Shown: one piece after another, positions 1-64,000 of the stretch
Layout of the letters: each line of letters begins with the position of its first letter
Position numbering within the stretch: position 1 is the stretch's first letter
From: Pelomonas aquatica
GTDB lineage: Bacteria; Pseudomonadota; Gammaproteobacteria; Burkholderiales; Burkholderiaceae_C
Direction: 5' to 3'
Length of the DNA: 64,000 nt
Assembly (NCBI RefSeq): GCF_026712205.1
Contig: NZ_JAPPUW010000009.1
Coordinates: 124,001-188,000 of the forward strand
Notes under the pieces: generated by a model
Seen by the model: only the letters and a program-made list of their open reading frames with translations
Told to the model about the DNA's origin: nothing
Database searches by the model: none
Made by a program: the position numbers and the translations under genes

Positions 1-211
1 CGGCCACCGGCCAGGCCGTCGGGTGGCGGCGCCGCAGCCGTGCCGGCGTCGCCTCGGGCAGCACCGAGGCGACGATGCCCTGCCCGCTCCAGACCACGCC
101 GCAGCGGCCCAGCGCCGTGTCGAAGCCATGGCTCCACAATGGCTCGTCGGGCGGCAGCACGGGGCCGATGTCGGGGTCGTCGACGAAGTCCTTGGGTTGA
201 CGCGCCACCAT
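1..211 (-). CDS. Ogt-like methylated-DNA-cysteine methyltransferase, N-terminal fragment
   Basis: The frame opens with ATG at 211 and runs off the left edge after 70 codons, so only the N-terminus is visible. It contains FDTALGRCGVVWSGQGI followed by LPEATPARLRRR. From memory, this resembles the N-terminal beta-sheet region of Ogt/MGMT-type DNA repair proteins of Burkholderiales, which move alkyl groups from O6-alkylguanine to an active cysteine. The decisive PCHR active site would lie outside the window. The gene starts 8 bp after the rcnR-like stop on the same strand, so the two may be cotranscribed. The family call is therefore an inference from a short, variable region. Confidence 0.5.
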   Translation of the reverse strand, partial: MVARQPKDFVDDPDIGPVLPPDEPLWSHGFDTALGRCGVVWSGQGIVASVLPEATPARLRRRHPTAWPVA

Positions 212-218
212 GCCGGGC

Positions 219-500
219 CTACTTCAGATAGGTGCGCAGCACGGCAACGACTTCTTCGATCTCTTCATGCCGCTGCTCGGTCGTGAGGTTCTCGGCCGCC
301 ACATGTTCGCGCAGATGGCCTTCCAGCACCTCGGCCATCAGGCCCGCCACGGCGCCGCGGATGGCGGCGATCTGCTGCAGCACCTTGCCACAGTCCAGAT
401 CCTGGCCGGCCTCGATCAGCCGCTCCAACGCATCGGCCTGGCCCTTGATGCGACGCACCCGGGCCAGCAGGCTCTTCTGGCCATGGACGGTATGGGTCAT
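219..500 (-). CDS. rcnR: RcnR-type nickel/cobalt-responsive repressor (CsoR/RcnR family)
   Basis: This 93-residue all-helical DUF156 (CsoR/FrmR/RcnR) protein closely resembles RcnR, including the stretch LQQIAAIRGAV. The RcnR Ni/Co fingerprint is complete: His3, Cys37, His62 and His66 align with E. coli His3, Cys35, His60 and His64 with a two-residue offset. RcnR binds DNA as a tetramer and releases it when Ni(II) or Co(II) binds. The gene diverges from the RcnA-type exporter across a 63-bp gap that holds an RcnR-like operator, so regulation of both genes is expected. A formaldehyde-sensing FrmR role is less likely because all RcnR ligands and the rcnA partner are present. Confidence 0.88.
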   Translation of the reverse strand: MTHTVHGQKSLLARVRRIKGQADALERLIEAGQDLDCGKVLQQIAAIRGAVAGLMAEVLEGHLREHVAAENLTTEQRHEEIEEVVAVLRTYLK

Positions 501-519
501 GTTTCAGCCTTGGTCATGG

Positions 520-534
520 TACTGGGGTAGAGTA
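520..534. promoter_or_regulatory. RcnR-like operator between rcnR and rcnA
   Basis: The 15-bp site reads TACT-GGGG-TAG-AGTA. The E. coli RcnR site is known as TACT-G6-N-AGTA, also 15 bp; here the terminal half-sites and spacing are kept and the G-tract is four long. It sits 30 bp before the rcnA start and 20 bp before the rcnR start, where one tetramer could control both genes. Binding is inferred. Confidence 0.7.
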
Positions 535-563
535 CCTGAAAACCTACCCTCGGGCGCCATGCA

Positions 564-1646
564 ATGACCGATTTCGCAGCACTTCTTCAGCAAGGCAATG
601 CCTGGCTCTTCGTCCCCAGCGCCATCCTGCTGGGCGCGCTGCACGGCCTGGAGCCGGGGCATTCCAAGACGATGATGGCCGCTTTCATCATCGCCATCCG
701 CGGCACGCTGACCCAGGCGGTGCTGCTGGGCCTGTCGGCCACGCTGTCGCACACGGCGGTGGTCTGGCTGGTGGCGCTGGCCGGGCTCTACTTCGGGCGC
801 AACTGGAACGTCGAGGCCAGCGAGCCCTATTTCCAGCTTGCGTCCGGCCTGCTGATCATCGGCGTGGCGGCCTGGATGCTGTGGCGGACCTGGCACGACC
901 AGCAGAGCCACGATCACGACCACGCGCATGACGGCCCGCAGCGCGTGGACACCGGGCATGGCGTCGTCGCGCTGGAGATCTTCGAGACCGGCGTGCCGCC
1001 GCGCTTCCGGCTGCGCACCGAGAAAGGCCATGCCTGGGCGGCCGGCGACGTCGAGGTCACGACCACGCGGCCCGACGGCACCACGCAGGCTTTCCGCTTC
1101 GCGGCCCGGGAGGGCTTCCTGGAGTCGGTCGACGAGATTCCCGAGCCGCATGAATTCGAGCTGCGGCTGAGCCTGGGCCATGCAGGCCACAGCCACGACT
1201 ACGACCTGAGCTTCAGCGAGCACGACCACGGCCACACCCATGACGGCCTGGAGGTCGGCGACCTCGAATACCAGGACGCCCACGAACGCGCCCATGCCAA
1301 CGACATCAAGCGCCGCTTCGCCAACCGCCAGGTGACGACGGGCCAGATCATCGTCTTCGGCCTGACCGGCGGCCTGATCCCCTGCCCGGCCTCGATCACG
1401 GTGCTGCTGCTGTGCCTGCAGCTCAAGCAGTTCACGCTGGGCGCGGCCCTGGTGCTGTGCTTCAGCATCGGCCTGGCCGCGACCATGGTCGCGTCGGGCG
1501 CGATGGCGGCGCTCAGCGTCAAGCATGTGTCCAGGCGCTGGAGCGGCTTCGGCGAGTTCGCGCGCAAGGCGCCCTATTTCTCGGGCGCCCTCATCGTGCT
1601 CGTCGGCCTCTACGTCGGCTGGCAGGGCCTGCGCGGGCTGGCTTGA
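564..1646 (+). CDS. rcnA: RcnA-type nickel/cobalt efflux protein with an inserted extra domain
   Basis: Inner-membrane Ni(II)/Co(II) exporter of 360 residues. The N-terminus keeps the metal-site motif HGLEPGHSKTMMAAF and the second half keeps GLTGGLIPCPASITVLL, both hallmarks of the NiCoT/RcnA family. The first three membrane segments (about residues 10-110) and the last three (about 255-360) match RcnA. Between them are two His-rich stretches (HDHDHAHD and HDHGHTHD) flanking a hydrophilic, strand-rich insert of about 100 residues that the 274-residue E. coli protein lacks. ATG at 564 is used because ATG at 559 meets a stop at once. The divergent rcnR and the operator between them support the role. 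Confidence 0.88.
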   Translation: MTDFAALLQQGNAWLFVPSAILLGALHGLEPGHSKTMMAAFIIAIRGTLTQAVLLGLSATLSHTAVVWLVALAGLYFGRNWNVEASEPYFQLASGLLIIGVAAWMLWRTWHDQQSHDHDHAHDGPQRVDTGHGVVALEIFETGVPPRFRLRTEKGHAWAAGDVEVTTTRPDGTTQAFRFAAREGFLESVDEIPEPHEFELRLSLGHAGHSHDYDLSFSEHDHGHTHDGLEVGDLEYQDAHERAHANDIKRRFANRQVTTGQIIVFGLTGGLIPCPASITVLLLCLQLKQFTLGAALVLCFSIGLAATMVASGAMAALSVKHVSRRWSGFGEFARKAPYFSGALIVLVGLYVGWQGLRGLA

Positions 1647-1710
1647 GCCGCGTCGTGCAGGGCCGGCGCGTCCGAATGGCCGGCATCCGGCGCCCAGGCG
1701 GATCAGGGGC

Positions 1711-3975
1711 TCATTCCACGCGAGCGCCACGCAGCCGTAACGCATTGCCGATGACGCTGATCGACGACAGCGCCATCGCCGCCGCCGCCACCACGGGCGA
1801 CAGCAGCACGCCGAAGAAGGGATAGAGCAGTCCGGCCGCCAGCGGCACGCCGGCGACGTTGTAGGCAAAGCTGAGGAAGAGGTTCTGGCGGATGTTGCGC
1901 ATCGTCGCGCGCGACAGCGTGCGCGCCCGCACGATGCCCAGCAGATCGCCCTTGAGCAGCGTGATGCCGGCGCTCTCCATCGCCACATCGGTGCCGGTGC
2001 CCATCGCGATGCCGACATGGGCCTGGGCCAGGGCCGGCGCATCGTTGACGCCGTCGCCGGCCATCGCCACGACGCGGCCTTCGGCTTGCAGCCGCTTCAC
2101 GACGGCCGCCTTGTCTTCGGGGAAGACCTCCGCCACGACGTCGGCAATGCCCAGTTCGCGCCCCACGGCCTCGGCCGTGGTCCGGCCGTCTCCGGTCAGC
2201 ATCACGACGCGCACGCCTGCCGCCCGCAGGGCCTGCAGGGCGTGTGGCGTCGTCGGCTTGACGGGGTCGGCGATGGCCACGAAGCCGGCCAGGCGCCCGC
2301 CGACGCCGACGAAGATGACCGTGGCCGCCCTGGCCCGCTGCTGCTCCGCGGGCAGCGCAAGGCTGGCGGTCTCTATGCCCTGCTCGGCCAGGAACCTGGC
2401 GCTGCCCGACACGACGGCCTGGCCGTCGACCACGCCGACGACACCCTTGCCGAGCGGCGAATCGAAGTCCGCCACCGGCGACAGCGGCAACCCGCGGTCC
2501 TGGGCGTCCGCCACGATGGCCATGGCCAGCGGGTGCTCGCTGGCGCGCTCGACGCTGGCCAGCTTCTGCAGCACCTGCCCGGCCGCGAAGCCGCCGGCCG
2601 GCTCCACATGGACCACCTTGGGCCGCCCCTCGGTCAGCGTGCCGGTCTTGTCGACCACCAGCGTGTCGACCTTCTCCATCTTCTCCAGCGCCTCGGCATC
2701 GCGGATCAACACGCCATGCTGGGCCCCCTTGCCGACGCCGACCATGATGGACATCGGCGTCGCCAGGCCCAGCGCGCAGGGGCAGGCAATGATCAGCACG
2801 GACACCGCTGCGACCAGCGCATAGCTGAAGGCCGGCGACGGCCCCCAGGCCAGCCAGGCGGCGAAGCTCAGCACCGCGACGAGGATGACCGCGGGCACGA
2901 ACCAGCCGGCCACCTGGTCGGCCATGCGCTGGATGGGCGCGCGGCTGCGCTGCGCGGCGGCCACCATGTGGACGATCTGCGCGAGCAGGGTATCCGCGCC
3001 GACCTTCTCGGCCCGCATCACGAAGCCCCCGGTCTGGTTCAGCGTGCCGGCCGTGACGCTGGAACCCAAGGCCTTGGCGACGGGCATGGGCTCGCCCGTC
3101 ACCATCGACTCGTCGACATTGCCCCGGCCCTCGGTGAGTTCGCCATCGACCGGCACCTTCTCGCCGGGGCGCACGCGCAACAGGTCGCCGACCTGGATGG
3201 CCTCCACCGGCAGGATCTCGTCCCTGCCATCGGGCCTCAGCCTCACGGCCGTCTTGGGCGCCAGCCCGAGCAGGGCCTTGATGGCGCCCGAGGTCTTCTC
3301 CCGCGCCCGCAGTTCGAGCACCTGACCCAGCAGCACCAATACCGTGATGACGGCCGCGGCCTCGAAATACACCGCCACCGCCCCTCCCTGCCCTCGCAAC
3401 GCGACCGGGAACAGGCCAGGCGCCAGCGTCGCAACGATGCTGTACAGCCAGGCCGCGCCCGTGCCCAGCGCGATGAGGCTGAACATATTGAGGCTGCGGT
3501 TGCGCACCGACGCCGCCGCACGCGTGAAGAAAGGCCAGCCGGCCCAGAGCACGACGGGTGTGCCCAGCAGCAACTGCACCCAGTTCGAGGCCTGCGGGGC
3601 GAGGAGATGGTGGAGGTCGAAGGCATGGCCGCCCATTTCGAGCCCGAACACCGGCGCAGTCAGCACCAAGCCCACCCGGAACCTGCGCGTCATGTCGCGC
3701 AGTTCGGGGCTCTCGCCCGTCTCGGCGGTCGCCAGCAGCGGCTCCAGCGCCATGCCGCAGATGGGGCAGTTGCCCGGCCCCATCTGCCGCACCTGCGGGT
3801 GCATCGGGCAGGTGTATTCAACCTGGCCCTGGCCCGGCGCGTGTGCGGCATGCAGTGCATGGGCGGCGTGGGCAGCGTGGGCGTGGGCATGACCCGCCAT
3901 GACGCTGCCGTCCGGCATCGGATGGCTGCCCGCCGGCATGTGGCCGGAGGCCGTGTGGTGTTCGTGGCCGGGCAT
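1711..3975 (-). CDS. Copper-translocating P1B-type ATPase with N-terminal heavy-metal-binding (HMBD) domain
   Basis: This 754-residue P-type ATPase probably exports Cu(I) from the cytoplasm. A His-rich N-terminus (about residues 1-50) precedes an HMBD zinc-ribbon-like segment, YTCPMHPQV...[12 protein letters not shown], in place of HMA domains. The transport site CPC is at 398-400, the phosphorylated aspartate D442 lies in DKTGTLTEG, and the hinge [10 protein letters not shown] is present, so the pump looks intact. It resembles the CopF-type ATPases of Cupriavidus. ATG at 3975 has AGGAGAGCAGG just upstream, and a CueR-like promoter lies at 3999-4029. Copper specificity is inferred from CPC, the HMBD and the neighbours. 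Confidence 0.9.
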
Positions 3976-3998
3976 CCTGCTCTCCTGTTCTTGTTTTC

Positions 3999-4029
3999 AG
4001 TCTGGCCCTTGCCCTCGTTGGAAGGTCAA
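3999..4029 (-). promoter_or_regulatory. CueR-type promoter for the HMBD P-type ATPase
   Basis: On the minus strand TTGACC (4029-4024) is followed after 19 bp by CAGACT (4004-3999). The overlong spacer holds a degenerate dyad ACCTTCC-N7-GCAAGGG. A 19-bp spacer with a CCTT...AAGG dyad is typical of MerR-family activation by CueR. The predicted transcript starts about 17 nt before the ATG at 3975, leaving room for its Shine-Dalgarno sequence. Confidence 0.72.
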
Positions 4030-4066
4030 GCCCGGGCAGGCCATGCCCGGCCGGGCAAGGACATCG

Positions 4067-4723
4067 TCAGCGGCCACCGACCGCGCCTGCGCCGGACAGG
4101 CGGGGGATGAAGCGCGGGGTCAACGCCGCATAGTCGCGCCAGGCCTGGCCGAAGTCCTTCTCGGACTCGCCCTCCTCGGCGATGGCCAGCCTGACATACA
4201 TCGCCACCAGCACCGGGAACATGGCCAGCGTCAGCAGCGTCGGCCACTGCAGCAGGAAGCCGAACATGATGGCGACAAAGCCGATGTATTGCGGATGCCG
4301 CACATGCCTGTAGGGGCCGGCCGTGGCCAGGCCGTGGCGGCGCTGCGCGTGATACAGCACATGCCAGGCCCGCGACAGCAGCGTGAAGCCGCCGAAGATG
4401 AACACGAGGCTCAGCATGTGGAGCAGGCCGAAATGCGGGTTGCCGTGCCGCCCCGTCATCAGCCACCACAGGTGGCCGGCCTCATGCCCGTACAGGTTCA
4501 CGCCCGGAAAGCGCGAACCCAGCCAGCCCGACAGCAGGTAGATGGTCAGCGGGAAGCCGTACATCTCCGCGAACAGCGCCACGATGAACGCGCTGTAGGC
4601 GCCGAAACTGCGCCAGTCACGCAGCCTGGCCGGCTTGAAGAAGCTGTAGGCAAAGCCGATGAAGATGATGGCGTTGAGTGCCGCCAGCCCCCAGAGGCCG
4701 TAATCATTGCCGGCGCTGTTCAT
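4067..4723 (-). CDS. Isoprenylcysteine carboxyl methyltransferase (ICMT)-like membrane protein
   Basis: About 218 residues with five or six hydrophobic segments. The C-terminal half carries GPYRHVRHPQYIGF and a later Glu-rich EEGESEKDFGQAW, the signature of the ICMT/phospholipid methyltransferase superfamily, in which the RHP-Y motif helps form the S-adenosylmethionine pocket. Bacterial members near copper genes are common but their substrate is unknown. ATG at 4723 is preferred over ATG at 4753 because GGGAG lies 8 bp before it and the overlap with the upstream gene is shorter (20 bp). It is the last gene of the small operon starting at 5292. The family is clear; the reaction is not. Confidence 0.8.
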   Translation of the reverse strand: MNSAGNDYGLWGLAALNAIIFIGFAYSFFKPARLRDWRSFGAYSAFIVALFAEMYGFPLTIYLLSGWLGSRFPGVNLYGHEAGHLWWLMTGRHGNPHFGLLHMLSLVFIFGGFTLLSRAWHVLYHAQRRHGLATAGPYRHVRHPQYIGFVAIMFGFLLQWPTLLTLAMFPVLVAMYVRLAIAEEGESEKDFGQAWRDYAALTPRFIPRLSGAGAVGGR

Positions 4724-4937
4724 CGTCGTCGCTCCCGTGACCGTGGCGGCCATGGCCGTGATGCATGAACAGATGCATCAGCGGGCAGGCGAACAGCAGC
4801 AGATAGGGCAGCACCCCGAAGACATGGGCCGTGTGCTCGGTCAGCAGATAGAAGCCCATGACCGCCAACGCCACCAGCAGGGCGAGCCCGGCGGGCGAGC
4901 GCCAGAACGACGGCATGTCCCGATGGTCGTTATCCAT
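4704..4937 (-). CDS. DUF2933 small membrane protein with His-rich tail
   Basis: A 77-residue protein with two hydrophobic segments (about residues 15-33 and 38-56) joined by a short turn, then a C-terminal HHGHGRHGHG tail. This matches the DUF2933 family, which has no assigned biochemical role but is often found beside copper and silver resistance genes. The tail could bind metal at the membrane surface. It lies 16 bp after the Met/His-rich protein gene and overlaps the ICMT-like gene by 20 bp, so the three are probably cotranscribed and translationally coupled. Confidence 0.8.
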   Translation of the reverse strand: MDNDHRDMPSFWRSPAGLALLVALAVMGFYLLTEHTAHVFGVLPYLLLFACPLMHLFMHHGHGRHGHGSDDDEQRRQ

Positions 4938-4953
4938 GGCTCACCCCATGCGG

Positions 4954-5292
4954 CTATCTGCTGGCGGGCGACGCCGCGGGCATCGCGGGCATGACCCCGC
5001 CCATCATCGTCTTGGCGTCCTTGCCGTGCATCTGCTCATGCATGCCGCCCGGCTTGTGCGCCTCGTCGTGCATCTTGCGCATGTCGGCGCTCATGCCCAT
5101 GCCGGCGGACGCGGCGGAAGCGGGTGCGGCCACCTGGGCCTTGGGCCTGGCCGCAACCTTCTTCGCCACGGCGGCAGGCGCCGAAGCGCCGGCCGGGTGA
5201 TGGGCCGCGTGATCCGCGTCCGGCACTGCCTGCTGGGCCAGGGCGGCACCGGACAGCGAAGCCACGACGAGGCAAGAGGGAATGAAACGCAT
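4954..5292 (-). CDS. Met/His-rich periplasmic protein, probable copper binder
   Basis: A 112-residue exported protein. MRFIPSCLVVASLSGAALA is a clear signal peptide with an AQQ-type cleavage region. The mature part is Ala-rich and has two metal-ligand-rich stretches: DADHAAHH near the N-terminus and a Met/His cluster (MGMSADMRKMHDEAH...MHEQMHGKD) in the C-terminal half. Met-rich motifs suit Cu(I) binding in the periplasm. ATG at 5292 is chosen over 5316 because AAAGGAG stands just before it. An FNR/Anr-like box lies about 50 bp upstream. No named family was recognised; function is inferred from composition and position. Confidence 0.68.
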   Translation of the reverse strand: MRFIPSCLVVASLSGAALAQQAVPDADHAAHHPAGASAPAAVAKKVAARPKAQVAAPASAASAGMGMSADMRKMHDEAHKPGGMHEQMHGKDAKTMMGGVMPAMPAASPASR

Positions 5293-5339
5293 GGTCAACT
5301 CCTTTGATGAAAGCATCGCGCTTGGCCGGGCCGGACGGT

Positions 5340-5353
5340 TTGACGCACATCAA
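5340..5353 (-). promoter_or_regulatory. FNR/Anr-like box upstream of the Met/His-rich protein operon
   Basis: On the minus strand the site is TTGAT-GTGC-GTCAA, nine of ten bases matching the FNR/Anr consensus TTGAT-N4-ATCAA. If it sits at -41.5 (class II activation), transcription would begin near 5305, about 13 nt before the ATG at 5292 and just ahead of its Shine-Dalgarno sequence. The geometry fits, but binding is not shown. Confidence 0.55.
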
Positions 5354-5378
5354 CGCAAGATCACCCGGCCGCCACGTC

Positions 5379-5636
5379 TCAGCGGCAGCAACCGCAGCAG
5401 GACTTCGCGGCCCGGGCGCCGGCGGGCGCAGCGGCGGCGGCAGGCACCGGCGTGTAGCCCGCCTCCCTGATGGCCTCGGCCAGTTCCTGCGCGCTGGCAC
5501 TGCCGGCCTCCACCTGCACGCGGTGCGTGCCGAGGTCGATCTGCACCTCGGCATCCCCGTCCACGGCCTTCAGCGCCTGGGTGATGGCGCCGACGCAGTG
5601 GCCGCAGCTCATGTCTCTGACTTCGAAGTCAATCAT
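5379..5636 (-). CDS. copZ: CopZ-like copper chaperone (HMA domain) with Cys-rich tail
   Basis: An 85-residue cytoplasmic protein. MIDFEVRDMSCGHC opens an HMA ferredoxin-like fold with the Cu(I) motif MSCGHC; the fold ends near residue 65. The C-terminus adds an Ala-rich linker and KSCCGCCR, four cysteines that plain CopZ proteins lack and that may bind extra copper or help docking. ATG at 5636 is preferred over the upstream ATG at 5687 because AGGAGGACAGC precedes it. It has its own CueR-type promoter and diverges from copA, the expected acceptor. Chaperone function is inferred from family and context. Confidence 0.85.
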   Translation of the reverse strand: MIDFEVRDMSCGHCVGAITQALKAVDGDAEVQIDLGTHRVQVEAGSASAQELAEAIREAGYTPVPAAAAAPAGARAAKSCCGCCR

Positions 5637-5670
5637 GCTGTCCTCCTGGGGACGGGTTGTCGATGGCATG

Positions 5671-5701
5671 AATTTCCAGCCTCCCACTGTTGGAATGTCA
5701 A
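5671..5701 (-). promoter_or_regulatory. CueR-type promoter for copZ
   Basis: On the minus strand TTGACA (5701-5696) and GAAATT (5676-5671) are separated by 19 bp. The spacer carries an imperfect dyad ACATTCC-N7-GGAGGCT like the other CueR-type sites here. Transcription would start near 5664, leaving a leader of about 28 nt with the AGGAGG site before ATG 5636. Confidence 0.62.
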
Positions 5702-5752
5702 CAGCGCCGGCACATGGGTCCTTCAGCCATGTCCGATAAATCCGTCAATATG

Positions 5753-5783
5753 TTGACCTTGCCATCGTTGGAAGCCTGATGAT
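5753..5783 (+). promoter_or_regulatory. CueR-type promoter for copA
   Basis: TTGACC (5753-5758) and GATGAT (5778-5783) are spaced by 19 bp, with ACCTTGC-N7-GGAAGCC as the dyad. This resembles the E. coli copA promoter controlled by CueR. The predicted start site is at or next to the A of the copA ATG at 5790, so the transcript may have essentially no leader. Confidence 0.72.
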
Positions 5784-5789
5784 GCGCGC

Positions 5790-8221
<2,432 letters not shown>

Positions 8222-8225
<4 letters not shown>

Positions 8226-8683
8226 ACATCGGCGAAGCCGCCAAGGCCGCGGGCGTGTCGGCCAAGATGATCCGGCACTACGAGAGCGTGGGCCTCTTCC
8301 CCGAGGCCGCGCGCACCGCGTCGGGCTACCGGCAGTACAGCGACAAGGAAGTGGGCACGCTGCGCTTCATCCGCCAGTCCCGCGACCTGGGCTTCTCCAT
8401 CGAGCAGATCCGCGAGCTGCTGGGCCTGTGGCAGAACCGCCGGCGCCCCAGCCGGCAGGTGCGCGCGCTGGCCCAGGCCCACATCCTGGAGCTGGACGAG
8501 AAGCTGAAGGAACTGCAGGCGATGAAGGCCACGCTCGAACATCTCGTGCAGTGCTGCCACGGCGACGACCGCCCCGACTGCCCCATCATCGACACGCTGG
8601 CCAGGGAGGCGCCAGCCCTGCCCCAGGCCGCGCACGGCAGGACGGCGGGGCTGCGTCCAGGGCGGACCAAGCTCAACCCTTGA
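8222..8683 (+). CDS. cueR: CueR, copper-responsive MerR-family activator
   Basis: A 153-residue MerR-type regulator. The winged helix starts at the N-terminus ([20 protein letters not shown]) and is followed by a dimerisation helix and a metal loop [12 protein letters not shown], in which Cys112 and Cys120 fall at exactly the E. coli CueR positions that bind Cu(I). No extra C-terminal cysteines or histidines suggest another metal. The tail after residue 128 is longer than usual and disordered-looking. ATG overlaps the copA stop by 4 bp. Four CueR-type promoters nearby are its likely targets. The 3' end overlaps the convergent gene by 11 bp. Confidence 0.92.
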
Positions 8684-9050
8684 CGAGCTGGAAGCGCAGC
8701 GTCAGCGGCACCGCGCCCTTGTTCGTCCACATCCAGCAATAGTCCTGCTTGCGGGCCGCCGTCAGCCGGCCCTCGCCCCTGGCGACCTGGGCCTTGCGGG
8801 CCGGGAAGCGGACCTCCTTGCCCTCGTGGAAATGGATGTTGAAGTCCAGCGGGCCGCCCGCCTCGAACGACCAGCCCACGCTGTCGCCCTCGGGCAGCTT
8901 CTCGCAGACCTCGACGAACTTGCCGGGCGGCACGGGCAGCTCGCGGCCGAAGCGGCCGGCGGCGTCCCACTGGACCGGAACCATCTCCGCAGCGCTGAGC
9001 TGCGCGAGCACGAGCAGCGCGGCGGCTGCGAGGGCTGGGCTTGTCTTCAT
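8673..9050 (-). CDS. Conserved secreted protein of unknown function in the copper island
   Basis: A 125-residue protein with a signal peptide (MKTSPALAAAALLVLAQLSA). The mature part looks beta-rich and contains FVEVCEKLPEGDSVGWSFEA, NIHFHEGKEVRFPA and DYCWMWTNKG. The HFHEGKEV and WMWTN-type patterns recur, as I recall, in short periplasmic proteins beside copper genes, but I know no assigned function. A His-x-His and two cysteines could be metal ligands. It is convergent with cueR (11-bp overlap) and divergent from the cus-like operon, whose promoter lies about 50 bp upstream. The coding call is firm. Confidence 0.72.
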   Translation of the reverse strand: MKTSPALAAAALLVLAQLSAAEMVPVQWDAAGRFGRELPVPPGKFVEVCEKLPEGDSVGWSFEAGGPLDFNIHFHEGKEVRFPARKAQVARGEGRLTAARKQDYCWMWTNKGAVPLTLRFQLVKG

Positions 9051-9100
9051 GCGGCCAATATAGGCCGCGGGCAGCGGCGCCGGCACGCGGCAGACACCGC

Positions 9101-9131
9101 TTGACCTTGCCACGGCCGCAAGGTTTAGGAT
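9101..9131 (+). promoter_or_regulatory. CueR-type promoter of the copper oxidase/Cus gene series
   Basis: TTGACC (9101-9106), 19-bp spacer, TAGGAT (9126-9131). The spacer contains a perfect dyad ACCTTGC-N7-GCAAGGT (9104-9124), the best CueR-type operator in the window. Transcription should begin near 9138, 33 nt before the GTG of the first gene, and may serve all genes to cusA at 19333. Confidence 0.82.
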
Positions 9132-9170
9132 GCGCCGCCTGACCCGAGTGCGCCCGCGTGGCGCCCACCC

Positions 9171-9518
9171 GTGAAGACCGTCCGAATCTGCTTGCTGCTG
9201 CTGCTGGTCCTGCTGCTGCCCTTCCGGGGCGCGGTGGCGGCGGCCATGCTGTGTCCGGTCGAGGGGCAGGCCCATCACGACGTGGGCATGCAGGCAGCGC
9301 ACGCCCATGCCGGCGCCGACCACCACGACGACCACGGCCACGGCGCGCCGGACAAGTGCAATATGTGCTCCGCGTTCTGCGCCCTGACCCCCCTGGCCGG
9401 CGCCGCACCCAAGCTGCCCGAACCGGCCGCCCTGCCGGCCGTCAAGTTCCCGGAGTTCCCGGCGCCCGCACCGAGCTTCCTGTCGGACGGCCAGGAACGC
9501 CCGCCCCGAACCCTCTGA
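9171..9518 (+). CDS. Small secreted His/Cys-rich protein, CzcI-like
   Basis: 115 residues. A hydrophobic signal peptide (MKTVRICLLLLLVLLLPFRG) is followed by a His/Asp-rich run (AHAHAGADHHDDHGHG) and CNMCSAFC. The layout resembles the small periplasmic CzcI-type proteins encoded before RND efflux genes in Cupriavidus, whose role is thought to be sensory or regulatory. GTG at 9171 is needed to keep the signal peptide; no clear ribosome site precedes it. It is the first gene behind the perfect CueR-type promoter. Homology to CzcI is suggested only by layout and position. Confidence 0.62.
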   Translation: MKTVRICLLLLLVLLLPFRGAVAAAMLCPVEGQAHHDVGMQAAHAHAGADHHDDHGHGAPDKCNMCSAFCALTPLAGAAPKLPEPAALPAVKFPEFPAPAPSFLSDGQERPPRTL

Positions 9519-9605
9519 CGCAGCCGGGCCTCCGCCGGAGGCCCATGCAGGCTCGCGCGCGCCAGGGCGGCGCGAAGGCCTTGCGGCCCCGGCGCTGCCG
9601 GGCCG

Positions 9606-10994
9606 ATGACCCGGATGGTCCCAACGATGAACCCACCATTTCCCAGGCTTGCCCCGCTGGCGGCCCTGCTGCTGGCCGGCTGCGCGGCCTTCACCCCCGA
9701 CGGCGGCGCGGGCCGCGTCTCCGAACTGACGCAGCAGCGTATCGGCCAGTCCGTCAGCCTGCAGCGCTCGGCCGCCGAGGTCGACTCGGCTGGCCTGCGG
9801 GTGTCCGAACTGCTCGGCCAGGCGCTCACGGCGGACAGCGCCGTGGAGATCGCGCTGCTGAATAACCGCGGCCTGCAGGCCAGCTTCGCCGAACTCGGCA
9901 TTGCCGAGGCCGAGCGCGTGCGCGCTGGCCGGCTGGCCAACCCCGGCATCGGCTTCGGCCGCCTGGCCGGCCACAGCACCACGGAGATCGACCGCTCGGT
10001 GGTGTTCGATCTGCTCGGGCTGCTGGCGCTGCCCGCCGCCAGCCAGGTCGCGCAGCGGCAGTTCGAGCAGGCGCAATACCAGGCCGCCTTCGACGCCGTC
10101 GGCGTGGCCGCCGAGGCGAGCAGGGCCTTCTTCGGCGCGGTGGCCGCGCAGGACCTCGTCGGCTACTACGAGCAGGTCAAGGACGCGGCCGACGCGTCCG
10201 GCGAGCTCGCGCGCCGCATGCTGCAGGCCGGCAACTTCAGCAAGCTCGCCCAGATGCGCGAGCAGGCCTTCGAGGCCGATGCGACGGCCAATCTGGCGCG
10301 CGCGCGGCAGCAGGCCGTCGCCGAGCGGGAGCGGCTGGTGCGGGCGCTCGGCCTGTCGGGCGCGCAACTGGCCTTCAAGCTCCCGGCGCATCTGCCCGAG
10401 CTGCCGCAGACGCCGTTCGAACCCAGGGACGCCGAGCAGACCGCCGTCGACAAGCGCCTGGACCTGCTGATGGCCCGGCGCAGCGCCGAAGCCACGGCGA
10501 AGTCGCTGGGGCTGACCCGCAGCACCCGCTTCGTCAACGTGCTGGAGGCCGGCTACACCAACAAGAGCCAGACCGGCGAGCCGAGAAGCAATGGCTACGA
10601 GGTCCGGCTGGAGCTGCCGCTGTTCGACTTCGGCGCTGCCCGCACGGCGCGCGCCGAGGCGGTCTATATGCAGGCCGTCCACCGCACGGCCGAGATCGCC
10701 GTCAACGCGCGCTCCGAGGTGCGCGAGTCCTACTCGGCCTATCGCACGGCCTACGACCTGGCCCGGCACTACCGCGACGAGGTCGTGCCGCTGCGCAAGC
10801 GCATCTCCGACGAGAACCTGCTGCGCTACAACGGCATGCTGGCCAGCGTGTTCGAGCTGCTCGCCGACGCGCGCGACCAGGTCGCCGCCGTGACCGCCGC
10901 CATCGAGGCCCAGCGCGACTACTGGCTGGCCGAGACCAACCTGCAGACGGCGCTGACAGGGCGCTCCCCCGGCGGCAACCCGGCCACCCGCTGA
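9606..10994 (+). CDS. TolC-family outer-membrane lipoprotein of the copper oxidase operon
   Basis: 462 residues from ATG 9606, or 455 from ATG 9627, which lies closer to the signal peptide. LAALLLAGC is a lipobox, so the N-terminal cysteine is probably lipid-modified as in CusC. Two TolC-type repeats follow (about residues 75-270 and 285-455), with long helices rich in Ala, Glu, Gln and Arg and strand regions such as YEVRLELPLFDFGAAR. It opens a tight run with a multicopper oxidase (12-bp gap) and has no adaptor or RND pump of its own; a separate CusC is encoded downstream. It may replace CopB as the outer-membrane partner. Confidence 0.83.
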   Translation: MTRMVPTMNPPFPRLAPLAALLLAGCAAFTPDGGAGRVSELTQQRIGQSVSLQRSAAEVDSAGLRVSELLGQALTADSAVEIALLNNRGLQASFAELGIAEAERVRAGRLANPGIGFGRLAGHSTTEIDRSVVFDLLGLLALPAASQVAQRQFEQAQYQAAFDAVGVAAEASRAFFGAVAAQDLVGYYEQVKDAADASGELARRMLQAGNFSKLAQMREQAFEADATANLARARQQAVAERERLVRALGLSGAQLAFKLPAHLPELPQTPFEPRDAEQTAVDKRLDLLMARRSAEATAKSLGLTRSTRFVNVLEAGYTNKSQTGEPRSNGYEVRLELPLFDFGAARTARAEAVYMQAVHRTAEIAVNARSEVRESYSAYRTAYDLARHYRDEVVPLRKRISDENLLRYNGMLASVFELLADARDQVAAVTAAIEAQRDYWLAETNLQTALTGRSPGGNPATR

Positions 10995-11005
10995 AGGATT
11001 CCGAC

Positions 11006-12373
11006 ATGAGCAACCGCAGAAGCTTCTTCAAGACGGCGGGCGCCAGCTTCCTCGGCGCGGCCGCGGTCAGCCGCGTCGGCGCCGCCTCGCTGCCCGAGGC
11101 CGCCATCCAGACCTCGGCCGAAACCCTGGTGCCACCGTCGCCGCCCAATGGCCGCCCCTTCAACCCGCTGGTCACGCTCAACGGATGGTCCCTGCCCTGG
11201 CGCATGAAGGACGGCGTCAAGGAGTTCCACCTCGTCGCCGAGCCGGTCGTGCGCGAGATCGCGCCGGGCATGAAGGCCAGGCTCTGGGGCTACAACTGCT
11301 CCAGCCCCGGCCCCACCATCGAGGCCGTCGAGGGCGACCGCATCCGCATCTTCGTGACCAACAAGCTGCCCGAGGTCACCAGCGTGCACTGGCACGGCGT
11401 GCTGCTGCCGTCGGGCATGGACGGCGTCACCGGCCTGACCCAGCCGCCCATCGCGGTCGGCAAGACCTTCATGTACGAGTTCGTGCTGCAGCGGCCGGGC
11501 ACGCATATGTACCACCCGCATGCCGACGAGATGGTGCAGATGGCGATGGGCATGATGGGCCTGTTCATCATCCACCCCCGGGACCCGCGCCAGTACCGCG
11601 TCGACCGCGACTACGGCTTCATCCTGAACGCCTACGACATCGAGCCCGGCAGCGCCACGCCGCGCGTGAACACGATGCTGGACTTCAACCTGTGGACCTG
11701 GAACAGCCGCGCCTTCCCGGGCATAGCCCCCTTCGTCGCCCGCACCGGCGAGCGCGTGCGCATCCGCGTCGGCAATCTGACGATGACCAACCACCCCATC
11801 CACATGCACGGGCCGCACTTCGAGGTGACGGGCACCGACGGCGGCTGGGTCCCGAAGAGCGCCCGCTGGCCCGAGGTCACGACGGACGTCGCAGTGGGGC
11901 AGATGCGGGCCTTCGAGTTCGACGCCCTGGCCGGCGACTGGGCCATCCACTGCCACAAGAGCCACCACACGATGAACGCGATGGGCCACGGCGTGCCGAC
12001 CATGATCGGCGTCGAGCACGCGGACGTCGCCCGCAAGATCGCGAAGCTGATCCCCGACTACATGGCCATGGGCGACAAGGGCATGCACGACATGGCCGAG
12101 ATGGAGATGCCCCTGCCGGACAACACGCTGCCGATGATGACCGGCACCGGCCCCTTCGGCCCCGTGGGCATGGGCGGCATGTTCAGCGTCGTCAAGGTGC
12201 GCGACGACCTCAAGCGCGGCGACTACGGCGACCCCGGTCCCTACAGGCATCCGGCCGGGACGCTCACCAGCGAATACACGGCCGAGACGCCCGAGCCCAC
12301 CCGCGCGGCGGCACCGGCCGGCGACGCCGGCACGCTGCAGGTCCGCAAGCCCGGCGGCGACCACGGCCATTGA
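11006..12373 (+). CDS. Tat-exported multicopper oxidase (copper oxidase)
   Basis: 455 residues. SNRRSFFKTAG is a twin-arginine signal, so the enzyme is probably exported folded to the periplasm. The four copper-ligand motifs are all visible: HWHG and HPHADE in the N-terminal cupredoxin domain, HPIHMHG and HCHKSHHTMNAM in the C-terminal one, giving type 1 and trinuclear type 2/3 centres. The likely job is oxidation of Cu(I) to less harmful Cu(II). A Met-rich stretch (MAMGDKGMHDMAEMEM) near residues 350-370 may capture copper, as in CueO. It is shorter than CopA of Pseudomonas. Substrate preference is inferred. Confidence 0.9.
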   Translation: MSNRRSFFKTAGASFLGAAAVSRVGAASLPEAAIQTSAETLVPPSPPNGRPFNPLVTLNGWSLPWRMKDGVKEFHLVAEPVVREIAPGMKARLWGYNCSSPGPTIEAVEGDRIRIFVTNKLPEVTSVHWHGVLLPSGMDGVTGLTQPPIAVGKTFMYEFVLQRPGTHMYHPHADEMVQMAMGMMGLFIIHPRDPRQYRVDRDYGFILNAYDIEPGSATPRVNTMLDFNLWTWNSRAFPGIAPFVARTGERVRIRVGNLTMTNHPIHMHGPHFEVTGTDGGWVPKSARWPEVTTDVAVGQMRAFEFDALAGDWAIHCHKSHHTMNAMGHGVPTMIGVEHADVARKIAKLIPDYMAMGDKGMHDMAEMEMPLPDNTLPMMTGTGPFGPVGMGGMFSVVKVRDDLKRGDYGDPGPYRHPAGTLTSEYTAETPEPTRAAAPAGDAGTLQVRKPGGDHGH

Positions 12374-12383
12374 AGGAGCCTCT

Positions 12384-12875
12384 ATGAAGACACTGCAGGC
12401 ATTCACGCTGGCCGCGCTGCTCGCCGCCGCCTCCACCGCCTTCGCCCACGGCGACGAAGAACATGCCAAGCCGCACAAGTTCGACGCCGCCAAGGTGGAG
12501 GTCACCGACTTCGGCCAGGAGGGCGACCCGAAGAAGGTCACGCGCACCATCAAGGTCGACATGGCGGACAACATGCGCTTCACGCCGGCCGACCTCGCCG
12601 TCAGGCGCGGCGAGACCGTCAGGTTCATCGTCCACAACGGCGGCCAGGTGCTGCACGAGATGGTGCTCGGCACCCGCGAGGCCCTGGCGGCGCATGCCGA
12701 GCTGATGAGGAAGTTCCCGGACATGGAGCACGCCGACCCGAACATGGCTCACGTCAAGCCCGGCCGGCGCGGCGAGATCGTCTGGCAGTTCACGAAGGCC
12801 GGCGAATTTCAGTTCGCCTGCCTGCAGCCCGGCCATTTCGAGGCCGGCATGGTCGGCCGGCTGACCGTGAAATGA
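12384..12875 (+). CDS. Periplasmic cupredoxin-family protein (CopI-like)
   Basis: 163 residues with signal peptide MKTLQAFTLAALLAAASTAFA, then an HGDEEHAKPHK metal-rich start. The domain (about residues 55-163) is cupredoxin-like: VRFIVHNGGQVLHEMVLG supplies one His and FACLQPGHFEAGM supplies the Cys, His and Met of a type 1 copper site. An insert with MEHADPNMAHVKPG lies between them. This matches the small cupredoxins called CopI in copper-tolerant bacteria. AAGGAG precedes the ATG, 10 bp after the oxidase gene. An electron-transfer role with the oxidase is plausible but unproven. Confidence 0.85.
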   Translation: MKTLQAFTLAALLAAASTAFAHGDEEHAKPHKFDAAKVEVTDFGQEGDPKKVTRTIKVDMADNMRFTPADLAVRRGETVRFIVHNGGQVLHEMVLGTREALAAHAELMRKFPDMEHADPNMAHVKPGRRGEIVWQFTKAGEFQFACLQPGHFEAGMVGRLTVK

Positions 12876-12892
12876 AGCCAAGGAATCGACAC

Positions 12893-13222
12893 ATGAACAA
12901 GCTCACGCAAATGCTGGCCGCCGCCGCGCTGGCCCTGGCCGCCCACGCGCAGGCGCAGACGGCCCCGGTCGCCAACGCCACGGCCACGGCCGCCGCCCCG
13001 CAGAGCGAAGGCGAAGTCCGCAAGATCGACCGCGCGCAGGGCAAGCTGACTCTGCGCCACGGGCCGCTCGACAACCTGGGCATGCCCGCCATGACCATGG
13101 TCTTCAAGGTGGCGGACCCGAAGCTGCTGGACGGGCTGAAGGAAGGCGACAAGGTCAGGTTCACCGTCGAACGGCTGAACGGCGCCTTCACGGTGACGGC
13201 CATTGAGGCGAGTCAAGGCTAG
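12893..13222 (+). CDS. cusF: CusF-like periplasmic copper-binding protein
   Basis: 109 residues: signal peptide (MNKLTQMLAAAALALAAHAQAQ), then a small five-stranded domain. EGEVRKIDRAQGKLTLRHGPLDNLGMPAMTMVFKV keeps the CusF pattern of a His (HGPL) and two Met (MPAMTM) that bind Cu(I)/Ag(I) next to an aromatic or hydrophobic cap. CusF passes metal to the CusB adaptor. ATG at 12893 with AAGGA upstream is preferred over ATG at 12872, which overlaps the cupredoxin gene and would bury the signal peptide. CusCBA genes follow. Confidence 0.88.
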   Translation: MNKLTQMLAAAALALAAHAQAQTAPVANATATAAAPQSEGEVRKIDRAQGKLTLRHGPLDNLGMPAMTMVFKVADPKLLDGLKEGDKVRFTVERLNGAFTVTAIEASQG

Positions 13223-13254
13223 GACCGCCTCTCGGCACTAGACTCGACGCGCCC

Positions 13255-13623
13255 ATGTCGCACCGCCGCCGCCATCGCCTGACCACCACGCTGCTCGTGG
13301 TGCTGTCGCTGCTGTTCTCGCAGCTGGCGCTGGCGGCCTATGTCTGCCCGCAGCGGGCAGATGCCATGACGATGGCCGGCATGCCCTGCGACGGCATGGA
13401 CTCGCAGCAACCCGCGCTCTGCCACCAGCACGCGGCCGACCCGGGCCAGACCTTCGAGGCGGTGAAGCTGCCGGTGGCGTCGCAGCCGGCCCTCGTCCAG
13501 ATGCTCGTGCTGCCCTTGGCGTCCGTGGCCGACGCAGCACGCGCCATGCCGACGGCCGCCGCTGCCGAAGTCCGGCCGCCGCCGGACCCGCTCTTCCTGT
13601 CCACGCTCAGGCTGCGCGTCTGA
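13255..13623 (+). CDS. Small secreted Cys/His/Met protein preceding cusCBA
   Basis: 122 residues. An Arg-rich start and hydrophobic segment (TTLLVVLSLLFSQLALAA) form a signal peptide. The mature N-terminus holds YVCPQRADAMTMAGMPCDGMD and ALCHQH, which cluster Cys, Met and His and suggest metal binding; the rest is Ala/Pro-rich with no motif I recognise. Similar short proteins precede cus-type genes in other Burkholderiales, as I recall. It begins 32 bp after cusF and 72 bp before cusC. A CzcI-like sensory role is possible, not shown. Confidence 0.6.
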   Translation: MSHRRRHRLTTTLLVVLSLLFSQLALAAYVCPQRADAMTMAGMPCDGMDSQQPALCHQHAADPGQTFEAVKLPVASQPALVQMLVLPLASVADAARAMPTAAAAEVRPPPDPLFLSTLRLRV

Positions 13624-13695
13624 CCCGCTCCGTCGACTGAACCGCGCTGGCGCGGCATGCCCGCCAGCAAGGCCCATGTTCGTCCCGGAGCCCCC

Positions 13696-14940
13696 ATGTC
13701 ATTCCGAACACTGCGTGCCGCCGCCCTGGCTGCCGCCCTAGTTGCCGCCGCTGTGCCTGCACTCGCCGCGGCAGCCCCCCTGTCCTTCGACCAGGCGCTG
13801 AGCCTCGCCGTCCAGCGCTCCGAGGCGGCGCACGCGGGCCGTGCGGCCGCGGCGAGCGCCGGCGAGGCCGCGCGGGCCGCCGGCCAGCTACCCGACCCGA
13901 TGCTGCGCGTCGGCGTCGACAACCTGCCGGTGACCGGCGCCGACCGCTTCAGCACGACGCGCGAGTCGATGACGATGAAGCGCATCGGCCTCAGCCAGGA
14001 ATGGCTGCCGGCCGAGAAGCGCGCCGCGCGCGAAGGCGCTGCCTGGGCGCTGGCCGAGCGCGAGGCCGTGCAGGGCCGCGCGGCCGAAGCCGAGGCGCGC
14101 CTGCAGGTCGCGCTGGCCTATGTCGACGCCTGGTATGCCGGCGAGGCGCTCAAGCTCACGGTGCAGACCGAGCACCACCTGCTCGAAGCGCTGGAAACCG
14201 CACGGGCGCGCCTGGCCGCCGCCGCGGGCGGAAGCGCCGAAGTGCTGCAGCTCGCGGCGGCCCGCGGCGTCGCCGAGGACGACAGCGACGAAGCCCGCCA
14301 GCTGCAGGCCAGCGCCCTGGTCGGCGTGCAGCGCTGGGTGGGCTTCCTGCCCGAGTCCCTGGCCGCAGCGCCGGTGCTGCACCCGCCCACCGAGCCGGAC
14401 TATCTGGCCGCGCACCCGGCGGTCCTGGCCTTGCAGCGCGAGCTGGAGCTGGCGCGCCGCGGCGCCGCCGTGGCCGCCAGCGAACGCAGGCCGAACTGGA
14501 CCTGGGAGGTTTCCTACGGCCAGCGCAGCGGCTACTCCGATCTTGTGTCCTTCGGCGTGAGCATCCCGCTGCAGGTCGCGCCGAGCCGGCGCCAGGACCG
14601 CGAGACGGCGGCCCGGCTGGCGCTCGTGGACAAGGCCGAGGCCGAGCTGGCCGAGGCGGCCCGCGTCGCCGGCGCCGACTACCAGGCCCTGGCCAGCGAC
14701 GCCGCCCGCCTGCAGCAGCGCATCGACCGCTACGGCGCCGCCGTCGCCACGCCCGCGCAGCAGCGCACCGCCGCGGCCCTGGCCGCCTACCGCGCCAACC
14801 AGCTGCCGCTGGCCGCGCTGTTCGAAGCCCGGCACGCCGAGGTCGAGGCCCAGCGCAAGCTGCTGTCGCTGCAGCGCGACCTCGCGCGCGCCCAGGCCCA
14901 GCTGAGCTTCAAGCCGATTCCCGAAGGAGGCGCCCAGTGA
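13696..14940 (+). CDS. cusC: CusC-like outer-membrane channel of the Cu(I)/Ag(I) efflux pump
   Basis: 414 residues. A signal peptide (MSFRTLRAAALAAALVAAAVPALA) lacks a lipobox cysteine, unlike E. coli CusC. Two TolC repeats with long amphipathic helices follow; FDQALSLAVQRSEAAHA and LPDPMLRVGVDNLPV are typical for TolC proteins of heavy-metal RND systems. ATG at 13696 with CGGAG upstream is chosen over 13657. The stop overlaps the GTG of cusB as GTGA, so channel and adaptor are translationally coupled. The protein should form the outer-membrane exit duct for CusBA. Confidence 0.88.
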   Translation: MSFRTLRAAALAAALVAAAVPALAAAAPLSFDQALSLAVQRSEAAHAGRAAAASAGEAARAAGQLPDPMLRVGVDNLPVTGADRFSTTRESMTMKRIGLSQEWLPAEKRAAREGAAWALAEREAVQGRAAEAEARLQVALAYVDAWYAGEALKLTVQTEHHLLEALETARARLAAAAGGSAEVLQLAAARGVAEDDSDEARQLQASALVGVQRWVGFLPESLAAAPVLHPPTEPDYLAAHPAVLALQRELELARRGAAVAASERRPNWTWEVSYGQRSGYSDLVSFGVSIPLQVAPSRRQDRETAARLALVDKAEAELAEAARVAGADYQALASDAARLQQRIDRYGAAVATPAQQRTAAALAAYRANQLPLAALFEARHAEVEAQRKLLSLQRDLARAQAQLSFKPIPEGGAQ

Positions 14941-16187
14941 AGCGCATCACCACCACCCTCGCGCTGGCCGCCGCCGGCGCCCTTGTCGCGGCCGGCGGCT
15001 TCCTGGCCGGCCGCGCCAGCGAGCATCGCGAGCCCGCCATCGCCGCCACCGCGCCGGCCGCCTCCGCGGCCGAACGCAAGCCGCTGTACTGGCGCGACCC
15101 CATGGTGCCCGGCCCGCGCTTCGACAGGCCCGGCAAGTCGCCCTTCATGGACATGCAGCTCGTGCCCGTCTATGCGGACGAAGCCACGGACGGCGGCGTC
15201 GGCATCAGCCCGGCCGTGCAGCAGAACCTGGGCATCCGCACCGCGACGGTCCGGCAGGCCGACGTGGGCTCCTCCTTCGATGCCGTTGGCACGGTGCAGT
15301 TCGACGAGCGCCTCGGCGTCGCCGTGCAGTCGCGCGTGGCCGGCTATGTCGAGCATCTGGCCGTGCGCGCGACGATGGAGCGGGTCCGCAAGGGGCAGGC
15401 CCTGGCCACCATCTTTGCGCCCGAATGGCTGGCGCCGCAGAACGAGCTGCTGGCGCTGAAGCAGGCCGGCGCGGCGCCGGACATCGTCGCGGCGGCGCGG
15501 GAGCGCATGCGCGCGCTGTCCATCCCCGACGGGCTCGTGCGCCTGAGCGAGGAAACCGGCACGGCTCAGCCGCGCTTCACGCTGACGGCACCGGCGGGCG
15601 GCGTGGTCGCCGAGCTCGGTGTCCGCGAGGGCGTGCAGGTCGCGCCGGGCATGACGCTGTTCCGCATCGCCGGGCTGGACAAGGTCTGGGCGGTGGCCGA
15701 GGTGCCCGAGGCGCAGGCGGCGCGGCTGCAGCGCGGCCAGAAGGTCAAGGCGGTGCTGCAGGCCGATGCGTCGCAGGCCTTTGCCGGCGAGCTGCAGGAA
15801 ATCCTGCCCCAGGTCAGCGCCGGCACGCGCACGCTGCAGGCCCGCTTCGAGGTCGACAACCGCGGCGGCCGGCTGGTGCCCGGCATGCTGCTGCGGCTCC
15901 AGGTCGCCGGGGCGTCGAGCCGCCGCCTGGTCGTGCCCGCCGAAGCCGTCATCCGCACCGGCACCCGCGCCGTGGCCATCGTGCGCCAGGGTGACGGTGC
16001 GTTCGCGCCGCGCGAGCTGACGCTGGGCGCCGACCTGGGCGAGCAGCTGGAGGTGCTGGCCGGGCTGGCCGATGGCGACCAGGTCGTCGTCAGCGGCCAG
16101 TTCCTCGTCGACTCCGAGGCCAGGCTGAAGTCGGTGCTGGGCGCCATGGCCGCCGCGCAGCCGGCATCGGCGGGAGGTGCCCGGTGA
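14937..16187 (+). CDS. cusB: CusB-like RND periplasmic adaptor
   Basis: 416 residues from a GTG start preceded by GAAGGAGG. One N-terminal membrane anchor ([20 protein letters not shown]) is followed by an HMBD segment ([30 protein letters not shown]), then barrel-sandwich and helical-hairpin regions ([31 protein letters not shown]) and a C-terminal membrane-proximal domain. The segment's PMVPG and FMDMQ supply Met ligands of the kind that receive copper in CusB. No C-terminal CusF domain is fused. It links CusC to CusA. The stop overlaps the GTG of cusA as GTGA. Confidence 0.92.
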
Positions 16188-19100
16188 TCGCCGCGCTGAT
16201 CCGCCGGTCCATCGCCAACCGCTTCCTGGTGCTGGCCGCCGCGGTCTTGCTCGCGGCCGCGGGCCTGTGGTCGGCGGCGCGCACGCCGGTCGACGCGCTG
16301 CCCGACCTCAGCGACGTGCAGGTCATCGTGCGCACGAGCTACCCCGGCAAGCCGCCGCAGGTCGTCGAAGACCTCGTGACCTATCCGCTGACGACGACCC
16401 TGCTCAGCGTGCCGGGCGCCAGGACCGTCCGCGGCTACTCCTTCTTCGGCGACTCCTTCGTCTACATCCTGTTCGACGACAGGACCGATCCCTACTGGGC
16501 CCGCTCGCGGGTGGTCGAGTCGCTGAACCAGGTGCAGAGCCGCCTGCCTGCCGGCGCGACCGCCGCCCTCGGCCCCGATGCCACGGGCGTCGGCTGGGTC
16601 TATGAATACGCGCTGGTCGACCGCACGGGCAACACCGACATCGGCCAGCTGCGGGCCTTGAACGACTGGTTCCTGAAGTTCGAGCTCAAGACCGTGCCCG
16701 ACGTGGCCGAGGTGGCCAGCATCGGCGGCATGGTGCGCCAGTACCAGGTCGTGCTGGACCCGGACCGCATGCGCGCCCTCGGCATCACGCAGTCCCAGGT
16801 CGCGCAGGCGCTGCAGAAGGCCAACCAGTCATCGGGCGGCTCGGTCGTCGAGATGGCCGAGACGGAGTACATGCTGCGCTCGCGCGGCTTCCTGAGGTCG
16901 CTGGACGACTTCCGCGGCATCCCGCTCGCCGTGGGCGGCGCGACGCCGGTGCTGCTGCGCGACGTCGCCACGGTCCAGGTCGGCCCCGAGATGCGCCGAG
17001 GCGTCGCCGAACTGGACGGCGAGGGCGAGGTGGCCGGCGGCGTGGTGGTCATGCGCTCCGGCAAGAACGCGCGCGCGGTCATCGAGGCCGTCAAGGCCAG
17101 GCTGGCGGCGCTCAAGCCCGGCCTGCCCAAGGGCGTCGAGGTGGTCGAGACCTACGACCGCTCCCAGCTCATCGACCGCGCCGTCGACAACCTGCGCGTG
17201 AAGCTGGTCGAGGAGTTCATCGTCGTCGCCGTGGTCTGCGCGCTGTTCCTCTTCCATCTGCGCTCGGCCCTGGTGGCCGTCGTGACGCTGCCGGTCGGCG
17301 TGCTGGCGGCCTTCGTCGTCATGCACTGGCAGGGCGTCAGCGCCAACATCCTGTCGCTGGGCGGCGTGGCCATCGCGCTGGGCGCGATGGTGGATGCGTC
17401 CGTCGTGCTGGTGGAGGCGGCCCACAAGCAGCTGGAGCACTTCGAGGCGGCGCACGGTCGCCGGCCCACGATTGCCGAGCGCTGGGACCTCGTCGCGAAG
17501 GCGGCCGTGGAGGTGGGGCCGGCGCTGTTCTTCTCGCTGCTGGTCATCACGCTGTCCTTCCTGCCGGTCTTCACGCTGGAAGCCCAGGAGGGCCGGCTGT
17601 TCTCGCCGCTGGCCTTCACCAAGACCTATGCGATGGCCGCCGCCGCCGGGCTGTCGGTCACGCTGGTGCCGGTGCTGATGGGCTACCTCATCCGCGGCCG
17701 CATCCCCAGGGAGACCGCCAACCCGGTCAACCGCGTCCTCATCGCCATCTACCGGCCGGCGCTGGAGGCCGTGCTGCGCTTCCCCAAGGCGACGCTGCTG
17801 GCCGCGGCGGCGGTGCTGGCCGTCACCGCCCTGCCCGTTTCCCGCCTGGGCGGCGAGTTCATGCCGCCGCTGGACGAAGGCGACCTGCTCTACATGCCCT
17901 CGGCCCTGCCCGGCCTGCCGGTGTCCAAGGCCGCCGAGCTGCTGCAGCAGACGGACCGCCTCATCAAGACCGTGCCCGAGGTCGAGCGCGTGTTCGGCAA
18001 GGCGGGCCGGGCCGACACGGCCACCGACCCGGCCCCGCTGGAGATGTTCGAGACGACGATCCGGTTCAAGCCGCGCGCGCAGTGGCGGCCAGGCATGACG
18101 CCCGAGAAGCTGGTCGAGGAACTGGACCGCGCCGTCAAGGTGCCGGGCCTGTCCAACCTGTGGGTGCCGCCCATCCGCAACCGCATCGACATGCTGGCCA
18201 CCGGCATCAAGAGCCCCGTCGGCATCAAGATCGCCGGCGCCGACCTGGTCACGATCGACCGGCTGGCGACGCAGGTCGAGGCGGCCGTGCGCGGCGTTGC
18301 CGGCGTGTCCTCCGCGCTGGCCGAGCGCCTGACCGGCGGCCGCTACATCGACGTCGACGTGGACCGCGCCGCCGCGGCACGCTTCGGCCTGTCCGTGGCC
18401 GATGTGCAGGCCGTCGTGTCCACGGCCATCGGCGGCGACAACGTCGGCGAAGTCATCCTGGGGCGCGAGCGCTTCCCGGTGAACGTCCGCTACCCACGCG
18501 AGCTGCGCGATTCTCTGGAGGGACTGCGCCGGCTGCCCTTCGTGACCGAGCGCGGCGCCACCGTGCTGCTGCAGGACGTGGCCCGCCTGTCCGTCGCGGA
18601 CGGGCCGCCCATGGTCCGCAGCGAGAACGCGCGCCTGTCGGGCTGGGTCTATGTGGACGTGCGCGGGCGCGACCTGCGCTCGGTCGTGCGCGACATGCAG
18701 GCGGCGGTCGCCAGCCAGGTGGCCCTGCCGGCCGGCTATGCGCTGTCCTGGTCCGGCCAGTTCGAGTACCTGGAGCGGGCCACGCAGCGGCTGAAGACGG
18801 TGGTGCCGGTCACGCTGGCCATCATCTTCGTGCTGCTCTATGTACTGTTCCGCTCGGCGGGCGATGCCGCGCTGGTCATGGCCGCCGTGCCGTTCTCGCT
18901 GGTGGGCGGCTTCTGGCTGGTCTGGGCGCTGGGCCAGGCGATCTCGGTCGCGACGGCGGTCGGCTTCATCGCGCTGGCCGGCCTCGCGGCCGAGTTCGGC
19001 GTCGTGATGCTGGTCTATCTGCAGAACGCCTGGCGGCAGCGCCTGGCCGCTGGCGAGGCTGACGATGAGGCGACGCTGCTCGCGGCCATCCGCGAGGGCG

Positions 19101-19333
19101 CCGTGCTGCGCGTGCGGCCCAAGGCCATGACGGTGGCCGTCGTCATGGCCGGCCTGCTGCCCATCCTGCTCGGCCACGGCACCGGTTCGGAGGTGATGGC
19201 GCGCATCGCGACGCCGATGGTGGGCGGCATGCTGACGGCGCCGCTGCTGAGCATGCTGGTCATCCCGGCGGCCTGGTATCTGGCGCACCGCCGCGGGCGG
19301 GCTCGTCCCTCAGGCGGCGATGGGGATGCCTGA
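16184..19333 (+). CDS. cusA: CusA-like Cu(I)/Ag(I) RND efflux pump
   Basis: 1049 residues, the usual HME-RND length, with 12 membrane helices and two large periplasmic loops. Met571 (LLYMPS), Met621 (APLEMFE) and Met670 (RIDMLATG) align with the E. coli CusA triad Met573/623/672 that binds Cu(I) or Ag(I), which argues against a CzcA-type Zn/Co/Cd pump. Other family motifs include [23 protein letters not shown] split over helix 4 and [12 protein letters not shown] near the C-terminus. GTG at 16184 overlaps the cusB stop. The 3' end overlaps dusA by 24 bp in convergent orientation. Confidence 0.95.
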
Positions 19334-20317
19334 CAGCCGCGCGGCCGTCGCCTGGCGGGCGACCTCGCGCGGCGCCAGCGTCTTCAGGCGGTGGTCGCTC
19401 CAGACCTGGCGCCAGCGCCGCGCGCCGGGCGTGCCGTTCCACAAGCCGAGCGCGTGGCGCATCGCATGGGCCCAGGAGCGGCCCGAGGCATGCACGCGGT
19501 CGAGGTAGTCCAGCCACGCCGCTTCCACCTGCTCGCGCGACGCCGCGGGGTCGGGCTGGCCGAAGAAGCGCGAATCCCACTGCGCCATGCTCCAGGGCTC
19601 GTGATAGGCCTCGCGGCCGATCATGACGCCGTCCAGCAGTTCGAGCTGCGTGGCGATCTGGTCGGGCGTCTTCAGGCCGCCGTTGACGGCGATGGTCAGC
19701 TGCGGGAACTCGCGCTTGAGCTGCGCCACCAGCTCGTAGCGCAGCGGCGGGATCTCGCGGTTCTCCTTGGGCGACAGGCCCTGCAGCCAGGCGTTGCGCG
19801 CGTGGACGATGAAGACCTCGCAGCCGGCCGCGGCGACCGTGCCGACGAAATCTCGCACGAAGCCGTAGCTCTCGATTCGGTCGACGCCGATGCGGTGCTT
19901 GACGGTGACGGGCAGCGCGGTCGCGTCGCGCATGGCCTTCACGCAGTCGGCCACCAGCTGCGGCTCGGCCATCAGGCAGGCCCCGAAGGCGCCCTTCTGC
20001 ACGCGCTCGCTCGGGCAGCCGCAGTTCAGGTTGACCTCGTCATAGCCCCAGCGCTCGGCCAGCCGGGCGCAGGCGGCCAGGTCGTCGGGCTCGCTGCCGC
20101 CCAGCTGCAGCGCGACCGGGTGCTCCTCGGCGTTGAAGTCGAGGTGGCGGCCCTGGTCGCCATGCAGCAGCGCGCCGGTCGTCACCATCTCGGTGTAGAG
20201 CAGCGCGTGGCGGGTGATGAGGCGATGCAGATAGCGGCAGTGGCGGTCCGTCCAATCCATCATCGGCGCGACGGACAGGCGCCAGGGGCTGGCAGGGCTT
20301 GCGGGGTTGCGGGTCAC
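19310..20317 (-). CDS. dusA: tRNA-dihydrouridine(20/20a) synthase DusA
   Basis: FMN-dependent reduction of uridine 20/20a in the tRNA D-loop. The TIM-barrel N-terminus has [15 protein letters not shown], the catalytic cysteine lies in [12 protein letters not shown], and [16 protein letters not shown] and the phosphate-binding [18 protein letters not shown] are DusA-type. About 335 residues from GTG 20317; GTG 20362 would add 15 residues that look unlike the family. Neither start has a strong ribosome site. It is convergent with cusA. DusA is unrelated to copper, so this marks the right border of the metal island. Confidence 0.92.
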
Positions 20318-20380
20318 TTGGGAACTTCGGGAGGCCGCGCCAAAGGCCCGGGGGGCTGGCACTTTAGCGTGGGCAACGAA

Positions 20381-20417
20381 AAACGCCCGTCGAGCAGGGC
20401 AGCTTCAACGGGCGTTT
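20381..20417. terminator. Bidirectional rho-independent-type terminator
   Basis: A perfect 10-bp inverted repeat AAACGCCCGT / ACGGGCGTTT with a 17-nt loop, A-rich on the left (GAAAAA) and T-ending on the right. It lies between the small gene ending at 20465 and the start of dusA, so it can end the small-gene transcript on the minus strand. The loop is longer than usual. Confidence 0.68.
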
Positions 20418-20464
20418 GACACGCCAGGGCGCGCATTGGCTGGCGGCCGGATGCCGCCGGCCGC

Positions 20465-20641
20465 TCAGCGGCCGATGTTCAGCGGCGCCATCGCCATGTA
20501 GGCGCGGGCCTGGGAGGCGATGCGGCGCTCCAGGTCGACATGGTCGACGGCATCGGACAGATAGCGCTCGTCGATGTCGGTCTGGGTCGTGACGGTAAGC
20601 GCGTCGCGCAGCGAGGAGAACAGAGTCTGGATCAGTTCCAT
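20465..20641 (-). CDS. 58-residue DUF3563-like small protein
   Basis: A short gene reading MELIQTLFSSLRDALTV, then DIDERYLSDAVDHVDLERR and a short tail ending LNIGR. The charged centre YLSDAVDHVDLERRI resembles the small DUF3563 proteins of Burkholderiales (recollection), which have a similar YL-S-S-D-LERR core and unknown function. Coding is supported by a near-consensus sigma-70 promoter 46 bp upstream and a terminator 48 bp downstream, making a self-contained single-gene unit. No signal peptide or membrane segment is seen. The ribosome site is weak (GAAAGCC). Confidence 0.72.
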   Translation of the reverse strand: MELIQTLFSSLRDALTVTTQTDIDERYLSDAVDHVDLERRIASQARAYMAMAPLNIGR

Positions 20642-20686
20642 TTGGCTTTCGGGCTCGTGGCCGCTTTGCTTTCTAGGGTAAACCCG

Positions 20687-20715
20687 ATTATAGGGTTAAC
20701 ACTAGTTTTATGCAA
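20687..20715 (-). promoter_or_regulatory. Strong sigma-70 promoter for the 58-residue protein
   Basis: On the minus strand TTGCAT (20715-20710), a 17-bp spacer (20709-20693) and a perfect TATAAT (20692-20687) form one of the best housekeeping promoters in the window. The AT-rich context stands out from the surrounding DNA. Predicted transcription begins near 20680, about 40 nt before the ATG. Confidence 0.8.
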
Positions 20716-20725
20716 ACAACCCGGC

Positions 20726-21661
20726 TCAGCCGGCCTCGAGGGCCAGCCCGGCCAAGGTCCAGGCCTCGATGCCGCCGCGCAGCACGCGGGCGCGGCGGCC
20801 CTGGCGCTTCAGCCACACCGCCGCGCGCACGGCCGAGGCGTCGTTGGGGCAGGCGCAGTAGGTGATGAACTCGGCGCCCTGCGGCCAGTCGGCCAGCGCG
20901 GCGTCGTCGAGAGCACCGAGGTCGAGGTGGCGGGCGCCGGGGATGCGGCTCGGCAGCGGCATCTCGGGCGAACAGGCGCGCACGTCGACGAAGACGATGT
21001 CGCCGCGCTCGCCCAGCAGGGCCGCCGCTTCGGCCGGCCCGAGGCGCTCGAAGCGGTCCAGCTCGCGCCTGACCAGCGCCCTCCGCCACAGCCGCCAGCC
21101 GATGTAGGCCAGCAGCGCGGCGCCCGCCAGCGCCAGCGCGGCGCTGCCGAGCCGGCTCAGCGTGCGCAGCAGCGCGTCGATCTGCGCATGGAAGGCCCAG
21201 CCCGCGCCGATGGCCGCGCCGGCCCACAGCGCCGAGCCGAGCAGGTTCCAGCCGATGAAGCGCCGCGCCGGCATGCCCAGGGCGCCGGCCAGCGGCGGCG
21301 CGAGGATGGACAGGCCGGGCACGAACTTGGCGATGACCAGCGTCGCCACGCCGCGGCGCGCAAAGCTGGCCTCGTTCTGGCGCACGCAGCTGTCCGGCGA
21401 GATCGAGATGCGGCACAGCGTGGCCAGCACGCGCCGGCCCAGGCGCCGGCCGGCCCAGAACCACAGCCCGTTGGCCAGCAGCGCCGCAAGCGTCGCGGCC
21501 AGGAAGGCCCGCGGGCCGAAGCCTTCGCGCGCGGCGGATTCGACGCCCGCCAGCAGCAGCACCGGCGTGGAAGGCAGCGGCGCGCCGAGCTGCTCCAGCA
21601 GCACGGCCAGCACGACGGCAACGAGGCCGTGGTGGGCGAAGAGGTCGGTGAGCAGATCCAT
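20726..21661 (-). CDS. DedA-family membrane protein fused to a rhodanese domain
   Basis: 311 residues. The N-terminal two thirds (about 1-200) is DedA/SNARE-associated: LVAVVLAVLLEQLGAPLPSTPVLLLAG, RFIGWNLLGSALWA and four or five hydrophobic segments. DedA proteins act in membrane lipid and envelope homeostasis, some as lipid flippases. A linker leads to a C-terminal rhodanese domain (about 215-305) with FVDVRACSPE, IPGARHLDLG and the active-site loop YCACPNDASA, which keeps the sulfur-carrying cysteine. ATG 21661 is chosen over GTG 21697. Such fusions occur in other Proteobacteria; the sulfur acceptor is unknown. Confidence 0.87.
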   Translation of the reverse strand: MDLLTDLFAHHGLVAVVLAVLLEQLGAPLPSTPVLLLAGVESAAREGFGPRAFLAATLAALLANGLWFWAGRRLGRRVLATLCRISISPDSCVRQNEASFARRGVATLVIAKFVPGLSILAPPLAGALGMPARRFIGWNLLGSALWAGAAIGAGWAFHAQIDALLRTLSRLGSAALALAGAALLAYIGWRLWRRALVRRELDRFERLGPAEAAALLGERGDIVFVDVRACSPEMPLPSRIPGARHLDLGALDDAALADWPQGAEFITYCACPNDASAVRAAVWLKRQGRRARVLRGGIEAWTLAGLALEAG

Positions 21662-21715
21662 GGCGAAGTGCCGCGAGGATAGCCGCAGGGCTTTCACCCG
21701 GCCGGCGACGGTCCA

Positions 21716-21741
21716 TCGTGATGTAGCCGATTACATTACGA
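21716..21741. promoter_or_regulatory. ModE-like operator upstream of modB
   Basis: Near-perfect inverted repeat TCGTGATGTA-N6-TACATTACGA (nine of ten pairs), the length, spacing and TCGT...ACGA ends of ModE molybdate-repressor sites. It ends 4 bp before the modB ATG, so bound ModE would cover the start region. modE is the fourth gene of the same operon, implying feedback. Confidence 0.78.
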
Positions 21742-21745
21742 CACC

Positions 21746-22429
21746 ATGCCCACCGAGCTCTGGAGCCAGTTCGACGCCGCGCCGCTGGCGCTGACGCTGC
21801 GCGTGGCCGCCGTCGCGACCGGCCTGGCCCTGCTGCTGGGCGTGGCCCTGGGCTGGGTGTTCGCCCGCACCAGGCTGCCGGGGCGCGCCCTGCTGGAGGC
21901 CGTCTGCATGCTGCCGCTGGTGCTGCCGCCCACGGTGCTGGGCTACGGCATCCTCGTGCTGATGGGCCGGCGCGGCGCCGTGGGCGGCTGGCTGCGCCAG
22001 CATTTCGACTACAGCATCATCTTCAACTGGCATGGCGCCGTCGTCGCGTCCACGCTGGTCGCGCTGCCCCTGGTGCTCAAGGGCGCGAGCAGCGCCTTCG
22101 CCCAGGTCGACCGCAATCTCGAGGCCGCCGCGCGCACGCTGCGCCAGTCCGGCTGGAGCAGCTTCCTGCGCGTGACGCTGCCGCTCGCCTGGCCCGGCAT
22201 CCTGGCCGGCACGCTGCTGGCCTTCGCCCGCGCGATGGGCGAGTTCGGCGCGTCGCTGATGGTGGCCGGCTCCATCCCGGGCCAGACCCAGACCGCCTCC
22301 ATGGCCATCTACGACGCGGTGCAGGCCGGCCGCGACGACCTGGCCCTGGCGCTCGCCCTCGTCGTGTCGGCCGTCTCGGTGGCCGTGCTCGTGCTGTCCA
22401 ACCGCTATCTGCAACGCCCGCCGCCATGA
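21746..22429 (+). CDS. modB: Molybdate ABC transporter permease ModB
   Basis: 227 residues, five to six membrane helices. The family motif [23 protein letters not shown] near residues 155-180 contains the cytoplasmic EAA loop region that contacts ModC. LPLVLPPTVLGYGILVL is the conserved second-helix stretch of ModB/CysT-type permeases. The ATG has no clear Shine-Dalgarno sequence and follows a ModE-like operator by 4 bp. The stop overlaps the modA start by 4 bp (ATGA). Here the permease comes first, unlike the usual modA-modB-modC order. Confidence 0.93.
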   Translation: MPTELWSQFDAAPLALTLRVAAVATGLALLLGVALGWVFARTRLPGRALLEAVCMLPLVLPPTVLGYGILVLMGRRGAVGGWLRQHFDYSIIFNWHGAVVASTLVALPLVLKGASSAFAQVDRNLEAAARTLRQSGWSSFLRVTLPLAWPGILAGTLLAFARAMGEFGASLMVAGSIPGQTQTASMAIYDAVQAGRDDLALALALVVSAVSVAVLVLSNRYLQRPPP

Positions 22430-23172
22430 AGAAACGCCTGCTGCTCGCCCTCTCCCTCGCCGCGCTGCCGCTGCTGGCCCCGGCCCAGCAGCTGACCGTG
22501 TCGGCTGCCGCCAGCCTGACGGATGCCTTCAAGGAGATAGCCCCGCGCTTCGAGGCTGGCCGGCCGGGTGCGAGCCTGCGCTTCAACTTCGCGGCCTCGG
22601 GCGTGCTGCTGCAGCAGATCGCGCAGGGCGCGCCGGTGGACGTGTTCGCCAGCGCCGACCAGGAGACCATGAACCGCGGCGCCGAGCGCAAGCTCATCGC
22701 CGCCGACACGCGGCGCGACTTCGCGAGCAACGCCCTGGTGCTGATCGCGCCGCTGCAGGGCACGCCGGCCATCGCGGCGCTGACCGACCTGGGCCGGACC
22801 GAGGTCAGGCGCATCGCCGTCGGCAAGGTCGCCTCCGTGCCGGTGGGCCGCTACACCCAGCAGGCACTGGAAGCCGCCCGGCTCTGGGCCGGCCTGCAGC
22901 CCAAGCTCGTGTTCGCCGACAACGTGCGCCAGGTGCTGGACTACGTTGCGCGCGGCGAGGTCGAGGCCGGCTTCGTCTACCGCAGCGATGCCGAGTTGCT
23001 GAAGGACAAGCTGCGCATCGCGATGACGGTGGGCGGCCATGCGCCGGTGACCTACCCGGCCGCCGTCGTGGCGGACAGCAGGCAGGCGGCGCTGGCGCGC
23101 GATTTCGTCAACTTCCTTGCCGGCAGCGAAGCGCAGGCCATCTTGAGCAAATACGGTTTCGGCAAGCCTTGA
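22426..23172 (+). CDS. modA: Molybdate-binding periplasmic protein ModA
   Basis: 248 residues with signal peptide MKKRLLLALSLAALPLLAPAQ. The mature N-terminus LTVSAAASLTDAFKEIAPRFE and FNFAASGVLLQQIAQGAPVDVFASAD are the two ModA regions whose serines bind the oxyanion; VPVGRYTQQAL and DNVRQVLDYVARGEVEAGFVY follow as in the family. It captures molybdate or tungstate for ModBC. ATGA overlap with modB; the stop overlaps the TTG of modC as TTGA. Confidence 0.95.
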   Translation: MKKRLLLALSLAALPLLAPAQQLTVSAAASLTDAFKEIAPRFEAGRPGASLRFNFAASGVLLQQIAQGAPVDVFASADQETMNRGAERKLIAADTRRDFASNALVLIAPLQGTPAIAALTDLGRTEVRRIAVGKVASVPVGRYTQQALEAARLWAGLQPKLVFADNVRQVLDYVARGEVEAGFVYRSDAELLKDKLRIAMTVGGHAPVTYPAAVVADSRQAALARDFVNFLAGSEAQAILSKYGFGKP

Positions 23173-23879
23173 TCGACGTCCGCCTGCAACTCTCCGTCAA
23201 CGACGCCCGCCGTCGCTTCGACCTCGACATCGCCTTCGCGACCGATGCGCCCTTCGTCGCGCTCTACGGCCCCTCGGGCGCCGGCAAGTCGCTGACGCTG
23301 CAGGCCATGGCCGGCCTGCTGCCGGTGCAGGCCGGCCATGTGCGGCTGAACGGCCGCGCGCTGCTGGACACGGCCGGCGGCGTCTGCCTGGCCCCCGAGG
23401 CGCGCGGCGTGGGCTATCTGTTCCAGCAGTACGCCCTCTTCCCCCACCTCAGCGTGCGCGACAACATCGCCTTCGGCCTGACGAGCTGGCGGCGGCGCCT
23501 GAAGGCCGACGACGCCGCGCGGGTGGACGCGCTGATCGAGTCCTTCGGCCTCGCGGCCCTGGCGGCCAGCCGGCCGGCCACGCTGTCCGGCGGCCAGCAG
23601 CAGCGCGTGGCGCTGGCGCGGGCCCTGGCCTGCAAGCCGCGGGTGCTGCTGCTGGACGAACCCTTTGCGGCCCTGCACACGACGCTGCGCCGCGAGCTGC
23701 GCGCCGAGCTGCGCGAACTGCGCCGGCGCCTGGGCATCCCGGCCGTCATCGTCAGCCACGACCCCGAGGACGTGATGGCCCTGGCCGACGAAGTCTTCCT
23801 GCTCGATGGCGGCGGCGTGCGGCAGCGGCTGCGCGCCGACGATCCCGACCTGCGCGCCGCTCTGGAGCGGTCGCCTTGA
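23169..23879 (+). CDS. modC: Molybdate ABC transporter ATP-binding protein ModC (short form)
   Basis: 236 residues. Walker A GPSGAGKS, Q-loop FQQYALFPHLSV, signature LSGGQQQR, Walker B VLLLDEPF and H-loop VSHD are intact. The D-loop reads AALH instead of the usual SALD, a change next to Walker B that may alter coupling. It lacks the C-terminal Mop/TOBE domain of the 350-residue ModC, which here may be supplied by ModE and the separate Mop protein at 28874. The start is TTG, overlapping the modA stop; no other in-frame start keeps the first beta-strand. Confidence 0.9.
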   Translation: MIDVRLQLSVNDARRRFDLDIAFATDAPFVALYGPSGAGKSLTLQAMAGLLPVQAGHVRLNGRALLDTAGGVCLAPEARGVGYLFQQYALFPHLSVRDNIAFGLTSWRRRLKADDAARVDALIESFGLAALAASRPATLSGGQQQRVALARALACKPRVLLLDEPFAALHTTLRRELRAELRELRRRLGIPAVIVSHDPEDVMALADEVFLLDGGGVRQRLRADDPDLRAALERSP

Positions 23880-24673
23880 AGGCACAGGACCGGCCCCTGC
23901 TGCAGGGCGAGCTGCGCCTGGCCGGCCGGCTCGACGGCCGCTTCTTCGACCTGCTCGCCGCGCTGGCCCTGACCGGCTCGCTGCAGAAGGCCGCGCGCGC
24001 CGCCGGCTACAGCTACAAGGGCGCCTGGCTGGTGCTGGACGCGGCCGGTGCGCTGACGCATGCGCCACTGGTCGAGACGGCCACCGGTGGGCGCGGCGGC
24101 GGCGGCACGCGGCTGACCGCCGCGGGTAAGGCGCTGCTGGACGCCTGGCGCGGCCTGCAGTCGCGGCTCGCCGGTTTCCTGGGCGAGCAGGAAGCCTGGC
24201 TGAACGAACAACCGGGGCTGAGCGCCCTGCTGAAGAGGATGAGCATGAAGACCAGCGCACGCAACCAGTTCCACGGCCGCATCGCCGGCGTCAACCCCGG
24301 CCCGGCCACGACGACGGTGCGCGTCGCGCTGGACGGCGGCCAGCAGGTCACCGCGTCGCTGACGACGCTTGCCGCCCAGGAGCTGCAGGTGCAGACCGGC
24401 AAGGAGGCGCTGGCCCTGGTCAAGTCCAGCGAGGTCGTGCTGGTGACGGACTTCGGCGGCTACCAGCTGTCGGCCCGCAACCAGCTCGCCGGCACGGTGT
24501 CGCGCGTGCAGCGCGGCGCGGTGTCCAGCCTCGTCGGCCTCACGCTGCCCGGCGGCGCGGTCGTCACGGCCAGCGTGACCAACGACGCCGTCGATGCGCT
24601 GGGCCTGGCCGTCGGCCAGCCGGCCACGGCCGTGTTCAAGGCCTATGCCGTCATGCTGGCCGTGCGTGGTTGA
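23876..24673 (+). CDS. modE: ModE-type molybdate-responsive regulator with two Mop domains
   Basis: 265 residues. A winged-helix N-terminus (RFFDLLAALALTGSLQKAARAAGYSYKGAWLVLDA) is that of ModE, followed by two TOBE/Mop repeats starting ARNQFHGRIAGV (about residue 128) and ARNQLAGTVSRV (about residue 200), which bind molybdate at the dimer interface. Molybdate-bound ModE represses mod genes; the box at 21716-21741 is the likely target. TTG start overlaps the modC stop as TTGA. The recognition region is complete, so repressor activity is expected. Confidence 0.92.
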   Translation: MKAQDRPLLQGELRLAGRLDGRFFDLLAALALTGSLQKAARAAGYSYKGAWLVLDAAGALTHAPLVETATGGRGGGGTRLTAAGKALLDAWRGLQSRLAGFLGEQEAWLNEQPGLSALLKRMSMKTSARNQFHGRIAGVNPGPATTTVRVALDGGQQVTASLTTLAAQELQVQTGKEALALVKSSEVVLVTDFGGYQLSARNQLAGTVSRVQRGAVSSLVGLTLPGGAVVTASVTNDAVDALGLAVGQPATAVFKAYAVMLAVRG

Positions 24674-24691
24674 GCGCGCTCGCCGCGACCC

Positions 24692-24740
24692 GCATAAGGA
24701 AATAAGAAAACAGTCGTTCCTCAAATAAGGGAGTTTGGGC
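24692..24740 (+). promoter_or_regulatory. AT-rich sulfate-starvation promoter region before sbp
   Basis: A striking AT-rich island in GC-rich DNA with three ATAAG motifs (24694, 24702, 24725) and GTCGTTCCTC between them. As I recall, similar ATAAG/TCGTTC arrays precede sulfate-transport genes in Burkholderiales and are CysB-dependent. A CysB/Cbl regulator is encoded at 30063. The exact -35/-10 boxes are not clear. Confidence 0.5.
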
Positions 24741-24775
24741 ACCCTCGCGGCTTTCGTTCCTCCGACGGCCCCGCC

Positions 24776-25783
24776 ATGCCCTTCTCCCTGCCTCGCCGCC
24801 GCGCCCTGCTGGCGCTGATCGCGTCGGCCACCACGCTGCCGGCCCTGGCCGCAGACCCGGCGCTGCTCAACGTCTCCTACGACGTGGCACGCGAGCTCTA
24901 CAAGCAGCTCAACCCGGCCTTCGTCGCCGCGCAGAAGGCCAAGGGCCAGGCCGTCACGGTCAACCAGAGCCACGGCGGCTCCAGCAAGCAGATCGGCGCC
25001 GTCATCGGCGGCCTGGAGGCCGACGTCGTGACGATGAACCAGGCCACCGACGTGGACCAGCTCGCCAGCGCCGGCCTCACCGCCGCCGACTGGCGCAGCC
25101 GCTTCCCGAACGGCGCGGCGCCCTATTCGTCGACCATGCTGTTCCTCGTGCGCAAGGGCAACCCCAAGGGCATCAAGGACTGGAGCGACCTGGCCCGCCC
25201 CGGCGTGCAAGTCATCATCCCCAACCCCAAGGTCACCGGCAACGGCCGCTACGGCTATCTGGCCGCCTGGGGCAGCGTCATCGCCACCGGCGGCAGCGAG
25301 GCCCAGGCCCGCGAACGCGTGGCCAGGATCTTCGCCAACGTGCCGGTGCTGGACGGCGGCGGCCGCGGCGCCACCACGACATTCACGCAGCGCGGCATCG
25401 GCGACGTGCTCGTCACCTTCGAGGCCGAGGTGGAGCTGATCGAGAACGAGTTCGGCAAGGGCCAGTTCGAGCAGGTCAACCCCGGCATCTCCATCGAGAC
25501 CGAGGCGCCCGTGGCCCTGGTCGACAAGGTCGCCGGCAAGCACGGCACCGCCGCGCTGGCCAAGGCCTACCTCGACTTCCACTGGGCGCCTGAGGCCCAG
25601 GAGATCATCGCGAAGAACAACTTCCGCCCGCGCGACCCGGCCGTGTTCAAGAAACACGCGGCCCGCTTCGCCGACATCAAGCTCTTCGGCATCGACCAGT
25701 TGGGCGGCTGGGCCAAGGTCGGCAAGACGCATTTCGCCGACGGTGGCATCTACGACCAGATCGTCACGGGAATCAAGCGTTGA
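24776..25783 (+). CDS. sbp: Sulfate-binding periplasmic protein Sbp
   Basis: 335 residues with signal peptide (RRRALLALIASATTLPALA). The mature protein opens LLNVSYDVARELYKQLNPAF and carries the family's VNQSHGGSSKQ, QATDVDQLA, NPKVTGNGRYGYLAAWG and GRGATTTFTQRG, which line the sulfate/thiosulfate site. It feeds the CysTWA transporter encoded next. The stop overlaps the TTG of cysT as TTGA. CysP (thiosulfate-binding) is a close relative; the ligand is inferred. Confidence 0.94.
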   Translation: MPFSLPRRRALLALIASATTLPALAADPALLNVSYDVARELYKQLNPAFVAAQKAKGQAVTVNQSHGGSSKQIGAVIGGLEADVVTMNQATDVDQLASAGLTAADWRSRFPNGAAPYSSTMLFLVRKGNPKGIKDWSDLARPGVQVIIPNPKVTGNGRYGYLAAWGSVIATGGSEAQARERVARIFANVPVLDGGGRGATTTFTQRGIGDVLVTFEAEVELIENEFGKGQFEQVNPGISIETEAPVALVDKVAGKHGTAALAKAYLDFHWAPEAQEIIAKNNFRPRDPAVFKKHAARFADIKLFGIDQLGGWAKVGKTHFADGGIYDQIVTGIKR

Positions 25784-26607
25784 CCTTTGCTCGAAAAAGA
25801 GTCCTGCCGGGCTTTGCCCCCACGCTGGGCTTCACGCTGTTCTATCTGTCGCTGCTGGTGCTGATCCCGCTGGCGGCGGTGTTCATCAAGTCCGCCGGCC
25901 ATGGCTTCGACGCCTTCTGGGCCGCGGCCACGTCGCCGCGCGTGGTCGCGTCCTACCAGCTCAGCTTCGGCGCCTCGCTGCTGGCTGCGGGCATCAACCT
26001 CGTGTTCGGCCTCATCCTGGCCTGGTGCCTGGTGCGCTATGACTTCCCCGGCCGCAAGCTGGTGGACGCGCTGATCGACCTGCCCTTCGCGCTGCCCACG
26101 GCCGTCGCCGGCATCGCGCTGACGGCGCTGTACGCGCCCAACGGCTGGGTGGGTTCGCTGTTCGCACCCCATGACATCAAGATCGCCTTCACGCCGCTGG
26201 GCGTGCTGCTGGCGCTGATCTTCATCGGGCTGCCCTTCATCGTGCGCACCGTGCAGCCGGTGCTGGAAGACATGGAGACCGAACTGGAGGAAGCCGCCGC
26301 GTCCCTCGGCGCCCAGCGCTGGACGACCTTCCGCTTCGTCGTGCTGCCGACGCTGCTGCCGGCCCTGCTGACCGGCTTCGCGCTGGCCTTCGCGCGCGCC
26401 GTGGGCGAGTACGGCTCGGTCATCTTCATCGCCGGCAACATCCCGCTGGTCAGCGAGATCACGCCGCTGATGATCATCTCCAAGCTGGAGCAGTACGACT
26501 ACGTCGGCGCGACGGCCATCGCCGTCGTCATGCTGGTCTTCAGCTTCGTGCTGCTGCTGGCCATCAACCTGCTGCAGGCCTGGAGTTCCAAGCGAGGTTC
26601 CCGATGA
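25780..26607 (+). CDS. cysT: Sulfate ABC transporter permease CysT
   Basis: 275 residues, six membrane helices. [34 protein letters not shown] and the EAA-type loop [15 protein letters not shown] identify CysT/CysU, and [17 protein letters not shown] is conserved. The start is TTG, overlapping the sbp stop as TTGA. The stop TGA lies in TCCCGATGAGC, a sequence repeated at the cysW start across a REP-like insertion, so CysT and CysW were probably once overlapping genes. Confidence 0.93.
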
Positions 26608-26686
26608 GCCCCCACGTTCGCTTCGCTCTCTGCCCCCCGAGAGGGCTGGCCTCCCTTGGGGCGGCCCGGCGGGAGTCCCGATGAGC
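26599..26686. repeat. REP-like GC-rich element inside the cysT/cysW junction with 11-bp duplication
   Basis: TCCCGATGAGC occurs at 26599-26609 and again at 26676-26686, exactly 77 bp apart, on both sides of a GC-rich segment with GCCCCCACG...CTGCCCCCCGAGAGGGC...GGGGCGGCC. The inner sequence matches an inverted copy near 58205-58269. The first duplicate contains the cysT stop, the second the cysW start, so the element and duplication have split a former ATGA overlap. Confidence 0.75.
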
Positions 26687-27550
26687 ACCGCACTGACCGT
26701 CTCCCGCGGCAGCCGCCCCGACTACCAGGCCAACCCCGCCACGCGCGAAACCCGCGCCGTGCGCTGGCTGCTGCTCGCGCTGGGCCTGGGCTTCTTCGGC
26801 CTCTTCCTGCTGCTGCCGCTGGTCGCCGTTTTCACCGAGGCGCTGCGCAAGGGCTGGGAGGTCTACTTCGCGTCGCTGGCCGACGAGGAGACGCTGTCGG
26901 CCCTGAAGCTCACGCTGCTGGCCGCGGCCTTCGCCGTGCCCTTCAACCTCGTCTTCGGTGTCAGCGCGGCCTGGGCCATCGCCAAGCACGATTTCCGCGG
27001 CAAGCAGCTGCTCGTCACCTTCATCGACCTGCCCTTCTCGGTGTCGCCGGTCGTCGCCGGCCTGATGTATGTGCTGCTGTTCGGCGCCCAGGGCTGGCTC
27101 GGCCCCTGGCTGCAGGAACACGACCTGAAGATCGTCTTCGCCGTGCCCGGCATCGTGCTGGCCACCGTCTTCGTGACCTTCCCCTTCATCGCCCGCGAGC
27201 TGATCCCGCTGATGCAGGCGCAAGGGCGCGACGAGGAAGAGGCCGCCACCGTGCTCGGCGCCGGCGGCTGGCAGACCTTCCGCCATGTCACGCTGCCCAA
27301 CATCAAGTGGGGCCTGCTCTACGGCGTCATCCTGTGCAATGCGCGTGCCATGGGCGAGTTCGGCGCGGTGTCCGTCGTGTCGGGCCATGTGCGCGGGCTG
27401 ACCAACACGCTGCCGCTGCAGGTCGAGATCCTCTACAACGAGTACCAGTTTGCCGCGGCCTTCGCGGTGGCGTCCATCCTCGCGCTGCTGGCGCTGGTGA
27501 CGCTGGTGCTCAAGCAATTCGTCGAATGGCAAGCCGCCAGGAGCCAGTGA
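26681..27550 (+). CDS. cysW: Sulfate ABC transporter permease CysW
   Basis: 289 residues with six membrane helices. [40 protein letters not shown] and the [18 protein letters not shown] loop that touches CysA are typical of CysW, as is [17 protein letters not shown]. The ATG follows the 77-bp insertion described above, and the ribosome site GGGAG now comes from the repeat itself. The stop overlaps the cysA ATG by one base (TGATG). Confidence 0.94.
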
Positions 27551-28608
27551 TGGGCATCAAGGTCGAAAACATCCACAAGAGCTTTGGCGGTTTCACCGCG
27601 CTGGGCGACGTGTCGCTGGACTTCCCGACTGGCGAGCTGGTCGCCCTGCTCGGCCCCTCGGGCTGCGGCAAGACCACGCTGCTGCGCATCATCGCGGGCC
27701 TCGAACAAGCCGACGCGGGGCGCGTGCTGCTGGACGGCCGGGACGCCTCCGACACCCATGTGCGCGAGCGCCAGGTCGGCTTCGTGTTCCAGCACTACGC
27801 GCTGTTCCGCCACATGACGGTGTTCGACAACGTCGCCTTCGGCCTGCGCGTGAAGCCGCGCAAGCAGCGCCCCAGCGAGGCCGAGATCAAGAAACGCGTC
27901 ACCGAGCTGCTGCAGCTCGTGCAGCTGGACTGGCTGGCCGACCGCTACCCGCCCCAGCTCAGCGGCGGCCAGCGCCAGCGCATCGCGCTGGCCCGCGCGC
28001 TGGCCGTCGAGCCGCGCGTGCTGCTGCTGGACGAGCCCTTCGGCGCGCTGGACGCCAAGGTCCGCAAGGAGCTGCGCCGCTGGCTGCGCCGGCTGCACGA
28101 CGAGCTGCACATCACCAGCATCTTCGTCACCCACGACCAGGACGAGGCGCTGGAGGTGGCCGACCGCATCGTGCTGATGGACCACGGCAAGGTCGAGCAG
28201 GTCGGCACGCCGCAAGAGGTCTACGAGCGCCCGGCCACGCCCTTCGTCTACGGCTTCCTCGGCGCGGCCAACCGCTTCGTCGGCCGCGCCCACGGCGGCG
28301 TTCTGCACATCGGCGAGCACCAGCTGCCGCACGACGGCGCGCATGACGGCGGCGAGGTGCAGGCCTATGCCCGGCCGCACGAGCTGCAGATCTCGACAGA
28401 CGCCGCCGCACCCGGCCTCGCGGCCACCGTCGAACGCGTGCTGGCCTTCGGCGCCAGCGCCCGCGTCGAGCTGATCGGCCCCGACGGCCAGCCGCTGGAG
28501 GCCGAGCTGACGCGCGACCAGGCCGACGCGCTGCGCCTGCAGGGCGGCCAGCGCGTGAAGCTCAGCGCCGCGCGGCTCAGCCTGTTCGAGGCCGGCGCAG
28601 GCATCTGA
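27550..28608 (+). CDS. cysA: Sulfate ABC transporter ATP-binding protein CysA
   Basis: 352 residues. Walker [11 protein letters not shown]-loop [12 protein letters not shown], signature LSGGQRQR, Walker [13 protein letters not shown] and H-loop VTHDQ are complete. The C-terminal part (about 240-352) is the TOBE-like regulatory domain with ARPHELQIS and [15 protein letters not shown]. It powers the CysTW permease with Sbp. ATG overlaps the cysW stop by one base. A perfect 11-bp hairpin 20 bp after the stop may end the operon. Confidence 0.95.
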
Positions 28609-28628
28609 CCCCTAACTCGCGTAGCCAG

Positions 28629-28654
28629 CGGCCTCATCAACACTGATGAGGCCG
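28629..28654 (+). terminator. Candidate terminator hairpin after cysA
   Basis: Perfect 11-bp inverted repeat CGGCCTCATCA / TGATGAGGCCG with a 4-nt ACAC loop, 20 bp past the cysA stop. No T-run follows, so it may act as an RNA-stabilising 3' hairpin or a weak terminator rather than a classic one. Confidence 0.5.
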
Positions 28655-28771
28655 GCCGGCAGGCCGCGGCACGCTCGCCTAGGCTCGGCAAGCGGGGCGC
28701 TGCCGGCCCAACCCCGTCGACTGCCAGGCCCTGCTGCGGCCCGGCCACAACGCCAAGGCCAAGCTCCGGCA

Positions 28772-28800
28772 GCGCTGATATTCAGCGCACGCATGCGCTG
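28772..28800 (+). other. Two overlapping inverted repeats before the Mop protein gene
   Basis: GCGCTGA-TAT-TCAGCGC (28772-28788) shares its right arm with CAGCGC-ACGCAT-GCGCTG (28783-28800), so only one hairpin can form at a time. The pair lies about 75 bp before the ATG at 28874. It may be an operator or a switch in the leader; nothing proves either. The rest of the 265-bp gap holds only the cysA-side hairpin. Confidence 0.45.
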
Positions 28801-28873
28801 CTGAGATTTGCTTCCTTCCGCGCTGCGGGCGGGCTGCGCACACTGGCTCCACGTCACTCACCTGGAGCCTGCC

Positions 28874-29092
28874 ATGAGCATCACCGCCATCAACGTCCGC
28901 AACCAGTTCCGCGGCACCGTCAAGGACATCATCGAAGGACCGGTCGTTTCCGAGGTCGACGTCGTCACGCGCAGCGGCGACGTCGTCACGTCGGTCATCA
29001 CGACGCGTTCGGTCAAGGACCTCGGCCTGGAGGTCGGCCGCGAGGTCGTCGCCCTCGTCAAGTCCACCGAAGTGTCGATCGCGACGCTGTGA
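28874..29092 (+). CDS. Single-domain molybdopterin-binding (Mop/TOBE) protein
   Basis: 72 residues, one complete Mop domain: SARN-type start INVRNQFRGTVKDIIEG, then VTRSGDVVTSVITTRSVKDLGLEVGREVVALVKSTEVSIATL. Mop proteins form hexamers that store molybdate or tungstate oxyanions in the cytoplasm. ATG at 28874 has CTGGAG 7 bp before it. It sits after the sulfate genes rather than in the mod operon; sulfate and molybdate are similar oxyanions that share transport routes. It might compensate for the missing Mop domain in ModC, which is inference. Confidence 0.88.
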   Translation: MSITAINVRNQFRGTVKDIIEGPVVSEVDVVTRSGDVVTSVITTRSVKDLGLEVGREVVALVKSTEVSIATL

Positions 29093-29105
29093 CGGAGCCG
29101 CCGCC

Positions 29106-29693
29106 ATGAGCTACCGGCCGCCGCGCATCCTCATCATCCCGGGCCTGCACGACAGCGGCCCGGCGCACTGGCAGACCTGGCTGCAGGGCCAGTACCGCGA
29201 CGCCCGCCGCGTCACGCAGCGCGACCCCGCCAAGCCCGAGCTGGAGCGCTGGGCCGAGCGCATCCGGCGCACGCTGGAAGTGGCGGGCGATGGCGAGTGG
29301 CTGGCCGTCGCGCACAGCTTCGGCTGCCTGGCCCTGGCCCGCCACCTGGCCGACCACCCCGACTCCGCCATCCGCGAGGCCCTTTTCGTCGCGCCGGCCG
29401 AGCCCGACAAGTTCGGCGTCGCCGAGTCCCTGCCCCACCAGCGCCTGCCGCGCCGCTCGCGCCTGCTCGCCAGCATGAACGACCCGTGGATGAGCGCCGC
29501 CAGCGCCGCCCGCTGGGCCCATCGCTGGGGCGCCAGCTACAGCAACCTCGGCGCCGTCGGCCACATCAACGCCGAGGCCGGATTCGGCCCCTTCCCGATC
29601 GCCAAAAGCTGGGTCGAAGCGGCCCGCGCACGCGCGGCGGCCGAGCAGCGGCCCCGGCATGCGGAGTTCCGCGAATGGGCGTTCGCTGTCTAG
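29106..29693 (+). CDS. RBBP9/YdeN-family serine hydrolase
   Basis: 195 residues, the usual family length. An alpha/beta hydrolase with ILIIPGLHDSGPAHWQTW at the start, nucleophile motif VAHSFGCLA (Ser near residue 75), Asp in the NDPWM region and His in GAVGHINAEAGFG. Substrates of the family are mostly unknown; serine esterase activity is expected. It begins 13 bp after the Mop gene, so cotranscription is likely. Its TAG stop coincides with the first three bases of the MITE-like element, so the extreme C-terminus may have been set by the insertion. Confidence 0.87.
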   Translation: MSYRPPRILIIPGLHDSGPAHWQTWLQGQYRDARRVTQRDPAKPELERWAERIRRTLEVAGDGEWLAVAHSFGCLALARHLADHPDSAIREALFVAPAEPDKFGVAESLPHQRLPRRSRLLASMNDPWMSAASAARWAHRWGASYSNLGAVGHINAEAGFGPFPIAKSWVEAARARAAAEQRPRHAEFREWAFAV

Positions 29694-29959
29694 GGCCTGT
29701 TCACCCGACGGCAGCAGGCCGCGTTGTGGCCAGAAAGCCCGCGAGCAAGGCGCGAAACGAAGCTTGGGTAGGCCCCAAGCGAGGCTTCGCAACGCCGCGC
29801 GCGGGCTTACTGACCGCAACCCGCAGGGAAGGCCATCCGCCAGGGGCCACTCCGCGTTGCACCGCTTGCCCGCACGCAAGTGCGGGCGGCGCGCTGCGCC
29901 TTGATTGGCCCCTGGCGGATGGCCTTCGCGACCTACTGCCGTCGGGTGAACAGGCCCTA
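29691..29959. mobile_element. MITE-like element, 33-bp terminal inverted repeats, TA at both ends
   Basis: 269 bp without a credible gene. The ends are inverted repeats of 33 bp with 31 identities, starting TAGGGCCTGTTCACCCGACG on both strands (29691-29723 and 29927-29959). Inside are a perfect 22-bp inverted repeat (29828-29849 / 29906-29927) and a nested imperfect hairpin (about 29722-29825). TA at both ends suits the TA target duplication of IS630/Tc1-type transposition. No transposase is present, so it would need help from elsewhere. Flanked by the hydrolase stop and the cysB promoter region. Confidence 0.72.
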
Positions 29960-30001
29960 ACCCGGCATCGCCTTGAAGCCGCCAGCGTCCACGCTGCAAC
30001 G

Positions 30002-30013
30002 CATATCGATATG
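30002..30013. promoter_or_regulatory. Palindrome in the cysB upstream region
   Basis: A perfect 12-bp palindrome CATATCGATATG lies 50 bp before the cysB ATG in an AT-rich patch, the only such patch between the MITE-like element and the gene. LysR-family regulators often bind dyads near their own start, so autoregulation is possible. No clear -35/-10 pair was found. Confidence 0.35.
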
Positions 30014-30062
30014 GCAAATGCTTCGACGACAAACGGCGGCGCCATTCGCAGAATCGCCGCGC

Positions 30063-31034
30063 ATGAACTTCCAGCAACTCCGCTCCGTCCGCGAGGCCCG
30101 GCGCCGCGGCTTCAACCTGACCGAGGTGGCCCAGGCCCTGCACACCTCGCAGCCCGGCGTCAGTCGCCAGATCCGCGAGCTGGAGGAGGAACTGGGCATC
30201 GAGCTCTTCGTGCGCGTCGGCAAGCGCCTCACCGGCCTGACCGAGCCCGGCGAGCAGGTGCTGCCCGTCATCGAGCGCCTGTTGGTGGAGGCCGAGAACC
30301 TGAAGCGCGCTGCCGACGACTTCGCCAGCGCCGGCAGCGGCCGCCTGCGCATCGCCGCCACGCACAGCCAGGCCCGCTATGCGCTGCCGCACGCGGTGCG
30401 CGACTTCCGCGCCCATCACCCGGACGTGAGCCTGCACCTGCAGCAGGGTTCGCCGCAGCAGATCGCCAAGCTGCTGCTGGAGGGCGAGGCCGATGTGGGC
30501 ATCGCCACCGAAGCGCTGGCCCAGTACCCGGAACTGGTCGCCCTGCCCTGCTACCGCTGGACGCATGCGGTCGTCGTGCCGCCCGACCACCCGCTGTCCA
30601 CCAGCGGCGAGCCGCTGACGCTGGCCCGGCTGGCGCAGTTCCCCATCGTCACCTACGAGCCCGGCTACACCGGCCGCTCGCATATCGACGAGGCCTTCGC
30701 CGCCGCGCGGCTCACGCCCCATATCGTGCTCAGCGCGATGGACGCCGACGTCATCAAGACCTATGTGGAGCTGGGCCTGGGCGTGGGCATCGTCGCGGCC
30801 ATCGCCTTCGACGAGGAACGCGACCGCCAGCTGCGCGCCATCGATGCCCGCCACCTGTTCGAGGACAACATGACGCGGCTGGCCGTGCGCCGCAGCGCCT
30901 TCCTGCGCGACTACGTCTACGCCTTCATCCAGACCTTCGCGTCGCCGCTGCGCCGCGAGGTGGTCGACGCGGCCCGCCACCAGGCGGCAGAGGGCGCGGC
31001 GGAGCCGGTGCTGGCCTGGTCCCGGGCGGCCTGA
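30063..31034 (+). CDS. cysB: CysB/Cbl-family LysR regulator of sulfur assimilation
   Basis: 323 residues. The winged helix starts at once (MNFQQLRSVREARRRGFNLTEVAQ) with recognition helix TSQPGVSRQIRELEEELG, a sequence characteristic of CysB and Cbl. The effector domain has IAATHSQARYALP (the oxyanion-binding Thr/Gln region), LQQGSPQQI and ADVIKTYVELGLGVGIV. It should activate sbp-cysTWA when sulfur is scarce. CysB versus Cbl cannot be decided from one copy. ATG 30063 matches the family start; an in-frame ATG at 29973 would add 30 foreign residues. Confidence 0.9.
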   Translation: MNFQQLRSVREARRRGFNLTEVAQALHTSQPGVSRQIRELEEELGIELFVRVGKRLTGLTEPGEQVLPVIERLLVEAENLKRAADDFASAGSGRLRIAATHSQARYALPHAVRDFRAHHPDVSLHLQQGSPQQIAKLLLEGEADVGIATEALAQYPELVALPCYRWTHAVVVPPDHPLSTSGEPLTLARLAQFPIVTYEPGYTGRSHIDEAFAAARLTPHIVLSAMDADVIKTYVELGLGVGIVAAIAFDEERDRQLRAIDARHLFEDNMTRLAVRRSAFLRDYVYAFIQTFASPLRREVVDAARHQAAEGAAEPVLAWSRAA

Positions 31035-31044
31035 CCGGGGGCGC

Positions 31045-31848
31045 TCAGAAGCGCAACTGCTCGACCAGTTCCGCCGGGTAGTGGCGCAGGAAGGCGCGCC
31101 GCAGCGCGCCTTCCGCGACGGCCTGCTCGAACATCTGCGTCAGCAGCGCCAGGTCGGCGGCATCCAGATTGCGCCTGGACAGATAGACGCCGTTCTCCAT
31201 CAGCGGCACGGCCTGCAGCAGCTCGATGCGAAAGGCCGTCTGGGCCAGCGGCTGGCGCGGCGCCAGGTCCAGAGCCCCCTGACCCGTCACATGGGGCAGC
31301 AGCGTGAAATCGGCGCGGCCTGCGCGCAGCATGCGGCCCAATGCCTCGATGTCGGGCACGATGTCGGCCCGCCGGTCGGCCAGCAACTGGTCGATGAAGT
31401 CCCCGTAGGCCGGGCCGAAGTAGTAGCCGCGCACGAAGACGCCGCGCAGGTTCTTGTCGGCCAGCAGCCGCTCCAGGTCGGCCGGCACGTGCGCGTGCGT
31501 GCGCAGCGTCGCGACGGCCAGCCCCTGGTGGCTCAGCGGCACGAAGAGGTGGGAGCGGTCGCGCGAGGGCTTGCGGATGGCCGGCAGATAGAGGTCGCCG
31601 GACTGCGCGTCGAACACCGTGCGCTCGGCGCGCGCCCGCGGCACCACGCTGAAGCGGAATTCGCAGCCCGCCAGCGCTCCGCGCTCGCGCAGCAGCTCGG
31701 GCAGCACGCCCAGGATCTGCTCGGCCTCGACGAAGACGAGCCGGCCCGCCGGCGAGACCGGCACGTCGATGACGCGCGAACAGCCGGCCTCGGCACGCTG
31801 GCCGGCCAGCGCGGCACCGGCCAGCGCCAGCACGGCCAGCCTGTGCAT
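31045..31848 (-). CDS. Periplasmic solute-binding protein (family 3 type) without transporter
   Basis: About 267 residues with signal peptide MHRLAVLALAGAALAGQRAEA. The fold looks like family-3 (amino-acid type) binding proteins: FVEAEQILGVLPELLRERG near the start, DFIDQLLADRRADIVPDIEALGRMLRAGRADFTLLP in the second lobe and LLQAVPLMENGVYLSR later. No permease or ATPase gene is nearby, so it may be an orphan receptor or a sensory or enzymatic relative, as is frequent in this order. ATG 31848 is chosen over 31869. Convergent with cysB, 10 bp apart. Confidence 0.75.
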   Translation of the reverse strand: MHRLAVLALAGAALAGQRAEAGCSRVIDVPVSPAGRLVFVEAEQILGVLPELLRERGALAGCEFRFSVVPRARAERTVFDAQSGDLYLPAIRKPSRDRSHLFVPLSHQGLAVATLRTHAHVPADLERLLADKNLRGVFVRGYYFGPAYGDFIDQLLADRRADIVPDIEALGRMLRAGRADFTLLPHVTGQGALDLAPRQPLAQTAFRIELLQAVPLMENGVYLSRRNLDAADLALLTQMFEQAVAEGALRRAFLRHYPAELVEQLRF

Positions 31849-32096
31849 GATCCGACGCCCACTTCGCATGCCGGGACATTACCTTCCGGCTGCGATGACA
31901 GCAAGCCGCCGCTGCAAACCCGCAGCCCTGGCCGGCTCAATGTCGAGGCCAAGGATTTCCGGCGCATCCGCGAAATATCACCTCGCCAGCAAACAACGGA
32001 AACATCGGCACGACGCGCTTTGCTAGCCTGCGCGCCGGTCAACGCGAAACGGCCGCCGGCCGTTGGCGCTCGACCCGCGCGAAAGGCCCGCCCGCC

Positions 32097-33629
32097 ATGA
32101 AAGCCCTGTCCCCATTCCTGCTGTCCGGCGCCGCCCTGCTGCTGGCCGGCTGCGCCAATGCGCCGCCGCAGCCGGCCGCGCCGGCCACGCACAGCGCCGC
32201 GCAGGACACCCTCTGGCTGGACCGACTGAGCTGGGGCGCCAGCAGCGCCGACCTGGCCGCCGTGCGCACCCGCGGCCGCGCCGCCTGGCTGGATGCCCAG
32301 CTCGCCCCGCACACGCCGGCCGCGCTGCCCGACGCCGCGCAGGCGCAGATCCAGGCCCTGGGCGTCGGCCAGCAGGCGCTGGCGCCGCTGGTGCAGGCCC
32401 TGGAGGCCCAGCGCAGGGCCGCCGACGCGACGGCCGACGACACCGCCAAGGCCGCCGCGCAGAAGGACTATCAGCAGCACCTCGGCCAGCTGGCCCGCGA
32501 GGCCTCGGCCCGGGCACTGCTGAACGCGCTCTACTCGCCCAACCAGGTGCAGGAGCAGCTGACCTGGTTCTGGTTCAACCACTTCAACGTCCACCAGTAC
32601 AAGGCTAATCTGCGCGTCATGGTGGGCGACTACGAGCAGGGCCTGCGCGAGCGCTCGCTGGGGCGCTTCCGCGACCTGCTGGGCTACACGACCCACCACC
32701 CGGCCATGCTGCGCTACCTCGACAACGAGCAGAACGCGGCCGGCCACATCAACGAGAACTACGCCCGCGAGCTGCTGGAGCTGCACACGCTCGGCATAGG
32801 CGGCGGCTACAGCCAGCGCGACGTGCAGGAGCTGGCCCGCGTGCTGACCGGCCTGGGCGTGAACCTGGGCGACAACCGCCCGAAGCTCAAGCCCGCGTTT
32901 GAGGCGCAATACCGCCGCGACGGGCTGATGGAGTTCAACCCCGCGCGCCACGACTTCGGCGACAAGCAGCTGCTCGGCACCACCGTGAAGGGCCGCGGCC
33001 TGGCCGAGCTGGATCAGGTGCTGGACCTGCTGGCCCGCCACCCCAGCACGGCGCGCTTCGTGTCGCGCCAGCTGGCCCAGTATTTCGTTGCCGACGAACC
33101 GCCGCCGGCCCTGGTGGAGCGCATGGCCGCGCGCTGGCAGCAGACCGACGGCCGCATCGCCGAGGTGATGCGCACGATGATCGCGTCGCCCGAGTTCGAG
33201 GCCTCGCTGGGCCACAAGTTCAAGGACCCGACCCACTACGTCGTCTCCGCCGTGCGGCTGGCCTATGCGGACAAGGTGGTGCTGAACACCGGCCCGATGA
33301 TCGGCTGGCTCTACCGCCTCGGCCAGGCGCCCTACAACCGCCAGACGCCGGACGGCTATCCGCTGGACCAGAACGCCTGGGCCGGCCCGGGCCAGATGAC
33401 GACGCGCTTCGAGATCGCCCGCGCCATCGGCAGCGGCAGCGCCGGCCTGTTCAAGCTCGACGGCGAGAAGCAGGACCGCCCCGCCTTCCCGCAGCTGGCC
33501 AACCCGCTGTACTACGAGGGCATCGCGCCGCGCCTGGCCGCCGCCACGCAGCAGGCCTTGGGCCAGGCCACCTCGCCGCAGGAATGGAACACCTTCCTGC
33601 TCGCCTCCCCCGACTTCATGAACAGGTGA
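32097..33629 (+). CDS. DUF1800 lipoprotein
   Basis: 510 residues. LLLAGC near residue 20 is a lipobox, so the protein is probably an envelope lipoprotein. DUF1800 hallmarks are clear: WFWFNHFNVH, TTHPAMLRYLDNEQN, ENYARELLELHTLGIGGGYSQRDVQELARVLTG split across about 220-255, and VSRQLAQYFVADEPP. DUF1800 proteins are almost always encoded with a DUF1501 partner, as here 5 bp downstream; the pair is thought to be exported but has no settled function. A stretch of about 250 bp upstream holds no gene; AAATATC-rich DNA near 31970 may include the promoter. Confidence 0.88.
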   Translation: MKALSPFLLSGAALLLAGCANAPPQPAAPATHSAAQDTLWLDRLSWGASSADLAAVRTRGRAAWLDAQLAPHTPAALPDAAQAQIQALGVGQQALAPLVQALEAQRRAADATADDTAKAAAQKDYQQHLGQLAREASARALLNALYSPNQVQEQLTWFWFNHFNVHQYKANLRVMVGDYEQGLRERSLGRFRDLLGYTTHHPAMLRYLDNEQNAAGHINENYARELLELHTLGIGGGYSQRDVQELARVLTGLGVNLGDNRPKLKPAFEAQYRRDGLMEFNPARHDFGDKQLLGTTVKGRGLAELDQVLDLLARHPSTARFVSRQLAQYFVADEPPPALVERMAARWQQTDGRIAEVMRTMIASPEFEASLGHKFKDPTHYVVSAVRLAYADKVVLNTGPMIGWLYRLGQAPYNRQTPDGYPLDQNAWAGPGQMTTRFEIARAIGSGSAGLFKLDGEKQDRPAFPQLANPLYYEGIAPRLAAATQQALGQATSPQEWNTFLLASPDFMNR

Positions 33630-33634
33630 CCCCC

Positions 33635-34840
33635 ATGAAACGCCGCAACCTGCTTCAGCTCGGCCTCGCCGGCCTCGGCACGGCCGCCCTGCCGACGCAA
33701 CTCTGGGCCGCGCCGTCGCCCGACGCGCCGCGCCTGCTCGTCGTCTTCCTGCGCGGCGCCTACGACGCGGCCAACCTGCTGGTGCCCGTGTCGTCCAGCT
33801 TCTACTACGAGGCCCGACCCAATATCGCCATCGCCAAGGCCGCGGCCCTGCCGCTGGACGGCAACTGGGGCCTGGCGCCGGCGCTGGCCGACAGCATCCA
33901 CCCGCTGTGGCTCAAGGGCCAGGCCAGCTTCGTGCCCTTTGCCGGCACCCACGACACGACGCGCAGCCACTTCGAGACCCAGGACCACATCGAGCTCGGC
34001 CAGCCCGACAACGCCGCGCGGGACTTCCGCAGCGGCTTCATGAACCGCCTGGCCGGCGTGCTGGGCGCGGGCGCCGCGGCCGGTTCCAGGTTCGAGGCCA
34101 TGGCCTTCACCGACCAGGTGCCGCTGATCCTGCGCGGCAGCCTGCCGGTGGCCAACCAGGCGCTGCGCGACCTGGGCAAGCCGGCCATCAGCGCGAGCCA
34201 GGCCCAGACCATCGCCGGCATGTACGCCGGAACCCGGCTGGCCGGCACGGTCAGCGGCGGCTTCGAGGTGCGCGACGAGGTCAGCCGCGCGATGTCCGGC
34301 GAGGCCGGCGAGATGGAGGCCGCCAGCCGCAACGCCATCGCGGCCAAGGGCTTCGCGCTGGAGGCGCGCCGCGTCGCGCGGCTGATGCGCGACCGCGTGA
34401 CGCTGGGCTTCATCGACGTGGGCGGCTGGGACACCCATGTCGGCGAAGGCGGGGCAACGGGCCAGTTGGCCACCAAGCTCGGGGAACTGGGCAAGGGGCT
34501 GGCGTTGTTCGCCGACGAGATGGGCGCGCAGTGGAACAACACCGTGGTGGTGGTGGTCAGCGAGTTCGGCCGCACCTTCCGCGAGAACGGCAACCGCGGC
34601 ACCGACCACGGCCACGGCAGCGCCTACTGGGTGCTGGGCGGCGGCGTGAAGGGCGGGCGCATTGCCGGCGAGCAGGTCGCCGTCAACGCGTCCACGCTGT
34701 TCCAGAACCGCGACTGGCCGGTGCTCAACGAATACCGGGCGCTGTTCGGCGGCCTGCTCAGACGCATGTACGGCCTGAACGACGCGCAGCTGGCCACGGT
34801 CTTCCCTGCGGCCAGTGCGCGCGACATCGGGCTGGTTTAG
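33635..34840 (+). CDS. DUF1501 protein, Tat-type signal
   Basis: 401 residues. MKRRNLLQLGLAGLGTAALP is a twin-arginine-like signal. DUF1501 features are FLRGAYDAANLLVPV, GTHDTTRSHFETQDHIELG, IDVGGWDTHVGEGG, VVVVSEFGRTFRENG and TDHGHGSAYW; the fold is alkaline-phosphatase/sulfatase-like and the Asp/His residues resemble its metal ligands. No activity has been fixed for the family. It follows the DUF1800 gene directly, and the two should be co-exported partners. ATG 33635 is chosen over 33584. Convergent 4-bp overlap with the flavodoxin gene. Confidence 0.88.
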   Translation: MKRRNLLQLGLAGLGTAALPTQLWAAPSPDAPRLLVVFLRGAYDAANLLVPVSSSFYYEARPNIAIAKAAALPLDGNWGLAPALADSIHPLWLKGQASFVPFAGTHDTTRSHFETQDHIELGQPDNAARDFRSGFMNRLAGVLGAGAAAGSRFEAMAFTDQVPLILRGSLPVANQALRDLGKPAISASQAQTIAGMYAGTRLAGTVSGGFEVRDEVSRAMSGEAGEMEAASRNAIAAKGFALEARRVARLMRDRVTLGFIDVGGWDTHVGEGGATGQLATKLGELGKGLALFADEMGAQWNNTVVVVVSEFGRTFRENGNRGTDHGHGSAYWVLGGGVKGGRIAGEQVAVNASTLFQNRDWPVLNEYRALFGGLLRRMYGLNDAQLATVFPAASARDIGLV

Positions 34841-35400
34841 GCGGCGGCCTCGGCCCAGCGGTCCGCGACGGCCTTGATGCGCTCGCCGAAATGGCGGGCC
34901 GTGGCGAGGTCGCCCGGCACCATCTCCTCGGCCGAGGCGTCGCTCGGGGTCTGGGTGATGAGGCCGGCATAACCGCCCAGGTTGTTGACATCGCCGCGCG
35001 TGGCGGCCTTGTGGTTGGGCGCCTTCAGGCCCATGCCGACCCAGATCATGCCGTGCTGCTGGCTCAGCGTGTGCAGGTACTGGATCGTGCCCTGCTTGTC
35101 GCCGTTGAGCGTGGCGGAGTTCGTGAAGCCGGCGGCGATCTTGTCCTTCCACAGCTGGGCATACCAGGGCTTGCTGCTGGCGTCGGCCACCTTCTTGAAC
35201 TGCCAGCTCGGGCCGCCCATATAGGTCGGCGTGCCGAAGACGATGGCGTCGGCGGCGGCGAGCGCGCCCCAGTCGGCCTCGGAAATATTGCCCTCGGCAT
35301 CGATGGGCATCAGCCGGGCGCCCGCGGCGTCGGCGACGGTCTCGGCGATCTTCTTGGTGTGACCGTAACCGGAGTGATAGAGAACGACGATCTTGCTCAT
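34837..35400 (-). CDS. Flavodoxin-fold NAD(P)H:quinone oxidoreductase (WrbA-like)
   Basis: 187 residues. MSKIVVLYHSGYGHTKKIAE is the FMN phosphate loop of flavodoxins; FGTPTYMGGPSWQFKKVAD and GMIWVGMGL cover the isoalloxazine-binding loops, as in WrbA-type proteins. Expected role: two-electron reduction of quinones under oxidative stress. ATG 35400 is chosen over 35418 as the fold starts right there. It lies 38 bp after the pirin gene on the same strand, a frequent pairing under control of a divergent LysR regulator. Confidence 0.85.
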   Translation of the reverse strand: MSKIVVLYHSGYGHTKKIAETVADAAGARLMPIDAEGNISEADWGALAAADAIVFGTPTYMGGPSWQFKKVADASSKPWYAQLWKDKIAAGFTNSATLNGDKQGTIQYLHTLSQQHGMIWVGMGLKAPNHKAATRGDVNNLGGYAGLITQTPSDASAEEMVPGDLATARHFGERIKAVADRWAEAAA

Positions 35401-35438
35401 GGAGGATGTCCTGTGCATGTGGGTGGAAAACGAAAGGT

Positions 35439-36167
35439 TCAGGCGGCCAGGTCGAAGATCAGGACTTCGGCGTCACGACCGGCCGTCAACGCGAGGCGCG
35501 ATGTTTCGCGAACTTGCAAGGCATCACCCGCCGCCAGGTCTTGCCCGTTGACGGTAAGCGCGCCGCGCACGAGGTGGACATAGGCGATGCGGCCATCGTC
35601 CAGATCGAGCTCGGCCTGCTCGGCGCCGTCGAAGAGGCCGGCGTAGAGCTTCGCGTCGGCATGGATGCTGACCGCGCCCTGCGCGCCGTCGTTGGCCGCG
35701 ACCAGGCGTAGCTGGCCGCGCTTGGAGGCGGCGTCGAAATGCTTCTGCTCGTAGCTGGGCGCGATGCCGCGCGCGGCGCCGTCGGGCTGGATCCAGATCT
35801 GCAGGAAATGCGTCGTCTGGTCCTTCGCATGGTTGAACTCGCTGTGCAGCACGCCGCTGCCGGCGCTCATGCGCTGCACGTCGCCGGGGCGGATGACGCC
35901 GGCGTTCGCGCCGCCCTTCTCGCCGTTGCCCATGCTGTCCTTGTGCGCCAGCTCGCCGGCGAGCACATAGCTGATGATCTCCATGTCGCGGTGGCCGTGC
36001 GTGCCGAAGCCGGTGCCCGGCGCGATGCGGTCCTCGTTGATGACGCGCAGCGCGCCGAATCCCATGCGGGCCGGGTCGTGGTAGTCGGCGAAGGAGAAGC
36101 TGTGGAAGGACTTCAGCCAGCCGTGATCGGCATAGCCGCGGTCGCAGGACTTGATCAGTTGCAGCAT
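35439..36167 (-). CDS. Pirin family protein (YhaK-like bicupin)
   Basis: 242 residues from ATG 36167, which has AAGGAGACC upstream. The N-terminal cupin carries the metal ligands in GTHGHRDMEIISYVLAGEL and SGVLHSEFNH; the C-terminal half is the pirin_C cupin. Some pirins have quercetin 2,3-dioxygenase activity and others act as redox sensors; which applies here cannot be told. The opening LIKSCDRGYADHGWLKSFHSFSFA is typical of pirins. Divergent from the LysR gene at 36265 across a 97-bp gap, which may be its regulator. Confidence 0.9.
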   Translation of the reverse strand: MLQLIKSCDRGYADHGWLKSFHSFSFADYHDPARMGFGALRVINEDRIAPGTGFGTHGHRDMEIISYVLAGELAHKDSMGNGEKGGANAGVIRPGDVQRMSAGSGVLHSEFNHAKDQTTHFLQIWIQPDGAARGIAPSYEQKHFDAASKRGQLRLVAANDGAQGAVSIHADAKLYAGLFDGAEQAELDLDDGRIAYVHLVRGALTVNGQDLAAGDALQVRETSRLALTAGRDAEVLIFDLAA

Positions 36168-36264
36168 GGTGGTCTCCTTTTTCGCCGGTGCAGCCAATGT
36201 AGGAGCCGGCCCCTCGATGACCAGTCAGCCGGCCTTGAGCACACCATTCAAATAGACTGAACTG

Positions 36265-37233
36265 ATGACCTCCCCCCAAGACAAACGCCGCGCGCTGACG
36301 CCGGAAGCGCTGGCCATGATGGACACCATCGCCCGCACCGGCAGCTTTGCCGCCGCCGCGCGCGAGATGGGCCGCGTGCCGTCGGCGCTGACCTATTCCG
36401 TGCGCCAGCTGGAAGACACGCTGGACGTGCTGCTGTTCGACCGCAGCTCGCGCCAGGCCGTGCTGACCTCGGCCGGCCAGGAGCTGCTCGTCGAGGGCCG
36501 GCGCCTGCTGCAGGAGCTGGATGCCGTGGCCAACCGCGTGCGCCGCATCGCCACCGGCTGGGAAAGCGAGCTGACGCTGGCCGTGGACGACGCGCTGGCC
36601 CGCCGCGCCGTGTTCGACCTGATGGAGGCCTTCTACGCCGAGCGCCTCGAAGGCGGCGGCCCGCCCCCCACGCGGCTCAAGCTGCGCGTGGAGGTGCTGG
36701 CCGGCACCTGGGAGGCCCTGCTCAGCGGCCAGGCCGACATCGCCATCGGCGTGCCGACGCGCACGCCCAGCCCGGCCATCCAGACCGCGGCGCTGGGGCC
36801 GCTGGAGTTCGCCTTCTGCGTGGCGCCCCACCACCCGCTGGCCGAGGCTCCCGAGCCGCTGACGGCCGCGCAGATCGCGGAGCACCGCATCATCACCGTG
36901 GCCGACAGCGCCCGCCAGCTGCAGCCCATGACCATCGGCGTGCTGCCAGGGCAGGACGTGCTGACGCTGCCGTCGCTGGCCACCAAGGTCGAGGGCCTGC
37001 TGCGCGGTCTGGGCTGCGGCTCCGTGCCGGCGCCCATGGTGAGCCGGCACATCGAGGCCGGCCGCCTCGTGCGCAAGTCCACCTACGAAGGCCTGCGCGC
37101 CGGCACGATGCACTACGCCTGGCGCGACAACGGCCAGGCGCCCGGCAAGGCCCTGGCCTGGTGGCTGGCGCGGCTGCGCAACGGCACGACCTGCAAGGCG
37201 CTGCTGGAGCAGCATGAAGGGCTGCTACTGTGA
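36265..37233 (+). CDS. LysR-family regulator next to pirin
   Basis: 322 residues. The helix-turn-helix is at about 12-70 ([36 protein letters not shown]), followed by a linker helix and a substrate-binding domain (about 95-305). The recognition segment with PSALTYSV is like the YhaJ/DhcR-type regulators that control yhaK-type pirin genes in enterics, in keeping with its divergent position. The stop overlaps the GTG of gluQ as GTGA. The inducer is unknown. Confidence 0.88.
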
Positions 37234-38105
37234 CGTATCGAGGAAGGTTTGCGCCGTCTCCCACTGGCCCGCTGCATGCCGGCTCGCTGGTGGCCGCGCT
37301 CGCCAGCTGGCTGGACGCCCGCGCGCATGGCGGGCAATGGCTGGTGCGCATCGAGGATGTCGACGGCCCGCGCTGTCCGCCGGGCATGGACGCGCTCATC
37401 CTCGGCCAGCTCGAGCGCTTAAGCCTGCGCCCCGACGAGGCGCCGGTCTGGCAGTCGCGCCGTGGCGAGTTCTACCAGGCCGCGCTGGACCGCCTGATCG
37501 CCGGCGGCCAGGCCTATGGCTGCGCCTGCACGCGGGCCGAGATCGCGGCCGCCGCCGGCCCACGCGCAAAGCATGGCGAGCTGGTCTACCCCGGCACCTG
37601 CCGCGAGGGCACCCGCGGCCGCCCGGTGCGCGCCTGGCGCCTGCGCGTCCAGGGCCGCATCGGCTGGCAGGACCGCCGCCTGAGCGCGCAGTCGCAGGAT
37701 CTCGAAGCCGAGGTCGGCGACTTCGTGCTGAAGCGCGCCGACGGGCTGTGGGCCTACCAGCTCGCCGTCGTCGTGGACGATGCCGAACAAGGCATCACCG
37801 ACGTGGTCCGCGGCGAGGACCTCGCCGAAAACACGCCGCGCCAGATCGCGCTGCAACGGGCACTCGGCCTGCCCACGCCGCGCTATCTGCACACGCCGCT
37901 GGTGATGGCAGCGGACGGGCACAAGCTGTCCAAGCAGAACGGGGCAGCGGCGCTGGACCTGGGCGATCCGGTGGCGAGGCTGCGGGAGGCGGCCGTGCGG
38001 CTGGGCTTGCACTTGCACACCTCTGATCCCCTCGCGGAGACGGTGGCGCAGTGGCAGGCGGCGACAATCCCGGCTTTCTCCAACAGCTCAAGGATTTCCC
38101 CATGA
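37230..38105 (+). CDS. gluQ: Glutamyl-Q tRNA(Asp) synthetase GluQ
   Basis: 291 residues, a truncated GluRS paralogue that glutamylates the queuosine of tRNA(Asp). Class I signatures are visible: [22 protein letters not shown] (HIGH-type) and HKLSKQ (KMSKS-type). Zinc ligands are present in [10 protein letters not shown] and YPGTC. There is no anticodon-binding domain, as expected. GTG at 37230 overlaps the LysR stop; the family start [13 protein letters not shown] fits. The stop overlaps the FKBP gene's ATG as ATGA. Confidence 0.93.
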
Positions 38106-38824
38106 ACACCACGCCCAGCGGCCTGCAGTTCGTAGACAGCGTCGTCGGCGACGGCAAGATCGCCCAGGCCGGCCACGACGTCACCGTGCACTACACGGGC
38201 TGGCTCTGGGTCGACGGCGCGAAGACGACCAAGTTCGACTCCAGCCTGGACCGCCGCGAGCCCTTCGAGTTCGAGCTCGGCGCCGGCATGGTCATCCGCG
38301 GCTGGGACGAGGGCGTGCAGGGCATGCAGATCGGCGGCAGGCGCACGCTGATCATCCCGGCCGGCCTAGGTTATGGCGCGCGCGGCGCCGGCGGCGTCAT
38401 CCCGCCGAACGCGACGCTGTGCTTCGAGGTCGAGCTGCTCGGCGTGGCCGGCGGCCCCGAGCCCGTCGAACTGGACCTGCAGACGACGGCCAGCGGCCTG
38501 CAGTACGAGGACCGCGTCGCCGGCGACGGCGCCGAAGCCGCCCAGGGCCAGCGCGTGTCGGTGCACTACACCGGCTGGCTCTACAAGGACGGCCTGCGCG
38601 GCAAGAAGTTCGACTCCAGCAAGGACCGCGGCCAGCCCTTCCGCTTCCGCCTGGGCGGCGGCGAGGTTATCGCCGGCTGGGACGAGGGCGTGCAGGGCAT
38701 GAAGGTCGGCGGCACGCGCATGCTGGTGCTGCCGCCCGAGCTGGGCTATGGCGCGCACGGTGCCGGCGGCGTGATCCCACCCAACGCGACGCTGCTGTTC
38801 GAAGTGGACCTGCTGGCCGTCTGA
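38102..38824 (+). CDS. Tandem FKBP-type peptidyl-prolyl isomerase (two FKBP domains)
   Basis: 240 residues made of two full FKBP domains (about 1-115 and 122-240). Each has [64 protein letters not shown] and [17 protein letters not shown], so both active sites look intact. The two halves are alike and separated by a six-residue linker. No signal peptide; a cytoplasmic folding role is expected. Single-domain FKBPs of about 115 residues are usual; a duplicate is less common. ATGA overlap with gluQ. Confidence 0.92.
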
Positions 38825-38886
38825 CAAGGCACTGTCACGCGGCACTGGTTTGATAGGGACTCCGTAACGAATCCCAAACCCCCGCC

Positions 38887-39303
38887 ATGTCCGTCGACCA
38901 ACGCCGCTTCCCCCGCGTCGAGTTCTTCCTGGTGCCCACCGAGCACGAGCAGTTGCCGGTCTGGGTCATCAAGCCGCAGGGGTTGGCGGACGCGCGTGGC
39001 GGGGTCGTCGTCAACCTCAGCGAGGCCGGCCTGCAGATCCTCGCGGCGGCCGAGCCCGGGCTGGACGCCCAGCACTACGAGCTGCGCCTGCTGCTCGGCG
39101 AGGACGACGGCGTGCCGCTGTTCAGCGCGGCCGTGCGCCGCGTCTGGAGCCGGCCGCTGAGCCAGCTGGTGCAGCTCGGCGGCTTCGAGTTCGAGTCGTC
39201 CAACTCCGAGGCCGAGGAGTTCCTGCGCACGCAGACGGCGCAGATCACCGCGCGCAAATGGGTGCGCTGCGTGCTGGTGGAGAGGATGACCGCGCTGGCC
39301 TGA
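38887..39303 (+). CDS. PilZ-domain protein, probable c-di-GMP effector
   Basis: 138 residues. The two c-di-GMP binding elements of PilZ are in place: RRFPR (residues 6-10; RxxxR type) and NLSEAGLQI (D/NxSxxG type) near residue 43. The rest is the beta-barrel with VRRVWSRPLSQLVQLGGFEFE and a C-terminal helix. It is a stand-alone module, so it probably acts on partner proteins in motility or envelope processes. No neighbour reveals the target. A 62-bp gap separates it from the FKBP gene. Confidence 0.85.
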   Translation: MSVDQRRFPRVEFFLVPTEHEQLPVWVIKPQGLADARGGVVVNLSEAGLQILAAAEPGLDAQHYELRLLLGEDDGVPLFSAAVRRVWSRPLSQLVQLGGFEFESSNSEAEEFLRTQTAQITARKWVRCVLVERMTALA

Positions 39304-39442
39304 GAGTTCGCGCGCGCCATCCACAAGCTTGCTGACGAACGGCACGCTCAGGCCGAACTAGGTGTTTGCACGGCAGCCAAGGGCGACAACACTGCCCGTC
39401 AGCCCCGGCAAACGGGTGTCCCGCCTTCCTCGGAGAATCACC

Positions 39443-40354
39443 ATGGACCTTCGCCCCCATCTCGCCAGCAGCCTGCTCACCGCCACGGCGCTCGCCGCAC
39501 CGGCCCCGTCCTTCGCCTGGGGCGACGAGGGCCACGAGATCGTCGGCACCCTCGCCTACCAGCGCCTGACGCCCAAGGCCAAGAAGGCGGTCGACGCGCT
39601 GCTGGCCCAGGACAAGGATGCCCTGACCCAGCCCGACTTCGTCAGCCGCGCAACCTGGGCCGACAAATACCGCGACTCCGACCGCAACACCACCCAGGTG
39701 CGCTACAGGGCCACCCACCAGTGGCATTTCGTGGACATCGAGATCGATGGCGGCACGCTGGACCAGGCCTGCTTCGGCCGCCCGCCGCTACCCGCGGGCA
39801 CGCCGGCCAGCCAGGGCCCGGCCGATGCCTGCGTCGTCGACAAGCTGGAGCAGTTCAGGCAGGAACTCGCCGACCCCGCGACACCCACCGCCGAGAAGAC
39901 GCTGGCGCTGAAGTTCATCATGCATTTCGTCGGCGACGTGCACCAGCCGCTGCACGCCTCCGACCATCACGACAAGGGCGGCAACGCCGTCGCCGTCGAG
40001 GTCGCGCCGTCCACCCGGCAGGGCAATCTGCACGCCTACTGGGACACGCAGCTGGTCCAGAAGCTCGGCACCTCGGTGCCCACGGCGGCGGCGGCGGTCG
40101 CCAAGCTCATCACGGCGCAGAACGTCGCGCTCTGGTCGGCCGGGTCGATCGAGGACTGGGCCGGCGAATCCAACGCCAAGGCCAAGGCCATCGCCTACAA
40201 CTTCAGCGGCGAGAAGACCTTCGTCGACGACCATGGCGGCGTCGGTGAAGTGCTGGACGCCCAGTACGCCGCCCGCGCCCTGCCCGTCGCCAAGGAAGCC
40301 CTCGCCAAGGCCGGCGTGCGGCTGGCGAACCTGCTGAACGAGGCGTTCAAGTAG
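39443..40354 (+). CDS. Secreted S1/P1-type nuclease
   Basis: 303 residues with signal peptide; predicted cleavage in PSFA-WGDEGH would expose Trp1, whose backbone ligates zinc in S1/P1 nucleases. The other zinc ligands are visible in WGDEGHE, WADKYRD, HQWHFVDIE, HFVGDVHQPLHASDHHDKGGN and NLHAYWD. The enzyme should degrade single-stranded DNA or RNA and release 3' phosphate in the periplasm or outside. ATG 39443 with CGGAG upstream is chosen over 39362. Convergent with map, 14 bp apart. Confidence 0.93.
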   Translation: MDLRPHLASSLLTATALAAPAPSFAWGDEGHEIVGTLAYQRLTPKAKKAVDALLAQDKDALTQPDFVSRATWADKYRDSDRNTTQVRYRATHQWHFVDIEIDGGTLDQACFGRPPLPAGTPASQGPADACVVDKLEQFRQELADPATPTAEKTLALKFIMHFVGDVHQPLHASDHHDKGGNAVAVEVAPSTRQGNLHAYWDTQLVQKLGTSVPTAAAAVAKLITAQNVALWSAGSIEDWAGESNAKAKAIAYNFSGEKTFVDDHGGVGEVLDAQYAARALPVAKEALAKAGVRLANLLNEAFK

Positions 40355-40368
40355 GCCGCCGCCGCGGC

Positions 40369-41166
40369 TCAGTCGATGGCGGGGTAGTCGCCGAGGCCGT
40401 CGGGCCAGGGCGTCAGGATCTCGAAGCCATCCCGGGTCACCGTGACCATGTGCTCCCACTGCGCGGACAGCGAGCGGTCCTTCGTGACGACGGTCCAGCC
40501 ATCGTTCAGTTCGCGGATGGCGGCGCCGCCGGCGTTGATCATCGGCTCGATCGTGAAGATCATGCCCTGCTGCAGCTTCAGGCCCTCGCCGGGGCGCCCG
40601 AAGTGATTCACATGCGGCTCGTCGTGATAGACGTCGCCGATGCCGTGGCCGCCGTACTCCCGCACGACGCTGAAGCCGGCCGCGTGCGCGACCTTCTGGA
40701 TGGCGTGGCCCACGTCGCCCAGCGTCGCGCCCGGCCGCACCTGGCGGATGCCGGCGCGCAGCGCCTCGTAGGTCGTCGTCACGAGCCGGCGTGCCAGCAC
40801 ATTGGCCTCGCCGACGATGAACATGCGGCTGCTGTCGCCGAACCAGCCGCCCTTGGTCAGCGTCACGTCGACGTTGACGATGTCGCCCTTCTTCAGCGTC
40901 TTGTCCCGGCTCGGGATGCCATGGCAGACGACATGGTTGGGCGAGATGCAGGCCGTCTTCGGGTAGCCGTGGTAGCCGACGTTGGACGGGATGCACTTCA
41001 GCGTGTCGACGATGTAGTCGCGGCAGAGGTCGTCCAGTTCCTCCGTCGTCACGCCGGGCACGACATGCGGCTTGAGCATCGCCAGCACCTCGGCGATCAG
41101 GTGGCCGGCCTCGCGGGCCCTGGCGATCTCGTCGGGCGTGCGGATCTTGATGCTGCGGGTGTTCAT
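40369..41166 (-). CDS. map: Type I methionine aminopeptidase Map
   Basis: 265 residues. Removes N-terminal Met from new proteins. The five metal ligands are visible: Asp in VNVDVTL, Asp in GWFGDSS, His in GGHGIGDVYHDEP, Glu in FTIEPMI and Glu in QWEHMVTV. The length and motifs fit type Ia. Its ATG overlaps the thioesterase stop as ATGA, so translation of map may depend on the upstream gene. Through successive overlaps it lies in one chain with the Wadjet genes. map is normally essential; whether another copy exists cannot be seen. Confidence 0.95.
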   Translation of the reverse strand: MNTRSIKIRTPDEIARAREAGHLIAEVLAMLKPHVVPGVTTEELDDLCRDYIVDTLKCIPSNVGYHGYPKTACISPNHVVCHGIPSRDKTLKKGDIVNVDVTLTKGGWFGDSSRMFIVGEANVLARRLVTTTYEALRAGIRQVRPGATLGDVGHAIQKVAHAAGFSVVREYGGHGIGDVYHDEPHVNHFGRPGEGLKLQQGMIFTIEPMINAGGAAIRELNDGWTVVTKDRSLSAQWEHMVTVTRDGFEILTPWPDGLGDYPAID

Positions 41167-41612
41167 GGCGTATTTTCTCGGACGATGGCGGCCTCGTAGA
41201 CGGCCAGGAATTCGGGGGGCATGCGCCGCGGCTTGCCGCTGCTGATCTCGATGCAGATCAGCGTCCAGCGTCCACGCATCAGCGTGACGCCGTCGCCCGC
41301 GCGGCGCAGCTGGAAGCGCCGCTGCATCGTCAGCCGGCCGTCGCTGGCCGTCAGCCACGTGCCCAGCACCAGCGCCTCGCCCTCGAAGGACGGCAGCAGA
41401 TAGTCGTAATGCGCGTCGCGGATGGCCATCGCGCGGTCCAGGCTGCGGTAGTCGGCCAGGCCCAGGCCCAGCGCCTCGGAATGCGCCCAGCCGGCCTGCC
41501 CGCACCAGCGCACATAGACGGCGTTGTTGGTGTGGTCGAGGCCGTCGATGTCCTCGGCCGCGGGCGCCAGCGACAGCGTGAAGGGCGACGGATGGTCCCA
41601 GCCTTCGGTCAC
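41163..41612 (-). CDS. Hotdog-fold acyl-CoA thioesterase (4HBT, YbgC-like)
   Basis: 149 residues from a GTG start that overlaps the jetD stop (GTGA). The catalytic region DGLDHTNNAVYVRWCGQAGW is the D-x-x-NH-type motif of 4-hydroxybenzoyl-CoA thioesterase relatives, followed by AMAIRDAHYDYLLPSFEGEAL and RFQLRRAGDGVTLMRGRW, strands of the hotdog fold. It probably hydrolyses short- or medium-chain acyl-CoA; substrate not predictable. Its stop overlaps map. Placement between jetD and map makes it a link in the coupled six-gene chain. Confidence 0.87.
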   Translation of the reverse strand: MTEGWDHPSPFTLSLAPAAEDIDGLDHTNNAVYVRWCGQAGWAHSEALGLGLADYRSLDRAMAIRDAHYDYLLPSFEGEALVLGTWLTASDGRLTMQRRFQLRRAGDGVTLMRGRWTLICIEISSGKPRRMPPEFLAVYEAAIVRENTP

Positions 41613-42778
41613 AGCCAGCCCTCCTGCTCGGCCTTCACGCCGCGTTCGTTCAGTGCATCGCGCAGAGCGGCCAGTTCGGCGGGCAGTGCCGCCGTGGCCA
41701 GCCGGTCCAGCACGGCGCGGTCGTAGCGGCCCAGCGGCTGCAGGCCCCGGCGGTCCAGCCGCTCGGGCTCCATCGCCGTGGCGGCCCAAGGCAAGCCCGC
41801 GGCGACCCACGGCGCGGCCGCGGCCAACGCGATCTCGATGCCGGCCGGGTCGGCATCGGCGCTGATGGCCGCCGGCGCCGGCGCGAGTTGCAGCAGCCGC
41901 GTCATGCCCGCGCCCCAGCCGCGGGTCGGCCGGCCTGCGATCCAGACCAGCCCGACGCCTTGCTCGCAGCGCGCGGCCTGCTTCTCGAAGCTGGCGCGGT
42001 TCTCGATCAGCCACCAGCGCGTCGGCGGCGTGACGCGCTCCAGCGCAGCCAGCGACTCCACGGGCAGCGTGATGAAGGGCGCCACGCCCATGTCCACCCG
42101 CAGGCCGCCGGGCCAGTGCAGGCTGAGATGGCCTGCCAGCGTCAGCTCGGGCGCAAAGGCGCCTATGCCCAGTGCAGGCAGGTCGAAGTGGCGCTCCAGC
42201 CACTGCCACTCGCCCTCGCTGACGGCCTTGGTATGGCCCAGACGCAGCGCGAAATCGCGGCGCAGGCCCGCGCCGCCCTCGCCCACCCAGCCGCGCAGCG
42301 CCTCCAGCAGTGCAGCCCGCGCTTCGACGAGGCCAACGGCCATGCGCGACTCGGCCAGGCCCTGCGCGGCCTCTCCTGCCAACGCGTCGTCCATCAACGC
42401 CGCCAGCCGGTCCGCCAGCGCCTGGCGGCGGGCGTCGCGCTGGCTTTGCGTGGGCAGGCCCAGCGCGGCCTGCAAGGCTTCCAGCTCGACCCACAGCAGG
42501 CTGCTGCGCTGCCAGCGCCCGCGCTCGAAGCTCTCCTTCAGCGTGCAAAGGCCGGCGGCCAAGGCCTTGTCGGCCAGCCGGGCGGCCAGCTCGATGCGTG
42601 CGGCACCGGCCACCTCCAGCAGCGCCTGCCAGCGGCGCGTGTCGGCGCTGCCACGCAGCCAGTCGACCAGCAGCTCGCGCTCGTCCACGTCCAGCGCCGG
42701 CAGCGAGGCGGGCCAGACCGGCGCGCCCGCGGCCCGATGCCGACGCGTGCGGTCGGCGCTCAGCTCACGCGTATTCAC
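41609..42778 (-). CDS. jetD: Wadjet nuclease subunit JetD (DUF3322/DUF2220, TOPRIM)
   Basis: 389 residues from a GTG start inside the jetC 3' end (14-bp overlap). The N-terminal half is helical, DUF3322-like; the C-terminal half is the DUF2220 topoisomerase VI-like TOPRIM domain. Its catalytic acids are visible: Glu259 in WWLIENRASF and Asp308/Asp310 in ISADADPAGIEI, the E and DxD of TOPRIM. JetD cuts circular plasmid DNA after loop extrusion by JetABC (known for the family). All catalytic residues are kept, so it is likely active. MksG is the name used in the MksBEFG nomenclature. Confidence 0.9.
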   Translation of the reverse strand: MNTRELSADRTRRHRAAGAPVWPASLPALDVDERELLVDWLRGSADTRRWQALLEVAGAARIELAARLADKALAAGLCTLKESFERGRWQRSSLLWVELEALQAALGLPTQSQRDARRQALADRLAALMDDALAGEAAQGLAESRMAVGLVEARAALLEALRGWVGEGGAGLRRDFALRLGHTKAVSEGEWQWLERHFDLPALGIGAFAPELTLAGHLSLHWPGGLRVDMGVAPFITLPVESLAALERVTPPTRWWLIENRASFEKQAARCEQGVGLVWIAGRPTRGWGAGMTRLLQLAPAPAAISADADPAGIEIALAAAAPWVAAGLPWAATAMEPERLDRRGLQPLGRYDRAVLDRLATAALPAELAALRDALNERGVKAEQEGWL

Positions 42779-45581
42779 TGACTTCCGGCCTTCGCGCCAG
42801 CACGGCGATGGGCGGCGCCCAGCGTTCGCCGCGCGGCTTCTTGCTGGTCACCAGTGTGATCTCGCTGGGCTCGAAGACCTCGACGTTGTGCGTGATCGGC
42901 GTCGTCAGCATGTACTGCGCCCGCGTCGAACGCAGGAAGTGGCCGACGAGCTGGATGTTGCGCACGTCCAGGTGGGCGAAGGGCTCGTCGATGAAGACGA
43001 AGCCGCCGGGCGTCTCGTCGTCCTTCATCAGGCCGACGAGCAGGATCAGGCTCTTCAGCACCTGCTGGCCGCCCGAGGCCTCGCCGTCGTTCAGGCCCAC
43101 CTCGCCCTTGCCGTCGAAGTTGAACCTGACCTGCAGGCCGGCCTGGGCGAGCACGGTGTCGTCGTTGTCCAGATGGGGCAATTGCGCCTCGGCGACGACG
43201 CCGGCCAACTCTCCCAGTTCGGCGACGTTCTTCTTGTAGCGGCGCACGGTGGCCTTGAGCACGTCGATGTAGCGCTCGCGGGCATTGCTGGCGGCCGTGG
43301 CGGCCAGCGCATTGCTGGCGCGGCGGTCGCTGAGCTGGGCGTCCTGCTCGCGCACCTGCATCTCCATGCGGGTGTGGCGGTCGACGACGCTGGCGTCGGT
43401 TTCCCAGACGCCCTTCTCCAGCTCCTCGCCCACGTGATGGGCGCGGATCTCGGCCTGCTTGGCGTTCTCGAACTCGTTGCGCAGCGCGCTCAGCGCGATG
43501 GCCGTCACCCAGCGCGGCGGGAACTTCGCGCCGGCATCGCGCGAGGCCAGCGCCGCGGTGTGCAGCGTCCTGCGGCGGTCGCCGTGCTCGCGTGCGGTGC
43601 GGGCCTGGCGTTCCTCGCCGTCGGCCAGTTCCCGCTGCGCACGCTCGTAGTTCTGCTCGTGCACGCCGGAGGCCTTCAGCAGCCGGTCGTGCTCGGCCTC
43701 CACGGTCGTCATGCGCGTGCTGGCCTCGGCGCGCGCCTGCTTCAGCGCGGGCAGGCGCGCGCGGGCCTCGGCGAACTCGTCGGCGCGTTCGCCCAGCTCC
43801 ACGGCGGCCTTGTGGCCCTGGGCGGCGCGCTGGGCGTCCTTGAGCTGGCGGTCGACCTCGGCCTGGGCCTTGGCGACGCCGGTCAGCTCCTTGTCGATGC
43901 GGATCAGCTCGCCCTCCAGCGACGCGCGCCGCGACGCCACGGCGTTGGCACCGAACTGGTGGTCCGACGCCGGGATGGCCACGCTGCGGCCACCGCGGCC
44001 ATCGCGGTAGTAGGCGTCGGGCGTGATCCATTCGCCACCCGTGCCCGAGCCTTCCTCGGTGCTCGCCACGCAGCGGATGCCGTCGAGCTGGCGGGCCAGC
44101 CAGGTCGGCAGCGGCGCACCGACCTTCAGCGCGGCCAGCAGCGAGCCGGGCCGCGGCGGCGGCACCGGCGCCGCGTCGGAGACGACGTAGTGCCGGTACT
44201 TCTGCTTCGCGGCGATGCCGAAGGCGCGCGCCTCGTCGCTGCGCTGCCTCAGCACGATGACCCAGCGCGAGCCGCGCAGCACGCCCTCGGCCGCCGCGCG
44301 CCAGTGCTCGTCGGCGATGTCGATGCAGTCGGCCACGACATGATGGGCGATGCCGGCCTCGTCCAGCGCACGGCGCAGCGGCGCGACCTCGGGCGGCGGC
44401 GGCGGCAGGCGCCTGTCCTTGAGCTCGGCCAGCAGCCCCTGCACATGCAGCAGCTTGTCGTTCCAGCGCGTGTAGTCGCCGCGCAGCCGGTCCCGGTCGG
44501 CGGCCAGCGCCTGGGTGCGCGCGGCCAGCGCGGCGGCGTCGGCCTCGACGTCCGCCAGAGCGCGCAGCTCGTCCTCGCGCTTGACGGTCGCCTCGACGGG
44601 CTTCTCGGCGTCCCTCGCGGTGTCGAAGGCGGCGCGGGCCTCGCGCTTCTCGCCGTCCAGCGCGATCAGGCGGGCCTTGGTGGCCTCGTGCTCGGCGAAC
44701 AGCTGGTGCAGCCCGGCCCGCTTGGCCGACAGCGCCCGCGCATCGCCCGCCGCAAACAGGCGTGCCCGATGCAGGTCACGGCCCTCGCGGGCCAGCCGGT
44801 CACGGGTTTCGCTCCACTGCATGACGGGCAGCACCTCGGTGGCCAGGCGCTCGCGCTCGGCGATCTTCAGCTGCCACTGCCGATAGCTGTTGACGCGGTT
44901 GGCCAGTTCGCTCAACTGCGCCTGCGTGCGCGCCAGCTCGCCTTCGGCGGCCTGCACCTCCTTGGCCAGTTGCTGCTGGTGGGAGCGCGCCTGCTCGTAG
45001 CGGTCCAGCACCTCCTGGTCGCCGAACACCTCGAAGACCAGGCGCAGCAGTTCCTTGGCGCTCAGCTCGCACAGGCGGTCGGTCTGGCCCTGCTCCAGCG
45101 CCAGCACGCGGCCGATGGCGCGCGTGAGGCCCGCGGCCTCCAGGCGCTTGCGCCAGGCCTCGACGCCCAGCCACTCGCGCTCGCTCTTCTCGGCCAGCTG
45201 CTCGATCTCGACCGCGCCCTCGACGATCAGGTAGCGGCGCACCCAGTCGCCGCCCTGGCGCTCGATGCGGCAGGCCAGCGTGACCTGATCGGCATAGACC
45301 AGCGAGCTGGCGAAGGGCCGGCTGCTGTTCTGCCGGCTGCGCGGGCGGTTGTCCACCAGCGCGCGCAGCCAGGCCGTCTCGGCGTTGGCGTGGCGGGCAT
45401 AGGTGCGGAAGGTGCGCCCGCCCGAGCACTCCAGGCCCAGCAGCGTGCGCAGCGCATCCAGCAGCGTCGTCTTGCCCGAGCCGTTGGGCCCGGCGATGGT
45501 GATGATGTTGCCGTCCAGCGGCAGCGTGACGCGCTGGCAGTAGTCCCAGTGCAGCAGTTCAAGGGTTTGCAGGTGGAACAT
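42765..45581 (-). CDS. jetC: Wadjet SMC-like ATPase JetC (MksB/MukB family)
   Basis: 938 residues. Walker A GPNGSGKT is at 31-38; the C-terminal head has signature SGGQQVLKS near 836 and Walker B FVFIDEPFAHLD near 862, so both halves of the ABC head are intact. Long coiled coils (about 190-390 and 570-790; many AEGELARTQAQLSEL-like repeats) flank a hinge-like globular centre with HHVVADCIDIADEHW and WVIVLRQRSDEARAF. It is much shorter than E. coli MukB. As the motor of the complex it extrudes DNA loops. ATG overlaps the jetB stop by one base. Confidence 0.92.
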   Translation of the reverse strand: MFHLQTLELLHWDYCQRVTLPLDGNIITIAGPNGSGKTTLLDALRTLLGLECSGGRTFRTYARHANAETAWLRALVDNRPRSRQNSSRPFASSLVYADQVTLACRIERQGGDWVRRYLIVEGAVEIEQLAEKSEREWLGVEAWRKRLEAAGLTRAIGRVLALEQGQTDRLCELSAKELLRLVFEVFGDQEVLDRYEQARSHQQQLAKEVQAAEGELARTQAQLSELANRVNSYRQWQLKIAERERLATEVLPVMQWSETRDRLAREGRDLHRARLFAAGDARALSAKRAGLHQLFAEHEATKARLIALDGEKREARAAFDTARDAEKPVEATVKREDELRALADVEADAAALAARTQALAADRDRLRGDYTRWNDKLLHVQGLLAELKDRRLPPPPPEVAPLRRALDEAGIAHHVVADCIDIADEHWRAAAEGVLRGSRWVIVLRQRSDEARAFGIAAKQKYRHYVVSDAAPVPPPRPGSLLAALKVGAPLPTWLARQLDGIRCVASTEEGSGTGGEWITPDAYYRDGRGGRSVAIPASDHQFGANAVASRRASLEGELIRIDKELTGVAKAQAEVDRQLKDAQRAAQGHKAAVELGERADEFAEARARLPALKQARAEASTRMTTVEAEHDRLLKASGVHEQNYERAQRELADGEERQARTAREHGDRRRTLHTAALASRDAGAKFPPRWVTAIALSALRNEFENAKQAEIRAHHVGEELEKGVWETDASVVDRHTRMEMQVREQDAQLSDRRASNALAATAASNARERYIDVLKATVRRYKKNVAELGELAGVVAEAQLPHLDNDDTVLAQAGLQVRFNFDGKGEVGLNDGEASGGQQVLKSLILLVGLMKDDETPGGFVFIDEPFAHLDVRNIQLVGHFLRSTRAQYMLTTPITHNVEVFEPSEITLVTSKKPRGERWAPPIAVLARRPEVSEYA

Positions 45582-46294
45582 CAGTCCTCGCTCGTCTCTT
45601 CGGCGTCTTGCTCGGTGCGGGCGGCCTGGATGGCGGCCAGCGCGGGCGCGGCGGTGGCGTCGGTCGCGCGGGCCAGCACGTCGGCCAGCGCGCCGTCGAG
45701 GATGCGCGGCGCGAGCTGGTCGTAGTCCAGCAGCAGGTCCAGCAGCGGGCCTTCGGCGATGTCTTCGCCACGGCGGGTGATGAAGCCGTGGTTCTCCAGC
45801 CGCCTGAGGTTGGTGTCCAGGCGGGTCTTCTTGCCGAGCTGGTCGCCGAAGTCGGCCAGCAGGCTGCGATAGCTGAGCACCGGCGACACGTTGGCGCCGG
45901 CCGGCAGCGGCTTGTCGGCGGCGAACATCTCGCCCTGCTGCTCGCCTGCGGCGTCCGCGCGGTTGAGCTGGCGCTGGCGCTTGGGCAGCACGATGAGGCT
46001 CCACAGCACCACCAGCAGCGACACGCCATCGCGCGGCAGCTCCAGGTTGTTGTTGGCCGACAGCCCCGACTCGCCGAACACGGCGCTCTCGGCCGGCCGC
46101 AGCAGCGCGACGCTGACATGCTCGGCATAGACGTTGTCCACCAGCTTCAGGCCCACGCCGGCCAGCCGGGCCGTGACGGCGGCCCACAGGTCCGCGTCGA
46201 TCAACGCCCGCTTGACCAGGGGATGGGTGCGGGGCAGCCAGCGGCGCGCCAGCAACTGGGCCGCGAGGCTCGCGGCATCGTCGAGTGCATTCAT
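45581..46294 (-). CDS. jetB: Wadjet subunit JetB (DUF4194, MukE/MksE-like)
   Basis: 237 residues, no membrane segment. The central region with YAEHVSVALLRPAESAVFGE, LELPRDGVSLLVVLWSLIVLPKRQ and KKTRLDTNLRRLENHGFITRR matches DUF4194, tandem winged helices that act as the KITE subunit beside the kleisin JetA. The C-terminal 40 residues are acidic and Ala-rich. Start ATG overlaps the jetA stop by 4 bp; stop shares a base with the jetC ATG. Assignment rests on family pattern plus its place between jetA and jetC. Confidence 0.87.
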   Translation of the reverse strand: MNALDDAASLAAQLLARRWLPRTHPLVKRALIDADLWAAVTARLAGVGLKLVDNVYAEHVSVALLRPAESAVFGESGLSANNNLELPRDGVSLLVVLWSLIVLPKRQRQLNRADAAGEQQGEMFAADKPLPAGANVSPVLSYRSLLADFGDQLGKKTRLDTNLRRLENHGFITRRGEDIAEGPLLDLLLDYDQLAPRILDGALADVLARATDATAAPALAAIQAARTEQDAEETSED

Positions 46295-47589
46295 TCGGAT
46301 TCGCTCAGGAGGTCGCCGCGGCTCATCCAGGCCACGAAGCGGTCATCGATTTCGCCCTGCTCGGCGCTCCAGCGCACCCGCCAGGGCTGGCGGGCCATGT
46401 CGCCGGTGGCGCCCTTGAGATGGCGGGCCTGCGGGTCGCCCAGCAGCGGCAGCAACTGCGCACGATAGGCGGCGGCGGCGTAGCTGCCGCCCAGCACGGC
46501 GGGTCCGACGGGCTGGGTACCCAGGCCCTGGGCCGTCCAGCCGTCCAGCAGCGCCTGCAGCGCGCCCAGCTCGGGCGGCAGGCTCAGCACCTCCAGGCGG
46601 CCGTCGGGCGCGGCCTGGGGGTTGGGCAGACCGACGGCATCGGCGGGCCTGGGGCGGTCGCGCTCGAACTCGGCCTCGGCACCGTCCACCAGCTCCTGCG
46701 CGGCCACCATCACGGGCTGCACGGCGGTGGACAGCACCTCGCCCAGCAGCAGGTCGAGCCGGGGCATGCGCTGCAGCCACTGGCGCAGGTCGGTGGTCGT
46801 CACGCCGGTGGAGCCCAGCGTCACGCGCTGGCGGTCGGCCTGCTGCAGCGCGCGGTTGAACTGGCTGGCCATGACCAGCAGGCTGGCCTGGGCGCTGGCG
46901 AGGTCGCGCGCCAGCCGCTCCAGCCGCGCGTGGCCGCTGGCCTGGGCCTGCTCGATGATGGCCTTGACGGCGTCGCTGGCGCGGTCCACCAGGGCCATGG
47001 CGCGCTCGAAGCGGGCATTGGCACGGCGCAGCTCGAACTCGCTGCCGCTGGCCATCGCGTCGGCGAACTCCTCGCGCAGCCGCGCGAGCTGGGCCTGCAG
47101 CATGTTCAGCTGCTGCGGCTCCAACAGGCCCAGTTGATGGGCACCGGCGACGCCGGCCAGCAGCGCGGCCAGGTCGTCGTCGGGGCCAGCGGCATCGGCC
47201 GTGAGCGGCTGCAGCATGCCGACGACCGACTGCGCCAGCGGCGCGATGGCATAGGTCTGCGTGGAGGCGTCCCAGTGCAGCAGGCCGGCGTCGCGCAGAC
47301 GCTTGAGCACCGTCTCCAGCGCGTCGTCGCGGACATGGTGGAAATGGCGGTTCAGCTCGTCGCGGGCCAGCCGCGCGGCCGGCAGCGCCATCAGCTCCAG
47401 GAACACCCACACGCGCAGCCGCACCCAGGCGGCCTCGCCGCCGAACAGCGCGCGCTGCGCGGCCAGCAGGGCCTCGTGGCGCTCCAGCTGCCACCACAGC
47501 AGCGAGTCCACCGGCGCGCCGCCGTCGCGGAAGAACTCGTCGGGCGAGCGCGAGTCGTCGAGGGCGGAGGTGGGACGAAGGTCGGACAT
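46291..47589 (-). CDS. jetA: Wadjet kleisin subunit JetA (DUF3375, MukF/MksF-like)
   Basis: 432 residues. An N-terminal winged-helix region (LLWWQLERHEALLAAQRALFGG; RLRDAGLLHWDASTQTYAIAP) leads into a long helical middle (about 150-290) with ARFERAMALVDRASDAVKAI, then a C-terminal domain that would contact the JetC head. This is the architecture of the DUF3375/MukF-like kleisin. ATG at 47589 is chosen because the upstream extension to 47742 lacks family similarity and runs over the start region of the divergent gene at 47690. It is the first gene of the system. A -10-like GATAAT lies about 18 bp before it; no good -35 was seen. Confidence 0.86.
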   Translation of the reverse strand: MSDLRPTSALDDSRSPDEFFRDGGAPVDSLLWWQLERHEALLAAQRALFGGEAAWVRLRVWVFLELMALPAARLARDELNRHFHHVRDDALETVLKRLRDAGLLHWDASTQTYAIAPLAQSVVGMLQPLTADAAGPDDDLAALLAGVAGAHQLGLLEPQQLNMLQAQLARLREEFADAMASGSEFELRRANARFERAMALVDRASDAVKAIIEQAQASGHARLERLARDLASAQASLLVMASQFNRALQQADRQRVTLGSTGVTTTDLRQWLQRMPRLDLLLGEVLSTAVQPVMVAAQELVDGAEAEFERDRPRPADAVGLPNPQAAPDGRLEVLSLPPELGALQALLDGWTAQGLGTQPVGPAVLGGSYAAAAYRAQLLPLLGDPQARHLKGATGDMARQPWRVRWSAEQGEIDDRFVAWMSRGDLLSESE

Positions 47590-47689
47590 GGGGCGCGGAT
47601 TATCGTCGGCGTCATTCAGGCGCTTTGAGTGCTGCCGGCGGCCGGCTTGAACCCCGGGAGCGCGACGCTGGCCTAATCTGGAGCCCATC

Positions 47690-48481
47690 ATGAGACAGCC
47701 CACCTTCTTTCTCTCCCACGGCGGCGGCCCCTGGCCCTTCATGGACGGCGACTACCGCCAGGCCCACGCGAAGCTGGAAGCCTCGCTGCAGGCCCTGCCG
47801 GCCACGCTGCCCGAGCGGCCGAAGGCGATCCTGATGATCTCGGCCCACTGGGAGGAGCCCGCCTTCACGGTGATGACCTCGCCCGCGCCGGGCATGCTCT
47901 ACGACTACGGCGGCTTCCCGCCCCACACCTACGAGGTGGTCTACCCGGCCCCGGGCGACCCGGCGCTGGCCGAGCGCGTCGCCGGCCTGATCGAGGCCGC
48001 CGGCCTGCCGGCCGCGCGCAACGCCCAGCGCGGCTTCGACCACGGCGCCTTCTGCACGCTGGTGCCGATGTATCCGGACGCCGGCGTGCCGGTCGTGCAG
48101 CTGTCGCTGAAGCGCGGCCTGGACCCGGCCGAGCACCTGGCCCTGGGCCGGGCGCTGAGCCCCCTACGCGACGAGGGCGTGCTGATCCTGGGCAGCGGCT
48201 TCAGCTTCCACAACCTGCGGCTCTACAACGAGGCCGGGCGTGCGCCTTCGGCCCAGTTCGACGCCTGGCTGCAGGCCGCCCTGCCCTCGGTCGACGGCCG
48301 CGCCGAGCGCCTGCAGGCCTGGGCCGAGGCGCCCGCGGCACGCCTTGCCCACCCGCGCGAGGAGCATCTGCTGCCGCTGATGGTCGCCGCCGGCGCGGCC
48401 GAAGGCGATGCCGCAAGCTGCAGCTACCGTGAGACGGATTTCCTGGGCGGCGTGACGGCTTCGAGCTTCCGCTTCGGCTGA
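47690..48481 (+). CDS. ygiD: DODA-type class III extradiol dioxygenase (YgiD-like)
   Basis: 263 residues. The metal ligands of the LigB/DODA superfamily are visible: FFLSHGGGPWPFMDG, MISAHWEEP, RGFDHGAFC and GSGFSFHNLR. E. coli YgiD opens L-DOPA at the 4,5 bond, and plant homologues make betalamic acid; a natural bacterial substrate is not known. Length and motif order match the family throughout. Divergent from jetA with a 100-bp gap. The ATG has TCTGGAG upstream. Confidence 0.9.
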   Translation: MRQPTFFLSHGGGPWPFMDGDYRQAHAKLEASLQALPATLPERPKAILMISAHWEEPAFTVMTSPAPGMLYDYGGFPPHTYEVVYPAPGDPALAERVAGLIEAAGLPAARNAQRGFDHGAFCTLVPMYPDAGVPVVQLSLKRGLDPAEHLALGRALSPLRDEGVLILGSGFSFHNLRLYNEAGRAPSAQFDAWLQAALPSVDGRAERLQAWAEAPAARLAHPREEHLLPLMVAAGAAEGDAASCSYRETDFLGGVTASSFRFG

Positions 48482-48483
48482 GC

Positions 48484-50967
48484 TCAGTCGCCGGGCAGCG
48501 TGAGCACCTGCAGCAGTTCGATGCGTGCGGCATTCAACGCGCCGCCGCTGCCGCCGGGGCCGCCATAGCTGGCGTTGGACTGCAGATAGCTCATGTTGAA
48601 GAAGTCGAGCAGCTCGGCGCGGTAGCGCCCCGCCGGCAGCGCGACCCTGAGCATCGTCGACAGCCGCGTCGGATGCCCGCCGTCGCGCGGTTCGACATGC
48701 GGCATCTGGACGACGCCCCGCGCCACCTCCTGCCCCTGGGTGTCGAGCACGCGCAGGATCTTGACCGCATTGGTCACGCCGGTCTGGGTCTCGTGGGCAT
48801 GGTTGTCGTAGAGCAGTTCGAGGCCGACGGGTCCATCAGCCTCGCGGACGAACCAGTCGCCCGGCGCAAGCCGCTGCAGCGCGCCGGCCTCCAGGCGCAC
48901 CGGCTCGCTGAGATGGGAGCGGTGGCCGGACCCGGCGCCGACGGCCTCGACCGCGTAGACATGGACCACGCCCGGCTGGGCGGAGCGGTCGGTCCAGCGG
49001 GTCTGCCGCAGGTCGGCGGCGAGCAGGCGGCCGTCGCGATAGATGTTGAACCGCAGCGCCTCGCGGCTCGTCGGCGCCTCGAAGCGCAGGGCCACGCCGC
49101 CGTCGGCCTCGGCCGCGATCGAGAGCTGGCGCGGTGCATCCGGCGCGAACACGCGTGCCTCGTTGCGATCCAGCGGGTCGACGCTGGCAACCTGCGTGAT
49201 GCGCACGTCGCCGGGCTCGGCCGCCGCGAAGCCGACCTCGATGCGATTGAGCCCGGGCAACAGTTGCTGCGCGCCGATCACGCCGCTCACGACGCGCCCG
49301 TTCAGCAGGACCTGCCGGACCGGGTAATGCGCCGGGCCGGCGCCGGCCGCGGGCAGCGGCGGCAGGGCCAGCACGATCTCCACGCGGTGGCCGCGCCAGC
49401 GCAGGCCGGACAGGCGAGCCTGCTCGCCGTCGCCCAGCGCGCGCCGCGAGGCCGTGGTCAGGAAGGGCGCGATGCGCAGCCCGTCGCCGCCCACCTGCCA
49501 GCCGAAGACGCTCTCGGCGACGGCGCTCAGATAGGCGCCCACCGACCACAGCTGCCGCCGCGAATTGATGACCGGCCCGTCGTCGAAGCGCGGCCGGGCG
49601 GTCAGCCATTCGAGGTTCTCCATGTTCGACAGGTTCAGCGCCGCGGCGCGGAACAGCGAGTCGAAGGCATGCCCGGCGACGGCGCTGTTGCCGACGTGCG
49701 CGGCGGCGCGCAGCGCATAGGCGCTGACGAAGGGCCAGATCGCACGGTTGTGATAGACCGGCACGCCCGGCTGCTGCGGCGCGATCACCGGCGCACCGAA
49801 GGGTGCATGCGGGTAGCGGGCCAGCGCCTGCGCGGCCCGCTGCGGCGGCGCCACGCCGCTGAGCACCGCCAGCGCCGTGCCGAGCAGATCGAATTTGTGC
49901 AGCGCGATCGGCCGGGCGTCGTCGCTGGTCAGGCTGGCGTACTGCCGCTCGTCCTCGAGCCAGAACACGCGGTCGATCGCCGCCTGCAGCTGGTCGGCCC
50001 AGCCGGCATAACGCGCCGCCGTGGCGGCATCGCCCTCGGCCGCGAACAACTGGGCCAGCAGGCGCAGCGCCTGGTAGTGCGACACATTGGTCGACAGCGC
50101 ACGCGAGCCGGCCATGCGCGCCAGCTGGTCGGTGATCCAGGGCGCATAGCTCTGCACGCGCCAGTCGAGGAAGGACTGCTCGCCGCCGTACAGGCCCGAG
50201 GCGGCGTCGAAGGCGGCGAGCCGGTCGGCTTCGACGGTGCCCTGCAGGGACGCCCGGGCCTGCGCGGCAAAGGCCTTGCGCTCTGGCCCGTCGAGGTTGT
50301 CCAGCACGCTACGCGCGGCCCAGGCCCAGCTCACCCGGTCCGTGCTGACCGGCCAGCTGCCGCCCGAACCCGTGTCCTGCACGATCTGGGTGCTGCCGGC
50401 CGGCAGGCCCGGCACGGTGGCCAGGCCGGCGCGCCAGCCGCTGGTCTTGAACAGCAGCGAGGTCGCGCTGCGCTGCGGGTCGAACCAGGCCAGGCCCAGG
50501 TCCGTGGCGTAGGCGAGGTCGCGCGTCCAGACGTAATGCCAGAACTCGCCGGTCTGGAAGCAGCGGCAGGCGATGGGCCGGCCGCCGTTGTAGGCCGCGT
50601 CGCGGATCTCGTCGACGCTGTTCAGCCGCGCGTCGTCGACGGCCATCGCGAACAGCGCGTCGAACAGCGCACTGGGCGAATGGACCTGGGGCGCGTCGCC
50701 CCGCTCGTCCACGACCCGCTGCTGCGCCGCGCCATCGCGCTGGGCCTGGGTCGAGTGCAGCGTGAACCGGCGCTCGCCATCGGGCCGCAGCATCGTGTCG
50801 ACCGACACGGTCTCGTCGGGGCTTTTCGGTTCTGTCGGGTAGGCGGGGAATGTCTGCTTCATGGGGGCACCGGGTGCCGCGAGAACGGCCAAGGGCATCA
50901 ACAGCGCAACGACGGCCCGGCGGGCGATGGCAGCGGCCTTGGGCACGGAGGGTCTGCGAGGGGGCAT
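48484..50967 (-). CDS. Secreted (alpha/alpha)6 six-hairpin glycosidase-like protein
   Basis: 827 residues with a signal peptide (VVALLMPLAVLAAPG). The middle (about 100-520) is helical with FWHYVWTRDLAYATDLGLAWF, GGSWPVSTDRVSWAW, YHNRAIWPFVSAYALRAA and WLTARPRFDDGPVINSRRQLWSVGAYLSAV, patterns of amylo-alpha-1,6-glucosidase/rhamnosidase-like six-hairpin enzymes. The last 280 residues are beta-rich, with a Fn3-like segment (LRFNIYRDGRLLAAD). WTRD and the later Glu/Asp residues are candidate catalytic sites. I cannot place it in a GH family. ATG 50967 is used rather than TTG 50970. No sugar transporter is nearby. Confidence 0.75.
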   Translation of the reverse strand: MPPRRPSVPKAAAIARRAVVALLMPLAVLAAPGAPMKQTFPAYPTEPKSPDETVSVDTMLRPDGERRFTLHSTQAQRDGAAQQRVVDERGDAPQVHSPSALFDALFAMAVDDARLNSVDEIRDAAYNGGRPIACRCFQTGEFWHYVWTRDLAYATDLGLAWFDPQRSATSLLFKTSGWRAGLATVPGLPAGSTQIVQDTGSGGSWPVSTDRVSWAWAARSVLDNLDGPERKAFAAQARASLQGTVEADRLAAFDAASGLYGGEQSFLDWRVQSYAPWITDQLARMAGSRALSTNVSHYQALRLLAQLFAAEGDAATAARYAGWADQLQAAIDRVFWLEDERQYASLTSDDARPIALHKFDLLGTALAVLSGVAPPQRAAQALARYPHAPFGAPVIAPQQPGVPVYHNRAIWPFVSAYALRAAAHVGNSAVAGHAFDSLFRAAALNLSNMENLEWLTARPRFDDGPVINSRRQLWSVGAYLSAVAESVFGWQVGGDGLRIAPFLTTASRRALGDGEQARLSGLRWRGHRVEIVLALPPLPAAGAGPAHYPVRQVLLNGRVVSGVIGAQQLLPGLNRIEVGFAAAEPGDVRITQVASVDPLDRNEARVFAPDAPRQLSIAAEADGGVALRFEAPTSREALRFNIYRDGRLLAADLRQTRWTDRSAQPGVVHVYAVEAVGAGSGHRSHLSEPVRLEAGALQRLAPGDWFVREADGPVGLELLYDNHAHETQTGVTNAVKILRVLDTQGQEVARGVVQMPHVEPRDGGHPTRLSTMLRVALPAGRYRAELLDFFNMSYLQSNASYGGPGGSGGALNAARIELLQVLTLPGD

Positions 50968-51060
50968 CAAGGTGGCGCATTCTCAAAGGCCGCCCGTTAC
51001 ATCGCAACTTCAAGCGGCGCCGGCCATCGCCGACACTGGCGCCCCACAACCGGACCACCC

Positions 51061-51747
51061 ATGAGCCCTGCCCCCGCCCCAACGCCGATCATGGCCCTGA
51101 TCCAGGCGCTGGCCGCCAGCCACCGCGGCGGCAGGCTGCTGAGCGCCGCGGACGGGGTGCACGCCGTGCGCGACGAGGCCGATGCCTATGCCGTGCAGGA
51201 CGGCGTCGCCGCCGCGCTGGGCTGGCCGCCGAACCGATGGAAGTCGGGCGTTGCCGGCCCGCAGGGGCCGTTCAGCCATTCGTCGGTGGCCCCGGTCGCC
51301 GGCACGGCCCTGCTGGGCGTGGAGGCCGAGGTGGCGCTGCGCGTCGACGCCAATGGCCGGCCCGAGGCCATGTGCATCCCCGTCGAGTTGGTGGCCTCGC
51401 GCTGGGCCGAAGGCCTGGACGCCCCCGCGCTGCTGCGCATGGCCGACTTCCAATCCAATGCCGGCCTGCTGCTGGGCCCCTGGCAGCCTTTCCAGACGCT
51501 GGACTGGGCGCATCTGGAATGGCGCCTCGCGCTGCCCGGCCAGCCCGACGTGGTGCGCCGCGGCGGGCATTCGCTGGCCGATCCGGCCGGCGTGCTGCCG
51601 GCCTGGTTCAGGCATGCGACGCGCAATGGCCACCAAATCGCGCCCGGCACCGTCGTGACGACGGGCGCCTGGGGCGGGCTGCATGTGATCAGCGGCCCCG
51701 CGCACGGCAGGCTGAGCATCGAGGGCCTTGGCGAGTTCGTTTTCTAG
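51061..51747 (+). CDS. Fumarylacetoacetate hydrolase/2-keto-4-pentenoate hydratase family protein
   Basis: 228 residues. The helical N-terminus (MALIQALAASHRGGRLLSAADGVHAV) and EADAYAVQDGVAAALG match MhpD-type hydratases; LLGVEAEVALRV supplies the Glu-x-Glu metal ligands, and GTVVTTGAWGGLHVISG is the conserved C-terminal loop. The expected reaction is hydration or decarboxylation of a 2-oxo-pentenoate-like acid from aromatic breakdown. No pathway partners are adjacent. Convergent with the next gene over a shared CTAG. Confidence 0.85.
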   Translation: MSPAPAPTPIMALIQALAASHRGGRLLSAADGVHAVRDEADAYAVQDGVAAALGWPPNRWKSGVAGPQGPFSHSSVAPVAGTALLGVEAEVALRVDANGRPEAMCIPVELVASRWAEGLDAPALLRMADFQSNAGLLLGPWQPFQTLDWAHLEWRLALPGQPDVVRRGGHSLADPAGVLPAWFRHATRNGHQIAPGTVVTTGAWGGLHVISGPAHGRLSIEGLGEFVF

Positions 51748-52349
51748 AACGGCCGCCGCACCGCCCACTCGCGCAGCGGCGTGAACAGCAGCGCAAAGCC
51801 CAGCACATTCAGCACCACGGTCAGCCAGAAGAGGCGGCGAAAAGCCGGCTTGGCGCTCTTGTGGCGCAGCAGCTCCTGGGCGAGCAGCGCGCCCGGCCAG
51901 CCGCAGAGCAGGGCCAGGCCGTGCAGCGTGTTCTCGGCCACGCGCCAGCCGCCGAGCCGCGCGGCCCGCTTGTCCAGCGCGTAGACGATGAAGGTCGCCA
52001 TGCTCATGGCCGAGTAGACGCCCCAGACCGGATTCGGCACGCCCCACAGCAGATGGCAGGCCAGCACGAAAGCCGCGAAGCCCGGCACCAGCAACAGCAC
52101 GCGGCCGTGGTCGCGCGCCTTCGGCATCGGGGACATGGGCCTGGGCTCCAGGCTGCGCACGTGCTGGGCGCGGCGCTTGCCCTGGGCGTCGCGGCCCTCG
52201 CGGTAGCCGAGCCGCTCGCCGACGAAGGGCCGCTGGGGCCGCGGGCCGAAGGCCTGGATGTGGACGAAGAGCCTGGGCGTGCCGTCGTCGGGCGTGATGA
52301 AGCCATAGCCCTTGGCGTCGTCCCATTGCGTGAGCCGGCCCCGCGTCAT
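51744..52349 (-). CDS. Cold-shock domain fused to DUF1294 membrane domain
   Basis: 201 residues. Residues 1-65 form a cold-shock-like domain: GRLTQWDDAKGYGFITPDDGTPRLFVHIQAF, with the RNP1-like GYGFI and RNP2-like LFVHI nucleic-acid motifs. Residues 85-200 are the DUF1294 membrane part with four hydrophobic segments and AENTLHGLALLCGWPGALLAQELLRHKSAKP, the family hallmark. Such fusions are widespread in Proteobacteria but unexplained. ATG overlaps the LysR stop by 4 bp. Confidence 0.9.
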   Translation of the reverse strand: MTRGRLTQWDDAKGYGFITPDDGTPRLFVHIQAFGPRPQRPFVGERLGYREGRDAQGKRRAQHVRSLEPRPMSPMPKARDHGRVLLLVPGFAAFVLACHLLWGVPNPVWGVYSAMSMATFIVYALDKRAARLGGWRVAENTLHGLALLCGWPGALLAQELLRHKSAKPAFRRLFWLTVVLNVLGFALLFTPLREWAVRRPF

Positions 52350-53221
52350 CGCGCCTCCGCCAGATGCGCCTTCAGCGCGGCGATGGCATGGCGCACCTTG
52401 GCCGGCTGGGCGTCCCGCTGCGGCGTCAGCGCCCAGACGGGCAGCTCGGGCAGGACCAGCTCGGTGTCCACGCGCAGCAGGCGGCCGGCGGCGACGGCCT
52501 CGGCCACGTCCTCGTCGCCCAGCGGCGCCAGGCCGAGGCCGGCCTCGCAGAGCTGCTGCAGCGTCAGCTGGTTGTTGCTGGTGTAGCGCGGCGTGACGCT
52601 CAGGTCCGAGCCCGGCAGGCGGCGCGCGGTGTCGGTGCCGTCCTGCAGCATCAGCCAGTCGGCCTGGCGCAGCGCGTCCGGCGTGGCCGGCACGCCGCGC
52701 TGCGCGAGATAGGCCGGCGCGGCATAGAGGCCGGTGTGCAGGCTGCCGATGCGCTGGGCCACCCAGCTGCTGTCCGGCAGGCGACCGAAGCGGATGGCGA
52801 GGTCGATGCGGTGGGCGACGAGGTCGGTGAAGCCGTCCTCCACCTGCAGATGCAGGCGCAGCCTCGGATGCGCCGCCAGCAGCGGCGCCAGCGCCGGCCC
52901 CGCCTGGCGGCCGAAGCCGACCGTCATCGCGATGCGCAGCTCGCCCTCCGGCGCGTCGCGCAGCTGCGCGAGCTGGGCCTGGGCGGCCTCGGCGGCGGCC
53001 ACCATGGCCGCGCAGCCGGCGTGGAAGCGCTCGCCGGCCGGCGTCAGGCTGAGCTTGCGCGTGGAGCGGTGCAGCAGCGTGACGCCCATGTCCTTCTCCA
53101 GCGCCCTCACCTGCTGGCTGACGGCCGAGGTGCTGGTGCGCAGCTGCCGGGCCGCCGCGGCAAAGCTGCCGTGGCGCACCACGGCGGCAAGCACCGCCAT
53201 GCGTTTGAGCTGGTCGAGCAT
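52346..53221 (-). CDS. LysR-family regulator
   Basis: 291 residues. The helix-turn-helix lies at about 3-62 ([34 protein letters not shown]) and the effector domain at about 90-290, with EGELRIAMTVGFGRQAGPALAPLL and HRIDLAIRFGRLPDSSWVAQRIG as in the AaeR/PA0477-like subgroup. It diverges from the NAD(P)-binding protein gene at 53321, its likely target, across a gap with a perfect 14-bp palindrome. Inducer unknown. Confidence 0.9.
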   Translation of the reverse strand: MLDQLKRMAVLAAVVRHGSFAAAARQLRTSTSAVSQQVRALEKDMGVTLLHRSTRKLSLTPAGERFHAGCAAMVAAAEAAQAQLAQLRDAPEGELRIAMTVGFGRQAGPALAPLLAAHPRLRLHLQVEDGFTDLVAHRIDLAIRFGRLPDSSWVAQRIGSLHTGLYAAPAYLAQRGVPATPDALRQADWLMLQDGTDTARRLPGSDLSVTPRYTSNNQLTLQQLCEAGLGLAPLGDEDVAEAVAAGRLLRVDTELVLPELPVWALTPQRDAQPAKVRHAIAALKAHLAEAR

Positions 53222-53242
53222 GAAGTTTTTCTAAACAGTGTT

Positions 53243-53256
53243 CGCGTTCGAACGCG
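53243..53256. promoter_or_regulatory. Palindrome between divergent LysR and SDR genes
   Basis: Perfect 14-bp palindrome CGCGTTCGAACGCG, 22 bp before the LysR start. LysR proteins usually bind a dyad in the divergent gap and repress themselves while controlling the neighbour. The position fits; the TTCGAA core is not of the usual T-N11-A form, so this remains a candidate. Confidence 0.42.
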
Positions 53257-53320
53257 TCTTATCAATCCATTGTGAAGCACAAACAATCAGGACATCGAAA
53301 CCCTGATGATGGAGAGCCCC

Positions 53321-53959
53321 ATGAACATCGCCCTGATCGGCGCCACCGGCTTTGTCGGCAAGGCCCTGCTGGAAGAACTGCTGAGCCGCGGCCACCAGGT
53401 GCGCGCGCTGCAGCGCGACGCCACCAAGCTGGCCGCCCGCCCCGGCCTGGAGGTGCGCTCGGTGGACGTGCTGGCCACGCCCAAGCTCGCGGCTGAGCTG
53501 CAGGGCGTGGACGCCGTCGTCAGCGCCTTCAACGCCGGCTGGGGCAACCCCAATCTGCACGACGACTTCCTGCGTGGCAGCGACGCGATCGCCGCCGCCA
53601 CACGCGATGCCGGCGTGCGCCTGCTGGTCGTGGGCGGCGCGGGCAGCCTGTTCATCGGCGGCCAGCAACTCGTCGACTCGCCGCAGTTCCCGGCCGAATG
53701 GAAGCAGGGCGCGCTGGCCGCCCGCGAGGCGCTGAACCGCCTGCGCGCCGACCAGAGCACGCTGGACTGGACCTTCGTGTCGCCCGCCATGCATCTGGAG
53801 CCCGGCGAGCGCAGCGGCAAGTTCCGCCTCGGCGGCGAGGCGCCGGTGTTCGACGCCCAGGGCGAGAGCCGCATCACGGTGACCGACCTGGCCGCCGCCA
53901 TCGTCAACGAGATCGAGTCGCCGCAGCACCGCCGCGGCCGCTTCACCGCGGGCTACTGA
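53321..53959 (+). CDS. Atypical SDR NAD(P)-binding protein (YwnB/BVR-B-like)
   Basis: 212 residues. MNIALIGATGFVGKALLEELLSRGH is the dinucleotide-binding GxxGxxG motif of atypical short-chain dehydrogenases. VVGGAGSLFIGGQQLVDSPQFP and LDWTFVSPAMHLEPGERSGKFRLG are typical for NAD(P)H-binding proteins of the NmrA/BVR-B group. Many are quinone or flavin reductases; substrate unknown. ATG 53321 with GGAGAG upstream is chosen over 53306. Divergent from a LysR regulator. The 3' end overlaps the next gene by 7 bp. Confidence 0.87.
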   Translation: MNIALIGATGFVGKALLEELLSRGHQVRALQRDATKLAARPGLEVRSVDVLATPKLAAELQGVDAVVSAFNAGWGNPNLHDDFLRGSDAIAAATRDAGVRLLVVGGAGSLFIGGQQLVDSPQFPAEWKQGALAAREALNRLRADQSTLDWTFVSPAMHLEPGERSGKFRLGGEAPVFDAQGESRITVTDLAAAIVNEIESPQHRRGRFTAGY

Positions 53960-54465
53960 TCGCAGGTCAGGAACCGGGCCTGGTCACCAAAGCTAGCGAG
54001 CTTGGCGACCAGGCTTTCCGACATCACGGCGGGCTCGGCAAAGCCCTGACGCTGCCAGCAGGGCACCGAGCCCTGCACGGCCACGAGGCCCATGCGCGCC
54101 AGGCCCAGCGCCCGCGCGCGTTCGCGCAGCCGCTCCAGCAGGCGCGCGGCCAGGCCCAGCGAGCGGGCCTCGGGCGCCACGGCCATGTCGTGCAGATAGA
54201 GCAGCGTCGGCTTCGGCGGGCGCTCGCAGCGCGGCGCATCCAGCGCCGGCAGCGTCGCCTCGCAGACCGGCAGGCTGACGGCATAGGCCAGCGGCGCGCC
54301 GTCCCGGCGAACCATCCAGCAGCAATCCAGCCCCTCGGTCACGGCCAGCTTGACCGCGAAGGCTTCGCGACGCTCCAAAAAGTCGACGCCGTAGCAGCGC
54401 TGTTGCAGCGCCAGTACGGCGTCGAGATCGGCAGGAGTCATCGCGTGCAGATGCACGCGATTCAT
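53953..54465 (-). CDS. GNAT-family N-acetyltransferase
   Basis: 170 residues. HAMTPADLDAVLALQQRCYG opens the GNAT fold, and LLYLHDMAVAPEARSLGLAARLLERL contains motif A (the acetyl-CoA pyrophosphate loop; R-x-x-G-x-A form). VQGSVPCWQRQGFAEP is the family C-terminal strand. The acceptor is unknown. ATG 54465 is chosen, 6 bp inside a TTG-started frame. It starts 7 bp after the helicase stop on the same strand, so it may be its distal operon partner. Confidence 0.85.
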   Translation of the reverse strand: MNRVHLHAMTPADLDAVLALQQRCYGVDFLERREAFAVKLAVTEGLDCCWMVRRDGAPLAYAVSLPVCEATLPALDAPRCERPPKPTLLYLHDMAVAPEARSLGLAARLLERLRERARALGLARMGLVAVQGSVPCWQRQGFAEPAVMSESLVAKLASFGDQARFLTCDQ

Positions 54466-54471
54466 CACCAA

Positions 54472-56121
54472 TCAGCGGCCGAAGCCGCCCTTGCGCGGGC
54501 CGCCGGGGCCGCGGCGCTCGCTGCCAAAGGACGGGCGGTCACCACCGCCACCGAAGCTGGGCTTGGCGCCGAACGCCGGCTTGCCACCGCCGTGGAACGG
54601 GCGGTCGCCACGCGGCTGGAAGCCACGGTCGTCACGGGGCTGGAACTCGCCGCGCGGCTGGAAGCCGTCACGGTTCTGGAAGCCACGGTCTTCACGCGGT
54701 TGGAAGCCACGGTTGTCGCCACGCGGCTGGAAGCCCTGACCTTCGCCACGCGGGGCGAAACCACGGTCTTCACGGGGCTGGAAGCCGCGGTCGCCACCGT
54801 GACCGAAGGGCTTGCCACCGCCGTGATGCGGACGGCCGCCGTTGTCGTCGCGGCGGAAGCTCTTGTTGCCGAAGCCGGGGCGGCCACCGAAGTTGCCACG
54901 CGGGCCGCGGTCGTCAAAGCTGCCGGCGGGGCGCGGCGGGAAGATGCGCGGTTCCTGCGTCTTGGGCTCCAGGCCGGCGACGTGGCCCACGGGAATGGTC
55001 TGCGTCGTGAACTGCTGGATGCGGCGGATCATGCCGACGTCCTCGCGCAGGCCCAGCGTGATCGCGAGGCCCGAGCGGCCGGCACGGCCCGTGCGGCCGA
55101 TGCGGTGCACATAGTCCTCGGCCTTCATCGGCAGGCCGTAGTTGATGACGTGGCTGATCGTCGGCACGTCGATGCCGCGGGCGGCGACGTCGGTGGCCAC
55201 CAGCACCTTCAGGTCACCGCGGCGCAGGCCCATCAGCACGCGGTTGCGCTTGCCTTGCGGCATGGCGCCGTGCAGCGGGGCGACGGCATGGCCGATCTCG
55301 GCCAGGCGCTCGGCCAGCCAGTCGGCGTCGCGCTGCGTGCTGGTGAAGACGACGGCCTGCTCCAGCTCGGGCGTGGCCAGGATGGCTTCCAGCAGCTGGT
55401 CCTTGTGGTGGGGGTTGTCGGCCCAGTGCAGGCGCTGCTCGATGTTCTCGTGCGTGTCGGTGTGCGAAGCCACCTCGATGCGCTGCGGGTCCTTCAGCAA
55501 CTGCTGCGCCAGGCGGCCGACGTGGCCGGCAAACGTGGCGCTGAACATCACGGTCTGCTTGGTGTCGGGCGTGTGGCTGGTGACGACGTTGATGTCGTCG
55601 ATGAAGCCCATGTCCAGCATGCGGTCGGCTTCGTCCAGCACCAGCATCTCGACATTGCTCAGCACGCACTTGCCGCTGGCCAGGTGGTCCAGCAGGCGGC
55701 CGGGCGTGGCGATCAGGATGTCCAGCGGGCCGGTCAGCTGGCGGATCTGCAGCGGGTAGGGCATGCCGCCCAGCACGGTCGCGACCTTCAGGCCGGGGAT
55801 GTGACGGCCATAGGTCTGCGCGGCCTTGGCAACCTGCATCGCCAGCTCACGCGTGGGGGCCAGCACCAGCACGCGCGGGCCGTAGATGACGCCCTTTTCG
55901 CGGCGCTTGGTGTTGTCGCCGCGGGCGGCCAGGATCTTTTCCAGCGCCGGCAGGATGAAGGCGGCGGTCTTGCCCGAGCCGGTGCGCGAAGAGACCATCA
56001 GGTCCTTGTTCGCAATGGCCGCGGGAATGGCTTGGGCCTGCACGTCGGTGGCGTTCTCGTAGCCGGCGTCCTTGACGGCTTGCAGCACGGCGGGGCTCAG
56101 GCCCAGGGTCTCGAAACTCAT
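54472..56121 (-). CDS. rhlE: DEAD-box RNA helicase, RhlE type, with RG-rich repeat tail
   Basis: 549 residues. All DEAD-box motifs are present: Q motif, SSRTGSGKTAAF (I), PTRELA (Ia), TPGRLLD (Ib), VLDEADRMLD (II), SATFAGHV (III), VFTSTQRDAD (IV), ATDVAARGID (V) and HRIGRTGRAG (VI). The tail (about 400-549) is low complexity with about nine GFQPRxD/RGFQPRED-like repeats, then Gly/Pro/Lys-rich sequence likely to bind RNA. Such enzymes remodel RNA at low temperature and in ribosome assembly. The leader is about 275 nt long. Confidence 0.93.
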   Translation of the reverse strand: MSFETLGLSPAVLQAVKDAGYENATDVQAQAIPAAIANKDLMVSSRTGSGKTAAFILPALEKILAARGDNTKRREKGVIYGPRVLVLAPTRELAMQVAKAAQTYGRHIPGLKVATVLGGMPYPLQIRQLTGPLDILIATPGRLLDHLASGKCVLSNVEMLVLDEADRMLDMGFIDDINVVTSHTPDTKQTVMFSATFAGHVGRLAQQLLKDPQRIEVASHTDTHENIEQRLHWADNPHHKDQLLEAILATPELEQAVVFTSTQRDADWLAERLAEIGHAVAPLHGAMPQGKRNRVLMGLRRGDLKVLVATDVAARGIDVPTISHVINYGLPMKAEDYVHRIGRTGRAGRSGLAITLGLREDVGMIRRIQQFTTQTIPVGHVAGLEPKTQEPRIFPPRPAGSFDDRGPRGNFGGRPGFGNKSFRRDDNGGRPHHGGGKPFGHGGDRGFQPREDRGFAPRGEGQGFQPRGDNRGFQPREDRGFQNRDGFQPRGEFQPRDDRGFQPRGDRPFHGGGKPAFGAKPSFGGGGDRPSFGSERRGPGGPRKGGFGR

Positions 56122-56395
56122 CGTTCGTTCTTTCGTTCAGGGTCACGCCGCGCAGGCAAACGCGCAGCGCCGAGGGGCGTCAAAAGCCCTTCGGAATCAT
56201 CAAAAGTCGCTGGGAGATAGATCAGCTCGCGTCGTGCGGCTCGGGCAAATACATCAGCCCGGGTGCGGCGCGGGGGAACAGTCAGTCAAAGCGACGGCTT
56301 CATCGCCGCCGACCGATCCGTGTTCGGAGTCCGATTTCGAATGATCGAACGAGGTCAGAGGAGACGTGTAACTCCTGGGGTTGAACCCAGGCGAA
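56122..56395 (-). other. Long 5' leader of the rhlE-type helicase
   Basis: No gene is visible between the promoter and the helicase ATG. The predicted leader of about 275 nt includes a hairpin CCTGGG-GTTCAA-CCCAGG-type near 56374-56392 and other GC-rich self-complementary stretches. Long structured leaders are common in cold-shock and helicase genes and can mediate autoregulation. This role is inferred. Confidence 0.45.
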
Positions 56396-56401
56396 GCTGC
56401 G

Positions 56402-56430
56402 ATTGTAGACCGATTAGGGTTTTCACGCAA
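56402..56430 (-). promoter_or_regulatory. Sigma-70 promoter of the helicase gene
   Basis: On the minus strand TTGCGT (56430-56425), a 17-bp spacer and TACAAT (56407-56402). The -10 matches five of six bases. The -35 lies inside the last codons of pabBC, so promoter and coding sequence overlap. Transcription would start near 56395. Confidence 0.68.
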
Positions 56431-58228
56431 GGGCCAGCGTCGCTGGCAGCCAGCCGCGCAGGCTGTTGAAGAAGGCCAGCGCCGAAGCCCGGGCCAGATC
56501 GTCGCGCGTCAGGCGGGCTTCGTGGATGCGGCCCTGGGCCAGCAGCTCGGCGCGCAGCACGCCGGGCAGCAAGCCGGCGGCAAGCGGCGGCGTCAGCCAG
56601 CGGCCGTCGATCTGCACGGCGAGGTTGCCGAAGCTGCACTCGGTCAGCTCGCCGGCCTCGTTCCACAGCATCACGTCGAAGGCGCCGGCGGGCTTGTCGA
56701 AGCCGGCATAGGCCTCGCGGCGCGTCGTCTTGTGAGCCAGGAACTCGGCGCCCGGGCCGCGCGTCGCGATGGGCTTGTCGGCCAGCGCGAGCCGCACCGG
56801 CACGGGCGTCGGCGTGAAGGCCGCCAGCGTGTGCGACAGGCGGCCGTCGGCATCGCAGCTCAGTCGCAGGCGCCAGCTGCCGTCGGGCTGCCCGGCCGCG
56901 ACGGCGCCCAGACAGGCCCGCGCCTCGGCCGCCGAGAAGCGCAGACCGAAGTGCCGCGCCGTGCGCTGCATGCGCGCGAGGTGGGCCTCGGCGCGGACGG
57001 CCACGCCGGCCTCCAGCCGCAGCGTCTCCAGCGCCTCGACGGGCGCCTCGGCGCGCGCCAGGAAGCGCGACTTGGCCCGCCACTCGGCGATCTCGGCCGC
57101 CGGCTCGCTGTCCAGCGTGATCGCGCTGCCCAGGCCGCAGACCAGCCCGCCGTCGCGGAATTCGACGGTGCGGATGGGCACGTTGAAGGTCGCCACGCCG
57201 CCGGGCTGGATCAGGCCCAGCGCGCCGCAATACCAGCCGCGCGCCGTGGCTTCCAGCTCGCGGATGATCTGCATCGCCCGCACCTTGGGCGCGCCGGTGA
57301 CCGAGCCGCAGGGGAAGAGCGCCGCGAAGGCGTCGGCCAGTGTCAGCCCGGCGCGGCTGACGGCCGTGACCGTGGACGTCATCTGCCAGACCGTCGGCAG
57401 CGCGTGCAGCTCGAAGAGACGTGGCACGCGCACCGTGCCCAGTTGCGCGACGCGGCTCAGGTCGTTGCGCAGCAGGTCCACGATCATCAAATTCTCGGCG
57501 CGCTCCTTCTCGCTGGTGCGCAGATGCTGCTGCGCCGCCTCGTCGTCGACGCGGTCGCGCCCGCGCGGTGCCGTGCCCTTCATCGGCTGGGCGGCCAGCA
57601 GCCAGCTCGCCTTGGCGCCCGGCACGGGGCGCCAGTCGAAGAACAGCTCGGGCGACACGCTGGCCGCGCCCGCCTCGCGCAGGAACAGGCTGAAGCCGCC
57701 CGGCTGGCTGGCATGCAGCGCCAGGAAGAGCTGTTCGGCATCCAGCTCAGCCGTGGCCGCGTGCAGCCGCGTGGTCAGGTTGACCTGGTAGCAGTCGCCG
57801 GCACGGATGTAGTCGCGGATGCGCTCGATGGCGGCGCTCGCATCGGGCTCGGTATCGTGCCAGCCGAGCAGGCCGGTGTAGGCGCGCGGCAGCTCGGGCC
57901 AGGGTTCCGGTGCCCTCTCGTAGACGGCGAACTCGGCCAGCGGCGCCGTGGCCACGCGCGTGGCCAGCACGGCGTCGAAGGCCGATGCCGCCTCGTAGCG
58001 CAGGCCGCCCAGCACCCAGGCGCCGGCGCGGGCGGCGGCCTCGGCCTGGTCGATGACGGCCCGCACCTCGTCCAAGCGCGTCGCCCGCAGCCAGCGTGCG
58101 GGCGGCGCGGACCAGCAGCCGCGCACGCGTTCGCCGTCCTCGCGGGCCAGCGGGTGGCGGGGGAAGTCGAAGGCGGCGTGCAGCACGCGGCCGGTCAGCG
58201 GTGCACGGCCGCCCGAAACCGCTGACAC
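56423..58228 (-). CDS. pabB: PabB-PabC fusion: aminodeoxychorismate synthase I and lyase
   Basis: 601 residues from GTG 58228. The PabB part (about 15-360) has the chorismate-enzyme motifs IRAGDCYQVNLTTRL, LLAAQPMKGTAPRG, DLLRNDLSRVAQLG and PCGSVTGAPKVRAMQIIRELE. The C-terminal part (about 385-600) is a class IV PLP lyase with the lysine in LAHKTTRREAY and TECSFGNLAVQ. Together they make 4-aminobenzoate for folate; the glutaminase PabA is not nearby. The first eight codons lie in a repeat, so the true start may be GTG 58186 (VLHAAFDFPRH). Confidence 0.9.
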   Translation of the reverse strand: MSAVSGGRAPLTGRVLHAAFDFPRHPLAREDGERVRGCWSAPPARWLRATRLDEVRAVIDQAEAAARAGAWVLGGLRYEAASAFDAVLATRVATAPLAEFAVYERAPEPWPELPRAYTGLLGWHDTEPDASAAIERIRDYIRAGDCYQVNLTTRLHAATAELDAEQLFLALHASQPGGFSLFLREAGAASVSPELFFDWRPVPGAKASWLLAAQPMKGTAPRGRDRVDDEAAQQHLRTSEKERAENLMIVDLLRNDLSRVAQLGTVRVPRLFELHALPTVWQMTSTVTAVSRAGLTLADAFAALFPCGSVTGAPKVRAMQIIRELEATARGWYCGALGLIQPGGVATFNVPIRTVEFRDGGLVCGLGSAITLDSEPAAEIAEWRAKSRFLARAEAPVEALETLRLEAGVAVRAEAHLARMQRTARHFGLRFSAAEARACLGAVAAGQPDGSWRLRLSCDADGRLSHTLAAFTPTPVPVRLALADKPIATRGPGAEFLAHKTTRREAYAGFDKPAGAFDVMLWNEAGELTECSFGNLAVQIDGRWLTPPLAAGLLPGVLRAELLAQGRIHEARLTRDDLARASALAFFNSLRGWLPATLALA

Positions 58229-58269
58229 GCCCCCTCGGGGGGCAGCGAACGCAGTGAGCGTGGGGGCCT
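58205..58269. repeat. Second copy of the REP-like element
   Basis: Read on the minus strand, GGCCCCCACGCTCACTGCG, TTCGCTGCCCCCCGAGGGGGC and TTTCGGGCGGCC align with the core of the element at 26608-26675 (same order, inverted orientation). It fills the gap between the gene ending at 58277 and pabB, and runs into the annotated pabB start. Related GC-rich elements are frequent in Burkholderiales genomes, as I recall. Confidence 0.72.
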
Positions 58270-58276
58270 CATGACT

Positions 58277-58666
58277 TCAGAACGGGGTCAGCGCGGACAG
58301 CGGCTCGCAGGCCTTGTCGTCGCCCACGTCGGGCCGGAAGCACAACGCATAGGCCTGGCCGGTGAGCCGGCGGTCGACCGTGCTGCCGACGGGCACGCCG
58401 ATCCACTCGACATGCAGTTCGGTGTCGGGCGCGTCGGCCCGCGGTGCGTCGGCGACGCGCACGCCGCAGCGACCGGTCATGGACTTGACGCAGCGCAGGC
58501 TGAGCTGGTGGTCGCGCAGCGTGTAGGCCAGCTCCCAGTCGCGCCGCTGGTCGGTGCTGCGTACGAGCTTCTGGATCAGCCGCGGCGCACTGGCCGCAGG
58601 TTCGGCCGCGCGGGTCGAGCCGGCCAAAGCCAGCAGCGCAACAACGAGGACGGCACGCATCGTCAT
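58277..58666 (-). CDS. Secreted protein of unknown function downstream of orn
   Basis: 129 residues. [20 protein letters not shown] is a signal peptide. The mature part has [44 protein letters not shown] and [18 protein letters not shown], with four cysteines that could make two disulfides in the periplasm. No family is recognised. Its ATG overlaps the orn stop as ATGA, so the two are cotranscribed. It is followed by the REP-like element. Confidence 0.68.
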
Positions 58667-59223
58667 GCCAGGTTCAGGAAGTTGCCGCGGTAGTGGATCA
58701 GCTCGTCGATGGACTCGTGGATGTCCGCCAGCGCCGTGTGGGCCTGGGCCTTCTTGAAGCCTTCCAGCGCGGCCGGCTTCCAGCGCTTGGCCAGTTCCTT
58801 CAGCGTGGACACGTCGAGGTTGCGGTAGTGGAAGAAGTCTTCCAGCTCGGGCATGTAGTTGGCGAGGAAGCGGCGGTCCTGGCAGATGCTGTTGCCGCAC
58901 ATCGGGCTCTTGCCCTTGGGCACGTAAGCTTTCAGGAAGGCGATGGTCTGGGCGGCGGCCTCGGCCTCCGAGATGGTGGAAACCTTCACGCGGTCGATCA
59001 GGCCGCTCTTGCCGTGGGTGCCCTTGTTCCAGGCGTCCATGCCGTCCAGCGTCGCATCGCTCTGGTGCACGGCGAAGACGGGGCCTTCGACGCGCTTTTC
59101 AAGGTTGGCATCAGTGACGACGACGGCGATCTCGATGATGCGGTCCTTGTCGGGATACAGACCGGTCATCTCGAGGTCGATCCAGATCAGGTTGCTGTCG
59201 CTGATGGCGAGGGTGTCGGACAT
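58663..59223 (-). CDS. orn: Oligoribonuclease Orn
   Basis: 186 residues, the family length. DEDDh 3'-5' exonuclease that clears di- and oligoribonucleotides, including pGpG from c-di-GMP. Asp16 and Glu18 lie in WIDLEMTGL; further catalytic residues are in [27 protein letters not shown] (split) and [13 protein letters not shown] at 59223; 51 bp separate it from the divergent protease gene. The PilZ protein at 38887 is a possible functional link through c-di-GMP only. Confidence 0.95.
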
Positions 59224-59274
59224 GGTGGGCTCAATCAGAAAGGCCGCCGATTCTCGCAGCCTAAAATTTGACCC

Positions 59275-60546
59275 ATGTCCCCCATGCTGTTGTCCCTCGC
59301 GTTCGCCGTCGCGCTCGCGGCCTCGACCCTCGTCAAGTTCTGGCTGTCTTCGCGGCAGATCCGCCATGTCGCCGCCCACCGGGGCCAGGTGCCGGCGGCC
59401 TTTGCCGACAGCGTGACGCTCGCGGCCCACCAGAAGGCCGCCGACTACACCATCGCCCGCAGCCGCTTCGGCCTGCTGGCCCTGGCCTTCAACGCGGCCG
59501 TGCTGCTGGGCTGGACGCTGCTGGGCGGCCTGAACGCGCTGAACGGCTGGTTGCTGGACGCCAGCCAGGCGCTGCCTGCCGGTTGGCAGGCCATGGGCTA
59601 CCAGTTCGGCCTGGTCGCCGCCTTCATGCTGGCCAGCTCGCTGTTGGACCTGCCCTGGGAGCTGTGGTCCACCTTCCGCATCGAGCAGGCCTTCGGCTTC
59701 AACCGCACGACGCTGCGCCTGTATTTCGCCGACATGGCCAAGGGCCTGCTCGTGGGCGTGCTGCTCGGCCTGCCCATCGTCGCGCTGATCCTGTGGCTGA
59801 TGGGCGCCGCCGGCCCGCGCTGGTGGCTGTGGGCCTGGGGCGCTTGGATGGGCTTCCAACTGCTCGTCATGGTGCTCTACCCCAGCCTCATCGCGCCGCT
59901 GTTCAACAAGTTCGAGCCGCTGACCGACCTGGCGCTGAAGGAGCGCGTCGAGCGGCTGATGGCGCGCTGCGGCTTCGCGGCCAAGGGCCTGTTCGTCATG
60001 GACGGCAGCCGCCGCTCGGCGCACGGCAATGCCTACTTCAGCGGCTTCGGGCCGGCCAAGCGCGTGGTGTTCTTCGACACGCTGCTGGCCAAGCTCGACG
60101 GCGCCGAGGTCGAGGCCGTGCTGGCCCACGAGCTGGGCCATTTCAAGCACCGCCACATCACCAAGCGCATCGCGCTGGGCTTCGCGCTCAGCCTGGCCGG
60201 CTTCGCGCTGCTGGGCTGGCTGGCCCGGCAGCCGGCCTTCTACCTGGGCCTGGGCGTGCAGCCCTCGCTGGGCGCGCCGAACGACGCGCTGGCCCTGCTG
60301 CTCTTCCTGCTGGCCGGCCCGGTATTCGGCTTCTTCGTGACGCCGCTGGCCAGCCACTTCTCGCGCCGCGACGAATTCCAGGCCGACGCCTATGCCCGCG
60401 CCCAGGCCAGCGGCCACTACCTGTCCTCGGCGCTGCTGAAGCTGCACGAGGACAACGCCGGCACGCTGACGCCCGACCCGGTCTACGCCCGCTTCTACTA
60501 CTCGCACCCGCCGGCCGCTGAGAGGCTTGCCGCACTCGCCTCATGA
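59275..60546 (+). CDS. M48-family membrane metalloprotease (Ste24/CAAX protease 1-like)
   Basis: 423 residues with about seven hydrophobic segments. The zinc site HELGH is at 285-289 ([13 protein letters not shown]) with the third ligand Glu in [15 protein letters not shown] (about 365). [16 protein letters not shown] and [10 protein letters not shown] are Ste24 hallmarks. Bacterial members probably take part in envelope protein quality control. A -10-like TAAAAT ends 7 bp before the ATG and no ribosome site is seen, so a leaderless message is possible. ATGA overlap with the next gene. Confidence 0.9.
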
Positions 60547-60875
60547 ACGAACTGCTCCTCGCCCAATGCGACCCCAAGGCCCCCTTGATGGACGCCGACA
60601 CGCGCGCCCGCGTGCTGGCCGCCCTGCCCGGCTGGCTGGCTGACGCCGAGAACAAGGTCATCGGCCGCCGCTTCGGCTTCGACAACTTCTACCAGACCAT
60701 GGCCTTCGTCGACGCGGTCGCCGAGATCGCGCATGCCCAGGACCACCACCCCGAGATGCTCGTCGGCTACAACGCCTGCACGATCAGCTGGACGACGCAT
60801 TCGCGCGGCGGGCTGACGCTGAACGACGCGATCTGCGCGGCCCAGGTGAGCGCGCTGCCGGAAGCCACGGCTTGA
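60543..60875 (+). CDS. phhB: Pterin-4a-carbinolamine dehydratase (PCD/DCoH)
   Basis: 110 residues. The PCD signature is AQDHHPEMLVGYNACTISWTTHSRGGLTLND, here listed in parts: AQDHHPEM carries the catalytic histidines and THSRGGLT the conserved C-terminal strand. It dehydrates 4a-hydroxytetrahydropterin or helps other pterin enzymes. No phenylalanine hydroxylase gene is adjacent; a role beside the molybdenum-pterin or folate pathways is possible. The stop overlaps the TTG of rsgA as TTGA. Confidence 0.9.
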   Translation: MNELLLAQCDPKAPLMDADTRARVLAALPGWLADAENKVIGRRFGFDNFYQTMAFVDAVAEIAHAQDHHPEMLVGYNACTISWTTHSRGGLTLNDAICAAQVSALPEATA

Positions 60876-61777
60876 GCCGCTTCAACGCGCTCGACCTGGG
60901 GCTCGTCGTGCGCGGCCATGGCCGCCACTACATCGTCGAGGACTCGGACGGCCGGCGCTTCGTCTGCCATCCGCGCGGCAAGAAGAGCGACGCCGTCGTC
61001 GGCGACCAGGTGCGCTTCGCCGAGGCCAGCGCCGACGAGGGCGTCATCGAGGCCGTCGAGCCGCGACGCAATCTGCTGTTCCGCCAGGACGAGTGGAAGA
61101 CCAAGAGCTTCGCGGCCAACCTGGACCAGCTGCTGGTGCTGGTCGCCGTCGAGCCCGTGTTCAGCGAGAGCCAGCTCTGCCGCGCGCTGATCGCCGCCGA
61201 GTCGGCCGGCATCCGCGCGGCCATCGCGCTGAACAAGACCGACCTGCCCGGCACCGACGCGGCCCGCGAGCGCCTGGCGCCCTACCGCGCAATGGGCTTG
61301 AAGATGTTCGAGGTGGCGCTGAAGGCCGACCGCGAGGGCTCGCGGGCGACGCTGGGCCCGTGGCTGGCCGAGCAGCGGACCTTCGTCCTCGGCCCCAGCG
61401 GCACCGGCAAGAGCACGCTGATCAACCTGCTCGTGCAGGACGCCCAGGCCCAGGTCGGCGAGATCTCGCAGGCGCTGAACTCGGGCCGCCACACGACGAC
61501 GACGACGCAGTGGTACTGGACCGACGACGGCCGCACGACGGCGCTGATCGACTCGCCCGGCTTCCAGGAATTCGGCCTGCGCCAGATCGACGCCGCCGAG
61601 CTGTGGCGCTGGATGCCCGACCTGCGCGAGCATGCCGACTGCCGCTTCCACAACTGCTGCCACATCCACGAGCCCGGCTGCGGCGTGCGCGCGGCCGTGG
61701 AGGCCGGGCGGATCAGCGCCAGCCGCTACCGCATCTACGGCGAGATCCTCGAAGAACTGCAACGCAAGACCTGGTGA
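60872..61777 (+). CDS. rsgA: Ribosome small-subunit GTPase RsgA
   Basis: 301 residues. Circularly permuted GTPase that assists late 30S maturation. The order of motifs is permuted as expected: NKTD (G4), then GPSGTGKST (G1), a TTTT-containing G2 region and DSPGFQEFG (G3). An N-terminal OB fold precedes them. The C-terminal zinc site is CRFHNCCHIHEPGC. TTG at 60872 overlaps the dehydratase stop; the family start fits and no better start exists nearby. Confidence 0.94.
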   Translation: MSRFNALDLGLVVRGHGRHYIVEDSDGRRFVCHPRGKKSDAVVGDQVRFAEASADEGVIEAVEPRRNLLFRQDEWKTKSFAANLDQLLVLVAVEPVFSESQLCRALIAAESAGIRAAIALNKTDLPGTDAARERLAPYRAMGLKMFEVALKADREGSRATLGPWLAEQRTFVLGPSGTGKSTLINLLVQDAQAQVGEISQALNSGRHTTTTTQWYWTDDGRTTALIDSPGFQEFGLRQIDAAELWRWMPDLREHADCRFHNCCHIHEPGCGVRAAVEAGRISASRYRIYGEILEELQRKTW

Positions 61778-61864
61778 GCAGCGGCGCGACCTCGATGGCC
61801 GTGATGGCCGACAGCGACAGCATCCGCGGCTCGGCCTGCACCGGGTACGGCCCGGTGGAACTTC

Positions 61865-62122
61865 TCAACGCCGCGGCGGTGGCAGCGGCGCCGCGGCCCT
61901 GACCTCGCGGACCTCGACGTCCACGACATCCTCGGCCGGCGGCGCATGCCGGGCCCAGGGGTTCTTGTTCACGCGGAACTGCAGATCGGGCTTGCGCCCG
62001 GTCAGCAGGCTGACGAGCAGGAAGCCGACGAAGGCGACGACGGCGAACAGGACCAGGCCGAGGCCGACGATGGCACCGGCCGCGATGAACAGCACGCGAA
62101 GCAGCAGGGAAAACAAACGCAT
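61865..62122 (-). CDS. Small membrane protein of unknown function
   Basis: 85 residues. Residues 5-42 are strongly hydrophobic (two short helices or a hairpin: LLLRVLFIAAGAIVGLGLVL and VVAFVGFLLVSLL), followed by a charged tail with EDVVDVEVREVRAAAP. No family is recognised. It lies 18 bp after the TonB-like gene on the same strand and probably shares its transcript. An 87-bp gap without features separates it from rsgA. Confidence 0.62.
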   Translation of the reverse strand: MRLFSLLLRVLFIAAGAIVGLGLVLFAVVAFVGFLLVSLLTGRKPDLQFRVNKNPWARHAPPAEDVVDVEVREVRAAAPLPPPRR

Positions 62123-62140
62123 GGCCGCATTGTGCGGCCC

Positions 62141-62659
62141 TTAGTCCAGGCTGCGCGGCTTGAAGCGGCGGTCCTCGTCGAACAGGAAGGTCTCGGTGAA
62201 GCGCCAGGGCTCGGGCATGCGGCGCACATCGCCGAACGGGGCCGCGCGGTTCACGGCGTCGATGGCCATCTGCAGGGTCTCGGGGCCGAACCTGGGGCCG
62301 CGGACCACGTTGATCCTGCGCACGCTGCCGTCGGCCTTGACCTCCACGTCAAGCACGACGAGGGTCAGCAGATGGGCGGGCGCCGGCGTCATATAGGTGC
62401 GCTCGGGGTTGGCCATCACGAGGCGCTCGGCGGCCTGGCGGCGCAGTTCGTCGTTGGTGCGCACGGCGCGCGGCGCCGGCATGCCCGGCGCGGGCCTGGC
62501 CGCGGCGGCCGAGGGTGAAGGTGCGGCAGCCACCGCCGGCACGGGCGACGGGGCCGGCGTGGGTGCTGGCGCCGGGGCGCGGGGCGCGGCGCTGCAGCCG
62601 GCCAGCAGCGGGCCGATCAGCCACCGCGCGGCGCGCTTGAGTCGGTCGACAGCGGACAT
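62141..62659 (-). CDS. Lipoprotein with TonB-like C-terminal domain
   Basis: 172 residues. GPLLAGCSAAP is a lipobox. A Pro/Ala-rich spacer (about 27-65) leads to a C-terminal domain with LVVLDVEVKADGSVRRINVVRGPRFGPETLQMAIDAVNRAAPF, the pattern of TonB_C modules. The domain is followed by FTETFLFDEDRRF. Unlike true TonB it seems lipid-anchored, and no ExbBD genes are nearby, so an energy-transducing role is uncertain. Confidence 0.78.
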   Translation of the reverse strand: MSAVDRLKRAARWLIGPLLAGCSAAPRAPAPAPTPAPSPVPAVAAAPSPSAAAARPAPGMPAPRAVRTNDELRRQAAERLVMANPERTYMTPAPAHLLTLVVLDVEVKADGSVRRINVVRGPRFGPETLQMAIDAVNRAAPFGDVRRMPEPWRFTETFLFDEDRRFKPRSLD

Positions 62660-62735
62660 GTTTTTTCCTCGCGGGGGCTGTTGTGTTCCGGGGCGCTATC
62701 TTGCGCCAGCTTCGGGTGGCGGGTGCCGGTCTCTT

Positions 62736-62773
62736 TGCAACGCGCGGTAGCGGCGTCAATGCAACGCGCGGTA
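62736..62773. repeat. 14-bp direct duplication of the uvrC 3' end
   Basis: TGCAACGCGCGGTA occurs at 62736-62749 and at 62760-62773, 24 bp apart. The second copy encodes the last residues of UvrC (YRAL); the first lies just past its stop. It is probably a slipped-strand duplicate without known role. Confidence 0.5.
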
Positions 62774-64000
62774 AATCTCCTCGGCCAGCTCGCGCGAGAT
62801 GCCCTTCACGCCGGCCAGCTCGTCCACGCTGGCGCCGGCCACGCCCCGCACGCCGCCGAAGCGCTGCAGCAGCTGCGAACGCTTCTTCGGCCCGACGCCG
62901 GGCACGTCCTCCAGCCGCGAGCCGCCGGTGCGCGTCGCGGCGCGCTTGGCCCGCATGCCGGTGATCGCGAAGCGGTGGGCCTCGTCGCGGATCTGCGCGA
63001 TCAGCATCAGTGCCGCCGAGTCGCGGCCCAGGTAGACCTTCTCGCGGCCGTCGGCGAAGACCAGTTCCTCCAGGCCGACCTTGCGGCCCTCGCCCTTCTC
63101 GACGCCGGCGATCAGGCCCAGGTCCAGGCCGAGCTCCTCGAAGACCTCGCGCGCCATGCTGACCTGGCCGCGGCCGCCGTCCACCAGCACGAGGTCGGGC
63201 AGGCGCCCGGTGCCGAGCTGCGCGGCCTCGGCCATCTTGCTGTAGCGGCGCGTCAGCACCTGGCGCATGGCCGCGTAGTCGTCGCCGCCGGTGATGCCCT
63301 CGATGGTGTAGCGCCGGTACTGGCTGCTCTGCATCTGGTGGCCCTCGAAGACGACGCAGCTCGCCACGGTCGCCTCGCCGGCCGTGTGGCTGATGTCAAA
63401 GCATTCGACGCGGAACTTGTCGATCTCGGGCGGCGCCAGGTCCAGCGCATCGACGAGGGCGCGCGTGCGCGCCTGCTGCGAACCCTCCTCGGCCAGCAGG
63501 CGCGCCAGCGCGAGCTCGGCGCCCTTGACGCACATCTCCAGCCAGATGCGGCGCTGGCCGCGCGGCTGGGCCTGCACGGTCACGCGACTGCCGGCCTGGG
63601 CCGCCAGCGCCTCGGCCAGCCCGGCATCCGCCGCCTCGCTGACGACGATCAGCCCGGGCACCGGCGAGGCCAGGTAATGCTGGGCCATGAAGGCCTCCAG
63701 CACCTGGCGCTCGGGCGAGCGGGTCTCGTCGCCGTCCAGCTGGATGGCGGTCGCGTCGTCGACATGGCGGGGGAAGAAGGCGCGGTCGCCCAGATGACGG
63801 CCGCCGCGCACCATCGCGAGGTTCACGCAGGCACGGCCGCCCTGCACGCGCACGGCGAGGATGTCGACGTCGCGGTCATGCCCCGTCGCGCTGCTCTCCT
63901 CGACGACCTGCTGCTGCAGCACCTTGGACAGCGCCTGGATCTGGTTGCGCACCTCGGCGGCCAGCTCGTAGTGCTGGGCTTCGGCGTAGGCCATCATCTG
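62756..64000 (-). CDS. uvrC: Excinuclease ABC subunit C (UvrC), C-terminal part
   Basis: 415 codons are visible; the N-terminal GIY-YIG nuclease lies beyond the right edge. The start of the visible part is the UvrB-binding UVR motif region ([21 protein letters not shown]). The RNase H-like second nuclease follows with [20 protein letters not shown] and [14 protein letters not shown] (catalytic Asp residues), and [32 protein letters not shown] starts the tandem helix-hairpin-helix DNA-binding domain that ends the protein (split here for reading). UvrC makes both incisions in nucleotide excision repair. Confidence 0.95.

Follow-up and report, generated by a model that had tools for sequence, protein, structure and literature searches.

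What does a Wadjet-type operon do on a Burkholderiales chromosome, and why should it run by overlaps into the gene of a methionine aminopeptidase? The window analyzed here, a stretch of 64,000 nucleotides from Pelomonas aquatica, raises this question with a six-gene run, jetA-jetB-jetC-jetD-thioesterase-map, on the minus strand from 47589 to 40369 (window coordinates). The initial annotation of this DNA had placed all six genes there, and a simple codon-usage gene caller indeed returns them as a single unbroken run. They encode the kleisin subunit JetA/MksF (46291..47589, 432 aa), the KITE subunit JetB/MksE (45581..46294, 237 aa), the SMC ATPase JetC/MksB (42765..45581, 938 aa), the TOPRIM nuclease JetD/MksG (41609..42778, 389 aa), a thioesterase-like protein (41163..41612, 149 aa), and a type I methionine aminopeptidase (40369..41166, 265 aa). 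Every junction overlaps, as had been noted, by 4, 1, 14, 4, and 4 bp in operon order, with GTGA leading into the thioesterase and ATGA into map, and the genes are presumably cotranscribed. The 100 bp that separate the operon from a divergent LigB-type dioxygenase gene (47590..47689) are the only intergenic space upstream of it and are therefore the likely promoter region; a scan of 40000-47900, of a kind that proves little, returned no consensus sigma-70 promoter or terminator. The annotation was also right that composition does not break here, since the GC3 of the six genes (0.90-0.95) matches that of the 24 genes between 33 and 57 kb, the six included (0.930 +/- 0.026).

Judged from its sequence, the operon is a divergent representative of JetABCD/MksFEBG (Wadjet), carried by a genome of Roseateles (Pelomonas) type, and type I appears to be the nearest sub-type. 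Kleisin, KITE, SMC, and TOPRIM nuclease genes are adjacent in the order A-B-C-D, as in the type I systems of E. coli GF4-3, P. aeruginosa PA14, C. glutamicum, and M. smegmatis (EptABCD). As in those systems, the ATPase motifs are intact: JetC has GPNGSGKT (Walker A), SGGQQ (signature), and FIDEP (Walker B), and it passes SMC_N (PF02463) with 55.4 bits against a cut-off of 40. In JetD, E259, D308, and D310 are invariant in 13/13 and 15/15 aligned proteins, so that both the Walker and the TOPRIM residues are in the state first claimed for them. Family models, run on mechanical open reading frames of which some start further upstream than the genes proper, gave less. The best PADLOC model for JetC was mad3 (E 1.7e-22), with the type I model JetC1 second (1.6e-21); JetD matched JetD1 (E 4.9e-10), JetB reached DUF4194 under its curated cut-off (E 4.8e-4), and JetA, at variance with reference type I systems, had zero matches among Pfam, NCBIfam, and PADLOC models. 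The weak or absent family matches mark the subunits as highly divergent from their Wadjet reference counterparts. A further difference is that the JetA, JetB, and JetD profiles found no JetABCD chain among PDB sequences; that of JetC found mainly the ATPase regions of SMC-type chains, JetC 8dk1_C among them.

The predicted structures add to this in unequal measure. The JetD fold is supported by its model (pLDDT 90), which combines a CAP-type N-terminal domain with a TOPRIM domain of the topoisomerase VI-A kind carrying the E and DxD residues. In VIA-align, it aligns over nearly its full length with the solved MksG of C. glutamicum (8b7f_A; Z 13.6, 305 residues, rmsd 14.1, model residues 33-388) and JetD of P. 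aeruginosa (7til_B; Z 11.5, 306 residues, rmsd 14.4, residues 35-387), the top rank going to topoisomerase VI-A (1d3y_B; Z 17.5, 237 residues). The Foldseek top 50 for this model held no JetD/MksG entry, whereas VIA-align 2 does find such entries. The JetA fold is weakly supported: the AlphaFold model is of low confidence (pLDDT 69, pTM 0.34), its one Foldseek match at E <= 0.001 is MukF (9gm7_C; E 6.7e-4, TM 0.19), and E. coli JetABCD (8q72_E) follows at E 0.036 with a TM-score below 0.2. The kleisin and KITE labels of JetA and JetB rest mainly on gene position and weak matches.

The feature that the initial annotation singled out was the coupling of a defense system to a normally essential gene. 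The operonic map passes the TIGR00500 equivalog (296.7 bits, cut-off 171.35), and its neighbor passes 4HBT_2 (PF13279). However, the second map that the annotation thought worth searching for does exist in the same genome, on a separate contig (G000:C34:67922-68677) beside a gene that we take to be glnD. It is also of type I and 61% identical to the operonic gene; another type I map, 60-62% identical, is found in 20/20 genomes of the genus. The operonic gene is thus an accessory copy, which does not bear out the premise of an essential map, and its link to the jet genes looks ordinary. The linkage is not peculiar to one strain, the outcome by which the annotation would have been refuted. In the neighborhood comparison, the jet-thioesterase-map order is kept across the genus, in lines with and without jetD, and the thioesterase follows jetC or jetD in 17/18 scorable loci. 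Outside the genus, none of the genes displayed downstream of jetC, at most five per locus, was labeled as a thioesterase or map like those of the window. The conserved order is what speaks for the idea that translational coupling to map stabilizes the defense system or reflects a functional link. Yet a ParD-like gene precedes the operonic map in 15/17 genus loci, the thioesterase overlaps map directly in only 2/18 (those lacking the ParD-like gene), map lies on a different contig from jet in one genome (G162, locus L107), other genes intervene in L119, L123, and L127, and L116 has no thioesterase. With the other map present throughout, we regard this idea as very unlikely and set map coupling aside as the main point. 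The thioesterase and map would instead be downstream neighbors that joined the transcription unit in Roseateles (Pelomonas), probably functionally unrelated to the SMC system.

The distribution of the jet genes themselves is more telling. JetC occurs in 20/20 genomes of the genus sample (cut by contig ends in two), and relatives of jetB occur in 46/300 genomes of the order sample and in 1/274 of the class sample, the latter being the window's own. Related loci have neighboring genes in common. Of the 139 JetC loci that could be scored for jetD across the order, 31 carry the gene (truncated at a contig end in two of them), 2 have it in decayed form, and in the remaining 106 it was not detected. 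The first set contributed 97 of 99 distinct loci (23 with JetD, L125 being contig-cut, one pseudogene, and 73 without; two unscorable), and the second, from the order sample, 42 of 43 further loci (8 with JetD, L204 being contig-cut, one remnant, and 33 without); the sets have no JetC in common, and five within-set pairs reach an identity of 99% or more. Absence refers to tblastn searches within 3 kb of jetC in the first set, where 7/73 loci without JetD had less flank than that (shortest 776 bp), and within the fetched locus in the second. In L189, gene calling had overlooked both jetA and jetD, and in L161 jetD; tblastn recovered all three. Searching 44 whole genomes, with partial scoring of first-look candidates in most of them (e.g., 42/67), found JetD in 12, always at the jet locus. 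Three genus genomes also gave weak TOPRIM-like matches (model positions 262-373, E about 1e-6), which were not counted as JetD. All these searches would overlook a nuclease from a different family with its gene elsewhere. The window belongs to the JetD-positive minority, as does Roseateles saccharophilus DSM 654 (L115); Mitsuaria chitosanitabida (L154) and Roseateles depolymerans (L145) are among the relatives without JetD. ScpA, and hence Smc-ScpAB, was found in 44/44 JetC genomes tested, so the JetABC complex is not their sole condensin, which sets it apart from E. coli MukBEF despite the weak likeness of its kleisin model to MukF. The prevailing form is a kleisin-KITE-SMC set without MksG beside Smc-ScpAB.

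The motor is preserved where the nuclease is missing. Among the 73 loci without JetD in the first set, the JetC ATPase motifs are intact in all, JetB is present in all, and JetA is full-size in 71, the other two being in loci cut short. Median pairwise dN/dS for jetA, jetB, and jetC is 0.02-0.05 in the JetD-less sister clade of the genus, 0.02-0.10 in three other JetD-less clades, and 0.03-0.05 in the JetD-positive clade, where jetD itself has 0.16. These values come from pairwise YN00 on 47 of the 99 rows, in five chosen clades of 8-10, after dropping pairs with dS outside 0.02-3 (1 to 22 of 28-45 pairs per jetA, jetB, or jetC set, 0/28 for jetD); those for map and the thioesterase, which lost most or all pairs to this filter, are left uninterpreted. 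The Paucibacter and Aquabacterium groups, both without JetD, reach 0.10, above the JetD-positive clade, and selection may therefore be somewhat looser there. The JetB N-terminus LARRWLPR, or a close form, is kept in rows with and without JetD, five of the latter having a start called short. The JetD-contact motif 'IFDR', named for this N-terminus in a review (PMC10586767), was not seen in the alignment.

Could the JetABC loci simply be decaying leftovers of a defense system? Two loci with decayed jetD and the higher dN/dS of two clades point that way, but this is largely contradicted by the intact ATPase motifs, by dN/dS values that are far below 1 and, for the sister clade, on a level with those of JetD-positive relatives, and by large species groups on the JetC tree that are JetD-less throughout; we give decay almost no credit. 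A less easily dismissed but still improbable alternative is that a resident nuclease-less MksBEF took up jetD several times by horizontal transfer, the process that Weiss et al. 2023 (PMC10123090) consider likely for MksG with its patchy distribution. Here, too, JetD is patchy and confined to a minority of loci. State changes number at least 10 on the 99-row JetC tree, all forced by starred branches, and at least 15 on the 142-row FastTree JetC tree (23 losses under midpoint rooting with an ancestral JetD that is never regained). The minima come from unordered parsimony, which does not separate gain from loss. The JetD and JetC trees, however, largely agree: for the same 21 taxa (of 23 JetDs, L166 and L193 were dropped by a motif filter; L125 is contig-cut), they have 12/18 splits in common, against a mean of 0.2 and a maximum of 3 in 500 label shuffles, with a path-length correlation of 0.92. 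The JetC tree is not rejected by the JetD data, but is close to it (AU p 0.072), and 6/18 splits, of which four lie within the genus, disagree; jetD may thus have undergone some recombination or transfer. Wherever present, jetD directly follows jetC, which speaks against repeated uptake. Other observations point to loss. The close neighbors L142, with JetD, and L146, without, match at 94.6% identity on one flank (202 bp) and at 95.0% on the other (1880 bp), and the interval between the flanks is 1223 bp in the former and 22 bp in the latter, a clean deletion. L056 has a fragmented jetD that carries deletions, a change of frame, and a stop, and in L195 only a remnant of residues 1-52 is left. 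The agreement of the trees and the clean deletion thus favor repeated loss over gain.

We therefore favor, at a probability of roughly two in three, a resident and largely vertically inherited JetABC motor with a JetD-independent task, which would make the nuclease dispensable and explain its many losses. JetA, JetB, and JetC would form a conserved DNA motor with which JetD works. The window's species has JetD and most likely follows the Wadjet mechanism as published: JetABC would extrude DNA and, once a small circle is extruded completely, JetD would cut it, so that the window's own copy presumably cleaves plasmids. That most sampled relatives keep an intact motor without the nuclease, under strong purifying selection, suggests a second job, most likely that of an additional condensin which, alongside Smc-ScpAB, helps to organize or segregate the chromosome. 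We thus read the system as a resident condensin of MksBEF type with an optional anti-plasmid nuclease. The initial annotation had suggested a resident chromosome-maintenance factor; a resident chromosomal factor is indeed what the system looks like, given the JetC of all 20 genus genomes, the shared neighbors, and the conservation without nuclease.

The alternative that we take most seriously, though we consider it unlikely, is that the nuclease-less JetABC, rather than being a chromosome condensin, still controls plasmids, either alone or together with a nuclease from a different family. Modes suggested for JetABC acting alone on plasmids are compaction and the blocking of replication or segregation. 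The plasmid replication family Rep_3 (PF01051) was found in 1/44 JetC genomes, a JetD-less one, against 12/80 family genomes without full-length JetC. This association is weak (Fisher p 0.03; p 0.18 in the evenly drawn family set, with 1/26 JetC genomes) and concerns a single replicon family in related, non-independent genomes, 20 of the 44 from one genus, and in draft assemblies, which lose plasmids. A replacement effector was sought in the first gene after jetC, the position covered by this check, and rejected: in 108 loci without JetD, these genes form 62 clusters, of which that of the thioesterase is the largest with 9 members, so that no common second effector emerges. P. aeruginosa MksBEF, moreover, acts on the chromosome according to PMC7485682. 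An intermediate scheme, to our minds improbable, is that JetABC alone controls extrachromosomal DNA without cutting and also serves the chromosome, the nuclease being a costly add-on that is discarded; small circles could, for example, be extruded and compacted until unable to replicate or partition. If true, one machine would move repeatedly between defense and chromosome maintenance.

The resident-motor reading finds its closest parallel in P. aeruginosa MksBEF, a condensin without MksG that, like the JetD-less relatives, is three-subunit and nuclease-free and stands beside Smc-ScpAB. It is one inferred case, whereas the Burkholderiales show many state changes in one order, with jetD decayed in two loci and cleanly deleted in one of two near neighbors; the window operon also still has JetD, and the clade as a whole differs from type I Wadjet in keeping jetABC with jetD optional. 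Against our reading counts C. glutamicum MksB, which has MksG and showed no role on the chromosome (PMC7083940). The review cited above (PMC10586767) treats host-chromosome work by Wadjet motors as undocumented and calls the descent of MksBEF/MukBEF-type condensins from defense systems unresolved. Among the literature matches listed, none reported repeated JetD loss or this Burkholderiales clade. These results suggest that annotation by JetC alone would apply the name 'Wadjet' to many complexes that lack the nuclease. They also suggest that horizontal transfer need not be the reason for a patchy MksG distribution. Since close relatives differ in jetD while the motor is intact in both, the question of a chromosomal role in these bacteria, to which conservation points, is open to simple gene removals.

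The six genes of the operon, jetA, jetB, jetC, jetD, a thioesterase gene and map, lie on the minus strand (47589-40369) with overlaps of 4, 1, 14, 4 and 4 bp. This confirms the coupled chain described in the initial annotation, as well as its intact Walker and TOPRIM residues, since the three ATPase motifs of JetC and the TOPRIM acids of JetD are all present. When family models, including those of PADLOC, were applied to mechanical ORFs, map and the thioesterase were unambiguous and JetC passed the general SMC_N model, with mad3 as its best match in PADLOC and JetC1 as the next. JetD matched the PADLOC model JetD1 (E 4.9e-10), JetB scored under the cut-off, and JetA had no match to these models. 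MksG of C. glutamicum (Z 13.6, rmsd 14.1) and JetD of P. aeruginosa (Z 11.5, rmsd 14.4) aligned nearly full length with the structure model of JetD (pLDDT 90). Its top match was topoisomerase VI-A (Z 17.5, 237 residues), the known fold relative, and rows past rank 10 begin at Z 7.7. The predicted structure supports the JetD assignment. We are unsure of the identity of JetA, whose structure model is weak and best matches MukF with a low TM-score. On either side of the operon lie a convergent S1/P1 nuclease gene (39443-40354) and a divergent LigB-type dioxygenase gene (47690-48481), neither of which looks mobile or defence-related.

JetC was found in all 20 genomes of the genus sample, cut by contig ends in two, and was identical to that of a named record in 14. 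Where these records name a genus, it is Roseateles or Pelomonas, save for one MAG contig labelled Methylotenera sp., which carries a Roseateles-type jet locus and is probably mis-binned. The nearest JetCs to that of the window's genome (a 5.12 Mb draft), among the best 80 of 163 relatives, are those of R. saccharophilus and Pelomonas sp. Root1217 (92% identity). Of 150 genomes sampled evenly across the family, 26 have a full-length JetC, a count that excludes 8 further genomes with short or weak matches only. JetB was found in 46 of the 300 order-sample genomes and, in the class sample, in one genome of 274, that of the window.

The jet-thioesterase-map neighbourhood is old within the genus. 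Among the 18 genus loci with enough flank, a count that omits two loci cut by contig ends (L125 and L113) and includes one holding just the jetC end (L112), the thioesterase comes after jetC or jetD in all but L116, and map is found downstream in all but L107 (17 loci each). Fifteen of the 17 loci with map have a ParD-like antitoxin-family gene (PF11903) in front of it; across L096-L131 this gene overlaps map mostly by 4 bp. The thioesterase and map overlap directly only in the window and L131, because the ParD-like gene is missing there; these two loci are not sisters on the JetC tree. The comparison across Burkholderiales upheld the gene order within the genus, but at loci outside it no window-like thioesterase or map was labelled among the genes listed downstream of jetC, five at most per locus. 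Nor does the operonic map appear to be the essential housekeeping gene it had been taken for: another copy, 60-62% identical, occurs in 20/20 genus genomes, next to what we take to be glnD in the window's genome, and both copies are present in 19 (the exception, G167, is 83% complete). Given these counts, the neighbourhood is tied neither to jetD, nor to the direct overlap, nor to an essential map, and we judge the linkage, previously regarded as unusual, to be ordinary.

The window is among the minority of loci keeping JetD. We scanned named genomes with an alignment of JetC and compared 99 distinct JetCs (the best 80 of 163 relatives, the window and 18 other loci), looking for JetD by gene calling and tblastn up to 3 kb downstream. 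JetD was present in 23 loci (two by tblastn alone, one cut by a contig end), a pseudogene in L056, and not found in 73; two were unscorable, with a flank under 700 bp or no jetC end. In a second set, 43 JetCs from 45 loci of the order search (the remaining two were cut), JetD was present in 8, in one of them truncated at a contig end; one more locus kept a remnant of residues 1-52, 33 had none and one was unscorable. The sets share no JetC, and five within-set pairs are at least 99% identical. Searching 44 whole genomes, most with part of the first-look candidates scored, we found JetD in 12, always at the jet locus, including 9 of the 20 genus genomes, and JetD fragments in G010. A 214-aa frame in three Roseateles genomes (contig C53 of the window's genome, 150712-151077; C147 of G159, 10639-11004; C12 of G153, 84266-84631) gives a weak TOPRIM-like match to JetD profile positions 262-373 (E about 1e-6), is left out of the JetD count and is perhaps another small TOPRIM protein.

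The motor is conserved without the nuclease. Each of the 73 loci without jetD has JetB and a JetC whose Walker A, signature and Walker B motifs are intact; JetA is full-size in 71, and the remaining two loci are truncated. We computed pairwise dN/dS for 47 of the 99 rows, which belong to five chosen clades. The medians for jetA, jetB and jetC are 0.02-0.05 in the JetD-less clade that is sister to the genus, 0.02-0.04 in the group of Mitsuaria and 0.06-0.10 in those of Paucibacter and Aquabacterium. In the JetD-bearing clade of Roseateles they are 0.03-0.05, and jetD has a median of 0.16. The first genes after jetC in 108 JetD-less loci (two with decayed jetD included) fall into 62 clusters, and hence there is no common substitute effector at this position. 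In seven JetD-less loci (L048, L133, L136, L137, L139, L140 and L143), several of them Paucibacter, jetC is followed by a conserved gene for a protein of some 230 aa, presumably a WYL/YafY-type regulator. All 44 genomes tested also contain ScpA, which makes JetABC a second condensin-like complex in them. The locus lies, in some further families, beside what are presumably obgE, proB and an rRNA methyltransferase, as expected of a resident locus. Gaps or extra called genes between jetB and jetC (L131, 610 bp; L058, L060, L163, L171, L216, L224, L228, L229) or jetA and jetB (L203, L218, L222, L234, L236) suggest that the operon tolerates insertions at these junctions.

On the JetC tree of 99 rows, the states of jetD require at least 10 changes, each of them forced by starred branches; the 142-row FastTree tree requires at least 15, or 23 when every change is taken as a loss and the root is placed at the midpoint. 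Weiss et al. 2023 (PMC10123090) interpreted a patchy distribution of MksG as pointing to likely horizontal transfer. However, the trees of JetC and of 21 JetDs (L166 and L193 being dropped by a motif filter) have 12 of 18 splits in common, where 500 label shuffles never gave more than 3, and the JetD data narrowly fail to reject the JetC tree (AU p 0.072). Between flanks 94.6% and 95.0% identical, R. toxinivorans (L142), with JetD, has 1223 bp and a MAG without it (L146) has 22 bp, a clean difference. In L056 jetD lies in pieces beside an intact jetABC, and the neighbouring genes of its group match those of L058, which keeps JetD. Tree agreement, clean difference and gene pieces lead us to favour repeated loss of jetD from a conserved Wadjet-type motor; transfer is not the simplest reading here, although it may hold elsewhere. 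A further loss inside the JetD-bearing clade, outside our counts, is possibly seen in L113, whose JetC end is 87% identical to the window's, with no jetD after it nor in its genome (G167).

For species with JetD, the natural reading is the Wadjet model, of which stalling is a detail: JetABC would sense and extrude circular DNA, and JetD would cut it. This division into an extruding sensor and a nuclease is outlined in PMC10586767. For JetABC without JetD, the closest precedent is MksBEF of P. aeruginosa, described as acting in chromosome maintenance (PMC7485682) and suggested in the review PMC10586767 to have arisen by JetD loss. On these grounds we propose a single motor with two uses, of which defence can be dispensed with. 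The MksBEFG of C. glutamicum, which has MksG, speaks against a chromosome role, as it showed none in the results described in PMC7083940. The Rep_3 plasmid replication family was found in 1 of the 44 genomes with JetC, one lacking JetD, and in 12 of the 80 genomes searched among the family's 124 that have no full-length JetC. The difference (Fisher p 0.03, or 0.18 using 1/26, the JetC-bearing genomes in the even draw from the family) concerns related genomes and is a weak hint, to be taken as a lead only. Rather than the linkage to map, the useful finding is that, on the reading we favour, a conserved Wadjet-type motor has repeatedly lost its nuclease.
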